51,417 nucleotides of DNA from Alphaproteobacteria bacterium (GTDB lineage: Bacteria; Pseudomonadota; Alphaproteobacteria; CAAGCB01; CAG-977). The notes under the pieces are model-generated. The model was not told where the DNA came from. It searched no databases and saw only the letters and a program-made list of their open reading frames with translations. A program made the position numbers and the translations under genes. How positions within the stretch are numbered: position 1 is the first letter of the stretch; each line of letters begins with the position of its first letter. Where the stretch lies: assembly GCA_024413465.1 (NCBI GenBank), contig JAKSVU010000012.1, forward strand, positions 1 through 51,417. Reading direction: 5' to 3'. Below, piece after piece: positions 1-51,417 of the stretch.

Positions 1-1
1 C

Positions 2-40
2 TTTGCAGTTTTTATAGTCGTAAATAAATTTACTCGTTAA
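2..40 (+). CDS. possible C-terminal end of an upstream gene (partial)
   Basis: One frame entering the window reads twelve mostly hydrophobic codons (FAVFIVVNKFTR) and stops with TAA at 38-40. It could be the tail of a membrane protein cut by the window edge. Nothing else supports it, and a stretch this short is open by chance. Confidence 0.18.
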   Translation, partial: FAVFIVVNKFTR

Positions 41-76
41 AAACTGTTTACCCCCTTAAAGGTGGCAATGTTATTC

Positions 77-106
77 AAAAAAAGGGAACTTTTCGTTCCC
101 TTTTTT
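77..106. terminator. bidirectional intrinsic terminator
   Basis: A perfect 6-bp stem, GGGAAC (84-89) and GTTCCC (95-100), with loop TTTTC, lies between an A-run (77-83) and a T-run (101-106). It therefore looks like a terminator on both strands. On the minus strand it ends the autotransporter gene, whose stop is seven bases upstream. Confidence 0.75.
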
Positions 107-112
107 CATCTT

Positions 113-2023
113 TTAAAAATCATATCTGACTGAAACTGTTCCTGTGTGGTTTTTATAATGTTGTCTGTATTCACCATTATAATCCAATGATAATCCCCAT
201 TGATTATTTACTTTTGTATCAACACCGACGTTTAATTCCGTTCCAAAACGGCTCAATCTATCATCTTCCGTAAGAATATGAACGTTTCCTGCTTTTACGT
301 TCACTTTATTATCATCTGATTTAATATCATAGATAAATCCTAACGTTGCTCTTGGGGTGATTTCCATCGTATTTACTTTATACGCATTGTTCCATCCCAA
401 TTGAACGACTGCTGTCACCGTATTTGAATCTTTTGCTTTTAATCTGGTATCACCGTCTTTATAAGCATCTTGATTTATTCTGACGTATCTGAACCCAACT
501 CCTGGAACAAATACACCGACGTCTGTTGCTTTTTCAAAACCTGTCAAGGCATCAAATGAATAGAATTTTGATTTAACGTCATCATCCCCATTTTTTGGTT
601 CTGCTTTTGATATACCAAATCCCAAAGAACCGTTCACAAAATATTCATTTGGTTTGTATTGTCCGTAAGCAAAGAAACCATGTGTTTTGACGTCTGTTTT
701 TTCACCAACGGATTTCATTTCTGATTTTGTATAGGAATAAGCAACACCGGCAATTACGCCATCAGTGACTTCTGTATCAGCCCCCATAACGACCCCTTCG
801 GAATGACCTTTAAATCCGACTGCACTTGCAGATGAATCTCTTTTTATGTGGTTATACAAAGCTTGAGCCCACAAGCCATATTTTGCATCTTCATCACCAC
901 CACTTTGGCCTTTTTTAGAAGAGGCACTAGATGATGACGTAGGGACACCACTTAATTGAGATAAACGAGCCCGAATGGACGATTTGACGGCTTCATTTGT
1001 GCTGTTAACTGCATTCTTTGTTCCTGAAAATAAACCGTTTACAACTTCTTCTTTAATGGAAGTTTCTGCAATCTTGCTATCCAATAGAGCTATTAATTGA
1101 TCATTTTCAACGTTAATTGAAAAAGTATAATTTGTACTGATGGTATAAGCATATTTACTGATATTCGTATCGTTAAATAAACTCATATCCAAAGTTGGAG
1201 TACCTGTAACATTATTAATTAAAACGACATGATCCCCAACGTTCAAAGTACTTCCACTGACTGCGCCAACGGCAACTTTAGTACCATCCAAATCAACAGG
1301 ATTAGCACTATCAACAGATAACATTGTATCCCCGTTGGATACGTTATTTGTCAGAACAAAAATGTAATTTTGAAAGTTCCCTGCGGAAGATATACCTGAC
1401 ACTTTTGTATTCAAAATTAAGGTATTATTACTTCCCGCCATTCCTATTTTCCCATTAATTTCGGTGGAATTAAAAATAGGTGTACCAAAAATGGATACTA
1501 TATTGTTGTTAACCCCCATACCAGAACCACCATAAATTTTTGAACCACTATCAAAAAAAGGGGAGCCAGATATTATAACTTTATTATAATCTGCTGTAAA
1601 ACCTTCTCCACCATAAACCTCTCCTTTAATAGTGCCTCCTGAAATAGATACAATATTATATTTTATACCAGAATACGATATTCCTCCACATGATGCCCCA
1701 TAAATACTCCCTACTGTTCCTGAAAACATACGAACAGTATTATATTGAAGGTTATCTTCTGCTTTATATTGTCCATAAACTGTATCTGAAGATGTCAACC
1801 CTTGAGATAGACCACCTGAACTACTCTCAGCTATGATGATTTCTTTTGTTCCATCACCCGTATATTTGCCACCGACATTCTCTGCATTTGTATAAGCAGT
1901 AATATCATCAGCAATTGCATTATTTACAACACACATAGTTGCTACTAAAGCCATCGCACAATGGCGTAAGACAGCTCGATATTTTCTGGTTAATTCCTTT
2001 AAAGTGGTTCTGGTTAATCTCAT
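113..2023 (-). CDS. autotransporter (type V secretion) outer-membrane protein
   Basis: A 636-residue protein with a long basic N-terminal segment and a hydrophobic stretch ending near ADD (about residues 20-39), which reads as an extended Sec signal peptide. Residues about 40-310 are Gly/Ser/Thr/Asn-rich with many short beta-prone repeats, as in a passenger beta-helix. A Ser/Lys-rich linker near 360 precedes a C-terminal autotransporter barrel of about 260 residues that begins near YGLWAQALYNH and ends in VRYDF; a C-terminal Phe is typical of outer-membrane barrels. GGGAG lies 8 bases upstream of the ATG. The gene stands alone and diverges from the small peptide gene at 2184. The family is known to export its own passenger to the cell surface; the ligand or role of this passenger cannot be read. 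No protease triad is visible, so an adhesin-like role is more likely than an enzyme. Confidence 0.9.
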   Translation of the reverse strand: MRLTRTTLKELTRKYRAVLRHCAMALVATMCVVNNAIADDITAYTNAENVGGKYTGDGTKEIIIAESSSGGLSQGLTSSDTVYGQYKAEDNLQYNTVRMFSGTVGSIYGASCGGISYSGIKYNIVSISGGTIKGEVYGGEGFTADYNKVIISGSPFFDSGSKIYGGSGMGVNNNIVSIFGTPIFNSTEINGKIGMAGSNNTLILNTKVSGISSAGNFQNYIFVLTNNVSNGDTMLSVDSANPVDLDGTKVAVGAVSGSTLNVGDHVVLINNVTGTPTLDMSLFNDTNISKYAYTISTNYTFSINVENDQLIALLDSKIAETSIKEEVVNGLFSGTKNAVNSTNEAVKSSIRARLSQLSGVPTSSSSASSKKGQSGGDEDAKYGLWAQALYNHIKRDSSASAVGFKGHSEGVVMGADTEVTDGVIAGVAYSYTKSEMKSVGEKTDVKTHGFFAYGQYKPNEYFVNGSLGFGISKAEPKNGDDDVKSKFYSFDALTGFEKATDVGVFVPGVGFRYVRINQDAYKDGDTRLKAKDSNTVTAVVQLGWNNAYKVNTMEITPRATLGFIYDIKSDDNKVNVKAGNVHILTEDDRLSRFGTELNVGVDTKVNNQWGLSLDYNGEYRQHYKNHTGTVSVRYDF

Positions 2024-2122
2024 AGTAGATAACTCCCGTAAAATAAACAGTGGATACTATCCTATTCTTCTCTTGTACCCACTTTTATCCATTAGCATAC
2101 ATCACAAATATAAATATTTTAT

Positions 2123-2147
2123 GTAACTTTTTTCATTTTTTTTCGTT
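2123..2147 (+). promoter_or_regulatory. candidate ECF-type promoter of the double-glycine peptide
   Basis: GTAAC (2123-2127), a 16-base T-rich spacer and CGTT (2144-2147) resemble alphaproteobacterial ECF sigma promoters (GGAAC, 16-17 bases, CGTT). The same pattern with the same spacer and a similar T-rich composition occurs at 4639-4663 before the ECF sigma operon. The match is by eye; AT-rich DNA makes chance matches to the spacer trivial but not to both boxes. Confidence 0.35.
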
Positions 2148-2183
2148 ATACTTTATGAAGGAATACCCGTAAGGAAAATTATC

Positions 2184-2342
2184 ATGACAAACAAATCTGA
2201 AAATAAAGTTGAAAAAAATATTGAACTTAACGAGGAAGATTTATCCACAATTACTGGTGGAACAACTTACAATTTGACAAAAGATTTTCCTTCCAAAGAC
2301 GTCGTCATTGATCCAAAAAATTTCCTTCAAGAAATCAAATAA
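2184..2342 (+). CDS. small double-glycine leader peptide (bacteriocin/microcin-type precursor)
   Basis: A 52-codon gene. Residues 14-26 read ELNEEDLSTITGG, which fits the classic double-glycine leader (conserved hydrophobic and acidic positions before GG) recognised by C39-peptidase ABC exporters. Cleavage after GG (residues 25-26) would release a 26-residue core starting TTYNLTKD and ending FLQEIK. The core has no Cys, so no disulfide or thioether rings are expected, and it is mixed-charge and not strongly amphipathic. AAGGA sits about 8 bases before the ATG. It lies between the divergent autotransporter and a downstream operon. No C39 exporter, immunity protein or modification enzyme is in the window, so the exporter must be elsewhere. 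It could be a bacteriocin, a signalling peptide or a small secreted effector. The leader motif is directly visible; export and activity are inferred. Confidence 0.72.
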   Translation: MTNKSENKVEKNIELNEEDLSTITGGTTYNLTKDFPSKDVVIDPKNFLQEIK

Positions 2343-2384
2343 ACAAATCTTTTTGATTTTTCTTAGTAATTTAAAAATCACTTC

Positions 2385-2460
2385 CTTTACCTCGCCCTGT
2401 AGGGAGAGGACATCTTTTGTTTGTGAGTTTGGACGAACTTTACAAAAGATTGGTGAGGGG
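2385..2460. repeat. palindromic REP-like element
   Basis: A GC-richer island in AT-rich DNA. It holds a short hairpin (CCTC g CCCT / AGGG a GAGG, 2390-2409) directly followed by a 9-bp inverted repeat, ATCTTTTGT (2412-2420) with ACAAAAGAT (2442-2450), and ends GGTGAGGGG. The CCTC.CCCT.AGGG.GAGG...GTGAGGGG layout resembles proteobacterial repetitive extragenic palindromes. Only one copy is in the window. The first hairpin could also serve as a weak terminator of the peptide gene. Confidence 0.4.
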
Positions 2461-2517
2461 CTTAATATCACAAAAAATTTCTTTTTTTTCACAAAGAGTT
2501 TATAAAAAACAACTTTT

Positions 2518-2529
2518 ATTATCATTATC
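2518..2529. promoter_or_regulatory. Fur-like hexamer pair upstream of the sensor/ABC operon
   Basis: On the minus strand this reads GATAATGATAAT, two perfect copies of the GATAAT hexamer that makes up Fur boxes. A -10-like TATAAT lies at 2558-2563, so the site would be just upstream of or overlapping the promoter. This is a motif match only, in an AT-rich background. Confidence 0.3.
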
Positions 2530-2585
2530 ATAAATGTTTTTTTTACTTTTATACGCCTATAATGTCCCTAATTAGGAGATATTAA

Positions 2586-3620
2586 ATGAAATTAAACCGC
2601 ATGTTAATTTGTGCGTTTTTATGGGCTGTCACCGTATTTTTATTTACGGGACGCGTCTTTAATATCTTTGATGAAGAAGCAAATAATTTGAATAATGAAC
2701 GAATTAAAATTCAAATTTTTGAAACACGTGATTTTATTCAAAATCAGCTTGATTTAGGACAATCTTTAAATACGCTTAATTCATTGCCAACCTTATTTGA
2801 AAAACAGGTCGAAATGAATAATGAAATGGTTTCTTTATTCGTCGCCGATGCTCAAAATTCAAAAATTTTATTCAGCTCTATCAAAACTCAAGAAGGATTG
2901 TCTATTCCTTGGATTGATAAATGTAAAATTCACAATTCTTTTTTCAAAGACACTTTTGAAACAAAAACCATTATCGGAACGGGAATTTTCAACGTCTATA
3001 ACAAACCTGTAGGTTGTGTCGGGGCTGAATATACGACTGAAAAATTAGAAGAAGTTCGCAATAAAATGGTGAACACTTCTTCTCACTATGCTTTTTATTT
3101 ATTTACGCTAGGATGTTTACTTTTCTTCTGTTTTTATGTAACACCGACCGTCAAAAAATACATTAAAAATTATAAAACTTATTTGATTGTTTCATTCGTC
3201 GTTTTACTTCTTTCTTTTCCACATTTTATTGGAAAAATGTACGTTAATTTCGAAGAAAATCTGCATCCAATCATTGAAACAAAAATCCAGACTATTTCTA
3301 ATAAAATCAGGTTTATCATTCAGTTTGCCGTTGAAAAAGACGTTCCATTTAATTCAATTCCAGAAGCCGAAACTTTTTTAGATAATTTCAAAAAACAAAA
3401 TCCAGAAATCGCTTTTATTTTATTAACAGATAAAAGTGGGCGTGTTTTATACGAAGCTGGAACAGCAGAAAGTGCTTTCAAGTCAGATTCAAAAACAGGA
3501 CAAATCAGTCTACGCAAGGGATATTACAACGCTGCAGGTCAAATCATTGTCAATAATTCCAGCATAGGTTGGCTTCAAATAGGTGTCAATGAAAGGTATT
3601 TACGTGAAAAAGTTTTTTAG
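2586..3620 (+). CDS. membrane sensor-like protein without output domain
   Basis: 344 residues. A transmembrane segment at about 8-24 is followed by a roughly 140-residue extracytoplasmic region, then two adjacent hydrophobic segments (about 160-187 and 198-218), then a second region of about 125 residues that contains LLTDKSGRVLYEAG, reminiscent of PAS/Cache ligand-sensor strands. This is the input half of a histidine kinase, cyclase or chemoreceptor, but it ends at GWLQIGVNERYLREKVF with no HAMP, kinase or GGDEF domain. AGGAG lies 8 bases before the ATG. Its 3' end overlaps the next gene, which encodes a periplasmic substrate-binding protein, so the two are co-translated and may act together. 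It may be a degenerate kinase or a membrane partner of the binding protein. The exact family is not recognised. Confidence 0.6.
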   Translation: MKLNRMLICAFLWAVTVFLFTGRVFNIFDEEANNLNNERIKIQIFETRDFIQNQLDLGQSLNTLNSLPTLFEKQVEMNNEMVSLFVADAQNSKILFSSIKTQEGLSIPWIDKCKIHNSFFKDTFETKTIIGTGIFNVYNKPVGCVGAEYTTEKLEEVRNKMVNTSSHYAFYLFTLGCLLFFCFYVTPTVKKYIKNYKTYLIVSFVVLLLSFPHFIGKMYVNFEENLHPIIETKIQTISNKIRFIIQFAVEKDVPFNSIPEAETFLDNFKKQNPEIAFILLTDKSGRVLYEAGTAESAFKSDSKTGQISLRKGYYNAAGQIIVNNSSIGWLQIGVNERYLREKVF

Positions 3621-4584
3621 CTTTATTCTTTGTTTATTTTTTATTTGCCCAGCAAAAGCCGAACAAAAAAATATCCTGATGGTTTTGTGGGATGGGTGTG
3701 AAGAAGCCTGTCGTGGTTTTCAAGATTATGTAGCTTCAAATAATATGGACGTAAAAATATCCGTCATTGACGTAAAAAAAGATCCCAAATTAATAGATGC
3801 TGCTATTGAAACAGTTCACAAAACTCATCCCGATTTACTCGTTACTTGGGGAACAATGGTTTCCGTAAAAATGTTAGGAACAGAACAACAAGCCTTACAA
3901 GAAGGATATTCCATTTTAGTTCCTGCCGTTTTTATGGTCGTTTCTCAACCTGTTGAAAGTGGGCTTGTTTCTTCATTTGTTTCACAAGGCAGAAATTTAA
4001 CCGGTGTTTCACAAATGCCTTCGATTTCCGAACAAATTCAAGCAGCTAAACAGTTTTTCCCTTTCAAAAAAATAGGAATTATTTATAACCCGTCAGAAAA
4101 AAATTCTGCAGACGTTGTCAATGACGTTAAAAGTTATGCTTCTTTGTTAGATTATGAAGTTTTTGAAAAACCTCTTCCTGTCAATAAAAATGGGCAAATT
4201 GAACCAAAAGCAATTGCTGGATTGGCTTATGAACTTGCAGAACAAAAAGTAGATATCTTTTTCTTGCCACCTGATTTTTCAATCAACGAAAATAGGGATT
4301 TATTTTATCAAACAGCTGTTTCTTTAGGTATTCCAATTTTTTCAGCTTCTGAAGGTGCTGTTCGTCATGGCAATGCTTTGTTTGCATATACGCACAAATA
4401 CTACAATATCGGACAAATAGCTGGTTATAAGGCAAAAAAAATTTTAGTAGATGGCATTCCTGCTTATAATATTCCAATCGAAACCCCTATTCGCGGTATT
4501 TTCGTCGTTAATATGGACGTTGCAAAGCAATTCAACGTTTATCCACCTTTATCCCTTTTATCAATTTCAGAATTAATCAATTAA
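3589..4584 (+). CDS. ABC transporter substrate-binding protein (PF04392-like), orphan
   Basis: About 331 residues with a signal peptide (lysines, then FFSFILCLFFICPAKA, cleavage before EQ) and a two-lobed periplasmic binding fold. KNILMVLWDGCEEACRGF opens lobe one; DLLVTWGTMVSVKMLG and SRGRN-like SQGRNLTGVSQMP are typical of the YcjN/TrpX-type ABC_sub_bind family. Start choice is open: ATG 3589 has only a short-spaced AGGTG, while GTG 3604 has AAAGG at 7 bases and gives a shorter, cleaner signal peptide; GTG 3583 is also in frame. All of them overlap the end of the upstream membrane protein. No permease or ATPase is next to it, so it is either served by a distant transporter or works as a sensory ligand-binding protein with its neighbour. 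The substrate is unknown; relatives bind amino acids or nucleobase-like compounds. Confidence 0.75.
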   Translation: MKGIYVKKFFSFILCLFFICPAKAEQKNILMVLWDGCEEACRGFQDYVASNNMDVKISVIDVKKDPKLIDAAIETVHKTHPDLLVTWGTMVSVKMLGTEQQALQEGYSILVPAVFMVVSQPVESGLVSSFVSQGRNLTGVSQMPSISEQIQAAKQFFPFKKIGIIYNPSEKNSADVVNDVKSYASLLDYEVFEKPLPVNKNGQIEPKAIAGLAYELAEQKVDIFFLPPDFSINENRDLFYQTAVSLGIPIFSASEGAVRHGNALFAYTHKYYNIGQIAGYKAKKILVDGIPAYNIPIETPIRGIFVVNMDVAKQFNVYPPLSLLSISELIN

Positions 4585-4638
4585 AACACCTAAAACCATT
4601 CACTTGAAGATAATTTTCAAAATTTTTTTTATTTTTTT

Positions 4639-4663
4639 GTAAGTTTTTTTTATTTTCATCGTT
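4639..4663 (+). promoter_or_regulatory. candidate autoregulated ECF promoter
   Basis: GTAAG (4639-4643), 16 T-rich bases and CGTT (4660-4663), about 36 bases before the ATG of the metal-sensor-like gene. ECF sigma operons are commonly autoregulated, and the same arrangement occurs at 2123-2147. The -35 element is one base off in its last position. Confidence 0.35.
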
Positions 4664-4699
4664 TATAGGTGTGTAGTTCAAAACAAAAGGAGACCTGTC

Positions 4700-5197
4700 A
4701 TGAATAAAAAATTATATATTTTACTTGGTGTATCTTTGGCATTAAACTTTGCTCTTGGTGGATATGTTGCGGGAAAAGCAACAAATCCTGTTCCTCCGCA
4801 AAGACCACATTTCGCAAAAATGATGCCTCATGGGAAGCATTTCCAATTTATTAAAAAAGCATTTGCTCAAAATGCAGAAGCAATGAAAGAGGCTCATAAA
4901 GGCGTTATCACAGCCCTTAAAGCAGGTGATGAAGCTAAAATTCGTGAAGCTTTAAAAGTTGCAAGTGAAGTTCGCCGCAAAATGGATGATCAAATTCAAG
5001 ATAAAATGGTTAAAGACTTTATGAACATGAGTGATGAAGAAAAAGCAAAATTCATCAAAAAATTCGAAGGTAACGGAATGAAACCTCATAAATGCCACAA
5101 AAAATTTAAAGGAAAACATCATCACCACAAACATGGAAAAATGATGCCACCTGCACCTGCTGAACAAGAAACATTACCTGCTCCAGACGCAGAATAA
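4700..5197 (+). CDS. periplasmic heavy-metal sensor-like protein (CnrX/Spy-like)
   Basis: 165 residues. An N-terminal membrane anchor or uncleaved signal (YILLGVSLALNFALGGYVAG) is followed by an all-alpha periplasmic region (about 50-125), rich in Lys/Glu/Ala, that fits the Metal_resist/LTXXQ group to which CnrX, Spy and CpxP belong. The C-terminus is His/Lys/Met-rich (CHKKFKGKHHHHKHGKMM) and then Pro/Glu-rich, a plausible metal-binding tail. AGGAG precedes the ATG. It is followed by an ECF sigma factor after 12 bases and a small membrane protein, which matches the sensor, sigma and anti-sigma content of the cnrYXH nickel/cobalt system in a different order. It probably senses metal or envelope stress in the periplasm; metal identity is not readable. 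Confidence 0.75.
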   Translation: MNKKLYILLGVSLALNFALGGYVAGKATNPVPPQRPHFAKMMPHGKHFQFIKKAFAQNAEAMKEAHKGVITALKAGDEAKIREALKVASEVRRKMDDQIQDKMVKDFMNMSDEEKAKFIKKFEGNGMKPHKCHKKFKGKHHHHKHGKMMPPAPAEQETLPAPDAE

Positions 5198-5209
5198 GGG
5201 AATAAACTT

Positions 5210-5743
5210 ATGCAAGATACTGAAATTGATTTAATGCACAAAATTGCCAAAGGAGATGCTAAATCATTTCAGTCCTTGCTGATTTTATATGAGCGTCCTG
5301 TATTTAGCTACGTTTGGCGATTAACGATGGATATTCCTTCTGCCGAAGATATAACACAGGACGTTTTTTTGAAAGTTTGGAAAAACGCAAGTTCTTGGAA
5401 ACCAGATTTTCAATTAAAAACTTGGTTGTATAAAATTGCATACACAACCTTTATTGATAAAATAAAAACAGAAAAAACGACTGCAGAATTACCTGAAAAT
5501 TTAGTAGATAATTCTCCCACAGCAGAACAAGACTTTATTCAAACAGAGCAAGAAACACGCGTTAAAAATGCTATAAAAGCTCTTCCAGAACAACAACGTC
5601 AAGCCTTAATTCTGTGTTATTATCAAGGATTAAAAGCTAAAGAAATTGCAGAAATTATGAATATGAAAACAAATGCCGTAGAAGTGATGATTCATCGTGC
5701 AAAACAAACTTTAAAAGATATGTTAGGAGGTTCCCATGAATGA
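5210..5743 (+). CDS. ECF (extracytoplasmic function) RNA polymerase sigma factor
   Basis: 177 residues, the usual ECF length. The sigma-2 region is seen at about 10-80 (SAEDITQDVFLKVWKN is the conserved 2.2 segment), and the sigma-4 region at about 115-170 has a helix-turn-helix (LPEQQRQALILCYYQGLKAK then IAEIMNMKTNAVEVMIHRAK). It directs RNA polymerase to a regulon until bound by an anti-sigma factor. It lies 12 bases after the metal-sensor-like gene and overlaps the small membrane gene by 8 bases (GGAGG for the next gene lies inside it). Autoregulation through the GTAAG/CGTT site at 4639 is likely but inferred. Confidence 0.92.
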   Translation: MQDTEIDLMHKIAKGDAKSFQSLLILYERPVFSYVWRLTMDIPSAEDITQDVFLKVWKNASSWKPDFQLKTWLYKIAYTTFIDKIKTEKTTAELPENLVDNSPTAEQDFIQTEQETRVKNAIKALPEQQRQALILCYYQGLKAKEIAEIMNMKTNAVEVMIHRAKQTLKDMLGGSHE

Positions 5744-5975
5744 TACTGAATTAAATTCATTGTTAGACAATTGGAAAGTTCCAGAAACACCTTCTTTATC
5801 CAATAAAATCATGTTGCAAATTTTAAGTGAGCAAAGGTTCTGCTTTATGTTCTGGAAAGTTGTCGCTGTGTTATCAGTTGCTTTCTTTTTTGGTGGATTT
5901 TTCGGCTTTGATGCTGGAATTACCGAAGCAAACGCAACAGAATATTTTAACTCTATGTTCGTTGATTATATGTAA
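5736..5975 (+). CDS. small single-pass membrane protein, probable anti-sigma factor
   Basis: 79 residues. A short cytoplasmic N-terminus (LLDNWKVPETPSLSNKIMLQ) is followed by one transmembrane helix (FWKVVAVLSVAFFFGGFFGF) and a short outside tail. The size and layout match CnrY-type anti-sigma factors, which trap the sigma factor with a short N-terminal segment and contact a periplasmic sensor. It overlaps the ECF sigma gene by 8 bases, the normal position of an anti-sigma gene. No zinc-binding HxxxCxxC motif is present, so it is not a ZAS-type anti-sigma. Function is inferred from context and topology. Confidence 0.65.
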   Translation: MNDTELNSLLDNWKVPETPSLSNKIMLQILSEQRFCFMFWKVVAVLSVAFFFGGFFGFDAGITEANATEYFNSMFVDYM

Positions 5976-6030
5976 TCAAAAACACTCCTAAGTTTTACCC
6001 TTATTAGAGAATAAAATTTATTTATTTGCT

Positions 6031-7080
6031 CTATTTTTCCAAAAAACAAGCGTCACCATACGAAAAGAATCTATATTCCTGATCAATTGCATGTTGATAT
6101 GCTTTTTTCATTCTGTCTGTTCCCATAAACGCACTGACTAACATAAAGAGCGTTGAACATGGTAAATGGAAATTCGTAAATAACGCATCTATGGCTTTAA
6201 ACTTATACCCTGGCGTAATAAAAATAGAAGTTTCTTGACTGAATGGATGAATAACACCCTCTTCATCAACAGCACTTTCCAATAAACGCAACGCCGTTGT
6301 TCCCACAGAAACAATACGACGACCTGCTTTTTTGGCAGAATTTATAATATCAGCCTGTTCTTGGGTAATAACGCCATATTCCGCGTGCATAACGTGGTCT
6401 TTTGTGTCTTCAACTTTTACAGGTAAGAATGTTCCCCCACCTACGTGTAGCGTTATTTTGACGTTTTCTATGCCCTTATCAGCTATCTTTTTTAATAAAT
6501 CATTTGTAAAATGTAATCCTGCCGTTGGTGCAGCAACAGCTCCTGGATTTTTAGCATAGACAGTCTGATAATTTTGTTTGTCTTCACCATACTCTGTATG
6601 TTCACGATGAATATATGGAGGTAATGGCATCACCCCATATTGTTCTAATTGAGCAAACAATTCGTTTGGATTTGTTAAAAATTTGAGAATAACTGTTCCT
6701 GTATCGCCTCTGCCTAAAACTTCGGCTTGTAAAGGTTCTGCGTTTGGATCTGTCGGAGGATAAAAATCAATCACATCTTTTTCATGAAGACGACGAGCAT
6801 TTTTAATCAAACATTCCCACGTATTTAAAGCAACTTGTTTAAAAAGAGTCGATTCGATAGCAGCTTGTCCCCTCATTCCAAACAATCTGGCAGGAATCAC
6901 CTTCGTATCGTTAAATACCAACAAATCAGATGAACGGAAAACGTTCGGCAAATCAAAAATGTGACGATCCGTTAAGGTATCGCCACATACATGTAATAAC
7001 TTGGCTGATTCTCGAGGTGTTGCAGGTTGTGAAGCAATCCGTTCGCGAGGCAAGTCAAAATCGAAATCTGAAACTTTCAT
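6031..7080 (-). CDS. queA: S-adenosylmethionine:tRNA ribosyltransferase-isomerase QueA
   Basis: 349 residues, normal length. It makes epoxyqueuosine from preQ1-modified tRNA using the ribosyl group of SAM. Family landmarks are visible: MKVSDFDFDLPRERIASQPA at the start, FNDTKVIPARLFG near 57-69, TAGLHFT near 187-193, LHVGGGTFLPVK, and near the C-terminus FITPGYKFKAIDALFTNFHLP. The gene starts 2 bases after the stop of the SMI1/KNR4-like gene, so they form an operon read from a promoter upstream of 7523. No tgt gene follows in the window. It is convergent with the anti-sigma gene. Confidence 0.97.
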   Translation of the reverse strand: MKVSDFDFDLPRERIASQPATPRESAKLLHVCGDTLTDRHIFDLPNVFRSSDLLVFNDTKVIPARLFGMRGQAAIESTLFKQVALNTWECLIKNARRLHEKDVIDFYPPTDPNAEPLQAEVLGRGDTGTVILKFLTNPNELFAQLEQYGVMPLPPYIHREHTEYGEDKQNYQTVYAKNPGAVAAPTAGLHFTNDLLKKIADKGIENVKITLHVGGGTFLPVKVEDTKDHVMHAEYGVITQEQADIINSAKKAGRRIVSVGTTALRLLESAVDEEGVIHPFSQETSIFITPGYKFKAIDALFTNFHLPCSTLFMLVSAFMGTDRMKKAYQHAIDQEYRFFSYGDACFLEK

Positions 7081-7082
7081 AA

Positions 7083-7523
7083 TTAAACGCGAGGAAGAAC
7101 AACTTGTGTAAACAATTCATCAAAAGTTGTATATTCTTCCATTGTATCATGACCTGTAAAGTCTAATACTTCATATTTTTGTGTTTCAATATTGTAAACG
7201 TACAAATCATCATCTGCACGACCAAGGAGAACGTATCCTGATAATTCTGAACAATAATCAGCAAAATCTTCGTTTGCAGAAACGATATCAAGCAAGGTGT
7301 AATCGTTTTCTGGATCTGTCACTTGATCTGTTGAAAAGAATTCAATCCCGTTGAAAGCAAAACCGTTTACTGTACGCAAAAAGTCAATATAACCTTGTGG
7401 AATAGCTGGAAATTCAACTTCTGCCATATCTTTTTGGCATTGAGCTAAGTCCTTACTAGAAGCAGGACGCACAATCATAGCTGCTGGTTCGTTTTCAAGT
7501 TTTTTCAAAATATCTGCAATCAT
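7083..7523 (-). CDS. SMI1/KNR4 (SUKH)-family protein, YrhA-like
   Basis: 146 residues from ATG 7523, chosen because TAAGGA lies 7 bases upstream; a longer open frame to 7583 adds a Lys/Phe-rich N-terminus without a ribosome site. The fold pattern of SMI1/KNR4 (SUKH) proteins is recognisable: IPQGYIDFLRTVNGFAFNGI near the centre, GYVLLGRADDDLYVYN, then a C-terminal FDELFTQVVL helix. SUKH proteins are often immunity proteins against toxins, but the YrhA-like subgroup is also found as a stand-alone housekeeping gene. Here it is paired with queA and has no toxin neighbour. Function is unknown. Confidence 0.75.
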   Translation of the reverse strand: MIADILKKLENEPAAMIVRPASSKDLAQCQKDMAEVEFPAIPQGYIDFLRTVNGFAFNGIEFFSTDQVTDPENDYTLLDIVSANEDFADYCSELSGYVLLGRADDDLYVYNIETQKYEVLDFTGHDTMEEYTTFDELFTQVVLPRV

Positions 7524-7604
7524 TTTTTTATCCTTAACAAATGAAATTTGATTTATTTTATCAAAACAATTTTTTCTTTTCAATAAAATATCCGGATTTT
7601 AGAT

Positions 7605-7637
7605 AAAAAAAAGCCTCCCAAATTTGGGAGGTTCTTT
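7605..7637 (-). terminator. intrinsic terminator after tRNA-Leu
   Basis: A perfect 18-bp palindrome, CCTCCCAAATTTGGGAGG (7614-7631), is flanked by an A-run (7605-7612) that becomes a U-run in minus-strand RNA. It ends the tRNA-Leu transcript, so the SMI1/queA pair needs its own promoter. The T-run at 7633-7639 would also let it work on the plus strand. Confidence 0.8.
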
Positions 7638-7641
7638 TTAA

Positions 7642-7729
7642 TGGTGCCCCTGACTTGAATCGAACAAGCACGTCCGCGAAGGACAACAGATTTTGAGTCT
7701 GTCGCGTCTACCAATTCCGCCACAAGGGC
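7642..7729 (-). tRNA. tRNA-Leu (CAA)
   Basis: On the minus strand it starts GCCCTTGTGGCGGAATTGG and ends with an encoded CCA. The acceptor stem GCCCTTG pairs with CAGGGGC (one G-U). The anticodon loop is CTCAAAA inside an ACAGA/TCTGT stem, giving anticodon CAA. A long variable arm (TGTCCTTCGCGGACG) and TTCGATT T-loop confirm a class II leucine tRNA, which reads UUG. Confidence 0.95.
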
Positions 7730-7745
7730 ACTCAAAACAAAGTGA

Positions 7746-7773
7746 AATATAACCAAAAATTAGAACTTGTCAA
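7746..7773 (-). promoter_or_regulatory. sigma-70 promoter of tRNA-Leu
   Basis: On the minus strand TTGACA (7773-7768), a 16-base spacer and TATATT (7751-7746) lie 17 bases before the tRNA 5' end. This is a near-consensus housekeeping promoter. Confidence 0.65.
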
Positions 7774-7828
7774 GATGATTTTAAAAAATTATTCGTTTTT
7801 TTTTAACCTTTTTTCAAGAATAAAATAA

Positions 7829-7854
7829 GGGAGACTTTGAAAACAAAGTCTCCC
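7829..7854 (-). terminator. intrinsic terminator after the coiled-coil gene
   Basis: A perfect 11-bp stem GGGAGACTTTG / CAAAGTCTCCC with an AAAA loop lies 21 bases beyond the stop of the minus-strand coiled-coil gene, followed in that direction by a U-rich run. Confidence 0.8.
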
Positions 7855-7875
7855 CCGTAATAAAATAATTAAAAC

Positions 7876-10800
7876 TTATGCTTCGTGCGAGAAAATCTTG
7901 AACAGAAGCGTATAAAGATGTCCTGCTTCAGACCCTAACAAAACCGTCGTCAAAACGTCTGACCGTTCAGTCTGTTCAGCACGCGCCAATAAATCTTCAA
8001 AGGTTGACATATACTTTGATACGAATTCACGGAATTCTGTATCTTCTGTAAATTTATCCGTTAACTTACGAACTTGATTCTTATCAATTACCTTTGATAA
8101 ATAACGAATAAAGGCAGCTCTATCACCAGAATAATAGCGTTTCCACAAATCTTCTTCTACGGATGGGGTAAAGATACGCGCAATATCAACACCCAAAGAC
8201 TGTAATTTTTCCGTAATAGCAGAAGCTTCATTAAGAAAACGTTTCGTATCAGCTTCTTCTTTCTTCTTATCAAGAGCGTTAATATATTCTTCTGCAGATT
8301 TAGAAGCAGAAATAAGAGCCTGAACTTGACGGTTAAATGCCCCACCCAATTTAATAGATTGAGCAGAAATACGTTCACCTGATTCACTGATTTCTTTAGC
8401 ATTACTTTGCATAACGTTCAGTAAATCTTGTAATTTTTTCAGAGCATCATCAGCTGAAATTGACAAAAGTTTTGATTGATCATCAAATTTTTCACCTGAT
8501 TTTTCAACTTCTTGAGCAATACGTTCAGAATTTCCTGCAACTTCACTAATCATTGCACGCAAGCGTTGTCCAGCCAAATCAATTTGAATAACTCCCTTAT
8601 CAGACATATCTTCAAATTCTTTACCAATTTGATGGACAGTATCATTTAATGAACGAATCTTATTATTTGCATCTTCAGCTGATTTATTAAAATCAAGTGC
8701 GCGTTCACGCAAAACAACACCACAATTCTTGATTGATTTTTGTGCTTCTTCGGACAAACGAGCAACCTGGTGAGATTGAACAATAAATGTATCTCCTGTC
8801 GATTCAAGCTGTTGACGAGCCATCTCACAAGTTGCTTCAATCATTGAAGTTTTTCCTTCAAATGCTTGTCCAACTTCAGCTAATTCGTTGATAGCTGTTT
8901 GAGAAACAGAAGAAAGCAAGTTTGATTTTTCCTCCAACATATCAGAAACTGTCTTTGAACGAGCCATGCAATCTTCAGCTGTCTTTGTAGCTTCATCATT
9001 ACGACGACGTAAATTTTCTCCCATTGCATCAAGCTCAAAACCAATACGAGAAGAAGCTGCCAATAAATCATTTGTATTCTGACGAACAGCTTCATTGATA
9101 GCATGAATTTGATTCATTACGTCTTCAGCAGCTTCTTTCAAATATGCTGTCTGATGTCCAAGTGATGCTTCACCCAATCTAGATTGGGTAGCAACCATAT
9201 TTGACGTATCACTTAAATCAATAATATGACGTTGCATTGAATCTCGAATCATCAAAGCTTGTTGTGTTGATTTTGCAGATTGTTTTTGTAAGTTTTCAGT
9301 TTGAACTTCAATTTCTGATCTTAATCCTTCAACTTTTTGAACAAGATCGTTTGCCATTTGAGCAAAGGTTTCATGTTTGCGTTCCAAAGCATCTAAGTTT
9401 TCAACACTCTTCGTCGTAATATCAGATAAAACACCTGACATTTCTTTCGTTTTGTTTGTAAAGAGTTCCATTGCATCGTTAATTTTATTTTTAGCAACAA
9501 AGCTAACGTTTGACAAATTGTCTCCTTGTGTTGTTAGAGCAGAACCAACAGCTTCCAATTGATTTACCGTCATTTCAGAAGCATTTGCTAATTCTTTCGT
9601 TTGGACACTCAATCCTTCTTCGATTAAACGAATTCTGGAGACGAGGCGTTCCAAATCCTTATCAGCTTGTTCAGATTGTTCACGCAACATTGTCGTTGCA
9701 ATCGTCGTTTGTTCAGCCACCTTATCAGAAACCTGATCCAAAACGTCACTTTGACGCGCAAAGACGTCTTCTAATTCATGACCTTTCGTTGTCAATTGAT
9801 CAGCAGCAGAAGTTGCAGATTGTAACAATTTGCCAGCATCTTCACTGATTTTTCTGAATTGTTCATCCAACAAAGCAACAACTTTGTCTGTTTTGGATTT
9901 CAATAAATCTGTAGAAATATCCATTTGTGTTGTTTGACGAGCAATTTCGTTTGTAATTTCTTCTGTATAACCTGTCATTCTTTGAGCAGAAGAATCCAAC
10001 AAATCTTTGTGTCTTGTCAATTCTTCGTGCATCATTGTATTGACACGGATCATTTGTTGTGAAGACAAATCTAAAGCAGAAACACGATTTGCCAAATTCA
10101 GATCCAATTCAGAGAACTTGTCGGTAACCTGACTTGATTTTGCAATAGCTGATTCAAGTTGCATTGCCATCTTTTCAACTGTTTGAGCAGTCCGAGCTTC
10201 TAACAAATCAGCAATTGAAGTCAAATCATCTGATTGATCTTTCAATTCCTGTTTAATACTTTCAATCTTGTTTGAAGTCGTCGTAATGTATTTTTCCTGT
10301 TGTGCTAAACTTGTTTCAGAAACAAGTGTCTGAGAAACGAGAGCACTACTCAAATCTGCTAATTCACCAGAATGTTTCATCAAACGGTTGCAAATATCAT
10401 CCGTTTCTTCACCAGCGGCATTCATGCCACTGTGAACAGCTTCAATCGTATCTTCAAATTTCTGTTTCAAGCTTCCAACTTTTTCTAATGAAGAATCTAA
10501 GACTGTTGCCAAAATACTTGATTTAGCTTCCATTGTATCTGCCACAGCTTCGGAATTTGTCTTAATCGTTTTAAGAGCGTTATCCAAAACTTGTGTTTTC
10601 ATATCAACACTGTCTGCAACTTTTTGCAACTGATCATACATGCTATCGCTGACAAGATTGATTCCTTCTGCCTTTCCATTAAGAGCATCTGTAACCGTTG
10701 TAATTTGTTCAACAGCTGTTGAAGAAGCGTTATCTATTTCAGAAATATAGGTATCCAACGTTGTTTCGATTGTTCTAAAGCGTGTAACAATTTTTTCAGC

Positions 10801-12000
10801 TTCTGCGTCCAACAATGCATTTTGTTCTTTGAAAGTAGATAATAATTTTTCAGAGGTTTCTGATAATTTTTCGTCCTTATTTGAAATTTCTGTCGTTTGA
10901 TAATCAAAGACTGCTGATAAGCGTTCAGTTCTCTTTTCAATATCATTAATCATGGCTTCAGTATTATGTTTAGCCCGATTTGACATTTCTTCCAAACTGC
11001 AAACCTGATCTTGTAATTCAACGTTCACTGCGGACAAGCTATCTCGCGCATCACGCGTTGATTTTTCAATCAATTCAAGTTGTTCCATAACGTCTTGCTT
11101 AATTTGACTAGATTGTTCTGCTAATTCCGTATGAATTTTATTCCCTGCAGAAGTAATGATTTCAGCATGTTTAGCAATTTCATTTGCAGCAATGGAAGTC
11201 TGTTCTGCCATCACATCACGAGCAATTTCACTTGCTTTCGTCAAAAACGTTCCTTGTTCGCGCAATTCCTGACTGATTTGCAAGGTCTTATCCGTTAAAT
11301 TATCCCCTGTTGCTTTTAAATTTTCAGTACTGTCTTTCAACAAAGTACAAGTTTGTGTTAAAACGTTTGAAGATTCTTGCGTTGCATTTTGTAATCCAGT
11401 TAAATTTTCTTGTAAGGTTGATAAAGTTCTATCCGTTTGATTTGAAGCAGTTGTGCAAGTTTCTTCCAAAACTTTTGTCTGTGTGGCAATTTTTTCGATA
11501 TTTGTTTTTAAATTTGAATCAAAAGTTTCTGCTAATGCGTTCAAATCCGTTATTTTATTCCCAATTAACTTGTTAACCGATTCGGAACAATTGGAAATTT
11601 TCGAATAAGCTTCATTCAATTCTTTTGCTTGTTCTTTGATTTCATCCAACAAGTTGTGAACGTATAGCTTTGATTGGCTGTCCGGCGTTGTCATTTGAGC
11701 TATAAAATTCGCCAACTTCGTTGATTCTTTCAAATAGCGTTTGTGGGCATAAATAAATGCGGCGCCTACCCAAATCAAACCTATCGGTGAAAGAAAACCA
11801 GCCAACATACTGAAATATTCAGCAGGCATCATCTGTAAACGGCTTTCCCACCAGCCACTTACATCTAGCCACATACAAGCTAAAATAACCCAGATTAGTG
11901 TTAAAATAGCACCAGCCCAAATAGCAGTTTTGTCGGCAGTTTTATCATTTTCAATGGTAGAAAATAAAATTTTTTCATCTTGAATTTGTTCGTCGGACAT
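7876..12000 (-). CDS. giant membrane-anchored coiled-coil protein (TipN-like architecture)
   Basis: 1374 residues. A short cytoplasmic N-terminus is followed by two transmembrane helices (about 26-45 and 62-85), and then about 1150 residues of low-Pro, Lys/Glu/Gln/Ser/Thr-rich heptad sequence with near-repeats such as LxxxSxxAxxxL and TxExLxxQ, which predicts a very long coiled coil. The last about 110 residues (from IDKNQVRKLTDKF) look globular. Two N-terminal membrane helices plus a huge cytoplasmic coiled coil is the layout of TipN, the Caulobacter new-pole marker, and long proteins of this kind are common near ileS-type housekeeping genes in Alphaproteobacteria. No chemoreceptor hairpin signature (E-x-A-R-A-G) is visible, so it is not a methyl-accepting protein despite the similar composition. 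It probably acts as a polar or envelope scaffold; this is inferred from architecture only. It is divergent from ileS. Confidence 0.65.
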   Translation of the reverse strand: MSDEQIQDEKILFSTIENDKTADKTAIWAGAILTLIWVILACMWLDVSGWWESRLQMMPAEYFSMLAGFLSPIGLIWVGAAFIYAHKRYLKESTKLANFIAQMTTPDSQSKLYVHNLLDEIKEQAKELNEAYSKISNCSESVNKLIGNKITDLNALAETFDSNLKTNIEKIATQTKVLEETCTTASNQTDRTLSTLQENLTGLQNATQESSNVLTQTCTLLKDSTENLKATGDNLTDKTLQISQELREQGTFLTKASEIARDVMAEQTSIAANEIAKHAEIITSAGNKIHTELAEQSSQIKQDVMEQLELIEKSTRDARDSLSAVNVELQDQVCSLEEMSNRAKHNTEAMINDIEKRTERLSAVFDYQTTEISNKDEKLSETSEKLLSTFKEQNALLDAEAEKIVTRFRTIETTLDTYISEIDNASSTAVEQITTVTDALNGKAEGINLVSDSMYDQLQKVADSVDMKTQVLDNALKTIKTNSEAVADTMEAKSSILATVLDSSLEKVGSLKQKFEDTIEAVHSGMNAAGEETDDICNRLMKHSGELADLSSALVSQTLVSETSLAQQEKYITTTSNKIESIKQELKDQSDDLTSIADLLEARTAQTVEKMAMQLESAIAKSSQVTDKFSELDLNLANRVSALDLSSQQMIRVNTMMHEELTRHKDLLDSSAQRMTGYTEEITNEIARQTTQMDISTDLLKSKTDKVVALLDEQFRKISEDAGKLLQSATSAADQLTTKGHELEDVFARQSDVLDQVSDKVAEQTTIATTMLREQSEQADKDLERLVSRIRLIEEGLSVQTKELANASEMTVNQLEAVGSALTTQGDNLSNVSFVAKNKINDAMELFTNKTKEMSGVLSDITTKSVENLDALERKHETFAQMANDLVQKVEGLRSEIEVQTENLQKQSAKSTQQALMIRDSMQRHIIDLSDTSNMVATQSRLGEASLGHQTAYLKEAAEDVMNQIHAINEAVRQNTNDLLAASSRIGFELDAMGENLRRRNDEATKTAEDCMARSKTVSDMLEEKSNLLSSVSQTAINELAEVGQAFEGKTSMIEATCEMARQQLESTGDTFIVQSHQVARLSEEAQKSIKNCGVVLRERALDFNKSAEDANNKIRSLNDTVHQIGKEFEDMSDKGVIQIDLAGQRLRAMISEVAGNSERIAQEVEKSGEKFDDQSKLLSISADDALKKLQDLLNVMQSNAKEISESGERISAQSIKLGGAFNRQVQALISASKSAEEYINALDKKKEEADTKRFLNEASAITEKLQSLGVDIARIFTPSVEEDLWKRYYSGDRAAFIRYLSKVIDKNQVRKLTDKFTEDTEFREFVSKYMSTFEDLLARAEQTERSDVLTTVLLGSEAGHLYTLLFKIFSHEA

Positions 12001-12057
12001 TGGTTTTCCCTTTTATCAAAAAACACATATGACAAAATCCACGAATTTTTTGGATTC

Positions 12058-12076
12058 GTCAATGATTATCATTGAC
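12058..12076. promoter_or_regulatory. 19-bp perfect palindrome resembling a Fur box
   Basis: GTCAATGAT-T-ATCATTGAC is a perfect 9-bp inverted repeat around one base, in the divergent region between the coiled-coil gene and ileS. Its core AATGATTATCATT matches the centre of the Fur consensus, while the outer three bases on each side differ at two positions each. A smaller inverted repeat (ACGAAT/ATTCGT, 12041-12059) lies beside it. It is an operator for some dimeric regulator; Fur is only a candidate. Confidence 0.4.
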
Positions 12077-12140
12077 AATATCACTATTCTGGTTAAAAAA
12101 GACTTATAAAAATTATTCTTTTTAAAAAAAAGAGGCATCG

Positions 12141-15100
12141 ATGACAAAAACAAAATATTATCCAGAAATTCAGCCAAAAGCAGATTTCCCAGCAATGGAA
12201 GAAGAAATCTTGAAGTTCTGGCATGAACAGGAAACATTTAAAAAATCTATTTCAAAGCGTGACGCTGGTGCAAAAGGATCAAACGAATACGTTTTTTATG
12301 ATGGACCTCCATTTGCTAATGGTTTGCCACACTATGGCCATTTGGTAACAGGATACGTCAAAGATATTATTCCTCGTTATCAAACAATGCGCGGTCATCG
12401 TGTAGAACGCCGTTTTGGATGGGATTGCCACGGATTACCAGCTGAAATGGATACAGAAAAACATCTTGGTATTTCTGGTCGTGCAGCTATTTCACAGTTC
12501 GGAATTGGTAAATTTAACGAAACGTGTAAAAAACGTGTTTTGATGTACACAAATGAATGGCAACAAACTGTCACTCGTCAGGCTCGTTGGGTTGCTTTTG
12601 ATAATGACTACAAAACAATGGATTTACCATATATGGAATCTATTATTTGGGCATTCAAAGAACTCTATAACAAAGGTTTGATGTATGAAGGCGTTCGTAT
12701 TTTGCCATACAGCTGGGCTGCAGAAACACCTGTTTCAAACTTTGAAACTCGTATGGATAACTCTTATCGTGAACGCGAAGATCCATCTGTCACGATTATG
12801 TTCCAATTAAATCCTGTTGAAGGAGAAACAAAACCAATTAAGGTTTTAGCTTGGACAACGACACCATGGACACTCCCTTCTAACTTAGCATTGTGCGTCA
12901 ATAAAGATATCGATTATGATATTTACGAAGAAGATGGCGTTCAATACGTTTTAGCTTCTGCTTTGGTTGGCAGATATAAACGCGAATTGGCAAATGCTGA
13001 AAAAGTAAAAACGATTAAAGGATCTGATTTGGTTGGCAGAACGTATCAACCTTTATTTGATTACTTTGCAGGAACAAAAAATTGCTTCCAAATTATTTGT
13101 GCTGATTATGTTTCTGTTGAAGACGGTACCGGTATCGTCCATATTGCTCCAGGCTTTGGTGAAGACGATATGAATGCTTGTATTCCATACAACATTCCTG
13201 TCATTTGCCCTGTCGATGGAAAAGGTTGCTTCACAAAAGAAGTTCCTGATTATGAAGGTTTACAAGTTTTTAAAGCAAACGAACCAATTATTAAACGCTT
13301 AAAAGCTGAAGGTAAACTCGTTCGCAAAGAAATGTATAAACATAACTATCCACATTGTTGGAGAACAGATACACCTTTAATTTACAAGGCTATTAACAGC
13401 TGGTTTGTCAAGGTAACAGAATTCCGCGATCAAATGGTGAAAAACAATCAAACGATTAACTGGATTCCAGAACACGTTAAAAATGGTGCTATGGGAATGT
13501 GGTTAGAAGGAGCTCGCGATTGGTCTATTTCCAGAAACAGATTCTGGGGAACACCTATTCCTGTTTGGAAATCTGATGATCCAAAATATCCTCGTGTAGA
13601 CGTTTATGGCTCTATTGCTGAATTGGAACGTGATTTTGGTGTTAAAGTAACTGATTTACACCGTCCGTTCATTGATACACTCGTTCGTCCAAATCCAGAC
13701 GATCCAACGGGTAAATCAATGATGCGTCGTGTCGAAGACGTTTTAGACTGTTGGTTTGAATCAGGTTCTATGCCTTTCGCACAAGTTCATTATCCATTTG
13801 AAAACAAAGAATGGTTTGAAAATCATTCTCCTGCAGATTTCATCGTGGAATATTTGGCTCAAACTCGTGGTTGGTTCTATACCTTGATGGTAATGAGTAC
13901 AGCATTGTTTAATCGAGCTCCGTTCAAAACCTGCTTGTGCCATGGCGTTGTGTTAGATGAAAATCAACAAAAGTTATCAAAACGCTTACGCAACTACCCG
14001 GATCCAAACGACGTATTCAAAACTTTAGGTTCTGATGCTTTGCGTTGGTTCTTAGTTTCTAGCCCAATTTTGCGTGGTGGAAACTTATCTATCGACCGTG
14101 AAGGAAAAGAAATTGCAAAAGCTTCTCGAAAAGCTTTAATTCCATTATGGAATGCTTTCTATTTCTTTACTTTGTATGCAAATGCTGAAGGACTAAAAGC
14201 AAAAATCATCACGAAACCAACTGATGTGTTAGATCGCTATATTTTAGCAAAAACACGCGAATTGGTTAAAAATTTGACAGAAAAATTGGATGAATGTGAT
14301 ATCGTTGCAGCTTGCAGTGACGTTGTTGATTTCTTGGAAATCATGAACAACTGGTATATTCGTCGTTCTCGTGCTCGTTTCTGGGATATTTCTACAGGAA
14401 CAGAAGCATTTGACACTCTCTATACCGTTTTGGTCACCTTGTCTAAAGCAATGGCTCCATTACTTCCATTGACTTGTGAATATATTTACAAATCATTGAC
14501 TGGTGAAGAAAGTGTTCATTTGGTTGATTATCCCGATTACAAACAATTTGATGCAAATGATGAGCTTGTCAGCGATATGGATTTTGTTCGTGCAGTTTGC
14601 TCAACGGCAAAATCAATTCGTGAAGACAACAAATTGCGCAACCGTTTGCCATTGGCTTCAATGACAATTGCTGGAAATAAATCTGAACGCTTAAATGCTT
14701 ACGTTGATCTAATTGAAGATGAAGTAAACGTAAAATCAGTTGTCTTAGGTAAGGATGTTTCTGAATTAGCAGATAATTTATTATACATCTTTACCCCAAT
14801 CGTTGGAAAGCGTCTCGGCCGTTATATGAAGGATATCTTAGCTGCTTCAAAGACAAATGAATGGTCTAAGAATGCTGACGGCACCTTATCCATCGCTGGA
14901 CAAATTTTAAACGCTGACGAATTTGAATTGCGTCTTGTTTTAAAAGATGGAAAAGCTGGATTAGCTTTACCTGATAACACAGCAGTCGTTGTTCTTGATA
15001 CAACTGTTCGTCCAGAACTAGAACGCGAAGGGATTGCTCGTGACTTTGTCCGCAGTATTCAAGCAAAGCGTAAAGAAAATGACTTTGACGTTTCTGATCG

Positions 15101-15275
15101 TATTATCGTTGCTTATGATTCAGCAGATGATTTGATTATTCAAGCTTTGACAGAGTATAAAGATTACGTTTCTGAACAAGTCTTGGCTGTTGAATTTAAA
15201 CACGAAACTGGATTAACTGGTGATACGGAAGAAATTGGAACAGGAAATGTTACTTTCACTTTAACGAAGAAATAA
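12141..15275 (+). CDS. ileS: isoleucyl-tRNA synthetase, eukaryote-like type
   Basis: 1044 residues. It charges tRNA-Ile with isoleucine. The class I signatures are present: HYGH at residues 64-67 in the form PHYGHLVTGYVKD, GWDCHGLPAE, and KLSKR near 610. The editing (CP1) domain has the conserved WTTTPWTLPSNLAL near 237-250. The C-terminal anticodon-binding half includes NNWYIRRSRARFW. The PHYGH and GWDCHGLPAE contexts and the length (over 1000 residues, ending without a C-terminal zinc finger) place it with the type 2 or eukaryote-like enzymes, which are typical of several alphaproteobacterial lineages and are usually less sensitive to mupirocin. It stands alone, followed by a strong terminator. 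Confidence 0.97.
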   Translation: MTKTKYYPEIQPKADFPAMEEEILKFWHEQETFKKSISKRDAGAKGSNEYVFYDGPPFANGLPHYGHLVTGYVKDIIPRYQTMRGHRVERRFGWDCHGLPAEMDTEKHLGISGRAAISQFGIGKFNETCKKRVLMYTNEWQQTVTRQARWVAFDNDYKTMDLPYMESIIWAFKELYNKGLMYEGVRILPYSWAAETPVSNFETRMDNSYREREDPSVTIMFQLNPVEGETKPIKVLAWTTTPWTLPSNLALCVNKDIDYDIYEEDGVQYVLASALVGRYKRELANAEKVKTIKGSDLVGRTYQPLFDYFAGTKNCFQIICADYVSVEDGTGIVHIAPGFGEDDMNACIPYNIPVICPVDGKGCFTKEVPDYEGLQVFKANEPIIKRLKAEGKLVRKEMYKHNYPHCWRTDTPLIYKAINSWFVKVTEFRDQMVKNNQTINWIPEHVKNGAMGMWLEGARDWSISRNRFWGTPIPVWKSDDPKYPRVDVYGSIAELERDFGVKVTDLHRPFIDTLVRPNPDDPTGKSMMRRVEDVLDCWFESGSMPFAQVHYPFENKEWFENHSPADFIVEYLAQTRGWFYTLMVMSTALFNRAPFKTCLCHGVVLDENQQKLSKRLRNYPDPNDVFKTLGSDALRWFLVSSPILRGGNLSIDREGKEIAKASRKALIPLWNAFYFFTLYANAEGLKAKIITKPTDVLDRYILAKTRELVKNLTEKLDECDIVAACSDVVDFLEIMNNWYIRRSRARFWDISTGTEAFDTLYTVLVTLSKAMAPLLPLTCEYIYKSLTGEESVHLVDYPDYKQFDANDELVSDMDFVRAVCSTAKSIREDNKLRNRLPLASMTIAGNKSERLNAYVDLIEDEVNVKSVVLGKDVSELADNLLYIFTPIVGKRLGRYMKDILAASKTNEWSKNADGTLSIAGQILNADEFELRLVLKDGKAGLALPDNTAVVVLDTTVRPELEREGIARDFVRSIQAKRKENDFDVSDRIIVAYDSADDLIIQALTEYKDYVSEQVLAVEFKHETGLTGDTEEIGTGNVTFTLTKK

Positions 15276-15278
15276 TCA

Positions 15279-15304
15279 AAAGGGGGATTTTAAAATCCCC
15301 CTTT
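15279..15304 (+). terminator. intrinsic terminator of ileS
   Basis: A palindromic stem AAAGGGGGATTTTAAAATCCCCCTTT starts 3 bases after the ileS stop and is followed by a T-rich stretch. Its 5' arm is repeated around the ribosome-binding site of the next gene (15343-15353). Confidence 0.85.
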
Positions 15305-15330
15305 ACTTTTTATGTTAAAAACAATATAAT
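15302..15330 (+). promoter_or_regulatory. promoter of the HExxH protein gene
   Basis: TTTACT (15302-15307), a 17-base spacer and TATAAT (15325-15330). The start would fall near 15337, leaving a leader of about 17 bases that contains the AGGGGG ribosome site. The -35 element overlaps the end of the ileS terminator. Confidence 0.45.
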
Positions 15331-15353
15331 TTATCAGTACAAAAAGGGGGATT

Positions 15354-16379
15354 ATGTCTGAAAAATCATCTATATTAGGTCAAATATTTTCCAGCAAAAT
15401 TTTGCGTGGAGGATATAGTGATGAACGTTGTGAACTTGATTTTCCAATGAAAGGAACAGATCAAGAAAAACGTCGTTTAACCTATTTAGTGAATACAATA
15501 TCCCGTTCTTCTGAAATTGGTAAAGCTGTTCTATCAGATGCTGCAAAAGCTGGATTTGAACTTTCTTTTGAAATGCAACCTGGAACATGTGGTTATTGTG
15601 GACGAGATGAAGAAACAAAAAAGCCACACATTGTTTTAAATCCAACATTGAGTGATAACGAATTAATCACCACTTTAGCTCATGAAGCAAGACATGCTCA
15701 ACAAGATACGCGGGGATGCACTTATGAATTCGGTGATTGCACTCCGAAATCAGAAATTATGCTTTATCGTGCAATGGAAGCTGATGCTCAAGCAACGTCG
15801 TTGATGACGTGTTTAGATATTCGGGAAAAAACAGGGAATGCTGGTCCATTAAATAAATTTCGTAGTGAAAGTTCAATTATCGCAAATAAAATACCTCGTG
15901 AAATTTTGAATAATAAAATTCCTTTCAAACCAACAAATGTTCTTTACCAACAAGCTTTTGATGGATGGTATGAGGATGGAAAAATGATGTATGCGTATGA
16001 AAATGCTTATATCTCTAGACCAATGGCAAGATATCGTGAAAAAGAATCTTTCAGTGAACATCCTTATGACAAAAAATTAACTTCAGCACAAATTGTCAGT
16101 ATGGTTTGTGTCAATGCAGATGGAAAAAGTTATTGGGAAAATAAACAAAATGTCCTTGAAACACCTGACAAATTGAAAATAAATAGCTCTACAGCAGAAT
16201 ATATGAAAGCATTTTTTGGTCATCGCCAACACAAGACTGGTCAAGCTCCTGATCCAGAATTGAAGACTATACCTATTGAAAAATGCTTTGGCTTGACAAC
16301 TATGAATGAAGCAATGGGATTTTCACAAGATTTCTTTAAAAAATCTCTCCTTTTGAAAAAGAAAACTCAACAACGATAG
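15354..16379 (+). CDS. putative zinc metallopeptidase domain protein (DUF6782-like)
   Basis: 341 residues, no signal peptide or membrane segment. TLAHEARHAQQD at about residues 105-116 contains HExxH, the zinc-protease motif, and is followed about 30 residues later by EADAQATSL, a plausible third glutamate ligand. CGYCGRDEE near 80 could be half of a metal knuckle. The remainder is not recognised. AGGGGG lies very close to the ATG (3 bases), an unusually short spacing. Relatives are described only as putative metallopeptidases in host-associated Alphaproteobacteria. It precedes the epimerase gene by 16 bases, so they are probably co-transcribed, with no obvious functional link. Confidence 0.6.
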   Translation: MSEKSSILGQIFSSKILRGGYSDERCELDFPMKGTDQEKRRLTYLVNTISRSSEIGKAVLSDAAKAGFELSFEMQPGTCGYCGRDEETKKPHIVLNPTLSDNELITTLAHEARHAQQDTRGCTYEFGDCTPKSEIMLYRAMEADAQATSLMTCLDIREKTGNAGPLNKFRSESSIIANKIPREILNNKIPFKPTNVLYQQAFDGWYEDGKMMYAYENAYISRPMARYREKESFSEHPYDKKLTSAQIVSMVCVNADGKSYWENKQNVLETPDKLKINSSTAEYMKAFFGHRQHKTGQAPDPELKTIPIEKCFGLTTMNEAMGFSQDFFKKSLLLKKKTQQR

Positions 16380-16395
16380 AAACAAGGAACATTTT

Positions 16396-17289
16396 ATGGA
16401 TAACTTGATTCAGATTACATCAGGACGTTTTACAGCAACAATAAATCCAAGTATTGGTGGATCATTGACGTCATGGACAGAAAACGTCGATGGTAAAGAA
16501 GTTGATTTAATGCGTCATGCTCTACCAGAATCTGTTGAAAAGAAAGCTGCAGATATGACAGCTATGTTTCCTCTTGTCCCTTATTCAAACAGAATTCGCG
16601 GAGGATCCTTTATCTATTGGGGAATAAAAAGAATTGTTCCTAAAAACCATCCTTTTGTCGCAGATCCTTTACATGGTGAAGGATGGCAACGTGAATGGCA
16701 CGTTGTTGAACAATCTGCAACAAGAGTTGTTATTCAATTTGAACACAATGGAAAAGATGGGTTCCCATTTAGTTATCAGGCAACAGAAACTTTTGAAGTT
16801 GAAGAATCTAAATTGACTGTTTCTTTAAAATTAACAAACAAAGGCGGTATTCCTATGCCTTGTGGTTTAGGATGGCATCCTTTCTTTGAAAAAGATCCTG
16901 ATACTATCGTTCAATTCAAAAATAAAACACTTTGGGCTCATGAAGCACTTCCACCTCGTGAAAAACCAATTAAGGTTCCATCAGAATGGGCTTTTGAGAG
17001 CGGGAAAAACATCAATGGTCTTGATTTAGATACTTGCTTTGGTGGATTTGATGGTAAAGTTGAAATCACTTGGCCTTCTAAAAATCGCCGCATTACAATG
17101 ACCGCACTTCATGATTTTGGACACGTAATCGTTTGGACACCTCAAGGAGAAAACTTCTTTTGTGTAGAACCTGTTACAAACGCAACTGATGCTTTCAATT
17201 TAGCTTCTCGTGGTGTTATTGGAACGGGTATAAAAACGATCGAACCAGAAGAATCTTTATCCGAAAAACTTATTATTGAAAAGTTTTAA
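16396..17289 (+). CDS. aldose 1-epimerase family protein (GalM-like)
   Basis: 297 residues. It has the family beta-sandwich signatures: LVPYSNRIRGG near 57-68 (the Asn-Arg substrate motif), DPLHGEGW near 92 with a catalytic His, and GLGWHPFF near 156, where a second conserved His would lie; a late EPVTNATDAFN carries the expected Glu. The family interconverts the anomers of aldoses or epimerises phosphorylated hexoses. It may supply sugars for the envelope-glycan genes that follow, but no neighbour fixes the substrate. AAGGA precedes the ATG, and it is convergent with murD, 12 bases apart. Confidence 0.88.
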   Translation: MDNLIQITSGRFTATINPSIGGSLTSWTENVDGKEVDLMRHALPESVEKKAADMTAMFPLVPYSNRIRGGSFIYWGIKRIVPKNHPFVADPLHGEGWQREWHVVEQSATRVVIQFEHNGKDGFPFSYQATETFEVEESKLTVSLKLTNKGGIPMPCGLGWHPFFEKDPDTIVQFKNKTLWAHEALPPREKPIKVPSEWAFESGKNINGLDLDTCFGGFDGKVEITWPSKNRRITMTALHDFGHVIVWTPQGENFFCVEPVTNATDAFNLASRGVIGTGIKTIEPEESLSEKLIIEKF

Positions 17290-17301
17290 AAATATTTCTA
17301 A

Positions 17302-18579
17302 TTAATCCTCTAAGGCTTCAGCACACTTCTTGAAGATGTTTCCTCTTTCTTCAAAGTTTGTATAGACTCCGTAACTTGGTGCTGCAGGAGATAACAAAAC
17401 AACGTCTCCTGGACGAACGAGTGTAGAAGCGTATTTTACAGCCCCTTCCATTTCATTAGAAATACGAACAAAACCACCACGAGAAATTAAAGCATCTGCC
17501 AAACGTTCCCCTGTTTGATGCATAGCAATCACTTTAACTTCATGTTTTATACAATAATCAGCTAATTCGTTGTAATCTTGTTCACGATCAAAACCACCGG
17601 CAATCAAAACGATATTTGTATTTGGATAAGTATTCATTGCTGCCATCGCTGATTCCGGAGTTGTTGAAATACTATCATCTACGTAACGAACGCCTTTTCT
17701 TAAAGCAATTTCTTGAATTCTGTGTGGTAAAGGTTCAAACGTATGAAGAGCAGCTTCGCAACGAGATAAATCTCCACCTGCTTCCTTAACTGCAGTCAAA
17801 GCAGCACAAATATTAGACAAATTATGTTCACCACGCAATGGCAACATTTGGGCTGAAAACAGCTTATCATATCCATCATAGAACCAGCCATCTTCAACGT
17901 GGATACCATCTAAATTGCCATACAAAATTTTGTTTTGTTCATCCTTCGTATTGAAAATCAAAGCACCATTATTTGCATTTAAAATTGCCACCTGATCTGG
18001 AGCTCGAACACGCAAAATATTTAATTTATCATTGTAATAATTTTCATGTGTTTGGTGCCAATCAATATGTTCTGGATATAAATTCAACACAACAGAAACG
18101 TCAAAACCATATTTTAAATCCGCACATTGATAACTTGACATTTCAACGACAATGCAATCATAAGCATCTAAATTATCTGCATAGGAAATAGCAGGAAAAC
18201 CAATATTTCCACACAAAGCTACTCGATTGCCCTGTTCACGCAACAAATGCGCGATTAAAGAAGCCGTAGTTGACTTTCCCTTTGTTCCCGTTACCCCAAT
18301 TAAAAAAGGACGTTCATCTGGCATCAAAAGACAAGCTTCCATAAACAAATTTGTTCCTGACGTAAAAACAGTCCCGTATTGCTTAGCCATACGAACTTCA
18401 CGACGATAAATACTAACACCTGGGGATTTTACAACAACCCCAGAAAGAGACTCTGTAACTGGATCTTCTACAACCTTCACTGTACAGTTTCTTTTTTCCA
18501 AAAAGACTGTTACAGCGTGACCTTCTTTACCATTTCCCCAAACAGTAACGCGTCTATTCTTTAAATCTTCTAATAACAT
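17302..18579 (-). CDS. murD: UDP-N-acetylmuramoyl-L-alanine--glutamate ligase (MurD, probably the L-Glu-using MurD2 type)
   Basis: 425 residues. It adds glutamate to UDP-MurNAc-L-Ala in peptidoglycan synthesis. The ATP-binding loop TGTKGKSTT is at 97-105, the Mur ligase central and C-terminal domains follow (LYPEHIDWH, GEHNLSNICAAL, DDSISTTPESAMAA), and it ends LLSPAAPSYGVY...RGNIFK. It overlaps the 3' end of murL by 26 bases on the same strand; the ribosome site AAGGA lies inside murL. In organisms with MurL, the ligase adds L-glutamate and MurL then epimerises it, so this is best read as MurD2. The ligase family is certain; the L-Glu preference rests on the MurL neighbour. Confidence 0.93.
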   Translation of the reverse strand: MLLEDLKNRRVTVWGNGKEGHAVTVFLEKRNCTVKVVEDPVTESLSGVVVKSPGVSIYRREVRMAKQYGTVFTSGTNLFMEACLLMPDERPFLIGVTGTKGKSTTASLIAHLLREQGNRVALCGNIGFPAISYADNLDAYDCIVVEMSSYQCADLKYGFDVSVVLNLYPEHIDWHQTHENYYNDKLNILRVRAPDQVAILNANNGALIFNTKDEQNKILYGNLDGIHVEDGWFYDGYDKLFSAQMLPLRGEHNLSNICAALTAVKEAGGDLSRCEAALHTFEPLPHRIQEIALRKGVRYVDDSISTTPESAMAAMNTYPNTNIVLIAGGFDREQDYNELADYCIKHEVKVIAMHQTGERLADALISRGGFVRISNEMEGAVKYASTLVRPGDVVLLSPAAPSYGVYTNFEERGNIFKKCAEALED

Positions 18580-19867
18580 CTTCGTATTCCTTTGGAATCA
18601 AATTTTGTTCATTTATCGTAAAAAATTTATTCTCAGGTAAATTTATCATATTTTTTAATGATTTTACAACATAATCATTTGCCCATTCTGATCGATTTGC
18701 CATTTGTAAAAATGCCCATTGTGATTCAGAAATTTCCCCAACACATTCAAAAGGTTTAAAATCAGCCAATCCAAGTAATTGTTTAAAACCTGTTAATTGT
18801 TCTGGCTCATTCAAAGGATTTCGTTTAAAAATCTTCAATAAACGATCCTTTTCCATAAATGCTCCTAGAGCCAAAAAAACAAATCGACACTTATCACAAT
18901 TTCCGCACCAATAATCAATACGTTGATGTTCATCTAACTTAAAAGCTTTGTTACAACTTGTGAATATATCATCATATTTTTCCGATTTAGCAAACAAACG
19001 GGCAATATTTAATTCTGACAACGGACGCAAAATAGAAAAATATCTGAATTCTGGTAAAACAGACTGTGTAATTTTAGAAAAAGCTTGTTCAAATTCAAAA
19101 GATTTAGACCATTGATGATTAACCATTTTACCATTTAACATTGTATTTCCAACGTTTGCAGAACGTTCATTTGACATACAAACATCTTTAAAATCATACA
19201 AAACAGATGCTGTCATTAACATAAATGCGATAATTCCCGTAATAGGAACGTGTCCATTTAAAACTTCTGGATGCTTATTTAATTCTATCAATTCTGGAGC
19301 AATTTTACGAATAACCTGAATAGAAGCTAATCCAGAACGTTCTATTGTTTCTTTGATAGGGCGAGGTAATCCTACACTAAAAAGAGTAGGTGTTATCCCA
19401 CAAGACTGCAATGTTTGAATCGTAACAATCGAATCTTTTCCACCACCAACAGGCACAATTGTTTTCTTAGCTAAATCAATCTGTTCCGGTTCACTTTTTA
19501 AAGATGGATCTGCAACAAAATTAATTAATGGAAGAACATTATTGCGATACGAAAATTCACCTAACCCGCTTTCATAAAACATCTTGAAAAAATCAGCTTC
19601 ATCCATTGTTAACGGACAAGTTTCCATTTGAGATGGAATAAAAGCTTTATAATAGCTTATTCCACATGCCAAATGAAGCAAACGCAAACATTTTTCAAAT
19701 GCTTTTTGACGTTCAGGACGTAAACTTGGTGCATCTTTAAAAGTAATTGTTTCGGTAAATTCTAATCCTGTATCAAAACCATAGGTTAAAAAAATAGTAT
19801 GCGTTGCATCATCAAAGATGCAACGCTTAAAAATAAAGACCTTTGGAAAATTAGTACATAAATCCAC
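18554..19867 (-). CDS. murL: UDP-MurNAc-L-Ala-L-Glu epimerase MurL
   Basis: About 437 residues. It inverts the glutamate of UDP-MurNAc-L-Ala-L-Glu to the D form, an alternative to glutamate racemase MurI plus D-Glu-using MurD. Visible features: an N-terminal sandwich-like part, a PP-loop-like VPVGGGKDSIVTIQTL near the middle, SNERSANVGN, and a CGNCDKCRFVFLALG zinc-like knuckle in the C-terminal half. The start is unclear. The open frame extends to ATG 19927 but that part lies inside the upstream gene with an unlikely sequence; GTG at 19867 or 19870, overlapping the end of the upstream gene by about 17-20 bases, fits the family start (FPKVFIFK) better. It is translationally coupled to murD. 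The assignment comes from sequence recognition plus the murD neighbour. Confidence 0.82.
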   Translation of the reverse strand: MDLCTNFPKVFIFKRCIFDDATHTIFLTYGFDTGLEFTETITFKDAPSLRPERQKAFEKCLRLLHLACGISYYKAFIPSQMETCPLTMDEADFFKMFYESGLGEFSYRNNVLPLINFVADPSLKSEPEQIDLAKKTIVPVGGGKDSIVTIQTLQSCGITPTLFSVGLPRPIKETIERSGLASIQVIRKIAPELIELNKHPEVLNGHVPITGIIAFMLMTASVLYDFKDVCMSNERSANVGNTMLNGKMVNHQWSKSFEFEQAFSKITQSVLPEFRYFSILRPLSELNIARLFAKSEKYDDIFTSCNKAFKLDEHQRIDYWCGNCDKCRFVFLALGAFMEKDRLLKIFKRNPLNEPEQLTGFKQLLGLADFKPFECVGEISESQWAFLQMANRSEWANDYVVKSLKNMINLPENKFFTINEQNLIPKEYEDVIRRFKE

Positions 19868-20453
19868 CACGACCAGATACCAATGGAATATAAGCGCCGG
19901 AAGCCATTGCTTTTTGACGCATATCATCTAATTCTTTCTTTTCCATGTGTTTTTGTAATTTATTCAAAGCAATACTTGCATGCTTCAAATCAACGTAATC
20001 GCGTGTCGTGAAAGAATTTGATGCGGTAACTTCACCATAAGTTCCTGCAGCCATTTTTGAACCAAAGTAAGCTACGGCACCTAAACCGATAGCTTGTCCA
20101 ACAGACGGATCAATTTGAGAACCGACAATTGCAGCAACTGCAAAAGCACCAACTTTCAAAGTTGTTTCTTTCATATGTTCACCAGCTTTAAGGTTTGCAT
20201 AATAAGCAGCTTTTTCTTTTAAACCATGTTCAGACATAGCAGCTTTAACTTCTTTTTGCTTTTTCACAACGTCAGACATTTCAATGCCTTCCCAAGCTTT
20301 TGATTTAGCAAGTTTGCTTAATTCAAATTGAGCTTCCAAAGCTGTTTCTTTGTAAGTATAATAGCAAGCTGTCGTTAAATATTTATTCAACAAAGCCGCT
20401 GATTTTGTTTCATTTTCTTTTGGTTCTGTTAAATCTGAGATAGACACTGACAT
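19851..20453 (-). CDS. hypothetical protein with glycine-rich hydrophobic hairpin
   Basis: 200 residues, not recognised. Lys/Glu-rich helical flanks surround a hydrophobic Gly/Ala segment (about 102-138: VGAFAVAAIVGSQIDP, VGQAIGLGAVAYFG) that could form a membrane hairpin with glycine zippers. The N-terminus is Ser/Glu/Thr-rich without a signal peptide. AGGAG precedes the ATG. Its 3' end overlaps the likely start of murL, so it is the first gene of a murL-murD transcript. It may be a phage-shock- or colicin-like helical membrane protein, but nothing specific supports a function. Confidence 0.6.
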   Translation of the reverse strand: MSVSISDLTEPKENETKSAALLNKYLTTACYYTYKETALEAQFELSKLAKSKAWEGIEMSDVVKKQKEVKAAMSEHGLKEKAAYYANLKAGEHMKETTLKVGAFAVAAIVGSQIDPSVGQAIGLGAVAYFGSKMAAGTYGEVTASNSFTTRDYVDLKHASIALNKLQKHMEKKELDDMRQKAMASGAYIPLVSGRGGFMY

Positions 20454-20548
20454 TTTAGTTCTCCTAACAAATTTCTGTCTCCATTATATGATTATTTTAT
20501 TAAGAATCAATAACTGAATTATATTTTTGTCGATTTTTGTCAATTATT

Positions 20549-21088
20549 TTAATGTCGCCGAAAATCACATTCAGGCGTATGAGCTTCTATGACACCAACA
20601 GCACACAAATAAGAAAAAACAATCGTTGAACCAACAAATTTCATTCCTCTTTTTTTCAAATCTTTTGAAATTTTATCAGAGAGCTCATTCGTTGTTTCAA
20701 TTCCATCACTTTGAATGGTTTTACCCTTTGTCCAATGCCATAAATAAGCATCAAAAGTCTTAAATTCTTGAACGATTTTTATAAAAATACGAGCATTGGT
20801 AATCGCTGATTGAATTTTTAATTTATTTCGAATAATTGCGGAATTTTCCATAAGCAATTTAATTTTTTCATCTGAAAAATGAGCAACCTTTTGCACGTCA
20901 AAACAATCAAAACATTGTCGAAAAGCTTCCCGTTTATGTAAAATACATTGCCATGACAATCCTGCTTGAAATCCTTCTAAAATCAGCATTTCAAATAATT
21001 TACGATCATCATGGACAGGTATTCCCCATTCCGTATCGTGATATTTTACGTAAACAGAATCGTTTTCATCCAACCATGAACAACGCAT
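20549..21088 (-). CDS. tag: DNA-3-methyladenine glycosylase I
   Basis: 179 residues, close to the usual 187. It removes 3-methyladenine from alkylated DNA. MRCSWLDENDSVYVKYHDTE at the start holds the zinc-site Cys and His, FEMLILEGFQAGLSW is the family hallmark, KKRGMKFVGSTIVFSYLCAVG lies near the C-terminus, and EAHTPEC supplies the second His/Cys of the Tag zinc snap. Its ATG shares one base with the stop of the upstream glycosyltransferase (TAATG), so translation is coupled. Confidence 0.95.
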   Translation of the reverse strand: MRCSWLDENDSVYVKYHDTEWGIPVHDDRKLFEMLILEGFQAGLSWQCILHKREAFRQCFDCFDVQKVAHFSDEKIKLLMENSAIIRNKLKIQSAITNARIFIKIVQEFKTFDAYLWHWTKGKTIQSDGIETTNELSDKISKDLKKRGMKFVGSTIVFSYLCAVGVIEAHTPECDFRRH

Positions 21089-22287
21089 TATTCAGCCATC
21101 TGATTTAGGGTGGATAACATTCCCTTCATGTCTTCGACAAATTTATCCTGATCTGTAAACTGAAGAGCAAAATCAAGAGCTTTTTGACCTATTTCAGCGC
21201 GTTTTTCTGGATGATCATACATATCCTTCAAATGTTTTGCTGCTGTTTCAATGTTTGCATCTGCCCACAACTCAACGTACTTATAAACTTCCAAATCATG
21301 CTGTTCCGGTTTAATCATTTTATAATCAACTAATAAGGAACATTCTGGGCGTGTAAAATCAACGTTACCACTATAATTCGTTGCAATCACAGGTTTAGCC
21401 AACAACATAGCTTCCAACATTCCTAAGCCAAAACCTTCCCCACGATGTAAAGAAATATACACGTCGCAACAATTAATCAAAGAACGCATTTCATTTGTAG
21501 ATAAAAATTGTTCTACAAAAACAACCTTATCCGTTATCCCGGAAGATTCGATTTTACCCTTCAAACGTTCAACCAATTCCAGAGCTTGTTTTGCCCCACT
21601 TGTTTTGAAAACGAGTTTGGCATTTTCTTTGTCACCTACTGCCCGTTTAAAGGCATCAACGACAGCTTCTGGATTTTTACGGAAGTAAGATGACATAAAT
21701 GAAAAATTGAAAAAAACAACAAAATCATCTTGTTTTAAGCCGTATTTTTCTCTGACATCTGATGGATTTTCCAAAACAGAGCGATCCACGTGCATTGGAT
21801 AATGCAATTTAAAAATCTTTATTTTGTCCCCACAACGAGGTTTGAAAAAATTCGCACAAAAACTTGAAAATGTCAAAATTCCGTTGATTCCCTGTAAGAC
21901 GTAGGGACGAACTTCATCCATTCCAGATTCAAATTCCCAAACGAGTTGTGAAATATTATTATATTCAACAGGTTTAAAATGTTTTCCAGTTGTAAATGAA
22001 ATCTTGTGTTTAAAAATAGGTAATTGCTTGCCATACATATCCAAAACTTCAAAAGGAATATCTGATGATTTCATTGCTTCAGCAACAGCACGTCCAACTT
22101 CTGCTTCACCGGAATTATCATTAAAAGAACCGACTAAACTAAAACCATCCGTTCTTAATTTTGTTTTTTTCAAATTTTTATACATCAAAGACGTTTTTTT
22201 TGCCTTCGAACGCAATCTTTTTATTTCAAAACCCAAAATATGATAAACGTAATAATCTGGTGTTTTTTCGACTTTGAATAAAGACAT
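21088..22287 (-). CDS. GT4-family glycosyltransferase
   Basis: About 399 residues from ATG 22287, chosen because GGAGG lies 7 bases upstream; an in-frame ATG at 22302 has no such site. It starts with the short HILGFEIKR segment common to lipopolysaccharide-locus proteins. A GT-B fold is visible: GEAEVGRAVAEAM near 65 and a C-terminal donor domain with HRGEGFGLGMLEAMLLAKPV (E-x7-E motif) and SGNVDF. It transfers a sugar from an activated donor to a glycan, probably a surface polysaccharide. Sugar and acceptor are not predictable. Confidence 0.88.
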   Translation of the reverse strand: MSLFKVEKTPDYYVYHILGFEIKRLRSKAKKTSLMYKNLKKTKLRTDGFSLVGSFNDNSGEAEVGRAVAEAMKSSDIPFEVLDMYGKQLPIFKHKISFTTGKHFKPVEYNNISQLVWEFESGMDEVRPYVLQGINGILTFSSFCANFFKPRCGDKIKIFKLHYPMHVDRSVLENPSDVREKYGLKQDDFVVFFNFSFMSSYFRKNPEAVVDAFKRAVGDKENAKLVFKTSGAKQALELVERLKGKIESSGITDKVVFVEQFLSTNEMRSLINCCDVYISLHRGEGFGLGMLEAMLLAKPVIATNYSGNVDFTRPECSLLVDYKMIKPEQHDLEVYKYVELWADANIETAAKHLKDMYDHPEKRAEIGQKALDFALQFTDQDKFVEDMKGMLSTLNQMAE

Positions 22288-22437
22288 TGCTTTTACCTCC
22301 ACAATCTTTTTTTTGAGAGTTTATCTATTATTTTGAAAATTCGTCAACATAAATTTCAAACAAATCATTTTTATCTTGTTATAAAATGTGATAATTATAA
22401 CATTCGAATTTATCAAACAAATCTAAGGATTATTTTT

Positions 22438-23409
22438 ATGCCATTGATTTCTGTTATTTTGCCAGTTTATAATTCTGAAAAATATCTTGCCCAAACATTG
22501 AATTGCCTTTTTGCACAATCCTTTAAAGATTTTGAAATTATTGCCATCAATGACGGATCAAAAGATAACTCAGAAGCAATTCTTCAAGACTATGCTCAAA
22601 AAGATACTCGACTAAAAATAATCAATCAGCAAAATGCCGGACAAAACCTTGCCCGTCAAACAGGAATCAAAGCAGCAACTGGTGATTTTATTGCTTTTTG
22701 TGACGATGATGATTTAATGCTTCCAACAACTTTTGAACGCATGGTAGCCGTTCAAAAAGAAACAAATGCCGACCTTGTTTGTCATGCCTATAAAAGAATT
22801 GGAGAAAATGTAACAGCTGATGAATTACCCGTTGCAAAAAAAAGCACGATAAAGATCGCTAAAGGATTAGATTCAATTCGTAAAAAGGAAGTCAATATTA
22901 TGCCTTGGAGTAAACTTTATCGTCGTTCATTATTCGAAGGGAAAAGTTTTCCAGCATTGACCTTAGGCGAAGATTTTTATACAACTTTCGTTTTGTTTAT
23001 GGCTGCAAAAAAAACAGTATATATCACAGATAAACTTTACTTTCATCGTCAGCATGATGGGCAACAAAGTGGCTCTTTAACCACAAAAAAAATTCAAGAT
23101 AATTTCAAAGCTGCCCATTTGTTAACTGATATAATCACAGAAAATCATTTATCTTCAAAAGATTGTAAAGCATTTGCGCGTTATTCAGCAAGATCCCAAT
23201 TGTTTTCCTTATTTACACAAATCATGGATGATTCAAATCCTGAATTGAAACAGGTTTTTGTTGATGAATGGAAATCTTTGTTTGCAAAAACGTTTATCAA
23301 CTTGTCAGATTTAACGCTTGGTCGCCGATTTGTGATGAACGCGATTTTAAAGGGAAACTTTGAAGTCGCTAAAAAAAGATTATCCCTGATTAAAAAAATT
23401 AGGATTTAA
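22438..23409 (+). CDS. GT2-family glycosyltransferase
   Basis: 323 residues from ATG 22438 (AAGGA upstream; the earlier in-frame ATG at 22333 has no leader logic). GT-A fold: ISVILPVYNSEKYLAQTLN at the N-terminus, AINDGSKDNS near 40 and FCDDDDLMLP near 90 (the DxD metal site). Downstream, KEVNIMPWSKLYRRSLFEG is typical of capsule/LPS GT2 enzymes. It is convergent with the next GT4 gene, overlapping 11 bases at the 3' ends. Confidence 0.92.
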   Translation: MPLISVILPVYNSEKYLAQTLNCLFAQSFKDFEIIAINDGSKDNSEAILQDYAQKDTRLKIINQQNAGQNLARQTGIKAATGDFIAFCDDDDLMLPTTFERMVAVQKETNADLVCHAYKRIGENVTADELPVAKKSTIKIAKGLDSIRKKEVNIMPWSKLYRRSLFEGKSFPALTLGEDFYTTFVLFMAAKKTVYITDKLYFHRQHDGQQSGSLTTKKIQDNFKAAHLLTDIITENHLSSKDCKAFARYSARSQLFSLFTQIMDDSNPELKQVFVDEWKSLFAKTFINLSDLTLGRRFVMNAILKGNFEVAKKRLSLIKKIRI

Positions 23410-24445
23410 TCACACTTTCAATTGATTTTTCCAAAACAACTGCGACTTTTGATAAAACATATTTTTGTTTTGTTAATTCATATCCCAATTTTGCCTTTTT
23501 TGAAGTTTTTGAAAAATCTGTCAAAGCAATTTCAATTTGATTCGCCAAAGCCTCGTAATCTCCAACAGGATAAGTGTAAGCAGCTTGATTATCTGCATAA
23601 ATTTCAGCTGGTCCTTCTGCCAAAGAAGAGATAATCGGTTTAGATCGAATCATAGCTTCTAGCAAAACAATCCCAAAAGATTCATGATGCGAAGATAAGA
23701 TGAAGACATCCAAATTTTTATAAAATTCATCTTTATCAGATACCCAACCACATAACTGAATATCTTCTGATAAATCTAATTCTTTTATTAAAGCTACAAT
23801 AGACTCATAAGTTTTTTGATTATCCCCAACAGGAGTTCCCCCTATTACAGCGTGAAAAGGAATTTTCTTTGATTTTACAATCGACAAAGCTCGAACAAAA
23901 TCTTCAAATCCTTTTCCTGGTTCAAAGCGTCCTAGTACAGCCAAAACAGGTGGGGTTTGAAAAGACGTGCTCGGAAAAAAAGACCGTTCATCATCTATCA
24001 TATTTGGAATAACGTATATTTTTTCTGCAGGATAACCTTTTTGAACAAAAATATCTTTTTGATATTGAGAAATAGAAAAAATAGTATCAGCTTTATCAAT
24101 TTCTTTCATTTTAGGATTGTGCGCCACTGCAACCAGTTTAATTCCCAACAAATGAGCCACAATCTTAAAAATGCGAATTGCTTTTTTTGTATGAACAATA
24201 ACAATATCGGCTTTAAAGTCTTTCAATTTTTTGTATAAAAGAGGAATCAAATAGTATTTAAAATGATGAAACGAAATACCATATTTTTCAATTTTTTCAT
24301 TATTTAAACTAGATAAAACTTTACCCCGTTTATCCCCAACGTATAAAACGTCGTGTCCCCGTCTTGAAAGAGCCGTTGCATAATCAACAGAAGCCTGTTC
24401 CACACCACCGACAACTTTGCTCGTCATCACATTTACAATACGCAT
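23399..24445 (-). CDS. GT4-family glycosyltransferase
   Basis: 348 residues from ATG 24445 (GAGGA 7 bases upstream). The N-terminal acceptor domain starts MRIVNVMTSKVVGGVEQASV, with the Gly-Gly-x-Glu motif of GT4 enzymes. The C-terminal donor domain has VLGRFEPGKGFEDFV and SSHHESFGIVLLEAMIRSKP (E-x7-E). It probably works in the same surface glycan pathway as its neighbours. Confidence 0.9.
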   Translation of the reverse strand: MRIVNVMTSKVVGGVEQASVDYATALSRRGHDVLYVGDKRGKVLSSLNNEKIEKYGISFHHFKYYLIPLLYKKLKDFKADIVIVHTKKAIRIFKIVAHLLGIKLVAVAHNPKMKEIDKADTIFSISQYQKDIFVQKGYPAEKIYVIPNMIDDERSFFPSTSFQTPPVLAVLGRFEPGKGFEDFVRALSIVKSKKIPFHAVIGGTPVGDNQKTYESIVALIKELDLSEDIQLCGWVSDKDEFYKNLDVFILSSHHESFGIVLLEAMIRSKPIISSLAEGPAEIYADNQAAYTYPVGDYEALANQIEIALTDFSKTSKKAKLGYELTKQKYVLSKVAVVLEKSIESVIKS

Positions 24446-24544
24446 TTTTTTATCCTCAAATCCTACCTTACGAAAATACATCAACCTTGACAAAAAAAGC
24501 AAATCTTTTATCATTATAAAAACTTTTTTACTGAAAGGATCATT

Positions 24545-25204
24545 ATGAATTTTAAAAGATTTTTTATCAATAAATTCAATGGGTATGACTTACCTTCTTT
24601 AAAGAAACCAGTTCCTCTCGAAATTAAAGAAAAAGACAAAATTTGTATTCTTGCTCCTCACGCAGATGATGAAACAATCGGATGTGGTGGCTTGCTATCA
24701 AAATATGCTTCTCAATGTGATGTGATTTTATTGACGGATGGTTCTCGTGGAGGAGATCCTGCAGTTCGTGAAAAAGAATTTTCTTCTGTTATGTCTTTTT
24801 TTGGCGTTCATGATTATCAGCAAATGAAAGCTAAAGACCGCTATTTAATAGAAGCTTACGATTTATTTAAAAAATTAGATTTTTCATCTTACGACTTCGT
24901 ATTTATGCCTCATCGTTTAGATGCCCATCGTGATCACGTCGTTCCACAAGCATTTTTCCGTCGTTTAAGAACAGAAATATCCATCAAAGCTCGTCCTGTT
25001 TATTACGAAGTTTGGGGAGTTATGTCTGAACCGACACACTACTTAGATATTTCTGACGTTGCTGATAAAAAAATTGAAGCAATTAAAATGTATTCTTCTC
25101 AAAACGTAATCGATTATGCTGACCGAATTATGGGATTAAATCGTTATCGTGCTTTGAAACACGACTATCTCAAATACGAAGAAGATTATACGATGGAAGG
25201 TTAA
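24545..25204 (+). CDS. PIG-L/LmbE-family N-deacetylase
   Basis: 219 residues. APHADDETIGCGG (near 38-49) is the AHxDDE zinc motif and HRLDAHRDH (near 124-132) supplies the other metal ligand. Enzymes of this family deacetylate N-acetyl-sugars attached to lipids, UDP or glycans. Among glycosyltransferase genes it most likely modifies a GlcNAc-like residue of the surface glycan. AAGGA precedes the ATG, and a single base separates it from the next gene. Confidence 0.9.
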   Translation: MNFKRFFINKFNGYDLPSLKKPVPLEIKEKDKICILAPHADDETIGCGGLLSKYASQCDVILLTDGSRGGDPAVREKEFSSVMSFFGVHDYQQMKAKDRYLIEAYDLFKKLDFSSYDFVFMPHRLDAHRDHVVPQAFFRRLRTEISIKARPVYYEVWGVMSEPTHYLDISDVADKKIEAIKMYSSQNVIDYADRIMGLNRYRALKHDYLKYEEDYTMEG

Positions 25205-25205
25205 T

Positions 25206-25970
25206 ATGAAACTATCTGCTTATATTGTTACTTTAAACGAAGAAAAACGTCTTCCTAGAACTTTAACAGCCTTAAAACAGGTAGCTGATGAAATTATTAT
25301 CGTTGATAGTGGTTCAACTGATAAAACTGAAGAAATTGCCAAGCAATTCGGAGCAAAATTTTTATTCCACAAATGGGAAAACATCTCTTTTCAAAAACAT
25401 TTTGCTCAAGAACAATGTTCTAATGAATGGATTTTGACTTTAGATGCTGATGAAGTTTTATCTCCACAGTTAATTGAAGAAATAAAAACTGAACTTGAAA
25501 ATCCAAGAGCTGACGTTTATAAAATTAAAATTAAAGATATGGCACCGAAAGCTAAAAAGCCTAGAATTGGAGCACGCACTTATAACTTAGAAAGATTATA
25601 TAATCGTAAATTTGCTAATATGCCAGAAGATTTAACACATGATCGTCTTGTTGTTCAACCTGAAGCAAAAGTAGCCCAACTTAAAGGAATAATTCATCAC
25701 TATTCATATCAAGATTTATATCAATTATGGTTTAAATTAAATATGTATACAGAACAGCTTGTCAACACAGCCATAACACAAAAGCGTTCTTTTTCACTTT
25801 TCAGATTAGCAACTGAATTCCCAAGACAATTTCTTGTCTATTATTTTAAGAGAGGATATATCTTTGATGGAAAATTTGGATTTGTTATGTCTGTTTCCTA
25901 TGCCTACTTCAGATTTTTAAAAATCGCAAAATGGTTTGAAAGAAAATACTTCTTAAACGAAGAAAAATAA
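25206..25970 (+). CDS. GT2-family glycosyltransferase (WaaE/KdtX-like)
   Basis: 254 residues. KLSAYIVTLNEEKRLPRTL at the start, IIIVDSGSTDKTEEIAKQFG and WILTLDADEVLSPQLIEEI are the signature of WaaE/KdtX-like enzymes that add glucose to the inner core of lipopolysaccharide. A C-terminal YFRFLKIAKWFERKY segment is basic and hydrophobic and could touch the membrane. It follows the deacetylase by one base and is surely co-transcribed with it. Confidence 0.9.
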   Translation: MKLSAYIVTLNEEKRLPRTLTALKQVADEIIIVDSGSTDKTEEIAKQFGAKFLFHKWENISFQKHFAQEQCSNEWILTLDADEVLSPQLIEEIKTELENPRADVYKIKIKDMAPKAKKPRIGARTYNLERLYNRKFANMPEDLTHDRLVVQPEAKVAQLKGIIHHYSYQDLYQLWFKLNMYTEQLVNTAITQKRSFSLFRLATEFPRQFLVYYFKRGYIFDGKFGFVMSVSYAYFRFLKIAKWFERKYFLNEEK

Positions 25971-26092
25971 TATAAAGATTGTCGCTTATTATTGACTTAT
26001 ATCCTAAAAAAAAGTAAACACATTTAATAAATGCACTTGCTTTGGGAAGAGTATTTTTTAGCATTCCAAATGAAAAAATAGGGGTTTTATAA

Positions 26093-26641
26093 GTGAAAAA
26101 ATTATTTTACATAAAAAGAAATTTAGCTCAGGTCGAAATTTGTTTTTTTGGAATAAAACTTAAATTTTGGAGATACTTAAGAATGTTAAGGCAATTGTAC
26201 ATATATGAACACTACAATTTCCTTAAAGAAAGTCTGAAACAAAGCAACATCAATCTTCCTGCTGAAGCAAAAAATCTTTTGGACCAAGTAGAAGTCGTCA
26301 ATATAAAATTAAAAGATATTAAATTACCTGGAAATCAGCCATTACAAAACTCTCATATTTATGCATATATTATGGGAGGTGAAAAAGGAGAATATTCTAA
26401 AAAGTGGTATCATGGCGGAGCTAGAATATATGATCCTGAAATGGCAATGAATAGCTATAACGATTTAAGAAATGATATCAATGAATCTGGCTATGATCCT
26501 GCAAAAGGAATTATCGTATTAGATGATGATAATATCTTAATTGATGGACAACACAGATGCTGTCTTTTACTGAAAAAATATGGTGAAGATTATACTGTAA
26601 AAGCCGTTCGTCCAAGAAGATATGGTGAAAATCATGACTAA
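26093..26641 (+). CDS. small ParB/Srx-like domain protein of the glycan locus
   Basis: 182 residues from GTG (AGGGG upstream). A basic N-terminal tail with CFFGIKLKFWRYLRML (the LGIKIK-type segment seen in LPS proteins) is followed by a ParB-like core: VEVVNIKLKDIKLPG, then NILIDGQHRCCLLLKKYG near 146-163, the DGxHR motif of ParB/sulfiredoxin-fold proteins. It resembles the 194-residue protein at 29636-30208, which has DGQRRACALLHLYGG. ParB-fold proteins include nucleotide-dependent kinases of small molecules (SerK, SbnI), so it may be a kinase for a glycan precursor. The motif is visible; the activity is a guess. Confidence 0.6.
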   Translation: MKKLFYIKRNLAQVEICFFGIKLKFWRYLRMLRQLYIYEHYNFLKESLKQSNINLPAEAKNLLDQVEVVNIKLKDIKLPGNQPLQNSHIYAYIMGGEKGEYSKKWYHGGARIYDPEMAMNSYNDLRNDINESGYDPAKGIIVLDDDNILIDGQHRCCLLLKKYGEDYTVKAVRPRRYGENHD

Positions 26642-28130
26642 AAGATACTTTGGACATTTTGAATATTTAAAAGGCCTCTTAACGATAGACCGGACTTTAA
26701 CTTGCACTAATATCAATCTTTTTAAGCATCCCGTTTTTAAACAGGAAGAAAATAAAGCAAAAATCATCACACATATTTTTGGCTTTAAAGTCCACACGAT
26801 AAAACTGCGTCATTTTACTTCAATTCCTACGAAGGAAATTTTTTATCAACAATTCTGTGCAGATGAATCATTTTGTCGTCTTGACTTAATCGTAAATTTA
26901 TTAGCCATCGAAAACGAACAGGGATTAAACGATTTTGGTTGGGATATTTATACCAAAATGCAATCAATCCTTTATGGGAAAGAACAAGCAGAACTTCAAA
27001 AAAGTGAACTTAAAACTTTAATTGCAGGTGGGAAAAATGCCCTTACTTTACCAGAAAGCCCATTGGTAATAACAACAGATTTAAAAATTGTAGATAATAT
27101 CCGTCAACTTGCCCTTTCTTTATTTCACAAAGAAAAAAATATTGCTGTTGAAGTTCTTAAAAAAACAAATAAAAAAAGACACCCTATTTCTGTTGACAGA
27201 TTATTTTTCATTTACCAAAACTTTTCAATTTCAGAAATTGAAGCAATCGATAATTGTTTTTCAAGATTAAAAGAATACATCGGTCCGTACAGAATAACAG
27301 GATTTTTATGGCCACCAGCAATTAAACTCTTTGATGAAATTACAAATAGAATTTCAGAATTCTACAAGGTTGTCAGCTATAAAGATATTTTGTTTGATGA
27401 ATCCTCTTTTTACACTTTTGTCAAAGCCCTTTATCGTTGTGATGATATTGCTGATTGGAAAATTGACAAGAAAAACGAATTTATGCATGACTTTTTTCCT
27501 AAAAAAATCAGAGTGTTGACGTTGGAAGTTGCTCATCCTTATTTCCGTTTTAAAAATGACAAGCTTAGATTTACAGTATTAGATCATATTGTCAGATTAA
27601 AAGGAGCTTTCAGAAATAACTACAAAGACAAAATTGAAAATTATCAAGTCGATATTATTCTTCATTCCGCAGACAACACGAATGAAAGTGAATTTATGGG
27701 TGATATAGTCAATTCTGAATTTAAAATGGTAGAAATGCTTCGGGAAATTTCAGAACCAGGTGTTTTCACTATCGGCATACAATCAACAGATCAAGAATGT
27801 CTTCAAAAATTTCCTTTCTGCAAAGACATGGCTATTATTTGTAAAAAAGAACTATTCTCTGACATCTCCTTAAAGATTAAATATTTCTTAGAAAAAAATC
27901 TTCAGGGTTTATATACCTTTACTTTTGAATCTGAAGAAAATAAATGCACTTACCATATTCGTTATAAAAACAATATTGTTTATAAATTCAGCATTCAAAC
28001 TTCTTTGAAAAATATTGATAATCAATCGTTAGAAAATAGTTTTTCATCACCAGAAAAATGGAACGGCATTAATGTCCCAACAATGAAAGATGATGATATT
28101 TATAAAAAGGTTTTATTTCATCAAGGTTAA
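26634..28130 (+). CDS. ParB-like plus unknown C-terminal domain, tandem paralogue 1
   Basis: 498 residues from ATG 26634 (GGTGA upstream); it overlaps the preceding gene by 8 bases. N-terminal MTKRYFGHFEYLKGLLTIDR leads to LDLIVNLLAIENEQGLNDFG and then SPLVITTDLKIVDNIRQLAL, which aligns with the IVDGxHRLALAL core of ParB-like glycan-locus proteins but lacks the Gly/His. The C-terminal half has FLWPPAIKLFDEITN, DIADWKIDKKNEFM and DIILHSADNTNESEFMGD, conserved also in the next gene. No signal peptide. Proteins of this two-part build occur in capsule/LPS loci; the reaction is unknown to me. Confidence 0.55.
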   Translation: MTKRYFGHFEYLKGLLTIDRTLTCTNINLFKHPVFKQEENKAKIITHIFGFKVHTIKLRHFTSIPTKEIFYQQFCADESFCRLDLIVNLLAIENEQGLNDFGWDIYTKMQSILYGKEQAELQKSELKTLIAGGKNALTLPESPLVITTDLKIVDNIRQLALSLFHKEKNIAVEVLKKTNKKRHPISVDRLFFIYQNFSISEIEAIDNCFSRLKEYIGPYRITGFLWPPAIKLFDEITNRISEFYKVVSYKDILFDESSFYTFVKALYRCDDIADWKIDKKNEFMHDFFPKKIRVLTLEVAHPYFRFKNDKLRFTVLDHIVRLKGAFRNNYKDKIENYQVDIILHSADNTNESEFMGDIVNSEFKMVEMLREISEPGVFTIGIQSTDQECLQKFPFCKDMAIICKKELFSDISLKIKYFLEKNLQGLYTFTFESEENKCTYHIRYKNNIVYKFSIQTSLKNIDNQSLENSFSSPEKWNGINVPTMKDDDIYKKVLFHQG

Positions 28131-28135
28131 AAAGG

Positions 28136-29635
28136 ATGTTAAAAGAGAAAAAGTATTTCGGACATTTTGAATATTTAAAAGGTCTTTTAACAATCGATAG
28201 AACGATTGATTCAACGAACATTTCTTTATGCAAACTCCCTTTATTCAAACAGGAAGAAAGAAAAACGAAGATTGTTTCTCATTTTTTAGGAATACACGTT
28301 CATTCTATTAAACTCAGAAATTTTATTAAACTTCCTGTCAAAGAAGTATTTTTTCAACATATCAATCCTGATGATACATTCAGTCGTCTTGACATTATTG
28401 TTTCTCTGCTCGCCATTGAAAATGAAAAAGGGCTCAATGATTTTGGCTGGAATCTTTATACAAAATTGCAAACAAACCTTTGCAGTAAAGAACAAGCTGA
28501 AATAAAAAAAACTAAATTCAAAGAATTTATTTCACTTTATCTCGATAATCATTCCTTACCAGATGAACCATTAGTAATTAATGAAAATCTCAAAATAGTT
28601 GATAATGCTCAACAACTAGCTCTTTCTATTTTTTGTAAAGAAAAAGATATGATTGTTGAAGTAAAGAAAAAGATGGAAGCTCAAAACACTTGTGACAGAC
28701 TATCTTTAATTGCTAGCGATTTTTCAATACAAGAATTAAAAGCCGTAGAAGACCGTTTATTACGTGTAAAAAATGAAGTAGATATTTGTCAACTTGATGC
28801 ATTTTTGTGGCCCCCTGTACTTTCTTTTTTTGATGAAATTACAAACAAGATATCATTGTTGTATAATGTTAAAAATTTTGTAGATATTCCCTTTGATGAA
28901 CGAGCTTTTGCCAGATTTATCAAAGCAATTTATCATTTTGACGAAGTTGCAGAATGGAAAATTGATAAAAAAATAGGTTATATGAAACCGTTTTTTCCTA
29001 AAAAGGTTAGATGCTTAACACTTGAAGCACCTCATCCTGTTTTCTGTTTTAAAAATAAGAAAAATAGATTTTCTTTTTTAAGAAATATTGTCAAAATGAA
29101 AAATGCAATCAGAAAAGTATATCAAAGCAAAATAGAGAATTATCATTTTGATATCATCACTCATTCTGCAGATAATACGACGCAAAGTGAATATATGAAT
29201 GACGTAATTTATTCTAACTTTGATTTTTACAATTTACTGAAAACTATTTCTCAAAAAGAAGTTCTCATCAGTGGAATAAAACAAGTTCAAGATTTAGAAG
29301 ATATAAAAGCATTCCCTTTTGGAAAAGATATCGCTATCATCTGCAAAAAGAAAAATCTTGAAAACGTTATTTCAAAAATCAAAGATTACTTGGCAAACCA
29401 TTTAAATAAAAAATACACTTATAAAATCATCAATAAAAACGAGCAGTGTGATATTTCTTTATTTGCAAAAGATAATCTCCTATATGAATTTTCCGTTTAT
29501 TCTGCTATTCCAGAACTTGATGAAAAATTTATTTGTAACAGTTTTTCAAAATCCACCCAAATAGGAAACATTTTTGTCCCTAATTTAGCAGATGAAGACA
29601 CTTACAGAAAAATCATTTTTTCAGAAACAAAATAA
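28136..29635 (+). CDS. ParB-like plus unknown C-terminal domain, tandem paralogue 2
   Basis: 499 residues, close in length and colinear with the preceding protein, sharing long blocks (YFGHFEYLKGLLTIDRT, AIENEKGLNDFGW, FDEITNKIS, EWKIDKKIGYM, HSADNTTQSEYMNDV). Its degenerate ParB-like segment reads LKIVDNAQQLALSIF. The two genes arose by tandem duplication and have diverged since, so both are probably kept by selection. Five bases separate it from the first copy; AAGG lies 9 bases before the ATG. Convergent with the gene at 29636. Function unknown, as for its paralogue. Confidence 0.55.
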   Translation: MLKEKKYFGHFEYLKGLLTIDRTIDSTNISLCKLPLFKQEERKTKIVSHFLGIHVHSIKLRNFIKLPVKEVFFQHINPDDTFSRLDIIVSLLAIENEKGLNDFGWNLYTKLQTNLCSKEQAEIKKTKFKEFISLYLDNHSLPDEPLVINENLKIVDNAQQLALSIFCKEKDMIVEVKKKMEAQNTCDRLSLIASDFSIQELKAVEDRLLRVKNEVDICQLDAFLWPPVLSFFDEITNKISLLYNVKNFVDIPFDERAFARFIKAIYHFDEVAEWKIDKKIGYMKPFFPKKVRCLTLEAPHPVFCFKNKKNRFSFLRNIVKMKNAIRKVYQSKIENYHFDIITHSADNTTQSEYMNDVIYSNFDFYNLLKTISQKEVLISGIKQVQDLEDIKAFPFGKDIAIICKKKNLENVISKIKDYLANHLNKKYTYKIINKNEQCDISLFAKDNLLYEFSVYSAIPELDEKFICNSFSKSTQIGNIFVPNLADEDTYRKIIFSETK

Positions 29636-30208
29636 TTATAGGTTATATTCCCGAGCAACTTTAACTTTATGGTCACCACCATACAAGTGTAATAAAGCGC
29701 AGGCTCTTCTTTGCCCATCAGAAAGAACGTTATTTTCGTTCAAACAGATAATTGATTTTGAAACGTCATATCCGTTTTCCTGAATATTTTTTTCCAAATT
29801 TAAAATATGGGCAATTGCTGCATCAAGTTGTTCTTCAGAAGGATAATTTTTCGCTTTTGGTTGATGAATTTGCATATAATGTTTGTAAATTTCTCTATCA
29901 CGGGTTTCTAAAAACTTGTACGGACTTAAATCGTATAAGGAATAAATCTTTCCTTTCCATTCGCGCCGAATATCTTTTAAAGCAACTTCTGTAATTTCAA
30001 CTTCACCACTAAACAAACCATCATACGGTAAAGAGATATTTCGTTCTTTTAAATAGCTTCGTATTCTTTCAGTATTTTGTTTTCTGAAAATATCATACAT
30101 CATGTATCTGTAATTTCTAACTTTGAAACTGAATCCAAAAATACAGATTTTCTTTTCATATTTTCCTTTTTTTTGAACAGAAAAAATTTTTTTAAGCAAA
30201 TTTTTCAT
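29636..30208 (-). CDS. small ParB/Srx-like domain protein, second copy
   Basis: 190 residues from ATG 30208 (GGGAAAG upstream; a TTG at 30220 is also in frame). The N-terminus is Lys-rich with KICIFGFSFKVRNYRYMMYD; the middle carries VEITEVALKDIRREW, and the C-terminus has NVLSDGQRRACALLHLYGGD, the ParB-like DGxRR core. It pairs with the protein at 26093-26641 but is on the other strand. It is convergent with the tandem paralogues (adjacent stops) and sits next to mnmG without sharing its function. Confidence 0.55.
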   Translation of the reverse strand: MKNLLKKIFSVQKKGKYEKKICIFGFSFKVRNYRYMMYDIFRKQNTERIRSYLKERNISLPYDGLFSGEVEITEVALKDIRREWKGKIYSLYDLSPYKFLETRDREIYKHYMQIHQPKAKNYPSEEQLDAAIAHILNLEKNIQENGYDVSKSIICLNENNVLSDGQRRACALLHLYGGDHKVKVAREYNL

Positions 30209-30229
30209 TTTCTTTCCCAAACAAATACC

Positions 30230-32083
30230 TTAATTTTTTTTGCAATATCCTAAAATTGCCGTAACAGCAGCAGGTGTAACACCTGAAACACGAGAAGCAG
30301 CACCGAGTGTCTCTGGTTTTGCTTTGGTTAATTTCATCACAATTTCATTGGAAAGTCCACCTATTTTTTTGTAGTCGATATCAACTGGAATTTTAAAAGA
30401 TTCATCTTTTCTGAAAGCAATAATATCAGCCTCTTGACGCTGTAAATATCCTTTGTATTTTGATTCAATTTCAATCTGTTCTACAACGTCTGAACGCGTG
30501 TTTTGTAATTCTGGCCATACTTGTTCTAATTTTTCCCAAGTAATCTCTTCATAAGCCAACAAATCAAATCCATTTCTGTGAGATCCGTCTTTATTTACGA
30601 TAAATCCAAGTTTTTCCAATTCACGAGGAGTTCCACCGATATGAAGGAGTTTTTCCTTTGCTTCAGCCAAGGCTTGTTTTTTCTCTTCAAATGCTTTTTG
30701 ACGTTCAGCACGAACACACCCAATTTCAATTCCTTTTTCTGTTAAACGCATATCAGCATTATCACTTCGTAACAACAAACGATATTCAGCACGAGAAGTA
30801 AACATACGATAAGGTTCATCAACGCCCTTTGTCGTTAAATCATCAATCATGACACCCAAATAAGCATCTGCACGATCCAATACGAATTCTCGCCCTTTAT
30901 CTTCGGCTCTCAACGCAGCATTTATTCCGGCAAGTAATCCTAAAGCTGCAGCTTCTTCATACCCTGTAGTCCCGTTTAATTGCCCTGCAATGAATAAACG
31001 AGATACTTTTTTTGTTTCCAACGTTCTTCTCATTTCTAAAGGATCAACGTAATCATATTCGATTGCATACCCTGGACGAATAATACGAACGTTTTCCAAT
31101 CCCTTAATAGAATGAATCATAGCATCTTGGACGTCTTCTGGTAAGGAAGTAGAAATTCCGTTTGGATAAACCGTATCATCATCCAATCCTTCTGGTTCCA
31201 AAAAGACGTGATGTGAATCTCTATCTGCAAATTTAACTAACTTATCTTCAATACTTGGACAATAACGAGGACCAATTCCTTTGATTTGTCCTGAAAACAG
31301 TGGAGCTCTATCCATATTTGCACGAATAATTTCATGAGTTTTCGTATTTGTTGCCGTAATATAGCAAGCAATTTGTGGAACAGTAATTTCTTTATCCATA
31401 TATGAAAACGGTTCGATATCACTATCCCCAAATTGTTTTTCAACTTTTGTATAGTCGATTGTCTTCCCATCCAAACGAGCAGGCGTACCTGTTTTTAATC
31501 TACCAACACGCAATCCTAATTCGACGAGTGACTCCGTCAAATGTTCGCAAGAAATCTCTCCAACGCGACCTCCAACTGTTTTTTTTGGTCCGACGTGCAT
31601 TAAACCATGTAAAAACGTTCCACAAGTTAAAACGATAGCCTTTGCAAAGTGTTGTTTTCCCTCACTTGTTTCGACACCAGTGACTTCTTTTTTACCATCT
31701 ATTTCCTCGTAAAAAAGCTTTTCAACTGCACCAGCCTCAACAGTAAGATTCTGATAATGCAACAATTCACGCTGCATGGCCTCTCTGTACAGTTTTCGAT
31801 CGGCTTGAGTACGTAATCCTTGAACGGCAGGTCCCTTGGATGAATTTAACATTCTAAATTGAATCCCTGCTTGATCCGCAATACGTCCAATCACTCCATC
31901 CAAAGCATCAATTTCACGAACAAGATGTCCTTTTCCCAGACCACCAATAGCTGGGTTACAAGACATTTCTCCTAATGTTTCAATTTTGTGGGTCAGTAGT
32001 AATGTTTTTGCCCCCATACGAGCTGCAGCCGTTGCTGCTTCGCACCCTGCGTGGCCACCACCAACAACAATTACGTCAAACAT
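30230..32083 (-). CDS. mnmG: tRNA uridine-5-carboxymethylaminomethyl modification enzyme MnmG
   Basis: 617 residues from ATG 32083; an in-frame TTG at 32104 would add 7 residues. FAD-binding [10 protein letters not shown] at the start, the conserved [23 protein letters not shown], and [18 protein letters not shown]. With MnmE it makes cmnm5U/nm5U at the wobble position of several tRNAs. It follows mnmE after 5 bases, the normal alphaproteobacterial order. Confidence 0.97.
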
Positions 32084-32088
32084 CTTTT

Positions 32089-33396
32089 TTATTTTCCTAT
32101 ACAAAAATCTTTAAAGATAACATCTAATAGTTCTTCTACTTGCACTTGTCCAGTAATTTTGCCTAAACAACGCATAGAAAGTCTTAAATCTTCTGCAGCC
32201 AATTCTAATTCAGGGGCAATCAAAGAATGTTCCAAAGATTCTACACACTCTACCAATGATTCACGATGACGAAGACGGGTTAAAGAAGGTTCTTCTTTTA
32301 ATGAAAGAGCATCTTCAACGTATTTTCCAATTTTATCCAAAACCTCGTCAATTCCTTCCCCTGTTTTAGCAGATATAAACAAACAATCTCTGTAATCAGC
32401 AGAAACTCTATCTTTTTTATTCATTATTTTTAAAACGTTTCGACCTTGAAATAAATTTGTTTCGGAATCGATATTATTTTTCGTTACATCATATACTGCA
32501 AGAATCAAATCTGCATCTTCAGCTTTTAATTTAGCACGACGAACACCCTCAGCTTCGATTTCTTCGGTTGTTTCACGCAAACCTGCAGTATCGCAAATAA
32601 CAACAGGATAACCTTTTATATCCATTCTGACTTCGATAATATCCCTCGTTGTCCCTGCAGTTGACGATACAATTGCAACATCTTTGGCAGCGAGTCGATT
32701 CATTAGGCTAGATTTTCCGACGTTTGGTTCACCAATTATTACAATTTGAAAACCTTCACGTAATCTCTCACCACGTTTTCCATCCATAAGATGTTGATTT
32801 ATTTCATTTTTTAAAGAAATTATTTTCTCTTTAATTTGATCAGCAACAGAACTTGGAACCTCTTCTTCTGGAAAATCAATATATGCTTCAATCCATGCTA
32901 ATAAATGAACAAGGTTTTGACGCCATGTTTCATATTTTTTAGCTAAAGCACCATCCATTTGACGCAAAGCTTGTCGTCTTTGTTGTTCTGTTTCAGCATT
33001 AATTAGATCTGCCATTCCTTCAGCAGCAGTTAAATCCATTTTTCCATTTTCAACAGCACGGCGCGTAAATTCTCCCCGTTCTGCAAAACGGAAATCATCC
33101 ATTTTAGCAAGTTCTTCTAATAATTTATTTAAAACAGCTCGCCCACCATGAGTTTGAAATTCAACAACGTCTTCCCCTGTAAAACTGTTTGGACAAGGGA
33201 AATAAATAACTATTCCTTCATCTAAATCTGCACCATCAAGCGTTTTAATTTTTTTATACAAAGCTTGTCTAGGAACTGGATTTTCTATTCCAACCATCTT
33301 TTGAATTGCTTTCAAAGCAGATCTTCCAGAAATACGAAGAACAGAAACACCTGCCTTTCCTGGAGCTGTTGCTGGAGCAAAAATTGTTTCTTTCAT
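32089..33396 (-). CDS. mnmE: tRNA modification GTPase MnmE
   Basis: 435 residues. The N-terminal tetrahydrofolate-binding domain ([18 protein letters not shown]) is followed by a helical domain and an inserted G domain with P-loop GEPNVGKSS (222-230), DTAGLRE and NKKD, ending in the hallmark FCIGK whose Cys is at the active site. It partners MnmG. It overlaps the 3' end of the Smr gene by 4 bases. Confidence 0.97.
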
Positions 33397-33908
33397 TTTT
33401 TATTCCTTTGTCTTTTTAATAGAACGTAAAAAGCACCTGCACCACCATCTTTAGAACTTGCTTGACAGAAACTTAAAATACGATCTCGAATTTCTGGTTT
33501 ATTCATCCAAGAAGGAAATGCTGATTTAATTACACCTCGTCCTAATAAACCACCTATTCCTGTAATAATTAGCAAGCATCGTGCTTTTTGTTGATAAGAT
33601 GATTTTATAAACTCTTCGACACATTGTTCAGCCTGATCTAAAGTCAATCCATGTAAATCAAGACGACCTTGAATATCCATTTCACCATCTTTAAACTTTT
33701 TAGCAGTCTTTCTGTCCATGGCTTGAAAATCACCGGCCGTCAATTCTCTTAAATCAGTCTGAACTTCTACTTCACAACGATTTAACGGTTTAAACTCGTT
33801 TTGCAATTTTTTTTCTAACGAAACATTTTTCGGCTTTTCAGCTCGTTTATGACTTCCTAATGGCCGAACTGTCTTAACAATCGCTTGCCATAAGTCATCA
33901 TTAACCAT
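33393..33908 (-). CDS. Smr-domain protein
   Basis: 171 residues from ATG 33908 (a longer frame to 33947 lies inside the upstream gene). The Smr domain covers about 80-170: LDLHGLTLDQAEQCVEEFI and ITGIGGLLGRGVIKSAFPSW, with the family's HGxxxxxA and TGxG motifs. Smr domains are nucleases that cut structured nucleic acids or stalled mRNA. Small Smr proteins downstream of mltA/tim44 are a conserved alphaproteobacterial arrangement. Translation is coupled to both neighbours by short overlaps. Confidence 0.9.
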   Translation of the reverse strand: MVNDDLWQAIVKTVRPLGSHKRAEKPKNVSLEKKLQNEFKPLNRCEVEVQTDLRELTAGDFQAMDRKTAKKFKDGEMDIQGRLDLHGLTLDQAEQCVEEFIKSSYQQKARCLLIITGIGGLLGRGVIKSAFPSWMNKPEIRDRILSFCQASSKDGGAGAFYVLLKRQRNKK

Positions 33909-34401
33909 TATTTTGTTCAGCTTGTTGTTGTAAAATGGATGGATCAACTGGAATTAAATCATTAAAATATTCCGTTGCAAATTCACGCCAATCTTCGATT
34001 TTAGCCGTACATGTATAACTTTGTTCAGCCTGTAAAACAATCTTAAATCCCCCGTAATACCAAGCCACTAAAAACTTTTCAATTTTAGGTACAATGCGAC
34101 GAACTAATCTATTGGTGATAATTGGTTCCAAGATAATTGGTATAATGATAATATCAATTAAACATAAAACGACCAACATCAACATTCCCATTGTTAAATT
34201 GACAATATACATCGTTGCAATAGCTAAAGTGACAACAATCAACATGGGCAAAACATTTTCCCATGGATTAAAAACGGGAGATCCAATTTTATTCAACTGA
34301 TGAACGTTAATTTTGATAAAAGCCTTATTTTCAACAATTGCCCGTTGCAACCCTTGAAAAATTAATTGATCTTGCCGTGAAGGTGGTTGAATCTTAATCA
34401 T
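33901..34401 (-). CDS. hypothetical two-helix membrane protein
   Basis: 166 residues. A cytoplasmic N-terminus (RQDQLIFQGLQRAIVENKAF) is followed by two strongly hydrophobic helices (about 52-70 and 73-95) with a tiny loop, and a C-terminal soluble part with VAWYYGGFKIVLQAEQSYTC. Family not recognised. It lies 2 bases after mltA and overlaps the Smr gene by 8, so it belongs to the tim44-mltA-smr-mnmE-mnmG run. Confidence 0.6.
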   Translation of the reverse strand: MIKIQPPSRQDQLIFQGLQRAIVENKAFIKINVHQLNKIGSPVFNPWENVLPMLIVVTLAIATMYIVNLTMGMLMLVVLCLIDIIIIPIILEPIITNRLVRRIVPKIEKFLVAWYYGGFKIVLQAEQSYTCTAKIEDWREFATEYFNDLIPVDPSILQQQAEQNNG

Positions 34402-34403
34402 CT

Positions 34404-35411
34404 TTAATTACCTCTAGGATATAATATATAGTAAATTCCCTGGGAATTCATTCTTCCTGCTAAATGTAAAGCTTCATCTCCTGCCCCAAAAAAGAAATCT
34501 CCGCGAACCTTTCCTTTAATGGCTTTTCCAGTATCTTGAGCAAAAACAAGACGCTGTAAAGGTTCTTTATTTGGATAACGCGTATCTAACCATAAAAAAC
34601 TTCCCATTGGAATATAAGTTGTATCAACAGCCATACTTCTTCCCGCACTTAAGGGATACTTCATTGATCCAATCGCATCAATGGATGAATCATGCTTGAA
34701 AAAGATATATCGTTCGTTTTTATTCATTAATCTTTCTCCTTCAACAGGATGAGCAATTAACCAATCACGAATATCAGCCATATTAAAGATACCCTTTTTA
34801 GCCAAATCTTTACCTATAGCATAAAAAGGACGTTCATTACTTGCATCAAAATGCAAACCTATCAATTCACCATCATCCATTTCAACAATACCAGATCCCT
34901 GAACTTGTAACAGAAACAAATCTGCTTGATGTTCAATCCATAAAATAGGAATTAAATCATCACGATTGTTAATTTGAGCTCTTGTATCATATTTTTTTCC
35001 ACGAACGAGATCTGCAGGTTTTTGATAAACAGGAACAGTAAATTCAAAACTTGGCACCCATGATCCTTTAACCAATGGTTGATAATATCCTGTAAAATTT
35101 CCAGTCATTCCAGGAGTATACGGAATCATATTTTCTTGAATAAAATTTTTAACTTCTTCAGATGACAAAAATTCTTGTTGATTCAAACGAACGCAAAAAT
35201 CTTTCCAACTTTTTTGTTTCATGAGAAACATACAAGAATTTTTCATTGCCGGAACAGCTTCTAAAAAATCATCATCATCAAAACCGGGTAATTTTGAAAA
35301 AGAAGTTGCCTTAAAACCTGAAATTGACGGTGTAGCATAATATCCAACACCATCTTTTTCAACAGAAGAACATCCTGCCAGTAATAATATAAGGAAAATT
35401 AAATTTTTCAT
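34404..35411 (-). CDS. mltA: membrane-bound lytic murein transglycosylase A
   Basis: 335 residues, lipoprotein: MKNLIFLILLLAGCSS with lipobox LAGC at 13-16. MltA signatures are GYYQPLVKGS, LFLLQVQGSGIVEMDDGE and the 3D domain SAGRSMAVDTTYIPMGSFLW with FAQDTGKAIKG, which holds the catalytic Asp. It cleaves the glycan strand of peptidoglycan from the outer membrane. It overlaps the Tim44-like gene by 4 bases. Confidence 0.95.
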   Translation of the reverse strand: MKNLIFLILLLAGCSSVEKDGVGYYATPSISGFKATSFSKLPGFDDDDFLEAVPAMKNSCMFLMKQKSWKDFCVRLNQQEFLSSEEVKNFIQENMIPYTPGMTGNFTGYYQPLVKGSWVPSFEFTVPVYQKPADLVRGKKYDTRAQINNRDDLIPILWIEHQADLFLLQVQGSGIVEMDDGELIGLHFDASNERPFYAIGKDLAKKGIFNMADIRDWLIAHPVEGERLMNKNERYIFFKHDSSIDAIGSMKYPLSAGRSMAVDTTYIPMGSFLWLDTRYPNKEPLQRLVFAQDTGKAIKGKVRGDFFFGAGDEALHLAGRMNSQGIYYILYPRGN

Positions 35412-36046
35412 TGCTGCTGCGTTTTTATCAAAATCCAGGTTGGGCTAGCAGATTTCATTTCGCGTCTGAATGTCCAAACGTCAGTCACTGTTTCAATGTA
35501 AGTCGGATCCCCTTCGATAATTTCACCTGCCTCATTTTTAATGATATTTGTCTGTTCTGTAACGAATTTAACCGTCATTTCCAAACAAGCCCCATAAATT
35601 TCAGCATTTATCAATTCAACTTTATCAAAGCCAATTAAACTAAATTCTGCAGTTTCTTTATTTTCCACGCGTTTATCAATGACGTCACAAAAACCTTTAT
35701 ACATTGTTCTGCTTAATAAAGCATCCAAAGCCTTTTTATCTCCTTTAGCAAAAGACGTAGCAATATATTCAAATGCTTTTGGTGCTTTTTTCATAAAATC
35801 ATCAGCATCAAAAGAAGGGCATACATCTTCGATTTTTTTCAACTTCAATTCGATTTCGGTTTTTTCCTCATCTTTCTTTTCAGCTTTTTGTTCTTTTTCG
35901 ATTTCTTGTTCTTTTACAGGCATTTTGATAATTTGAACTTTAGGTTGATTTTCTTCACCTTCAGGTCTTGAACCAAGGACACCTTTTAATTTAACAGCCA
36001 AAATGATGACTAAAATAACCAAAAAAATAATATCTGCAGGTTGCAT
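35408..36046 (-). CDS. Tim44/TimA-domain protein
   Basis: 212 residues from ATG 36046 (an upstream ATG at 36091 has no ribosome site). One N-terminal membrane helix (IIFLVILVIILAVKL), then a Lys/Glu-rich charged linker, then a C-terminal Tim44 domain (FMKKAPKAFEYIATSFAKGD ... ending DVWTFRREM). The family is anchored to the inner membrane and is related to the mitochondrial import motor part Tim44. The position divergent from secB and upstream of mltA is conserved in Alphaproteobacteria. Confidence 0.9.
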   Translation of the reverse strand: MQPADIIFLVILVIILAVKLKGVLGSRPEGEENQPKVQIIKMPVKEQEIEKEQKAEKKDEEKTEIELKLKKIEDVCPSFDADDFMKKAPKAFEYIATSFAKGDKKALDALLSRTMYKGFCDVIDKRVENKETAEFSLIGFDKVELINAEIYGACLEMTVKFVTEQTNIIKNEAGEIIEGDPTYIETVTDVWTFRREMKSASPTWILIKTQQQ

Positions 36047-36123
36047 ATTTTTAATCCCTTTATTTTTTAAATTAATAGTGATATAAACCATTTTTAAATA
36101 ATTTTCAAATCGGAGTTTTAATT

Positions 36124-36615
36124 ATGACAGAAAAAAATGAACAAATTGCCCCAATGATTGCTATCAATGCCCAATATATCAAAGATATTTCATTTGAAGC
36201 TCCTCATGTTCCAGAAATTTTTACACAAATCAAATCAAATCCAGAAATCAACGTCAACGTTGACGTCAACGCTACGAAAATCAATAACAATTTATTCGAA
36301 GTAAACTTAAATTTGAAAGCTGAAGCAAAAGCAAAAATTACCATTAATGAAAAAGAAGAAGAAAAGACAGCCTTTTTGTGTGAAGTATCTTATGGATGTC
36401 TTGCCACAATTAACGTTGCTCCAGAATCTATCGAACCAGTCCTTTTGATTGAAGTTCCTCGTTTATTGTTCCCATTTGCACGTAATATCATTGGTGATTT
36501 AACACGCGAAAGTGGTTTCCCTCCATTGATGATCAATCCAATAGATTTTGCTGGTTTGTATCAACAACGTCTTGCTCAAATTCAACGTGAAAAACAAAAA
36601 GCTACGTTAAACTAA
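36124..36615 (+). CDS. secB: protein-export chaperone SecB
   Basis: 163 residues, usual length. MIAINAQYIKDISFEAPHVP and the late LFPFARNIIGDLTRESGFPP are hallmark segments. It keeps preproteins unfolded and hands them to SecA; the autotransporter, MltA and the element's lipoproteins are plausible clients. Divergent from the Tim44-like gene across 77 bases. The next gene starts immediately after its stop. Confidence 0.96.
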   Translation: MTEKNEQIAPMIAINAQYIKDISFEAPHVPEIFTQIKSNPEINVNVDVNATKINNNLFEVNLNLKAEAKAKITINEKEEEKTAFLCEVSYGCLATINVAPESIEPVLLIEVPRLLFPFARNIIGDLTRESGFPPLMINPIDFAGLYQQRLAQIQREKQKATLN

Positions 36616-37197
36616 GTGATTTCTTTTTATTCACAAAATACACTTGCTGCAAGAGCATTAATTGAAACTTTTGAACAATATCAAATCGAGATTGTTTTGT
36701 TTGATGATTTTGAAAAAATGCTTTCGCAGACGGCTGATTTATATTTATTTGACGAACTTACCCCTAATCAATATGAAACAACAAAGGGAAAAACAGAACC
36801 TTGTTTTTATTTACAGCACGTCGGAAATGATAACGAAAACGTCATTATAAAACCATTCAAGCCACTTTATTTGCTTTCAAAAATATATCCTACCCTGATT
36901 TGCACTACAAAAGGTGAAGAAATAAAAATAAAAGATTATATTTTGAATCCAAAAAAGAACACTTTAACAGCTGGTGACTCAGTTATTTCTTTAACTTCCA
37001 AAGAAACTCAAGTGCTTTTTTTTCTTTCCCAAAATGCAACAGGCTTATCAAAAGATGATTTATTATCCACAGTTTGGGGATATGGCATTGAAATAACAAC
37101 ACATACACTAGAAACCCATATTTACAAACTCCGCAATAAACTTGAACAGACGAATATTGAAATCTTGTTAATGGGTGATAAATATACAATTGCTTAA
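36616..37197 (+). CDS. OmpR/PhoB-type winged-helix regulator with degenerate receiver
   Basis: 193 residues from GTG directly after the secB stop. The first about 105 residues are receiver-like in length and strand pattern (IVLFDDFEKML, LYLFDELTPN) but lack the clear phospho-acceptor Asp and Lys set. The C-terminal winged helix is clear: LTSKETQVLFFLSQNATGLS then VWGYGIEITTHTLETHIYKL and LRNKLE. It is probably an atypical, phosphorylation-independent response regulator co-transcribed with secB. The target genes are unknown. Confidence 0.75.
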   Translation: MISFYSQNTLAARALIETFEQYQIEIVLFDDFEKMLSQTADLYLFDELTPNQYETTKGKTEPCFYLQHVGNDNENVIIKPFKPLYLLSKIYPTLICTTKGEEIKIKDYILNPKKNTLTAGDSVISLTSKETQVLFFLSQNATGLSKDDLLSTVWGYGIEITTHTLETHIYKLRNKLEQTNIEILLMGDKYTIA

Positions 37198-37249
37198 TGA
37201 AGCTTTCTTGCTTATAATGGATTTGTGTTGAATTTTAAGGTAAAAAATC

Positions 37250-38092
37250 ATGGCAAATTTAAAATACACGATTAATACTTATTCTTATCAAAAAGGTATT
37301 CGTTCTTTGGGATTTTCTACCCCAGAATCTGTTGTTTCAAACAGCCAAAAATTTGCTGAAATATTAAATTCAGCATCACCTGTTGAACAGCAACCTGAAA
37401 CAGAACTCCAACCTGTTGAAACACCTATTATTCAACAAAATGACTTTGTTGCTCCTCAAGAACAAAATCAGTTTGAACAAAATCTTGCTTCACCTTTAAG
37501 TGAAGAGCTGAACAATAAAGTAGAACCTAAACAAATTACAACACCAAGCAATATTATCCCAAATCAAGAACAACAAATAGAACAATCAACTGATTTTACA
37601 CCTATTATTCAAACACCCGTTCAAAAACAAGTAGGAGAACGCCTTGACGATAAAATTTCAAAAACGGGATTTATTCAAAAATCACCTTACAATATGAGTG
37701 ATGAAACAGCAAAACGCCTTGCCGAAGTTGATGCACAAAAATCAATGACTAGACCTATTTCTGAAAATGACAAAGTATTTCCTTTGAATCAAGCAACAAA
37801 ATTTACAGGAAATACAAAAATGTTGCCTCCTGAATTAGCTGCTAAAACAGCAAAAGATAAATCAAGTTTGAATCAAGTTGATATAAATAAAATCAAAGAT
37901 ACCGCAATTAATATGCCTGATTATCCTCGAGAAGCATTGCCAAACGTATCAAAACAGCCGACTTCACCAGCTGCCTCTTGGTTTCCCCAAGCAATGACAA
38001 GACAACTAGATATGTATGAATCAATGAAAAAAGTTCAACAACAAGAACAAAGCGGCTCAAATTCTGTTATTCCAACAGATTTAAAAATTTAA
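37250..38092 (+). CDS. hypothetical disordered Gln/Pro-rich protein
   Basis: 280 residues without signal peptide or membrane segment. Composition is dominated by Gln, Glu, Pro, Thr, Asn, with repeated QQPE/QEQ-like pieces; only the first about 30 residues (TINTYSYQKGIRSLGFSTPES) look structured. Likely mostly disordered. Not recognised. It ends about 60 bases before the tRNA-Arg gene. Confidence 0.55.
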   Translation: MANLKYTINTYSYQKGIRSLGFSTPESVVSNSQKFAEILNSASPVEQQPETELQPVETPIIQQNDFVAPQEQNQFEQNLASPLSEELNNKVEPKQITTPSNIIPNQEQQIEQSTDFTPIIQTPVQKQVGERLDDKISKTGFIQKSPYNMSDETAKRLAEVDAQKSMTRPISENDKVFPLNQATKFTGNTKMLPPELAAKTAKDKSSLNQVDINKIKDTAINMPDYPREALPNVSKQPTSPAASWFPQAMTRQLDMYESMKKVQQQEQSGSNSVIPTDLKI

Positions 38093-38111
38093 AATTTTTT
38101 TTAAAAAACTC

Positions 38112-38139
38112 TTGCAATTCCAAAAACAAAGCGTATATA
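38112..38139 (+). promoter_or_regulatory. promoter of tRNA-Arg
   Basis: TTGCAA (38112-38117), 16 bases, TATATA (38134-38139), ending 14 bases before the tRNA 5' end. It is outside the integrated element, so the tRNA keeps its native promoter. Confidence 0.5.
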
Positions 38140-38153
38140 TAGTTCTTGTTCAG

Positions 38154-38230
38154 GCGCCCATAGCTCAACTGGATAGAGCATCTGACTACGGATCAGAAGG
38201 CTGAGCGTTCGAATCGTTCTGGGCGCGCCA
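38154..38230 (+). tRNA. tRNA-Arg (ACG), target of integration
   Basis: 77 bases with CCA encoded. Acceptor GCGCCCA pairs perfectly with TGGGCGC; D arm GCTC/GAGC; anticodon stem TCTGA/TCAGA around CTACGGA, giving ACG; T stem GAGCG/CGTTC with loop TTCGAAT. It reads CGN codons. The 46 bases from the last anticodon-stem base to CCA (38185-38230) are repeated exactly at 51363-51408, so the 3' half of the working gene was brought in by the integrated element. Confidence 0.97.
38185..38230 (+). repeat. left attachment site (attL) within tRNA-Arg
   Basis: Identical over 46 bases to 51363-51408; it starts in the anticodon arm and ends with CCA. The base before differs (G here, A in the right copy), which limits the crossover to inside this block. 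Confidence 0.92.
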
Positions 38231-38240
38231 ATAAAACCAA

Positions 38241-38272
38241 GGGTTTCAAGCTTTTTGCTGAAACCCTGTTTT
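38241..38272 (+). terminator. terminator of tRNA-Arg supplied by the element
   Basis: A perfect 8-bp stem GGGTTTCA (38241-38248) / TGAAACCC (38259-38266) followed by a T-rich run. It lies just inside the element, so the element ends the tRNA transcript and protects its own left end from read-through. Confidence 0.75.
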
Positions 38273-38273
38273 G

Positions 38274-38300
38274 TTATTAAAGACGCTAACAAGACGCTTT
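38274..38300 (+). repeat. left copy of a 27-bp integrase-type repeat
   Basis: TTATTAAAGACGCTAACAAG then ACGCTTT, i.e. two GACGCT boxes 11 bases apart. It recurs in the same orientation at 51211-51237 with 25 of 27 bases equal. One copy lies 44 bases inside attL, the other just upstream of the integrase start, which suits arm-type integrase binding sites. Confidence 0.6.
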
Positions 38301-38478
38301 ACAAAATATTATTACCCATAAAATCATGTTTTTATGATTATATTATAACTAACATTTCACATTAGTAAACTTCTTAAGGTGATCAGCTTAATTTTTAAAA
38401 TTTCAAATATAAAAAATACTTTAGTAGTATAATTGCTAAAGATATAATGCAAATAGGACTGTTTAAATGTTAATAAAA

Positions 38479-38673
38479 TCAATCTGAATTAAAATCTTCA
38501 AGATTAACCTTATGTTGGCTTAAAAAAGCATGAAGATCGTCTAAATCATATAAAACTTTACTTCCAATCTTTATATAAGGTATATTTACTTTTTTAGTAC
38601 AACGCCACACAGCCAACGTTCTTTCATCAGTCTTTAAAAGTTTAGCACATTCTTTCGTATCAATGAGAGTCAT
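38479..38673 (-). CDS. excisionase-like MerR/AlpA-type DNA-binding protein
   Basis: 64 residues. A small winged helix-turn-helix: TKECAKLLKTDERTLAVWRC then IPYIKIGSKVLYDLDDLHAF, the standard build of Xis/AlpA-type proteins in which a helix-turn-helix is followed by a two-strand wing. It would bend DNA near the attachment site to direct excision, and may repress its own promoter. It is next to the left end while the integrase is at the right end, so the two come together only in the excised circle. A 16-bp repeat (38694-38709) lies 21 bases before its ATG. Confidence 0.8.
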   Translation of the reverse strand: MTLIDTKECAKLLKTDERTLAVWRCTKKVNIPYIKIGSKVLYDLDDLHAFLSQHKVNLEDFNSD

Positions 38674-39628
38674 AATAATTCTCCGTAATTTTTATTAATC
38701 TTCATTAATAAGAACCGAATGTATTCATCTAAATTAAATAATATTTTTTACTTACACAAATATCCTATATCACAATACTTAAGGTTCATTTGTTTTATTG
38801 TTACCTTCATTTTTTCTTACCTTATTTAATTAAAATTCATAAAATTTCCTTTACTGAAAATATCAATATACAAAATGGTCTCTTTTACATTGACATATTC
38901 ATTTACCTCTAACATTACATTTTATATTTTATTGATATTAAAGGATTCTTTAATTAAGTTCTCAATAAAGTAAGCAAACATTGGATATATAATTAAACGG
39001 ACGTTATCACCAATACAATAATGACATCTCACTCATTAAAAACTATCTTCCCGAAGAATAACAGTAATATTATAATTATTTTTTCACCTATCATGAGGTG
39101 AAAATTTAAATCATATTCTCACTTTTATATTGACATATTCACTTAGGACAATTCCCTTAAAATTTATTAACTATATCCATATAGAATAATAAATAACTAT
39201 TCAGCAATTAATATTGTTTTTTCGTAAATAACAAGGATATTGGGAATTTTACAATAAACTTTACTAATTTAAACAACGCTCAATACTATGAATATAATTC
39301 AATAAAAATCAGCAAAACCATACGATAAATCAGATTTTCACGTTTTATTACAAAATAATTTTCAGAAGATAAATAAATCTCAGTTCTAATAAATGATTCT
39401 AGGGTTATTTCATAATTGGAATTCCTTAGTGGGTAAAATAATGACTGTATCAAGATAGCGTTCTGATAAAAAAATTATTTTACTAACGTCAGATAAAAAG
39501 TGAGTAAGCTTACTTATTTTTCAATGACTCGATTAAGTTTTAGTACATTCTTTAAATAAAGAATGTATTTGGCACCAATTTGTGAGGCTTCAACCTCTCA
39601 AACAATAATAGTAAAAGGATATTAAGCC
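38674..39628. other. 955-bp noncoding region, candidate replication origin
   Basis: No credible gene on either strand. It contains a 24-base direct repeat CTTTTAyATTGACATATTCA... (38882-38905 and 39122-39145, 22 of 24 equal, 240 bases apart), a 9-bp inverted repeat TTTTCACCT/AGGTGAAAA (39081-39104), a 12-bp palindrome AGTAAGCTTACT (39503-39514), a 10-bp inverted repeat TACATTCTTT/AAAGAATGTA (39544-39567) and a hairpin TTTGtGAGG/CCTCtCAAA (39579-39602). The last three lie within 130 bases of the HUH Rep start, where a double-strand origin would be expected. Which structure is the nick site cannot be told. Confidence 0.45.
38694..38709. repeat. ATTAATNTTCATTAAT motif, left copy
   Basis: ATTAATCTTCATTAAT, seen again twice at the right end (51314-51329 and 51334-51349). 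Quasi-palindromic. A candidate site for the excisionase or integrase, placed in the promoter region of the excisionase-like gene. Confidence 0.45.
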
Positions 39629-40396
39629 ATGAAAAATTTTAAATTATCAAATGTAATCAATCAAGAAGATATTAATTCAATTATCAATGATTGTAATCAA
39701 ATAGATGATAAAGTTTCTTACCAACTTATTAATAAAATGAATAATATCATTGAAAAGATCTTTTATGATAAAGCATCTATATATATTCAAAATATTAATA
39801 AAATTATTTCAACTAAGTCAGTTACCGATATCGAATTATTAAAACTTTTACGTAATGAAACATATGCTTCTTACGTATCAACTAGAATGCTGTTAAGGAA
39901 ACAGCAAATGAATGCCTATATGGAGAATGTTAGTAGAGTTGATAAGGAAGCATCATTACCAATACAAGTTAAACGAATAACTGCTACAGAAGCTATTACA
40001 GCTATTAAACCTAACTTAGCTTTAACACTGAGTTTTAATCCTAATGTAAAGATGATGGGTGATTTCAATTTAGAAAGAGCAAATAAAACCATGAATAAAT
40101 TCTTCAAGAAACTTTATGATATTTTTAATTTCAATGGCTATTATACTTTTGAACATTGTTCTACTAATATTCATGCTCATCTTGCATTACATGTTGATGA
40201 TGTTCCTTTAGTGAATGTAGATGAATGGTTAATAAAAACAGAAGATATCATTGAACTATTATGGAAAGATTGTATCCAAAGTGGTGCAGTGTGGCTTTCT
40301 TATATAGACAAGCCAAAAGGATGGGCTCAATACATTGTAAAACATATACAAGAAACTAATGAAATTATTCCTACTCCTAGTTTTGATGTTCTTTAA
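39629..40396 (+). CDS. HUH-type rolling-circle replication initiator
   Basis: 255 residues. The three Rep motifs are in order: motif I ALTLSFN (131-137), motif II NIHAHLALHV with HAH at 182-184 (metal-binding HUH), and motif III AQYIVKHI with Y235 and K238 (one nicking Tyr, YxxK). No helicase domain and no relaxase helix bundle follow. It would nick a double-strand origin and start rolling-circle replication of the excised circle. A leader with two hairpins (39544-39602) precedes it. It is followed by the double helix-turn-helix gene after 29 bases. The subfamily is not fixed; phage Gp2-like and plasmid Reps are both possible. Confidence 0.78.
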   Translation: MKNFKLSNVINQEDINSIINDCNQIDDKVSYQLINKMNNIIEKIFYDKASIYIQNINKIISTKSVTDIELLKLLRNETYASYVSTRMLLRKQQMNAYMENVSRVDKEASLPIQVKRITATEAITAIKPNLALTLSFNPNVKMMGDFNLERANKTMNKFFKKLYDIFNFNGYYTFEHCSTNIHAHLALHVDDVPLVNVDEWLIKTEDIIELLWKDCIQSGAVWLSYIDKPKGWAQYIVKHIQETNEIIPTPSFDVL

Positions 40397-40425
40397 TATA
40401 GTTAGATAAACAAGGAGATACACTC

Positions 40426-40794
40426 ATGAAATTATTTAGTATTAAAGAAACAAGCTCTTTCTTAAAAATTGGAAAATCAACTTTATATCGATTAATAGCT
40501 TCTGATCAGACATTTCCACCATCAGTAAACACTACTTCTGATAGAAAGAAATATGATAAACAAGCTTTAATAAATTGGATAAATTTAAAAGCTCAAACCG
40601 AGTATCCAGATCTTACATTAGTGGATATAAAAGGTATTCAGGAAATGTTAAATGTATCTTATTCAACTTATCATAAATGGTTGCGTTTAGATGAATTTCC
40701 AAAACCAATTATTATAGCAGGAAAGATATTGTATATCGAAGAGATGATTAAAAATTTTATCAAGAAACTTAATGGAGAACTAGCAAATGCATAA
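40426..40794 (+). CDS. tandem double AlpA-type helix-turn-helix protein
   Basis: 122 residues with two similar DNA-binding units. The first is at about 1-55 (FSIKETSSFLKIGKSTLYRL with a following strand wing), the second at about 65-115 (LVDIKGIQEMLNVSYSTYHK, then KPIIIAGKILYIEEMIKNF). Two fused AlpA/HTH_17 units could bind a direct repeat, for example the paired motifs upstream of rep. AAGGAG lies 8 bases before the ATG. Its stop overlaps the next start (8 bases). Probably a regulator or replication accessory protein of the element. Confidence 0.65.
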   Translation: MKLFSIKETSSFLKIGKSTLYRLIASDQTFPPSVNTTSDRKKYDKQALINWINLKAQTEYPDLTLVDIKGIQEMLNVSYSTYHKWLRLDEFPKPIIIAGKILYIEEMIKNFIKKLNGELANA

Positions 40795-41230
40795 AACATC
40801 TGAAGAAATATCTTTCAATAATGGAGTTGAAAACGAAATGAATAACATTGAAGAAAATGCACCTAAGACATCTACAAATAATGGTTTCAGAATTCTATCT
40901 ATAAAAGTACCTGAACCAGTTGTAGCAAAGATTCAACAAGTTTGTAAAACTCAAAACATTACAGCTGAAGAATTTGGTAAAATAGCATTGATTAAGGCTT
41001 TAAAACCTGAAATTCACTCAGCAAAATTGGATTGGTATGATCTTAAAGAAGATTCTTGTGATACAAAAGATGATTTAATGGAACAATTAAAAAAAGTTTA
41101 TATTAAATGTCTTTTAAAAAACACACCTAATAACGTAGATACAGAAGATAATGATGAAAATCCTGAGGGGGATAAAAACTCTAGCAAGAAGGATAAAGAC
41201 GGAGAAGAAATAGCCTCTCACAAGTCTTAA
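40787..41230 (+). CDS. hypothetical accessory protein with RHH-like centre
   Basis: 147 residues. Disordered acidic/Asn-rich N-terminus, a central segment ILSIKVPEPVVAKIQQVCKT with following helices that could be a ribbon-helix-helix (strand then two helices), and a very charged C-terminal tail of Asp/Glu/Lys. It resembles small mobilisation or copy-control proteins by layout only. Last gene of the rep operon; a long inverted repeat follows at 41255. Confidence 0.5.
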   Translation: MHKTSEEISFNNGVENEMNNIEENAPKTSTNNGFRILSIKVPEPVVAKIQQVCKTQNITAEEFGKIALIKALKPEIHSAKLDWYDLKEDSCDTKDDLMEQLKKVYIKCLLKNTPNNVDTEDNDENPEGDKNSSKKDKDGEEIASHKS

Positions 41231-41254
41231 TTTATTTCTATTTGATAATGTATT

Positions 41255-41320
41255 TTGGAGTTAAGACTATTCAATAATAAGTTATATATATTAACTTAAA
41301 AAAGGATATCTTAACTCCAA
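41255..41320. repeat. long nested inverted repeat between convergent operons
   Basis: Outer 12-bp perfect arms TTGGAGTTAAGA (41255-41266) and TCTTAACTCCAA (41309-41320), inside which AAGTTA/TAACTT (41279-41297) forms a second hairpin. It lies after the rep operon and before the 3' end of the cargo operon. It may be a bidirectional terminator, although no T-run follows, or a single-strand origin for rolling-circle replication. Confidence 0.5.
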
Positions 41321-41469
41321 TTGCAATATTTGTATTAAAGAAAAATATTCATAGATGTTTATAAAACGCCATAGAATTTTTATAAGAACAAAAATGTACC
41401 TCTAATTTAAGATAAACCTATGTTATCCAAAACCCTAAAATTTTTTAATAACAAGAGAAGTCTGTTTAA

Positions 41470-41898
41470 TTATAGTTCTTCTGATGGTTTCATTTCTGCA
41501 TAATATGAGTTTGGGAAGTAATCAACCCATCTATCATCCATATACTGGTACAATCCAATCATACTTGGAATAAATAATGTAACACAGTTATATAAAAAAC
41601 CTAAAAAAAAATCTTTTAAATTAAATTTTTCGGAAATTTCTCTATTCATAATATATTTTAGTTCTATTTGTTGTGTTTGATAACCAAAGGATTTTAATTC
41701 AACTTTTGTTTTCGTTGATCTAGTTATTCTACCTTTAAAAGGCGTACTTCCCCTATAAACATCATTAATATACAATTTTGCAGAAATATTTGAATCTATA
41801 AAAATCATTTGTTCAGAATCTAAATTGTTCATTGTACAACAACCAAATAAATTAATTGAAGATAAAAAAATAATTAGAGATAACAATTTTTTTTTCAT
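41470..41898 (-). CDS. PEGA-domain lipoprotein
   Basis: 142 residues. Signal peptide with lipobox LFGC (MKKKLLSLIIFLSSINLFGC). A PEGA-type surface domain follows: ISAKLYINDVYRGSTPFKG then KTKVELKSFGYQTQQIEL. A hydrophobic stretch (LGFLYNCVTLFIPSMIGLYQ) near 100 may dip into the membrane. PEGA domains occur in surface and cell-wall-linked proteins. It is the last gene of the cargo operon, 2 bases after the PEGA-repeat gene, and likely works with it. Confidence 0.7.
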   Translation of the reverse strand: MKKKLLSLIIFLSSINLFGCCTMNNLDSEQMIFIDSNISAKLYINDVYRGSTPFKGRITRSTKTKVELKSFGYQTQQIELKYIMNREISEKFNLKDFFLGFLYNCVTLFIPSMIGLYQYMDDRWVDYFPNSYYAEMKPSEEL

Positions 41899-41900
41899 TA

Positions 41901-43805
41901 TTAAATTTCCTCAATAAAAATCTGGATTTTATTAATTTGAGACTCATTAATATCTTCAACCACCACATCAAATAACAAACTTTCTGAACCACACTTAAAG
42001 GATACACCACTTTCAAAGGGTCTTCTTATTGTACAAAAGGATTTATCTTTTTTTTGAAGTAGTGGTGAAAAAAATAAATTTTTTTTATCTTCGTAAAAAG
42101 GTCTTAACCAAAAAGGAATATCCACATTTTTTACCAAATTGTTTTGTTTATCAAAAATTTTAACAACAACTTTTAATTCATTTAAACTTTCTTTTGGTCT
42201 ATCTATTGCAGAAGAATGTGAAAATTTATAAAAAATTGCGGAATCATTTAAGCGATTATGAGTAATTTTTCCATTTCTAATAAACGTATTTCCCCCAAAA
42301 TCTTCAACAAAAACATTACCACACCAAATACCAATATCTTCTGGTTTTACAGTACAATTCATATTAAGAATGCTTGTATCGCCTTTAACCAAAAATTTTG
42401 ACAAAATTTTTCTTAACGGATTTACATAATTTTTCAAATAAAGTTCATCATCAAAATCAATCTTTACATAAAGAATAATTTGGCCTTGATTGTTCTTATA
42501 TGAAAAGGAGGGCTTTAAATAAGACCATCCTAAATTACTAATTAAATCTGAATATCCTAAATTATTTAATATCTCAACATTTGAACTATACATATTATAT
42601 TTATCAAATATATTAATATTACTTTTCGTTGACGATATGACAAACAAATGATTTTTATCTTTTAAAGTACTATTAATTTCTCTTTCTCTGATTTCTGATT
42701 TTTTTTTCAAGGTAAAATCTAATTTTTTTTCTTCACCTGCCTTTATAGTAATGCTAGAATTTTCTATTTCATAACCAGGTAAACGTAATGAAATAATATG
42801 TTCACCCTCTGGAATTGTATAATTTATAACCGGTGTATTTTTTTCAATAAGTTTATCATCTAAATATATTTTAGCTCCAGAAGGTTTTGAAAAAATATTA
42901 ATCTTTGAAGGTTTCTTTTCTAAAAATAAATTTATTACTTTATTTTCATCTTTTTCTAAAACAATTTCCTTCGCAAAAGAATAGGCATATTTGCTTTCAG
43001 CTTTTATTATTGAAGCTCTTCCTGCTTGTAGTTTTACTCCATACATTGGAGCTTTCCCTATTTTTTTGCTATCTACAAATATGTATGTATCATCAACATT
43101 CGAAATTATATCCAAAAAACCATATCCTTGTTTTAATCGAACTTTTAATTTATTTTCAATATTTGGATAAATATGAACATTACTTGTATATGTTTCAAAA
43201 AAAGGAGAAATTATTTTAATTTGGTGAATCCCTGGATTTAATTTTCCAACAATTCGTATGGGAACCTCTCCGTATCGTTCACCATCGATATATAAATCAG
43301 CAGAAATACCATATGTATCGACAGTTAGAATACCTTTTTTAACATCATTTCCAATTGTAGATACTTCTTTTTTTTCAGAATTTTTACTTAATTCATCAAG
43401 ACGCCTTTTTTCTTTTTCTATTTCTTTCTTGGGGTAAGCATATAAAATATTATATTCCCATAAGTCATCTTTTTTTAATGCATACTCATCTTGCTTTTCA
43501 AACGAAACTAATATGGCTTTTGATTTTATTTCAAGCCTATCAATAACATCTACTTGATTAAATGTTTGATTAGCTTCAAAAGAATTTTCTATTTTTTCTC
43601 CAAATATCGCAATTGCTTGATATCTTACATCTTTTTCTGCGTTATATTTAGCTTCTGATTTTGTTTTACCTTCTCCCCAACCTTTAAAATATTTTACACT
43701 TTCTGTATCTTTTAAAGGTTTGTAAACCCAATGAGGCACTTCATTAGCAAAAACACTACAAGATAAAAACAAGTACGCAATAAAAAATAAAAATTTTTTT
43801 CCCAA
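41901..43805 (-). CDS. secreted multi-PEGA-repeat protein with LPP20-like N-terminus
   Basis: 634 residues. Signal peptide (MGKKFLFFIAYLFLSCSVFA), then an LPP20-like or FlgT-N-like domain (FKGWGEGKTKSEAKYNAEKD near 41-60), then several PEGA repeats (about 160-370; each ends in the ITIKAG/KLDFTL type), then about 260 residues of unrecognised beta-rich sequence. The PEGA part has the A-x-L/I-Y-I/L-D motif three or four times. It probably sits in the periplasm or on the cell surface. It shares the LPP20-like theme with the upstream lipoprotein, so the two may interact. Confidence 0.7.
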   Translation of the reverse strand: MGKKFLFFIAYLFLSCSVFANEVPHWVYKPLKDTESVKYFKGWGEGKTKSEAKYNAEKDVRYQAIAIFGEKIENSFEANQTFNQVDVIDRLEIKSKAILVSFEKQDEYALKKDDLWEYNILYAYPKKEIEKEKRRLDELSKNSEKKEVSTIGNDVKKGILTVDTYGISADLYIDGERYGEVPIRIVGKLNPGIHQIKIISPFFETYTSNVHIYPNIENKLKVRLKQGYGFLDIISNVDDTYIFVDSKKIGKAPMYGVKLQAGRASIIKAESKYAYSFAKEIVLEKDENKVINLFLEKKPSKINIFSKPSGAKIYLDDKLIEKNTPVINYTIPEGEHIISLRLPGYEIENSSITIKAGEEKKLDFTLKKKSEIREREINSTLKDKNHLFVISSTKSNINIFDKYNMYSSNVEILNNLGYSDLISNLGWSYLKPSFSYKNNQGQIILYVKIDFDDELYLKNYVNPLRKILSKFLVKGDTSILNMNCTVKPEDIGIWCGNVFVEDFGGNTFIRNGKITHNRLNDSAIFYKFSHSSAIDRPKESLNELKVVVKIFDKQNNLVKNVDIPFWLRPFYEDKKNLFFSPLLQKKDKSFCTIRRPFESGVSFKCGSESLLFDVVVEDINESQINKIQIFIEEI

Positions 43806-43866
43806 ATTAAATATCCAATAATTTCTTAGGACGAAGAATAAATCTCCGTCCTAAAATAATCAAAAA

Positions 43867-44493
43867 TTAATATTTATCAGTACTTTTACCAAAGGCGTAA
43901 CTCATTGTCCGTTGGTTAATAGCCTTTGTTACATCAGACAATTTCTTTCTGGTAAGAGCTTCTTCAAATTTTTCACGAGATAAAACATTAATTGTGTACA
44001 CTCTACGTACAATTTTTGTTCCATTCTCATCTGTAACAGCTACTCTTTCCCAATAAGTACCAGCTTTTATCATTCCACTAACTGAAGCTTCATTTAAAAT
44101 TGACAGCGTATATGATGCCTCTTGACTATTTAAATTATAATCTTGATTCGCTTGATTAAAAGCTCCTGAAATTTTACTTTTCACTGCAGCTGCAAAATTA
44201 CGTTTTGCCTGAGCCTCTGCTGCAACTGTAATCATATTTGTATTTGTGTTAGATTTTTCAGGAACTTCATAAAAACCAACAAAACATATATTTTTTGCTT
44301 GAGAATTCTTTGAAATATATGCCTTATCTTTTGACGAATAATCACAGGGATACCCATCTTGAGATTCTTTAGCCCATTCAGGAGCTTTAGTCAAATGATC
44401 CGAACGTGATAAAACTTGATCTTCTGTAAAGGAAATTGATGAACAACCAAATAATACAAGAACAATATGTAATAAAATTAGATTTTTTTTCAT
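43867..44493 (-). CDS. LPP20-like lipoprotein
   Basis: 208 residues. Lipobox LFGC at 15-18 after MKKNLILLHIVLVLFGCSS. After a short linker, the core ICFVGFYEVPEKSN and AEAQAKRNFAAAVKSKISGA resembles the LPP20 family of outer-membrane lipoproteins, in which an alternating Ala-rich helix follows a strand. The role is unknown. It is followed after 61 bases by the PEGA-repeat gene. Confidence 0.65.
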   Translation of the reverse strand: MKKNLILLHIVLVLFGCSSISFTEDQVLSRSDHLTKAPEWAKESQDGYPCDYSSKDKAYISKNSQAKNICFVGFYEVPEKSNTNTNMITVAAEAQAKRNFAAAVKSKISGAFNQANQDYNLNSQEASYTLSILNEASVSGMIKAGTYWERVAVTDENGTKIVRRVYTINVLSREKFEEALTRKKLSDVTKAINQRTMSYAFGKSTDKY

Positions 44494-44507
44494 AATAATC
44501 TACTCCA

Positions 44508-46328
44508 TCAAATAGCACACCCTCTTAATCCTGTAATTTTGCCATCTTTTAAAACTTTGACATCTGTATCTCTAAAATAGCTTTTTATTTTATTCTCTAT
44601 CTTTTTCATAGCTCGTAACGCTACATGTTTCGGAATAACTTTGCAAAATTTAACCTCAAAAATATTACCTATTTGTGAAATACCTTCTCCAAATATTGGT
44701 GAAATAGCAGGTGCATACAGACCAAATGCTTCTACATATTCACCAACTTTACAATAATCAAAAGCCTTTGTATTCACTTTATTTTCGATGAAAAAGACCT
44801 TATCCAGCAATTTTGAACCAGAAGAAATATATCTTTCAAATTTTGAATATTTCCCTGTTCCTATTTGTTTCTCTATAATTTTCCCGAACATAATATTTTC
44901 ATCACGTTTAGCTAATTCCTTTGCATCACGAAGATCTCCTCCATATCTAACCCAATCTTCTATATCTCCTTTATAACATCCAAGTCTTTTATAATTTAAA
45001 TAATTATCTAAACTCTCTAATTTTGTATCAATATATTTATCCATATATTCATTATAGCCTTGTTCAAATAATTTTTTATATTGAGGATTGTTGTGATAAT
45101 CAAATCTTGAAATTTTATAAAAATCAATGATTGAAGACACATTCTTGTAACGAACAGTATCGCCAACTTTTACATCTTTTGATTTAATCTCTCCTTGCTT
45201 TTTGTATTTTGTTAAAATTTCGTATCCTTTATCGGTTTCTGATATAATCTTTGATATTATATCATATCCCTCAACTCCCCAATATTTAGAAGCACCATTC
45301 GGTAGCCATTCATTCATTTCCCTCAAAGCTGTAAATTCTCCTGACATTTTTGCCATTTTATAAAGATTTTCTGCTATTTGTTTTGATTCTTCATTATTCT
45401 TATTCACAATTCTTTGTTGTTTTTCTTGCTCAATTTTAATTTTTTCTTGTTCAATTTTAATTTTTTTATCGTTTAATTTACTTGCTAATTTTACCTCATA
45501 TTCTGGAATTTTTTGTTTTTCTACTTGACTTATTTCATATTCATGACAACTTGAATTATAACATCTAACAAAAACATAATCTCCATTTTGACCATTGAAA
45601 ATTATTCCATTAGTAGATCTGTATCGAGATATTCCATCCAAACTTTCTACCATATAACCACTCAGAGAAGTACCTGAAGAATATCCATCCGTAACTCTTG
45701 CATAACCACAATAATTTTCTTTACCGAACTCTGTGTCAGGACATCTGTTTATATTTTCGTCATATTTCTTATTATATATTTCTTGCCCATTTTTTATCCA
45801 GTAATCACTTTCACGATTTATTATACTTATTAATCTGTTCTGCTCACTTTTTGATATAAAATAAGTATCTAATAATTTCTTTTGAAGCTTCTTATTCTCA
45901 TTAACTGTGTTAAAAAAACTATAATATATGCGATCTAAAAGATTGTTTTTATAATATAAATTAAAGGTAGAATATTTATTATCTTTTTCTATACGAATAT
46001 CATCTCTATTGATACTTTTAGATATAGAAAATAATTTGGATGATTCTTTACTAAAACACTCTGGAATATAAGGTGTTCCGTTTTTTTGATAATTTTCTTC
46101 TACATCCCTTTTTATATCTTCTTCCTTTAGACGGAGACTTCTAAATTTTTTCAATGATAAAGTACATGCCAACTTATTAGGTAAATAACTAGCTATTTCT
46201 TCTGATGTTAATGTATCATTTACTAATCCTAATGAAGCACACGAAGTTATAAAACAAATCGATATCATTACGGTAGTAATATTTTTTAAAAGTTTGTTAC
46301 AATTTATTTGACAAAAAATCACTGACAT
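44508..46328 (-). CDS. large predicted lipoprotein of unknown function
   Basis: 606 residues. An N-terminal signal with lipobox ITSC (VMISICFITSCASLG, Cys near 30). The rest is Lys/Asn/Ser/Tyr-rich; CYNSSCHEYE and RCPDTEFGKENYCGY suggest disulfide pairs, and a Lys/Glu/Gln segment (KKIKIEQEKIKIEQEKQQRI) is a short coiled coil. SD AGGAGG lies 7 bases upstream of the ATG. 122 bases separate it from the protease gene, the largest gap in the operon, so it may have its own promoter. Not recognised. Confidence 0.6.
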   Translation of the reverse strand: MSVIFCQINCNKLLKNITTVMISICFITSCASLGLVNDTLTSEEIASYLPNKLACTLSLKKFRSLRLKEEDIKRDVEENYQKNGTPYIPECFSKESSKLFSISKSINRDDIRIEKDNKYSTFNLYYKNNLLDRIYYSFFNTVNENKKLQKKLLDTYFISKSEQNRLISIINRESDYWIKNGQEIYNKKYDENINRCPDTEFGKENYCGYARVTDGYSSGTSLSGYMVESLDGISRYRSTNGIIFNGQNGDYVFVRCYNSSCHEYEISQVEKQKIPEYEVKLASKLNDKKIKIEQEKIKIEQEKQQRIVNKNNEESKQIAENLYKMAKMSGEFTALREMNEWLPNGASKYWGVEGYDIISKIISETDKGYEILTKYKKQGEIKSKDVKVGDTVRYKNVSSIIDFYKISRFDYHNNPQYKKLFEQGYNEYMDKYIDTKLESLDNYLNYKRLGCYKGDIEDWVRYGGDLRDAKELAKRDENIMFGKIIEKQIGTGKYSKFERYISSGSKLLDKVFFIENKVNTKAFDYCKVGEYVEAFGLYAPAISPIFGEGISQIGNIFEVKFCKVIPKHVALRAMKKIENKIKSYFRDTDVKVLKDGKITGLRGCAI

Positions 46329-46450
46329 AAAATAACCTCCTATTTTCTACGATATTCCTAATCTTTATTTACCGAAATAACGAACACTCACATTTTTATC
46401 TGTATTTAAATTGTTTTTCATTTTTCTGAATATTCACAACAATTCTCTTG

Positions 46451-46969
46451 TTATTCAAACATTAAACCATTTGCTATTCCTAATTTTATTGCTTTTGATG
46501 AATTTATAATTGCGCCTTTTCCCTTCATAAAATAATTCCATTTTCTTGCAGAAATGTTTGAGTTTTCAGATAATAATTTGATAAAATTTAGCCTATCTTT
46601 TTTTAATGACTTTAATTCTTCTGTAAGAGAAGATATTGTTTGTGGTTTATTTAATTTTATTTGTAATGGATGTGTATAAAAAGTTGCAACACCTGAAACA
46701 AAACGTTTTTGTCCTAAAAGAAATAATAGAATGGCTGCTGAATCACAATATCCAACGTTGTATGTTATAATTTCTAAATTTTTTATTGTTTTTATAAAAT
46801 TAAATAAACCGATAGTAACAGAAACTACTCCTCCATGTGAATTAATATAGAGTGATAATTTTCGAACATTACTATTTTCGTAAATGCTCTGAATCAAAGG
46901 TCTTACATTCTCAGTAGAAATGCTACCTTGTAAATAAAAAGATATACTATCATCAAATTTCCCCATCAT
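46451..46969 (-). CDS. ClpP-like serine protease, catalytic Asp not evident
   Basis: 172 residues with the ClpP/crotonase fold. An oxyanion-type HGG (45-47) after YINS, the catalytic Ser at 77 in GYCDSAAILLFLLG (compare GQAASMGAFLLAAG of ClpP) and the catalytic His at 100 in FYTHPLQI are seen. The region that should hold the third residue (Asp near KxxxEDTERD in ClpP) reads ARKWNYFMKGKGAIINSSKA, with no Asp at the aligned spot. It is likely a protease with a Ser-His dyad or altered acid. It directly follows the RiPP precursor (28 bases), so processing of the precursor or of the lipoproteins is a fair guess. No Clp ATPase is near. Confidence 0.7.
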   Translation of the reverse strand: MMGKFDDSISFYLQGSISTENVRPLIQSIYENSNVRKLSLYINSHGGVVSVTIGLFNFIKTIKNLEIITYNVGYCDSAAILLFLLGQKRFVSGVATFYTHPLQIKLNKPQTISSLTEELKSLKKDRLNFIKLLSENSNISARKWNYFMKGKGAIINSSKAIKLGIANGLMFE

Positions 46970-46997
46970 AAACAGACCATACTATAAGACTGAGAAT

Positions 46998-47288
46998 TTA
47001 TCGCGTTCTTCCACTGCAAGATCCCTTGCACGTTGAATAACAACCACCCTTACATCCAGATCGACAACTCCCTGTACATTGAGAATCACACGTTCCTTTA
47101 CATCTTCCCGTACAATACGTTCTACAAGTAGTACTACAGGATGATCTGCATGTTCCAGAACAAGCTCCAGAACATTTTCCCATACAATTAAAGCTCATAT
47201 TTGCCTTTTCTGTAAATGTAAGATCTTTAATTGAATATTCATTTAACAAATTTTGTATTTTTTTTAATTCTTCTTCACTTATTTCCAT
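46998..47288 (-). CDS. CXXX-repeat RiPP precursor, 15 cysteines at exact period four
   Basis: 96 residues. Residues 1-34 form a Glu/Lys/Leu-rich helical leader (MEISEEELKKIQNLLNEYSI) without Cys. Residues 35-91 contain Cys at 35, 39, 43, and every fourth residue to 91: 15 in total with no slip. Between them are mostly Ser, Gly, Thr, Arg and Lys, for example CSGACSGTCRSSC. Such tracts are substrates of radical SAM peptide maturases of the CXXX-repeat target type, which install thioether links. GGAAAG precedes the ATG; it starts 11 bases after the radical SAM gene, as expected for a substrate. No GG site marks the leader end. A simple metallothionein would not need the neighbour enzyme nor this rigid spacing, so a modified peptide is favoured. 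Confidence 0.85.
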   Translation of the reverse strand: MEISEEELKKIQNLLNEYSIKDLTFTEKANMSFNCMGKCSGACSGTCRSSCSTTCRTYCTGRCKGTCDSQCTGSCRSGCKGGCYSTCKGSCSGRTR

Positions 47289-47299
47289 ATTTTCTTTCC

Positions 47300-48451
47300 T
47301 TATATTTGAAATGGGTAATTTCTATCTTTTATTTGTTTAATCAATTCAATTGTCCTCAAAGATTTTTTTAGGTGTTGAACATCTTCAATAGATAATTCTT
47401 TCTTTCGTGCTGCTATTAATTTAATTTGAAAAATAGATGAAATACGAGCTTCTTCTAAATGAAGTAAACATTTTCGCTTATCTCTTGTTCCTAAATTCCC
47501 CCTATACTTGAAATTAAAACCAGCACACGTCGGGCAAAAATGTTTCAATATACACTTGTTACAGATATCATCATTTACGATTGAACATTTTTTGAAATTA
47601 ATATCTTTTATTTTTATCGCTTTTTTTCCTAGAACAATTGGACTAAACATATGACATCCATAAGATTGTCCATCTGGATCATATGCTGTCATAAATGTTC
47701 CAGTCCCACAGTATTTGGTAATTTTTTTCTTATCTTTCCGAGGATCTACTACATAATTTAATCTAGTTAAAAGATTTAAAGGTTTTATATCAGGAAAATC
47801 TAAATAAAATTGCGCTAATTTTTCTAACTGATTTTGATATAAAACAACATCATATTTATCCCAATTAATGCCTTCAGCTAAGGAGGCTTCAATTTTATAT
47901 CCTTTTTTTTGAATATAAATAATTCCATCAGCCATTTTAGGAAGAGTTTCTTTAGATATTGTCATATGTAATCCCTGTTTAGGCCAAGTTTTACAAAAAA
48001 AATCTAAATCAACATCAGTAGCACCTTCACCACGATTAGTTTTTTGCATATCTGTATTACCATCAAAACTACAACTACATACTATTGATTGTTTATGTTT
48101 CTTGAACCACTTTTTTTCTTTATCGTGAAAAAGAGTTCCATTTGTCGTTATTGAAAAAATATAAGGAACATCAATATTGCCTGAATCTGCCCATTCAATA
48201 AGTTGTTTTATAAGGGGAAAATTCATCATAGGTTCACCACCCATTAAATCAATCTCTAACCCCACATTTTTTTTACTTTGTTTTACTTTTTTTATCTCTT
48301 TTTTTATGAGAAATATTGCAGTTTCAAAATTCATTTTTTTTGCTGATTTATATTTTTCATAGCAATAAGAACAATTTAGATTACAATTATGTGTAATCAT
48401 TAACATACAAATTCTTCTAACTTCTTGTTCTTTGTCCCATAAATTTGTCAA
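47300..48451 (-). CDS. radical SAM/SPASM peptide maturase
   Basis: 383 residues. Start TTG 48451 with AGGAG 9 bases upstream (no good ATG before the cluster). The SAM-binding [4Fe-4S] motif CNLNCSYC is at 23-30, GGEP at 71-74. The C-terminal SPASM part carries Cys 248, 266, 289, 297, 300, 306, 309, 328 in the arrangement C...GCH...C..C....CPTC...C for two auxiliary clusters. CPTCAGFNFKYRG and RDKRKC fit the CXXX-repeat-target radical SAM family as I recall it. Such enzymes form thioether (Cys S to carbon) crosslinks. It is the first gene of the cargo operon and adjoins its likely substrate. Confidence 0.88.
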   Translation of the reverse strand: MTNLWDKEQEVRRICMLMITHNCNLNCSYCYEKYKSAKKMNFETAIFLIKKEIKKVKQSKKNVGLEIDLMGGEPMMNFPLIKQLIEWADSGNIDVPYIFSITTNGTLFHDKEKKWFKKHKQSIVCSCSFDGNTDMQKTNRGEGATDVDLDFFCKTWPKQGLHMTISKETLPKMADGIIYIQKKGYKIEASLAEGINWDKYDVVLYQNQLEKLAQFYLDFPDIKPLNLLTRLNYVVDPRKDKKKITKYCGTGTFMTAYDPDGQSYGCHMFSPIVLGKKAIKIKDINFKKCSIVNDDICNKCILKHFCPTCAGFNFKYRGNLGTRDKRKCLLHLEEARISSIFQIKLIAARKKELSIEDVQHLKKSLRTIELIKQIKDRNYPFQI

Positions 48452-48653
48452 TAAGAACTACTCCTAGCTAAATTAATTGTACTTAGTTTATCATAAAGGA
48501 ACGCTTTTGATTTTTTTTACAAGCATATTCTACAAATATTATCTTATTGATTTTTATTAATATTATTTTTTAAGAATAATTAAATATAAAAAATAAGTAT
48601 TGCAATTTATCGTTCTATTTTATGTCTATGAAAATAAATAGGAGAACATAAAG

Positions 48654-49265
48654 ATGACAATATACGCATATATTAGAGTTAGCAGTGATAAACAAAATTG
48701 TGACAATCAACTTTCTGCAATCAATAACTTTGCATCTGAACATAACATGAAAATAGATAAATATGTTCAAGAAACAATTTCCTCTAGAAAAGCTATTGAA
48801 AAAAGAAAAATTACAAACTTATTTAATAAACTAAAACCATCTGATACACTGATTATTACTGAAATAAGTCGTCTTGCCAGAAACCTTTATGAAATTGCAT
48901 CATTACTTCAAGCTGCCATTAATAAAAATGTTGAAGTAATTAGTATAAAACAAAACTATAGCTTTAAAAATGATCTGCAATCCAAAATAATGGCATATAC
49001 TTTTGGACTTGCTGCTGAAATAGAACGAGATCTTATTTCCACCCGAACGAAAATGAGTTTAGAAAAGTTAAAAGAACAAAATATTAAACTAGGCAGACCT
49101 CTTGGTGCAAAATCAAAAAAGCTAAAATTATCTTCCAATTTAAAAAAGTTAAATGAGCTTCTGAACAAAAAAATCAGTAAAAGAAAAATAGCAGAAACAT
49201 TGGGTGTCGATAAAACAACAATTTACAGATTTATCAAAAATAATCCGACATTAATTAATGTGTAA
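48654..49265 (+). CDS. serine recombinase (resolvase/invertase type) 1
   Basis: 203 residues. Catalytic Ser in YIRVSSDKQ near residue 9-10, EISRLARN near 75, AEIERDLISTRTK with the conserved helix E, and a C-terminal helix-turn-helix (SKRKIAETLGVDKTTIYRFI). Full-length and intact. AGGAG precedes the ATG. It diverges from the radical SAM operon across a 202-base AT-rich gap that holds a 10-bp inverted repeat (48563-48572 and 48587-48596). It may resolve element multimers or invert a segment. Confidence 0.9.
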   Translation: MTIYAYIRVSSDKQNCDNQLSAINNFASEHNMKIDKYVQETISSRKAIEKRKITNLFNKLKPSDTLIITEISRLARNLYEIASLLQAAINKNVEVISIKQNYSFKNDLQSKIMAYTFGLAAEIERDLISTRTKMSLEKLKEQNIKLGRPLGAKSKKLKLSSNLKKLNELLNKKISKRKIAETLGVDKTTIYRFIKNNPTLINV

Positions 49266-49356
49266 AAATAGATTATACCTTATTTAGAATTAATATAAGT
49301 TTCAGCGATGGCATAAATGTTGTCTAAATAGGATTGTTTTTTGTTAATTTGACACA

Positions 49357-49375
49357 ATCTAAATGAAGTTTAGAT
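49357..49375. repeat. inverted repeat between the two serine recombinase genes
   Basis: ATCTAAA and TTTAGAT separated by TGAAG, upstream of the second recombinase. A candidate subsite for either recombinase or an operator; no second copy was noticed. Confidence 0.3.
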
Positions 49376-49468
49376 GCTATTTTTACATTTAACGACACCT
49401 TTTGTCTCCCATACCTGTTAAATTAGTAAGTAATCAGAGAGATACTATATGTTATATGGAGAATGGCT

Positions 49469-50026
49469 ATGAGTAAGATTGGATATGTAAGAGTTTCAAC
49501 TGTAGATCAAAATACTGACAGACAATTATCAGATGTAGCTTTAGATAAAATATTTGAGGATAAAGCTTCTGGAAAAAATACACACAGACCTCAATTACAA
49601 GTTATGTTAGATTATATTAGAGAAGGTGATGAAGTTTTTGTTCACTCAATGGATCGTCTTGCTCGTAATGTGAAAGATTTGCTTGAAATTATAGAGATTA
49701 TCAAAAATAAAGGTTCAAAATTAACATTTGTCAAAGAAAAGATGAGTTTTGATCCAAATACAAATGAAAATCCAATGCAAACATTAATGTTAACTATGCT
49801 TGGTGCTATTGCTGAATTTGAACGTAAGATTATTTTAGAACGCCAAAGAGAAGGTATAGCTATTGCTAAAACAAAAGGTGTTTATAAGGGAACAAAAAAA
49901 GTTTTATCTGTTACAGAGATTAATCTGTTAAAAGAAATATTCAACAAGAAAGAAATGTCTGTTGCTGAACTTGGAAGGAAGTTTAATATTTCAAGAGCAT
50001 CTGTTTATAATTATGTAAAAAAATAA
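49469..50026 (+). CDS. serine recombinase (resolvase/invertase type) 2
   Basis: 185 residues from ATG 49469 (GGAGA 7 bases upstream; the earlier ATG at 49463 is too close to it). KIGYVRVSTVDQNTDRQL at the start with the catalytic Ser, DRLARNVKDLLEI, MLTMLGAIAEFERKIILERQ, and a C-terminal helix-turn-helix (MSVAELGRKFNISRASVYNY). It resembles Tn3-type resolvases and Hin-type invertases. It is convergent with the integrase. It is clearly distinct from the first recombinase, so it is not a recent duplicate. Confidence 0.92.
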   Translation: MSKIGYVRVSTVDQNTDRQLSDVALDKIFEDKASGKNTHRPQLQVMLDYIREGDEVFVHSMDRLARNVKDLLEIIEIIKNKGSKLTFVKEKMSFDPNTNENPMQTLMLTMLGAIAEFERKIILERQREGIAIAKTKGVYKGTKKVLSVTEINLLKEIFNKKEMSVAELGRKFNISRASVYNYVKK

Positions 50027-50027
50027 A

Positions 50028-51200
50028 TTACCCTAGGTCATTTGGATCTTTCTTAAATATTACAGAAACTGCATCTTCCATAGCATTTTTAATAGCCCCC
50101 AAATTTAACCTTGCATATATTTCAGTAGACTTTAAAGATTTATGTCCTAAAGATTTTCCAATAATAGTTTCAGTGTTTCCCATTATAGCTTCATAACTTC
50201 CTACAGTTCTTCTCAGATCATGTATCCTTAAATTTTTAATACCAGCTCTTTGTATAATTCTCTTCCATGCATTTTTAAGATCAACTACATGCCCTATTTC
50301 AGTGTTAGAATAAAAAACATATTCATTTTGTTTTTTATCTAATAACTCTTTAAAAAAAGGTACAGCATCTTCAACAATTGGAACATTTCTAGGTTTCCCA
50401 TTTTTTGTCTTACTTATATGTATATGTTTATGTTTACTAATTAAATCAACATCTTCCCATTTTAAAGCTGAAATCTCATTTTTTCTGCACCCAGTAGCCA
50501 ACAGTATTAAAAAGTAATTTTTAATATAAACATTTGTTTCTTTATGTATTGAATCAAATAAATAATCAAATTCATCTAACTGAATAAATCTATCCCTATC
50601 TTCCGTTGGATGTTTTGTAATACATAAAGCTGGATTTTCAATATTTAATCCCAACCCTTTCTTTTCATCTATAACATAATTAAAAAAAGCTCTAGCTGTC
50701 CTAAAAAAACTATTTGCCTGATATTTATAACCTTTTTTTGTAATATCTTTAAAAATTTTAGACATGATTTCTTTGGTTATTTCATTAATTGCTTTATCAA
50801 AATATGGTGATAAATACAGAATAAAAGCCCCTAAAGCCTTATCAAATTGTTTTTCTGTTCTATTATGAGACATCATATAATATTCTTTATATTTTTCAAA
50901 CACATTACCAAGTGAATCAAAGTTTTCTTTTTTAATATTAATATTTTCACCCTTTTCAACTTTAAGAGCCAATTCATTTACTAAGCTTCTAGCAATATCT
51001 ACTGTCATTGTAGGAAATGTACCTACTTTCTTTTTGTAATCTCTATTTGAATATTTCTTTCTAAAATAGAAAATTTTATTACCATTAGGTGAAACAATTA
51101 ACTTTAAATTCTTGTTTTGTATATCTGTATATTCAACAATCTTATTTTGGCAGTTAATATTAGTAATACTTGCTTTAGTAAAATTAAAAATGTTCTTCAT
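50028..51200 (-). CDS. tyrosine recombinase / integrase of the element
   Basis: 390 residues. An N-terminal DUF4102-like arm-binding domain (IFYFRKKYSNRDYKKKVGTF), a SAM-like core-binding domain (about 90-190), and a catalytic domain with the full set: Arg in ATGCRKNEISALKW, Lys in KTKNGKPRNVP, HDLRRT (H-x-x-R), GHKS (His), and nucleophile Tyr in STEIYARL. Intact. It should insert the element in the tRNA-Arg 3' end. Its start is about 160 bases from the right repeat, and its promoter overlaps the repeat at 51211-51237, so autoregulation is possible. Confidence 0.95.
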   Translation of the reverse strand: MKNIFNFTKASITNINCQNKIVEYTDIQNKNLKLIVSPNGNKIFYFRKKYSNRDYKKKVGTFPTMTVDIARSLVNELALKVEKGENINIKKENFDSLGNVFEKYKEYYMMSHNRTEKQFDKALGAFILYLSPYFDKAINEITKEIMSKIFKDITKKGYKYQANSFFRTARAFFNYVIDEKKGLGLNIENPALCITKHPTEDRDRFIQLDEFDYLFDSIHKETNVYIKNYFLILLATGCRKNEISALKWEDVDLISKHKHIHISKTKNGKPRNVPIVEDAVPFFKELLDKKQNEYVFYSNTEIGHVVDLKNAWKRIIQRAGIKNLRIHDLRRTVGSYEAIMGNTETIIGKSLGHKSLKSTEIYARLNLGAIKNAMEDAVSVIFKKDPNDLG

Positions 51201-51210
51201 TATGTCAACC

Positions 51211-51237
51211 TTATTAAAGACGCTAATAGGACGCTTT
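51211..51237 (+). repeat. right copy of the 27-bp integrase-type repeat
   Basis: TTATTAAAGACGCTAATAGG then ACGCTTT, 25 of 27 bases equal to the left copy (38274-38300), same orientation, 10 bases upstream of the integrase start codon. Likely arm-type site and operator. Confidence 0.6.
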
Positions 51238-51313
51238 CTATATTAATAAATATTAATTTATATTAACTTGTTTGTCAAATTAAAATGTATTTTTTATTAT
51301 TTTTCAATATCTT

Positions 51314-51349
51314 ATTAATGTTCATTAATTACTATTAATATTCATTAAT
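51314..51349. repeat. ATTAATNTTCATTAAT motif, two right copies
   Basis: ATTAATGTTCATTAAT (51314-51329) and ATTAATATTCATTAAT (51334-51349), start-to-start distance 20 bases, near two helical turns. They lie between the integrase and the right repeat. With the left copy (38694-38709) they make three copies confined to the element ends. Confidence 0.5.
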
Positions 51350-51362
51350 ACTAGGGATTCTA

Positions 51363-51408
51363 ACTACGGATCAGAAGGCTGAGCGTTCGAATCGTTCTGG
51401 GCGCGCCA
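51363..51408 (+). repeat. right attachment site (attR), tRNA-Arg 3' half
   Basis: Exact copy of 38185-38230, ending GCGCGCCA. It is the displaced original 3' end of the tRNA; it lacks acceptor 5' strand, D arm and promoter, so it is not a tRNA gene. Confidence 0.92.
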
Positions 51409-51417
51409 CTTAAACTC

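What the first reader, a model, noticed from the sequence alone, without database searches (positions are those of the whole stretch)
2184..2342. Orphan double-glycine leader peptide in an alphaproteobacterium
A 52-residue gene, easily missed because of its size, carries ELNEEDLSTITGG, a near-perfect double-glycine leader, with a good ribosome site. Such bacteriocin- or signal-type peptides are little described in Alphaproteobacteria. No exporter or immunity gene is near, and the core has no Cys.
Basis: partly seen in the sequence, partly recalled or inferred. Interest (0 to 1): 0.62.

Follow-up and report, generated by a model that had tools for sequence, protein, structure and literature searches.

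The report
Large hidden family of exported peptides
The small gene is not an orphan: it belongs to a family of about forty tiny exported peptides with one shared export tag and very different payloads, scattered over the genome and apparently switched on together with parts of a bacterial spear-like weapon, which makes it a promising peptide arsenal to test.

Summary
In detail: window 2184-2342 encodes a 52-residue protein with a canonical double-glycine leader (L-12, D-8, L-7, I-4, G-2, G-1) and a 26-residue Cys-free core. 'Orphan' is wrong. The same genome holds exactly one C39 peptidase, in an NHLM-type exporter operon on another contig, with catalytic Cys/His/Asp in place. A leader profile finds 36 matches in this genome. 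Among paralogues, promoter and leader are conserved and similarity falls to chance exactly at the cleavage site. Exporter, peptides and promoter element occur together in 2 of 4 genus genomes and are all absent from the other 2. The element TGTAAC-N16-CGTTAyA looks like an ECF sigma-factor promoter and also precedes type VI secretion genes (Hcp, VgrG-like, PAAR-like). Scanning the window with a model built without this gene ranks its promoter first and, second, that of an ECF sigma operon 3 kb downstream. One core is a flagellin C-terminal helix. The sister species' exporter has lost the peptidase Cys and His. Most likely reading: a co-regulated, promiscuously exported, hypervariable peptide arsenal, a new variant of the known NHLP/prochlorosin-type layout. 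What the peptides do is inferred, not shown.

The parts
2122..2150 (+). Promoter element TGTAAC-N16-CGTTATA, ECF-sigma-like
   Evidence: Best site in the window with a matrix that excludes it; pattern TGTAACN16CGTTW 34 sites in this genome against 4 for the reversed control
2171..2175 (+). Ribosome binding site AAGGA
   Evidence: read from sequence
2184..2261 (+). Leader of the peptide gene, ending ...ELNEEDLSTITGG (L-12, D-8, L-7, I-4, G-2, G-1)
2262..2342 (+). 26-residue core TTYNLTKDFPSKDVVIDPKNFLQEIK and stop; net charge 0, no Cys, no match among solved structures
2390..2466 (.). Interspersed repeat with hairpin potential; its 3' end ACAAAAGATTGGTGAGGGG (2442-2460) recurs beside other peptide genes
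   Evidence: fold z -1.85, weak
4638..4666 (+). Related element TGTAAG-N16-CGTTTAT upstream of the ECF sigma operon: second-best site of the window
4700..5197 (+). Metal_resist-like periplasmic protein (weak Pfam match), first gene of the ECF operon
   Evidence: 20.2 bits, cut-off 29.2
5210..5743 (+). ECF sigma factor, candidate regulator of the peptide regulon
5736..5975 (+). Small protein with one hydrophobic stretch, putative anti-sigma factor (inferred from position)
   Evidence: no Pfam match

Best explanation
The gene is one member of a dispersed family of leader peptides served by a single NHLM-type type I exporter on contig C47 (HlyD-like adaptor, C39 peptidase-ABC protein, second ABC protein). 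The C39 domain binds the conserved leader helix (L-12, L-7, I-4) and cuts after G-1, and the exporter releases the 26-residue core. Transcription starts from an ECF-type promoter, most likely read by the ECF sigma factor at 5210-5743, which would also drive type VI secretion hcp/vgrG/PAAR genes, so the peptides belong to an antagonism or secretion regulon. Shown by computation: gene, leader, family, exporter with its catalytic residues, shared promoter element, presence/absence pattern, type VI genes behind the same element. Inferred: cleavage and export, the identity of the sigma factor, and a role of the peptides in competition or host contact.
For: One C39 domain in the genome (E 2.5e-34), in an operon matching TIGR03794/03796/03797, with Cys, His and Asp in place. 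36 leader matches at E<=0.001 in this genome, 24 in G002, 0 in the other 39 genomes searched. C39: 1 in G000, 1 in G002, 0 in G001 and G003. Promoter pattern 34/25/0/0 sites in G000/G002/G001/G003, reversed controls 4/5/6/3. DNA identity among 25 paralogues 0.73 in the last six leader bases, 0.37 in the next six, then 0.26-0.31. Hcp, VgrG-like, PAAR-like and ClpV-like genes at or next to regulon promoters. Leave-one-out tests put this gene first in the window. Second-best promoter of the window is that of the ECF operon; G002 has the same element TGTAAG-N16-CGTTTA before its ECF operon, G003 and G001 have TGTAAG and CGTAAG with 17 bases to CGTTTA (counted by eye). The ECF factors of G000 and G002 are 79% identical, against 46-47% to those of G001 and G003.
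Against: No immunity genes beside the peptide. Cores are hydrophilic and near neutral (G000 mean GRAVY -0.75, charge +0.38, 34 cores), unlike typical pore-forming bacteriocins. The exporter operon itself has no such promoter in the 159 bases upstream of its first gene (by eye). G001 and G003 carry an ECF of the same kind but no such sites. The peptide element differs from the ECF operon's own element at two positions (C/G in the -35, A/T in the -10), and the latter scores only 3.4 bits against 23.7. G002's only C39 domain lacks Cys and His, so cleavage is not needed there or is done by something else. dN/dS on the few comparable cores is inconclusive. Many leaders end AG, VG, GS or GA, and some are frameshifted.
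Confidence: 0.72

Rival explanations
1. Signal peptides: the family are ComC-like pheromones sensed by receptors, not weapons.
For: Leader resembles ComC leaders weakly (Pfam 14.3 bits, cut-off 20.4); small hydrophilic cores.
Against: Dozens of unrelated cores would need dozens of receptors; no receptor gene recognised beside the gene; shared promoter element with type VI genes.
Confidence: 0.12
2. The family are precursors of modified peptides (RiPPs), as for NHLP/Nif11 precursors; a modifying enzyme sits elsewhere in the genome.
For: Same exporter type; layout of conserved leader and hypervariable core as in PMC2887384. The nearest exporter relative (Lentisphaeria, L117) has a radical-SAM-like gene and a Nif11-like ORF beside it (by reading; radical-SAM motif).
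Against: No modification enzyme among 6 NCBIfam-tested genes of the exporter locus. Over 32 peptide or exporter stretches (195 kb, 115 long frames) the radical-SAM motif occurs once, in a glycyl-radical-activase-like gene. LanM and YcaO were not searched genome-wide. P0001's core has no Cys.
Confidence: 0.15
3. Decaying family: cores are arbitrary sequence behind a duplicated promoter-leader cassette and have no selected function.
For: Cores share no sequence; several cores contain recurring stretches such as HNNGCDKN; frameshifted copies at A-tracts.
Against: Promoter, ribosome site and leader stay intact in most copies; exporter retained in two divergent species; flagellin-helix cores recur in both species.
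Confidence: 0.15
4. The element TGTAAC-N16-CGTTACA is an operator for a dimeric regulator (half-sites TGTAAC/GTTACA), not an ECF promoter.
For: In many sites the two halves form an inverted repeat.
Against: The right half is often CGTTATA, which breaks the dyad. Fixed 16-base spacing and a distance of about 35 bases to the start codon fit a promoter. A related element precedes the ECF operon.
Confidence: 0.2
5. Chance ORF with a leader-like string.
For: A 52-codon frame is short.
Against: Leave-one-out leader and promoter tests, both first in the window.
Confidence: 0.01

Closest known systems
NHLP/N11P precursor families with the TIGR03794/03796/03797 exporter (Haft et al. 2010, PMC2887384; passages seen)
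   Same: Same three-part exporter, GG-type cleavage motif as end of conservation, hypervariable cores, large paralogue counts per genome (12 NHLP in Pelotomaculum, 29 N11P in P. marinus per that paper).
   Different: Leader is short and without nitrile-hydratase or Nif11 domain; no modification enzymes found beside the exporter; genes dispersed over at least 16 contigs; shared promoter element with type VI genes.
Prochlorosin-type precursors and LahA peptides cut by LahT (PMC6363468, passages seen)
   Same: One tolerant C39 protease, many unrelated cores; recognition by Leu-12, Leu-7 and the residue at -4, then the double Gly motif.
   Different: No lanthipeptide synthase seen in the stretches read; many AG instead of GG ends.
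Class II microcins / double-glycine bacteriocins of Gram-negative bacteria (recalled)
   Same: Double-glycine leader, C39 exporter with HlyD-like adaptor.
   Different: No immunity gene beside the peptide; cores hydrophilic; dispersed and numerous.
Bacterial flagellin C-terminal helix (Pfam PF00700)
   Same: Core of paralogue C54:43852 matches the last 29 positions (E 5.9e-6, over the cut-off) and flagellin structures (E 9.6e-6), starting right after the GG.
   Different: Carried on a double-glycine leader for type I export instead of a whole flagellin.

Membership tests
NHLP/NHLM export system | HlyD-like protein TIGR03794 | tested here: met
   171.5 bits, cut-off 156.2
NHLP/NHLM export system | Peptidase-ABC protein TIGR03796 | tested here: inconclusive
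   Full-length best match, 825.2 bits, but cut-off is 853.3
NHLP/NHLM export system | Second ABC protein TIGR03797 | tested here: inconclusive
   657.5 bits, cut-off 709.4, best family
NHLP/NHLM export system | Precursor with nitrile-hydratase-like (TIGR03793) or Nif11-like (TIGR03798) leader | tested here: not met
   Neither among the NCBIfam hits of P0001 at E<=10
NHLP/NHLM export system | Modification enzymes (cyclodehydratase, LanM) in the cluster | tested here: not met
   None among 6 genes of the exporter locus; radical-SAM motif scan negative except one activase-like gene; rest of genome not tested
C39-cleaved double-glycine peptides | Leader L-12, E/D-8, L/M-7, hydrophobic -4, G-2 G-1 | tested here: met
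   P0001 L,D,L,I,G,G; L-12, L/M-7 and I/V/L-4 together in 34 of 36 leaders of G000 and 21 of 22 of G002
C39-cleaved double-glycine peptides | C39 peptidase with Cys, His, Asp in the genome | tested here: met
   not met in sister species G002 (Cys to Ser, His to Gln)
C39-cleaved double-glycine peptides | TIGR01847 bacteriocin_sig at cut-off 15.7 bits | tested here: inconclusive
   14.7 bits, 15.8 bits
Class II microcin/bacteriocin | Adjacent immunity gene | tested here: not met
   Window 2343-4600 holds no candidate recognised as specific to peptide-bearing genomes
Class II microcin/bacteriocin | Antibacterial activity of the core | not testable with these tools
   needs synthesis and assay
ComC pheromone family | Pfam PF03047 cut-off | tested here: not met
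   14.3 bits, cut-off 20.4
ECF sigma-factor regulon | Shared -35/-10 with fixed spacing upstream of members and of the sigma operon | tested here: met
   the sigma operon's element is a variant
ECF sigma-factor regulon | Transcription depends on the sigma factor | not testable with these tools
   needs deletion or in vitro transcription

The most novel reading that the evidence does not exclude
A genome-wide combinatorial peptide-secretion regulon: one ECF sigma factor switches on a type VI secretion machine and, at the same time, some forty short exported peptides that share only promoter and leader. Cores are swapped behind the leader, may be switched singly by A-tract slippage, and include captured pieces of common bacterial proteins such as the flagellin C-terminal helix, which host flagellin receptors recognise. 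In one sister species the exporter has become a peptidase-dead carrier.
Probability: 0.3. Interest if true: 0.88.

Novelty: new variant of a known kind. Interest (0 to 1): 0.72.

Why it matters
If right, a bacterial genus (class not verified here) devotes some forty genes to one exported, hypervariable peptide set without a known modification enzyme, tied to type VI secretion by one promoter element. That gives a compact test bed for how peptide arsenals diversify and for what a promiscuous C39 exporter accepts. The recurrent flagellin-helix cores raise the testable question whether such bacteria export flagellin-like peptides on purpose. It also shows that a small gene read as an orphan can be the visible tip of a large regulon.

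Tried and rejected
Orphan peptide: rejected. Chance ORF: rejected. MAG contamination of the exporter contig C47: not favoured. ParE on C47 is 68% identical to ParE of the same-genus genome G002, and C47 itself carries peptides with the common leader and promoter, although its C39 protein is closer to a Lentisphaeria one (58.6%) than to that of G002 (47.0%), which suggests horizontal transfer.

Second ECF of G000 (C1:324823, 47% to the ECF beside the Lentisphaeria exporter) as the common regulator: less likely, because no close copy was found in G002, while the window-type ECF is in both. It is not excluded for G000.

Cores as fragments of other proteins: beyond flagellin, likenesses to NlpC/P60 (E 0.15) and to a glycosyltransferase start (E 0.29) are at noise level. 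Shuffled cores gave 6 families up to E 1, best 0.0035, against 12 for real cores.

dN/dS on cores: inconclusive. P0001 in viral contigs: 22 pattern matches, none a relative. P0001 in plasmids: none. P0001 core against solved structures: none. Literature searches for double-glycine peptides with Alphaproteobacteria, with type VI secretion, with flagellin, and for ECF sigma with type VI and bacteriocin listed nothing whose title or shown abstract start describes this combination; only listings were seen for those. One search (NHLM terms) listed no paper.

Full report
Check of the observation. The gene is at 2184-2342 (+), 52 codons, with AAGGA ending eight bases before the start codon. The leader has every position of the C39 consensus (L-12, D-8, L-7, I-4, G-2, G-1). 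[quoted passage not shown] Two leave-one-out tests show that this is not chance: a leader HMM without this gene ranks it first of 1390 frames of the window (E 5.1e-9, next 2.8), and a promoter matrix without its site ranks its promoter first on both strands (23.7 bits, next 3.4).

Exporter. The genome (G000, 2.03 Mb, 130 contigs, window = contig C24) has exactly one C39 peptidase, at C47:18766-19158. It lies in a 728-residue ABC protein, in one operon with an HlyD-like adaptor, a second ABC protein and a 373-residue protein without a Pfam hit. NCBIfam names are the NHLP/NHLM export set: TIGR03794 over its cut-off, TIGR03796 (825.2 of 853.3 bits) and TIGR03797 (657.5 of 709.4) just under theirs. 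Cys, His and Asp of the peptidase are in place (alignment of 15 proteins). The closest named relative of the ABC protein is from a Lentisphaeria MAG of yak caecum (58.6%); its locus has the same gene order plus an ECF sigma gene and a peptide gene resembling the C13/C47 subfamily of G000 by eye.

Family. P0001 finds paralogues on many contigs. The leader profile, made of 20 sequences of this genome, has 46 matches at E<=10, 36 of them at E<=0.001. The weakest matches include false ones, for example a metabolic enzyme at C39:35386. 36 leaders with a clear end lie on 16 contigs. Among 25 anchored paralogues DNA identity is 0.58-0.81 in all leader windows but one (0.47), 0.73 in the last six bases, 0.37 in the next six and 0.26-0.31 beyond. 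The conserved unit ends at the cleavage site, as described for NHLP peptides in PMC2887384 (passages).

Co-occurrence. Of 41 genomes (own plus 40 relatives), leader matches occur in 2: G000 with 36 and same-genus G002 with 24. C39 matches: one each in G000 and G002, none in same-genus G001 and G003, one in same-family G005, and in 10 more genomes of the class (13 of 41 in all). So a C39 exporter alone does not imply this family, but within the genus the two go together. The pattern TGTAACN16CGTTW has 34, 25, 0 and 0 sites in G000, G002, G001 and G003; reversed controls 4, 5, 6 and 3. The same call also covered three same-family genomes: G004 3 sites (control 0), G005 4 (control 3), G009 0 (control 1).

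Regulon. The element lies about 35 bases before the start codon of most peptide genes. I examined 41 sites of G000 (34 plus 7 found only) and 25 of G002. In G000 the script labelled 25 as peptide genes. Five more are peptides by inspection (two cut at contig ends, one frameshifted, one missed by the regular expression, one where the script took the wrong frame). The others are two Hcp genes (identical over the part printed), three VgrG-like genes, a small lipoprotein, a 47-residue ORF without GG, one site at a contig end and three sites without sequence. In G002: 12 peptides, Hcp genes, a VgrG-like and a PAAR-like gene, three small membrane proteins, the rest unresolved. Pfam confirms Hcp in both genomes (2.3e-30, 2.0e-28), a baseplate-hub domain (1.1e-18, 1.2e-13), ClpV-like AAA domains, and weaker PAAR (3.4e-5, below cut-off) and VgrG OB/DUF2345 matches (below cut-off). 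Other Hcp copies and the C40 VgrG-like gene were judged by sequence only.

Regulator. The second-best promoter site of the whole window lies at 4638, before an operon of a Metal_resist-like protein, an ECF sigma factor (5210-5743) and a small protein with one hydrophobic stretch. G002 has the same element, TGTAAG-N16-CGTTTA, before its copy of the operon; G003 and G001 have TGTAAG and CGTAAG with 17 bases to CGTTTA (counted by eye). The ECF of G002 is 79% identical to that of the window and lies next to G002's peptide cluster. ECF consensus sequences such as the B. subtilis SigX element TGTAAC-N17-CGAC are recalled, not looked up. A second ECF of G000 (C1:324823) has no close copy in G001-G011.

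Cores. They are hydrophilic and variable in length (G000 median 32.5, range 16-65, 34 cores). One identification is solid: the core of C54:43852 matches Flagellin_C (E 5.9e-6, over cut-off) and flagellin structures (E 9.6e-6), beginning at residue 27, directly after the GG. C54:44138 and two G002 peptides (C12:44383, C19:25238) have similar tails ending LLQ or FLQ, with weaker support. Shuffled cores show no flagellin match. A library search lists one paper on NAIP5 recognition of the flagellin C-terminal 35 residues (PMC5938239, listing only). Whether these genomes have flagella was not tested.

Sister species. The only C39 domain of G002 has Ser for Cys and Gln for His, while its peptides keep AG/GG ends. 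Among the 15 aligned proteins G002 is the only one without Cys; one other (L128) lacks the His.

Function. The shared element with type VI genes and the lack of modification enzymes near the exporter favour a secreted arsenal of unmodified peptides; lack of immunity genes and hydrophilic cores speak against classical pore-forming bacteriocins. I put antagonism or host contact at roughly even odds against all other roles together. P0001's core itself matches nothing among solved structures.

Novelty. The exporter and the leader/core layout are known; the short leader without NHase/Nif11 domain, the scale, the type VI link, flagellin-helix cores and the peptidase-dead sister exporter were not found in the searches listed under Tried and rejected. 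Hence: new variant of a known kind.

Noticed in passing
window 2442-2460; G000 C42:28270, C47:22029, C53:7036, C54:129797, C54:132652, C58:6623, C58:7280: An interspersed repeat (ACAAAAGATTGGTGAGGGG, with hairpin potential) occurs once in the window, 100 bases behind the peptide gene. In 29 fetched stretches of G000 (205.7 kb, window included) 9 of 12 copies lie within 400 bases of a leader, a zone that covers 12.9% of the bases (binomial 1.5e-6); most stretches were chosen around peptides. It may mark the unit that is copied or swapped.
   Followed up: partly
G000 C42:28005 and C37:43043, C47:1492; G002 C11:3159: Leaders with A6-A8 tracts in ATGGAAAAAACAGAAAAAAA... differ by one A and are out of frame in a few copies: phase variation, decay or assembly error.
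   Followed up: partly
G002 C18, L104:6582-8744: NHLM-type exporter whose C39 domain has lost catalytic Cys (Ser) and His (Gln) although 24 leader peptides remain.
   Followed up: yes
G000 C54:43852 and C54:44138; G002 C12:44383 and C19:25238: Double-glycine peptides whose core is, or resembles, the flagellin C-terminal helix.
   Followed up: yes
G002 C12:66772, C12:73072, C47:7963: Three related 36-39-residue one-helix membrane proteins ending ...LASL behind the same promoter element; possible immunity or export accessory.
   Followed up: no
G000 C13:38257, C13:38528, C47:1975; L117:9896-10084: A peptide subfamily (..AAFDLPAPEMP..ELTDEDMEYLAAA) resembles by eye a peptide gene beside the Lentisphaeria exporter, pointing to shared origin or transfer.
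   Followed up: no
window 113-2023 (-): Autotransporter beta-domain protein (Pfam 1.1e-32) divergent from the peptide gene.
   Followed up: no

Follow-up and report, generated by a model that had tools for sequence, protein, structure and literature searches.

A putative CXXX-repeat RiPP operon with a ClpP-like partner gene on an alphaproteobacterial integrative element

A peptide with fifteen evenly spaced cysteines, encoded next to a radical SAM gene in a gut-type alphaproteobacterium, raises the question of whether it belongs to a known CXXX-repeat system or to a RiPP family of its own. The locus lies in a stretch of 51,417 nucleotides, contig JAKSVU010000012.1, termed here the window. An earlier note had described it as a minimal two-gene CXXX-repeat system on an integrative element. 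As judged from its genes, it is a real RiPP operon on a mobile element and belongs to an unnamed, ClpP-linked clade that falls outside the curated cut-offs of the known families.

The operon and its precursor peptide

Three genes form the cassette, listed in their order of transcription:

47300..48451, minus strand: radical SAM/SPASM peptide maturase, 383 aa, TTG start (conserved motifs, NCBIfam models, predicted structure)
46998..47288, minus strand: CXXX precursor peptide, 96 aa (period-four cysteine count, TIGR04114 match, leader alignable with those of relatives from several phyla)
46451..46969, minus strand: ClpP-like serine protease, 172 aa, putative leader peptidase (PF00574, predicted fold, synteny)

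The TTG start of the enzyme gene has an AGGAG motif 9 bases 5' of it. The precursor gene begins 11 bases past the enzyme stop codon and is followed, 28 bases further on, by the ClpP-like gene, which the earlier note had missed. Promoter-like sites are not commoner than in shuffled sequences, and the only terminator-like site found is on the wrong strand.

Residues 1-34 of the precursor are a leader devoid of cysteine. The core has 15 cysteines at residues 35, 39 and so on to 91, all gaps being of exactly four, in full agreement with the earlier description of this gene and its position. An Asn-rich stretch that is conserved among relatives immediately precedes the first cysteine. The peptide scores 27.2 bits against the CXXX precursor model TIGR04114 (cut-off 20), and both leader and repeat are kept in relatives; on these two grounds the repeat is to be regarded as far beyond chance.

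The core contains one Asp and no Glu, and every +4 position through the last cysteine is itself cysteine. Across 24 precursors the period-four units follow the pattern C-[K/S/R]-G-[S/T/G]: the second variable position is Gly in 76 of 121 units, while the third is Ser or Thr in 66, Gly in 24 and Asp or Glu in 4. Ser, Thr and Gly are thus retained around the cysteines of the relatives' precursors, where His is scarce. SCIFF precursors have six cysteines, against 15 in the window. The two nearest relatives, L005 and L006, have 9 and 13, and other clade members 5 to 9; the repeat has grown in the subgroup formed by the window, L005 and L006.

The radical SAM/SPASM enzyme and its clade

The enzyme displays the motifs CNLNCSYC (CX3CX2C) and GGEP together with seven SPASM cysteines (C248-X12-G-X4-C266, C297-X2-C-X5-C-X2-C309 and C328). 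These features, already reported in the earlier note, are invariant across 15 homologues and identify a radical SAM/SPASM protein; Cys15 is an extra, eleventh invariant cysteine in the same set. The radical SAM family PF04055 is matched with 38.6 bits (cut-off 29.5). None of the curated NCBIfam cut-offs is reached, however. The best-scoring model is that of the PapB ranthipeptide maturase (NF047865, 122.6 of 340 bits), followed by the CXXX maturase TIGR04115 (106.7 of 350 bits; 87.7-101.6 bits for relatives) and the SCIFF maturase TIGR03974 (96 bits, under its cut-off). All three score far above the anaerobic sulfatase maturase model TIGR03942 (41.2 bits, cut-off 349.45), a group to which assignment would have contradicted the earlier reading. 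TIGR04119, the third component of the NCBIfam CXXX system (TIGR04114/TIGR04115/TIGR04119), has no separate counterpart here, its model giving a weak match within the C-terminal half of the enzyme itself (42.2 of 150 bits).

The predicted structure of the enzyme (pLDDT 86.8) has a radical SAM barrel that begins near residue 13, and its best match among solved structures is the SCIFF maturase CteB (PDB 5why and 5wgg). CteB forms a Cys-to-Thr thioether (PMC8326336, PMC11002830) and has an N-terminal RRE (PMC8326336). Unlike in CteB, no RRE (PqqD-like) domain was matched in a Pfam scan of the operon proteins, although a divergent RRE may be present. A defence function was rejected, the only hits being to pVip (viperin) at the radical SAM core, with no defence genes in the neighbourhood.

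Single-sequence scans of the genome_contigs and viral_contigs collections gave no match. A two-sequence profile (A3) opened the family, with 18 enzyme relatives of 35-64% identity in genome_contigs, and genome searches added more. Precursor-like ORFs adjoin these homologues, as the CXXX reading of the earlier note had predicted. A close clade of 22 loci was defined, comprising the window, L004-L018, L103 and L106-L110, with repeat fetches counted once. Beyond the window, its members are found in Selenomonadales, Bacteroidales, Kiritimatiellota and Gastranaerophilales. The order enzyme, CXXX precursor and then ClpP-like gene is conserved in all 22 loci, the ClpP-like copy being incomplete in two of them (a short frame in L011, the contig end in L110), so that the description of the system as minimal does not hold. 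The loci of Bacteroidales and Kiritimatiellota also have a second radical SAM gene, placed between precursor and ClpP-like gene. An ABC exporter is encoded downstream in 12 of the 22 loci; none lies near the cassettes of the window, L005 and L006, and a C39 peptidase domain is missing from all three exporters that were scanned.

The 20 ClpP-linked enzymes of a maximum-likelihood tree form one group (support 84/93), and the second radical SAM enzymes a separate one (98/94). Pairwise distances between enzymes correlate with those between ClpP-like proteins (r = 0.91 over 171 pairs, uncorrected for species relatedness). No ClpP-like gene was seen beside 16 more distant enzymes within the flanks covered, which span only about 1.5 kb for most of them, and several of these enzymes adjoin Cys-rich ORFs. 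No counterpart of the ClpP-linked clade was found in the profiles and the limited literature searched.

Several of the loci have further features. The Cys-rich, precursor-like ORFs next to distant enzymes (L019:6737-7102, L020:8480-8644, L126:1242-1418 and L128:1095-1367) have repeats such as SCMSSCGSNYSS; these enzymes come from Planctomycetota, Lentisphaerota and relatives, the flanks read show no ClpP-like gene, and the systems are possibly sister families. Small lipoproteins with DnaJ-like CxxCxGxG repeats are encoded between enzyme and precursor in Bacteroidales-type loci (L010:9177-9536, L017:1672-2028, L018:9254-9592) and are possible export or immunity partners. The MAG of L018 is labelled Bacillota; its enzymes group with those of Bacteroidales and a SusC-like gene follows, a mismatch that either mis-binning or recent transfer would produce. 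L005 and L006, both from Gastranaerophilales-like genomes, encode related proteins 3' of the cassette (L005:10932-11945 and L006:11287-12234), of which the L005 copy has a J-domain and also matches a TonB C-terminal domain.

Searches of the viral contigs gave no relatives with the ClpP-like alignment, and relatives of at most 38% identity with the enzyme alignment, so nothing points to the system being carried by phages. L004 (MT836223.1), from human faeces, is labelled 'Bacteriophage sp.'. The fragment resembles Bacteroidales DNA, carries SusC/SusD-type genes as well as a complete ClpP-linked cassette, and is likely to be a misassigned host scaffold.

The mobile element and its host

The cassette resides in an element whose boundaries and recombination functions are as follows:

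38154..38230, plus strand: tRNA-Arg(ACG), the integration target, whose 3' end (38185-38230) is one attachment-site copy (tRNA call, repeat)
51363..51408, plus strand: second attachment site, an exact 46-bp copy of the tRNA-Arg 3' end (repeat family D2)
50028..51200, minus strand: tyrosine integrase at the inner edge of the element (PF00589, E 2.5e-25; arm-binding domain PF13356)
40426..40794, plus strand: AlpA/excisionase-type HTH protein of the element (PF12728, PF05930, phrog_66)

The two exact 46-bp repeats, 13,178 bp apart, and the integrase bear out the earlier proposal of an integrative element, here of 13.2 kb and borne by a tRNA gene. Its GC content of 26.7% compares with 34.1% for the remainder of the window. 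The region 3' of the operon (41470-46328) codes for a lipoprotein-like protein of 606 aa, a 208-aa protein and two PEGA-domain proteins; profile searches assigned no family to the 606-aa and 208-aa products. Two divergent serine recombinases of the resolvase/invertase type (48654-49265 and 49463-50026) adjoin the enzyme gene, and one of them resembles the Mpi family of master DNA invertases. Recombinases are also found just upstream in L005 and L006, a serine recombinase being near the L006 cassette, and another is present on the L022 contig, which has a cut-off enzyme.

The host is alphaproteobacterial, as the earlier note had proposed: it has the alpha_tmRNA RF01849, which among 14 control genomes is matched only in Caulobacter. 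Since no 16S was found in the genomes examined, taxonomy was based on this RNA and on MnmG identity; the host MAG likewise yielded no rpoB. Among 12 genomes of the order and among 385 sampled from the class, the host is in each case the single carrier of the enzyme. The nearest relatives, L005 and L006 (62-64% enzyme identity), were considered as alphaproteobacterial and rejected, because they are devoid of alpha_tmRNA and their MnmG is 67-68% identical to that of Gastranaerophilales against 44-45% to that of the host. As the nearest relatives sit in another phylum, it is very likely that the window system was acquired horizontally.

The ClpP-like protein and a proposed maturation pathway

The 172-aa product of the third gene is a member of the Clp family (PF00574, 44.1 bits, cut-off 20.2). 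Its AlphaFold model (pLDDT 92.0) finds ClpP structures as best matches in the PDB (Foldseek, E 5.8e-13, TM 0.81-0.87). The protein resembles housekeeping ClpP in predicted fold and in its Ser and His residues, but it is encoded in a RiPP operon, scores only 20.3 of 308.6 bits with the housekeeping model TIGR00493 and aligns without the N-terminal stretch of E. coli ClpP. The nucleophile Ser77 and His100 are kept in all 21 aligned copies, and the GG motif, Trp144 and Gly152 are invariant in the family. The triad Asp is Gly in each of the 20 copies readable at this position; the Ser-His-Asp triad is therefore incomplete and protease activity is not assured. A normal ClpP is encoded elsewhere in all five RiPP-carrying genomes checked (the host and four other carriers), which makes the ClpP-like protein an extra, specialised copy. 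Because of its shortened N-terminus, it probably acts independently of a Clp ATPase.

Whereas the genes, the repeat, homology, the predicted folds, conserved synteny and the mobile element are observed, thioether formation, its acceptors, leader cleavage and export are inferred, as steps of the following pathway. Recruited through its leader (residues 1-34), the precursor would be modified by the radical SAM/SPASM enzyme, with 5'-deoxyadenosyl radicals serving to link Cys sulfurs to carbons of neighbouring residues. Within the C-x-G-[S/T] units, Ser/Thr (or Gly) would most likely be the acceptors, and the core would come to hold a row of up to about 15 thioether rings. Next, the ClpP-like protein would remove the leader near the conserved Asn-rich stretch and, in most relatives, the product would be sent out through the ABC exporter. 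The cassette of the window has no such exporter, so any export route would be encoded elsewhere in the genome.

Thioether chemistry is favoured by the nearness of the enzyme to the PapB, TIGR04115 and SCIFF models and to the CteB structure. PapB places several thioethers in one peptide, as is proposed for the enzyme here, and it joins Cys to Asp or Glu in Cys-X3-Asp/Glu (PMC9413430). Its rule cannot apply to the window repeat, where the +4 position is always cysteine. The composition of the units and the lack of Asp/Glu at +4 point to Ser/Thr/Gly as likely acceptors, by analogy with Thr in CteB. The role in leader removal is favoured by synteny, the distance correlation, the single clade and the conservation of Ser and His, and the missing C39 domain of the three scanned exporters implies the need for a separate leader peptidase. 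Known RiPP leader peptidases include S8, S9, C39 and other types (PMC10885120), to whose function that proposed for the ClpP-like protein would be analogous. Against the joint mechanism count the Gly in place of the triad Asp, the RRE not found in the enzyme and the repeat without PapB-type acceptors. On balance, we hold it to be rather probable that thioethers are formed onto Ser/Thr/Gly and that the ClpP-like protein then takes off the leader. The more specific proposal of a distinct RiPP family, with an ATPase-free ClpP-type leader peptidase relying on a Ser-His dyad and a 15-Cys thioether ladder onto Ser/Thr/Gly acceptors, is put forward tentatively.

The conserved synteny would also be compatible with the ClpP-like protein acting as a regulator or chaperone. 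The protein may be a pseudo-enzyme that serves as ring scaffold or chaperone for the long precursor, or as immunity or regulatory factor, leaving the leader to host proteases. The Gly at the position equivalent to Asp172, the missing N-terminal region and the invariant Trp144 and Gly152 speak for such a role; a dead scaffold would have no need for invariant Ser, His and GG motif, though, and the housekeeping ClpP of Prevotella has Asn where the triad Asp is expected, showing that this Asp is not always retained. We regard the pseudo-enzyme as unlikely, if worth keeping in mind. The regular spacing of 15 cysteines and the absence of Asp/Glu acceptors of the freyrasin type would also suit a Cys-rich metal-binding peptide with most thiols free, the enzyme carrying out for example epimerisation or C-C linkage. 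The proximity of the enzyme to the thioether-forming CteB and PapB groups, the Ser/Thr/Gly preserved around cysteines and the few His make this product a doubtful one.

Much less room is left for the view that the operon is simply one more NCBIfam CXXX maturase system. The precursor does pass TIGR04114, as the CXXX label of the earlier note implied, with a thioether-type enzyme adjoining it, and TIGR04115 is second among the enzyme models; that label does not extend to the maturase, far under its cut-off, nor to the partner gene, which is ClpP-like and not TIGR04119, and membership is very improbable. That the element carries the three genes as decaying cargo without a product could be argued from the missing exporter and the rarity of the enzyme in the order, but all three frames are intact, conserved residues are retained and the enzyme is 62-64% identical to copies in another phylum, so that decay hardly merits belief.

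If the ClpP-like protein is indeed a leader peptidase, a well-known degradative protease fold would have been put to dedicated use in RiPP processing, a role for Clp/S14 proteases that is absent from the leader peptidase review PMC10885120 and from the literature searched. The combination of enzyme, ClpP-like protein and leader motif provides a bioinformatic handle for more than 20 unstudied gut and rumen peptides, and the range of 5 to 15 cysteines within the clade opens ring number and acceptor choice to direct testing. The locus is also a very likely case of a RiPP cassette having passed from one phylum to another by means of an element that integrates into a tRNA gene.
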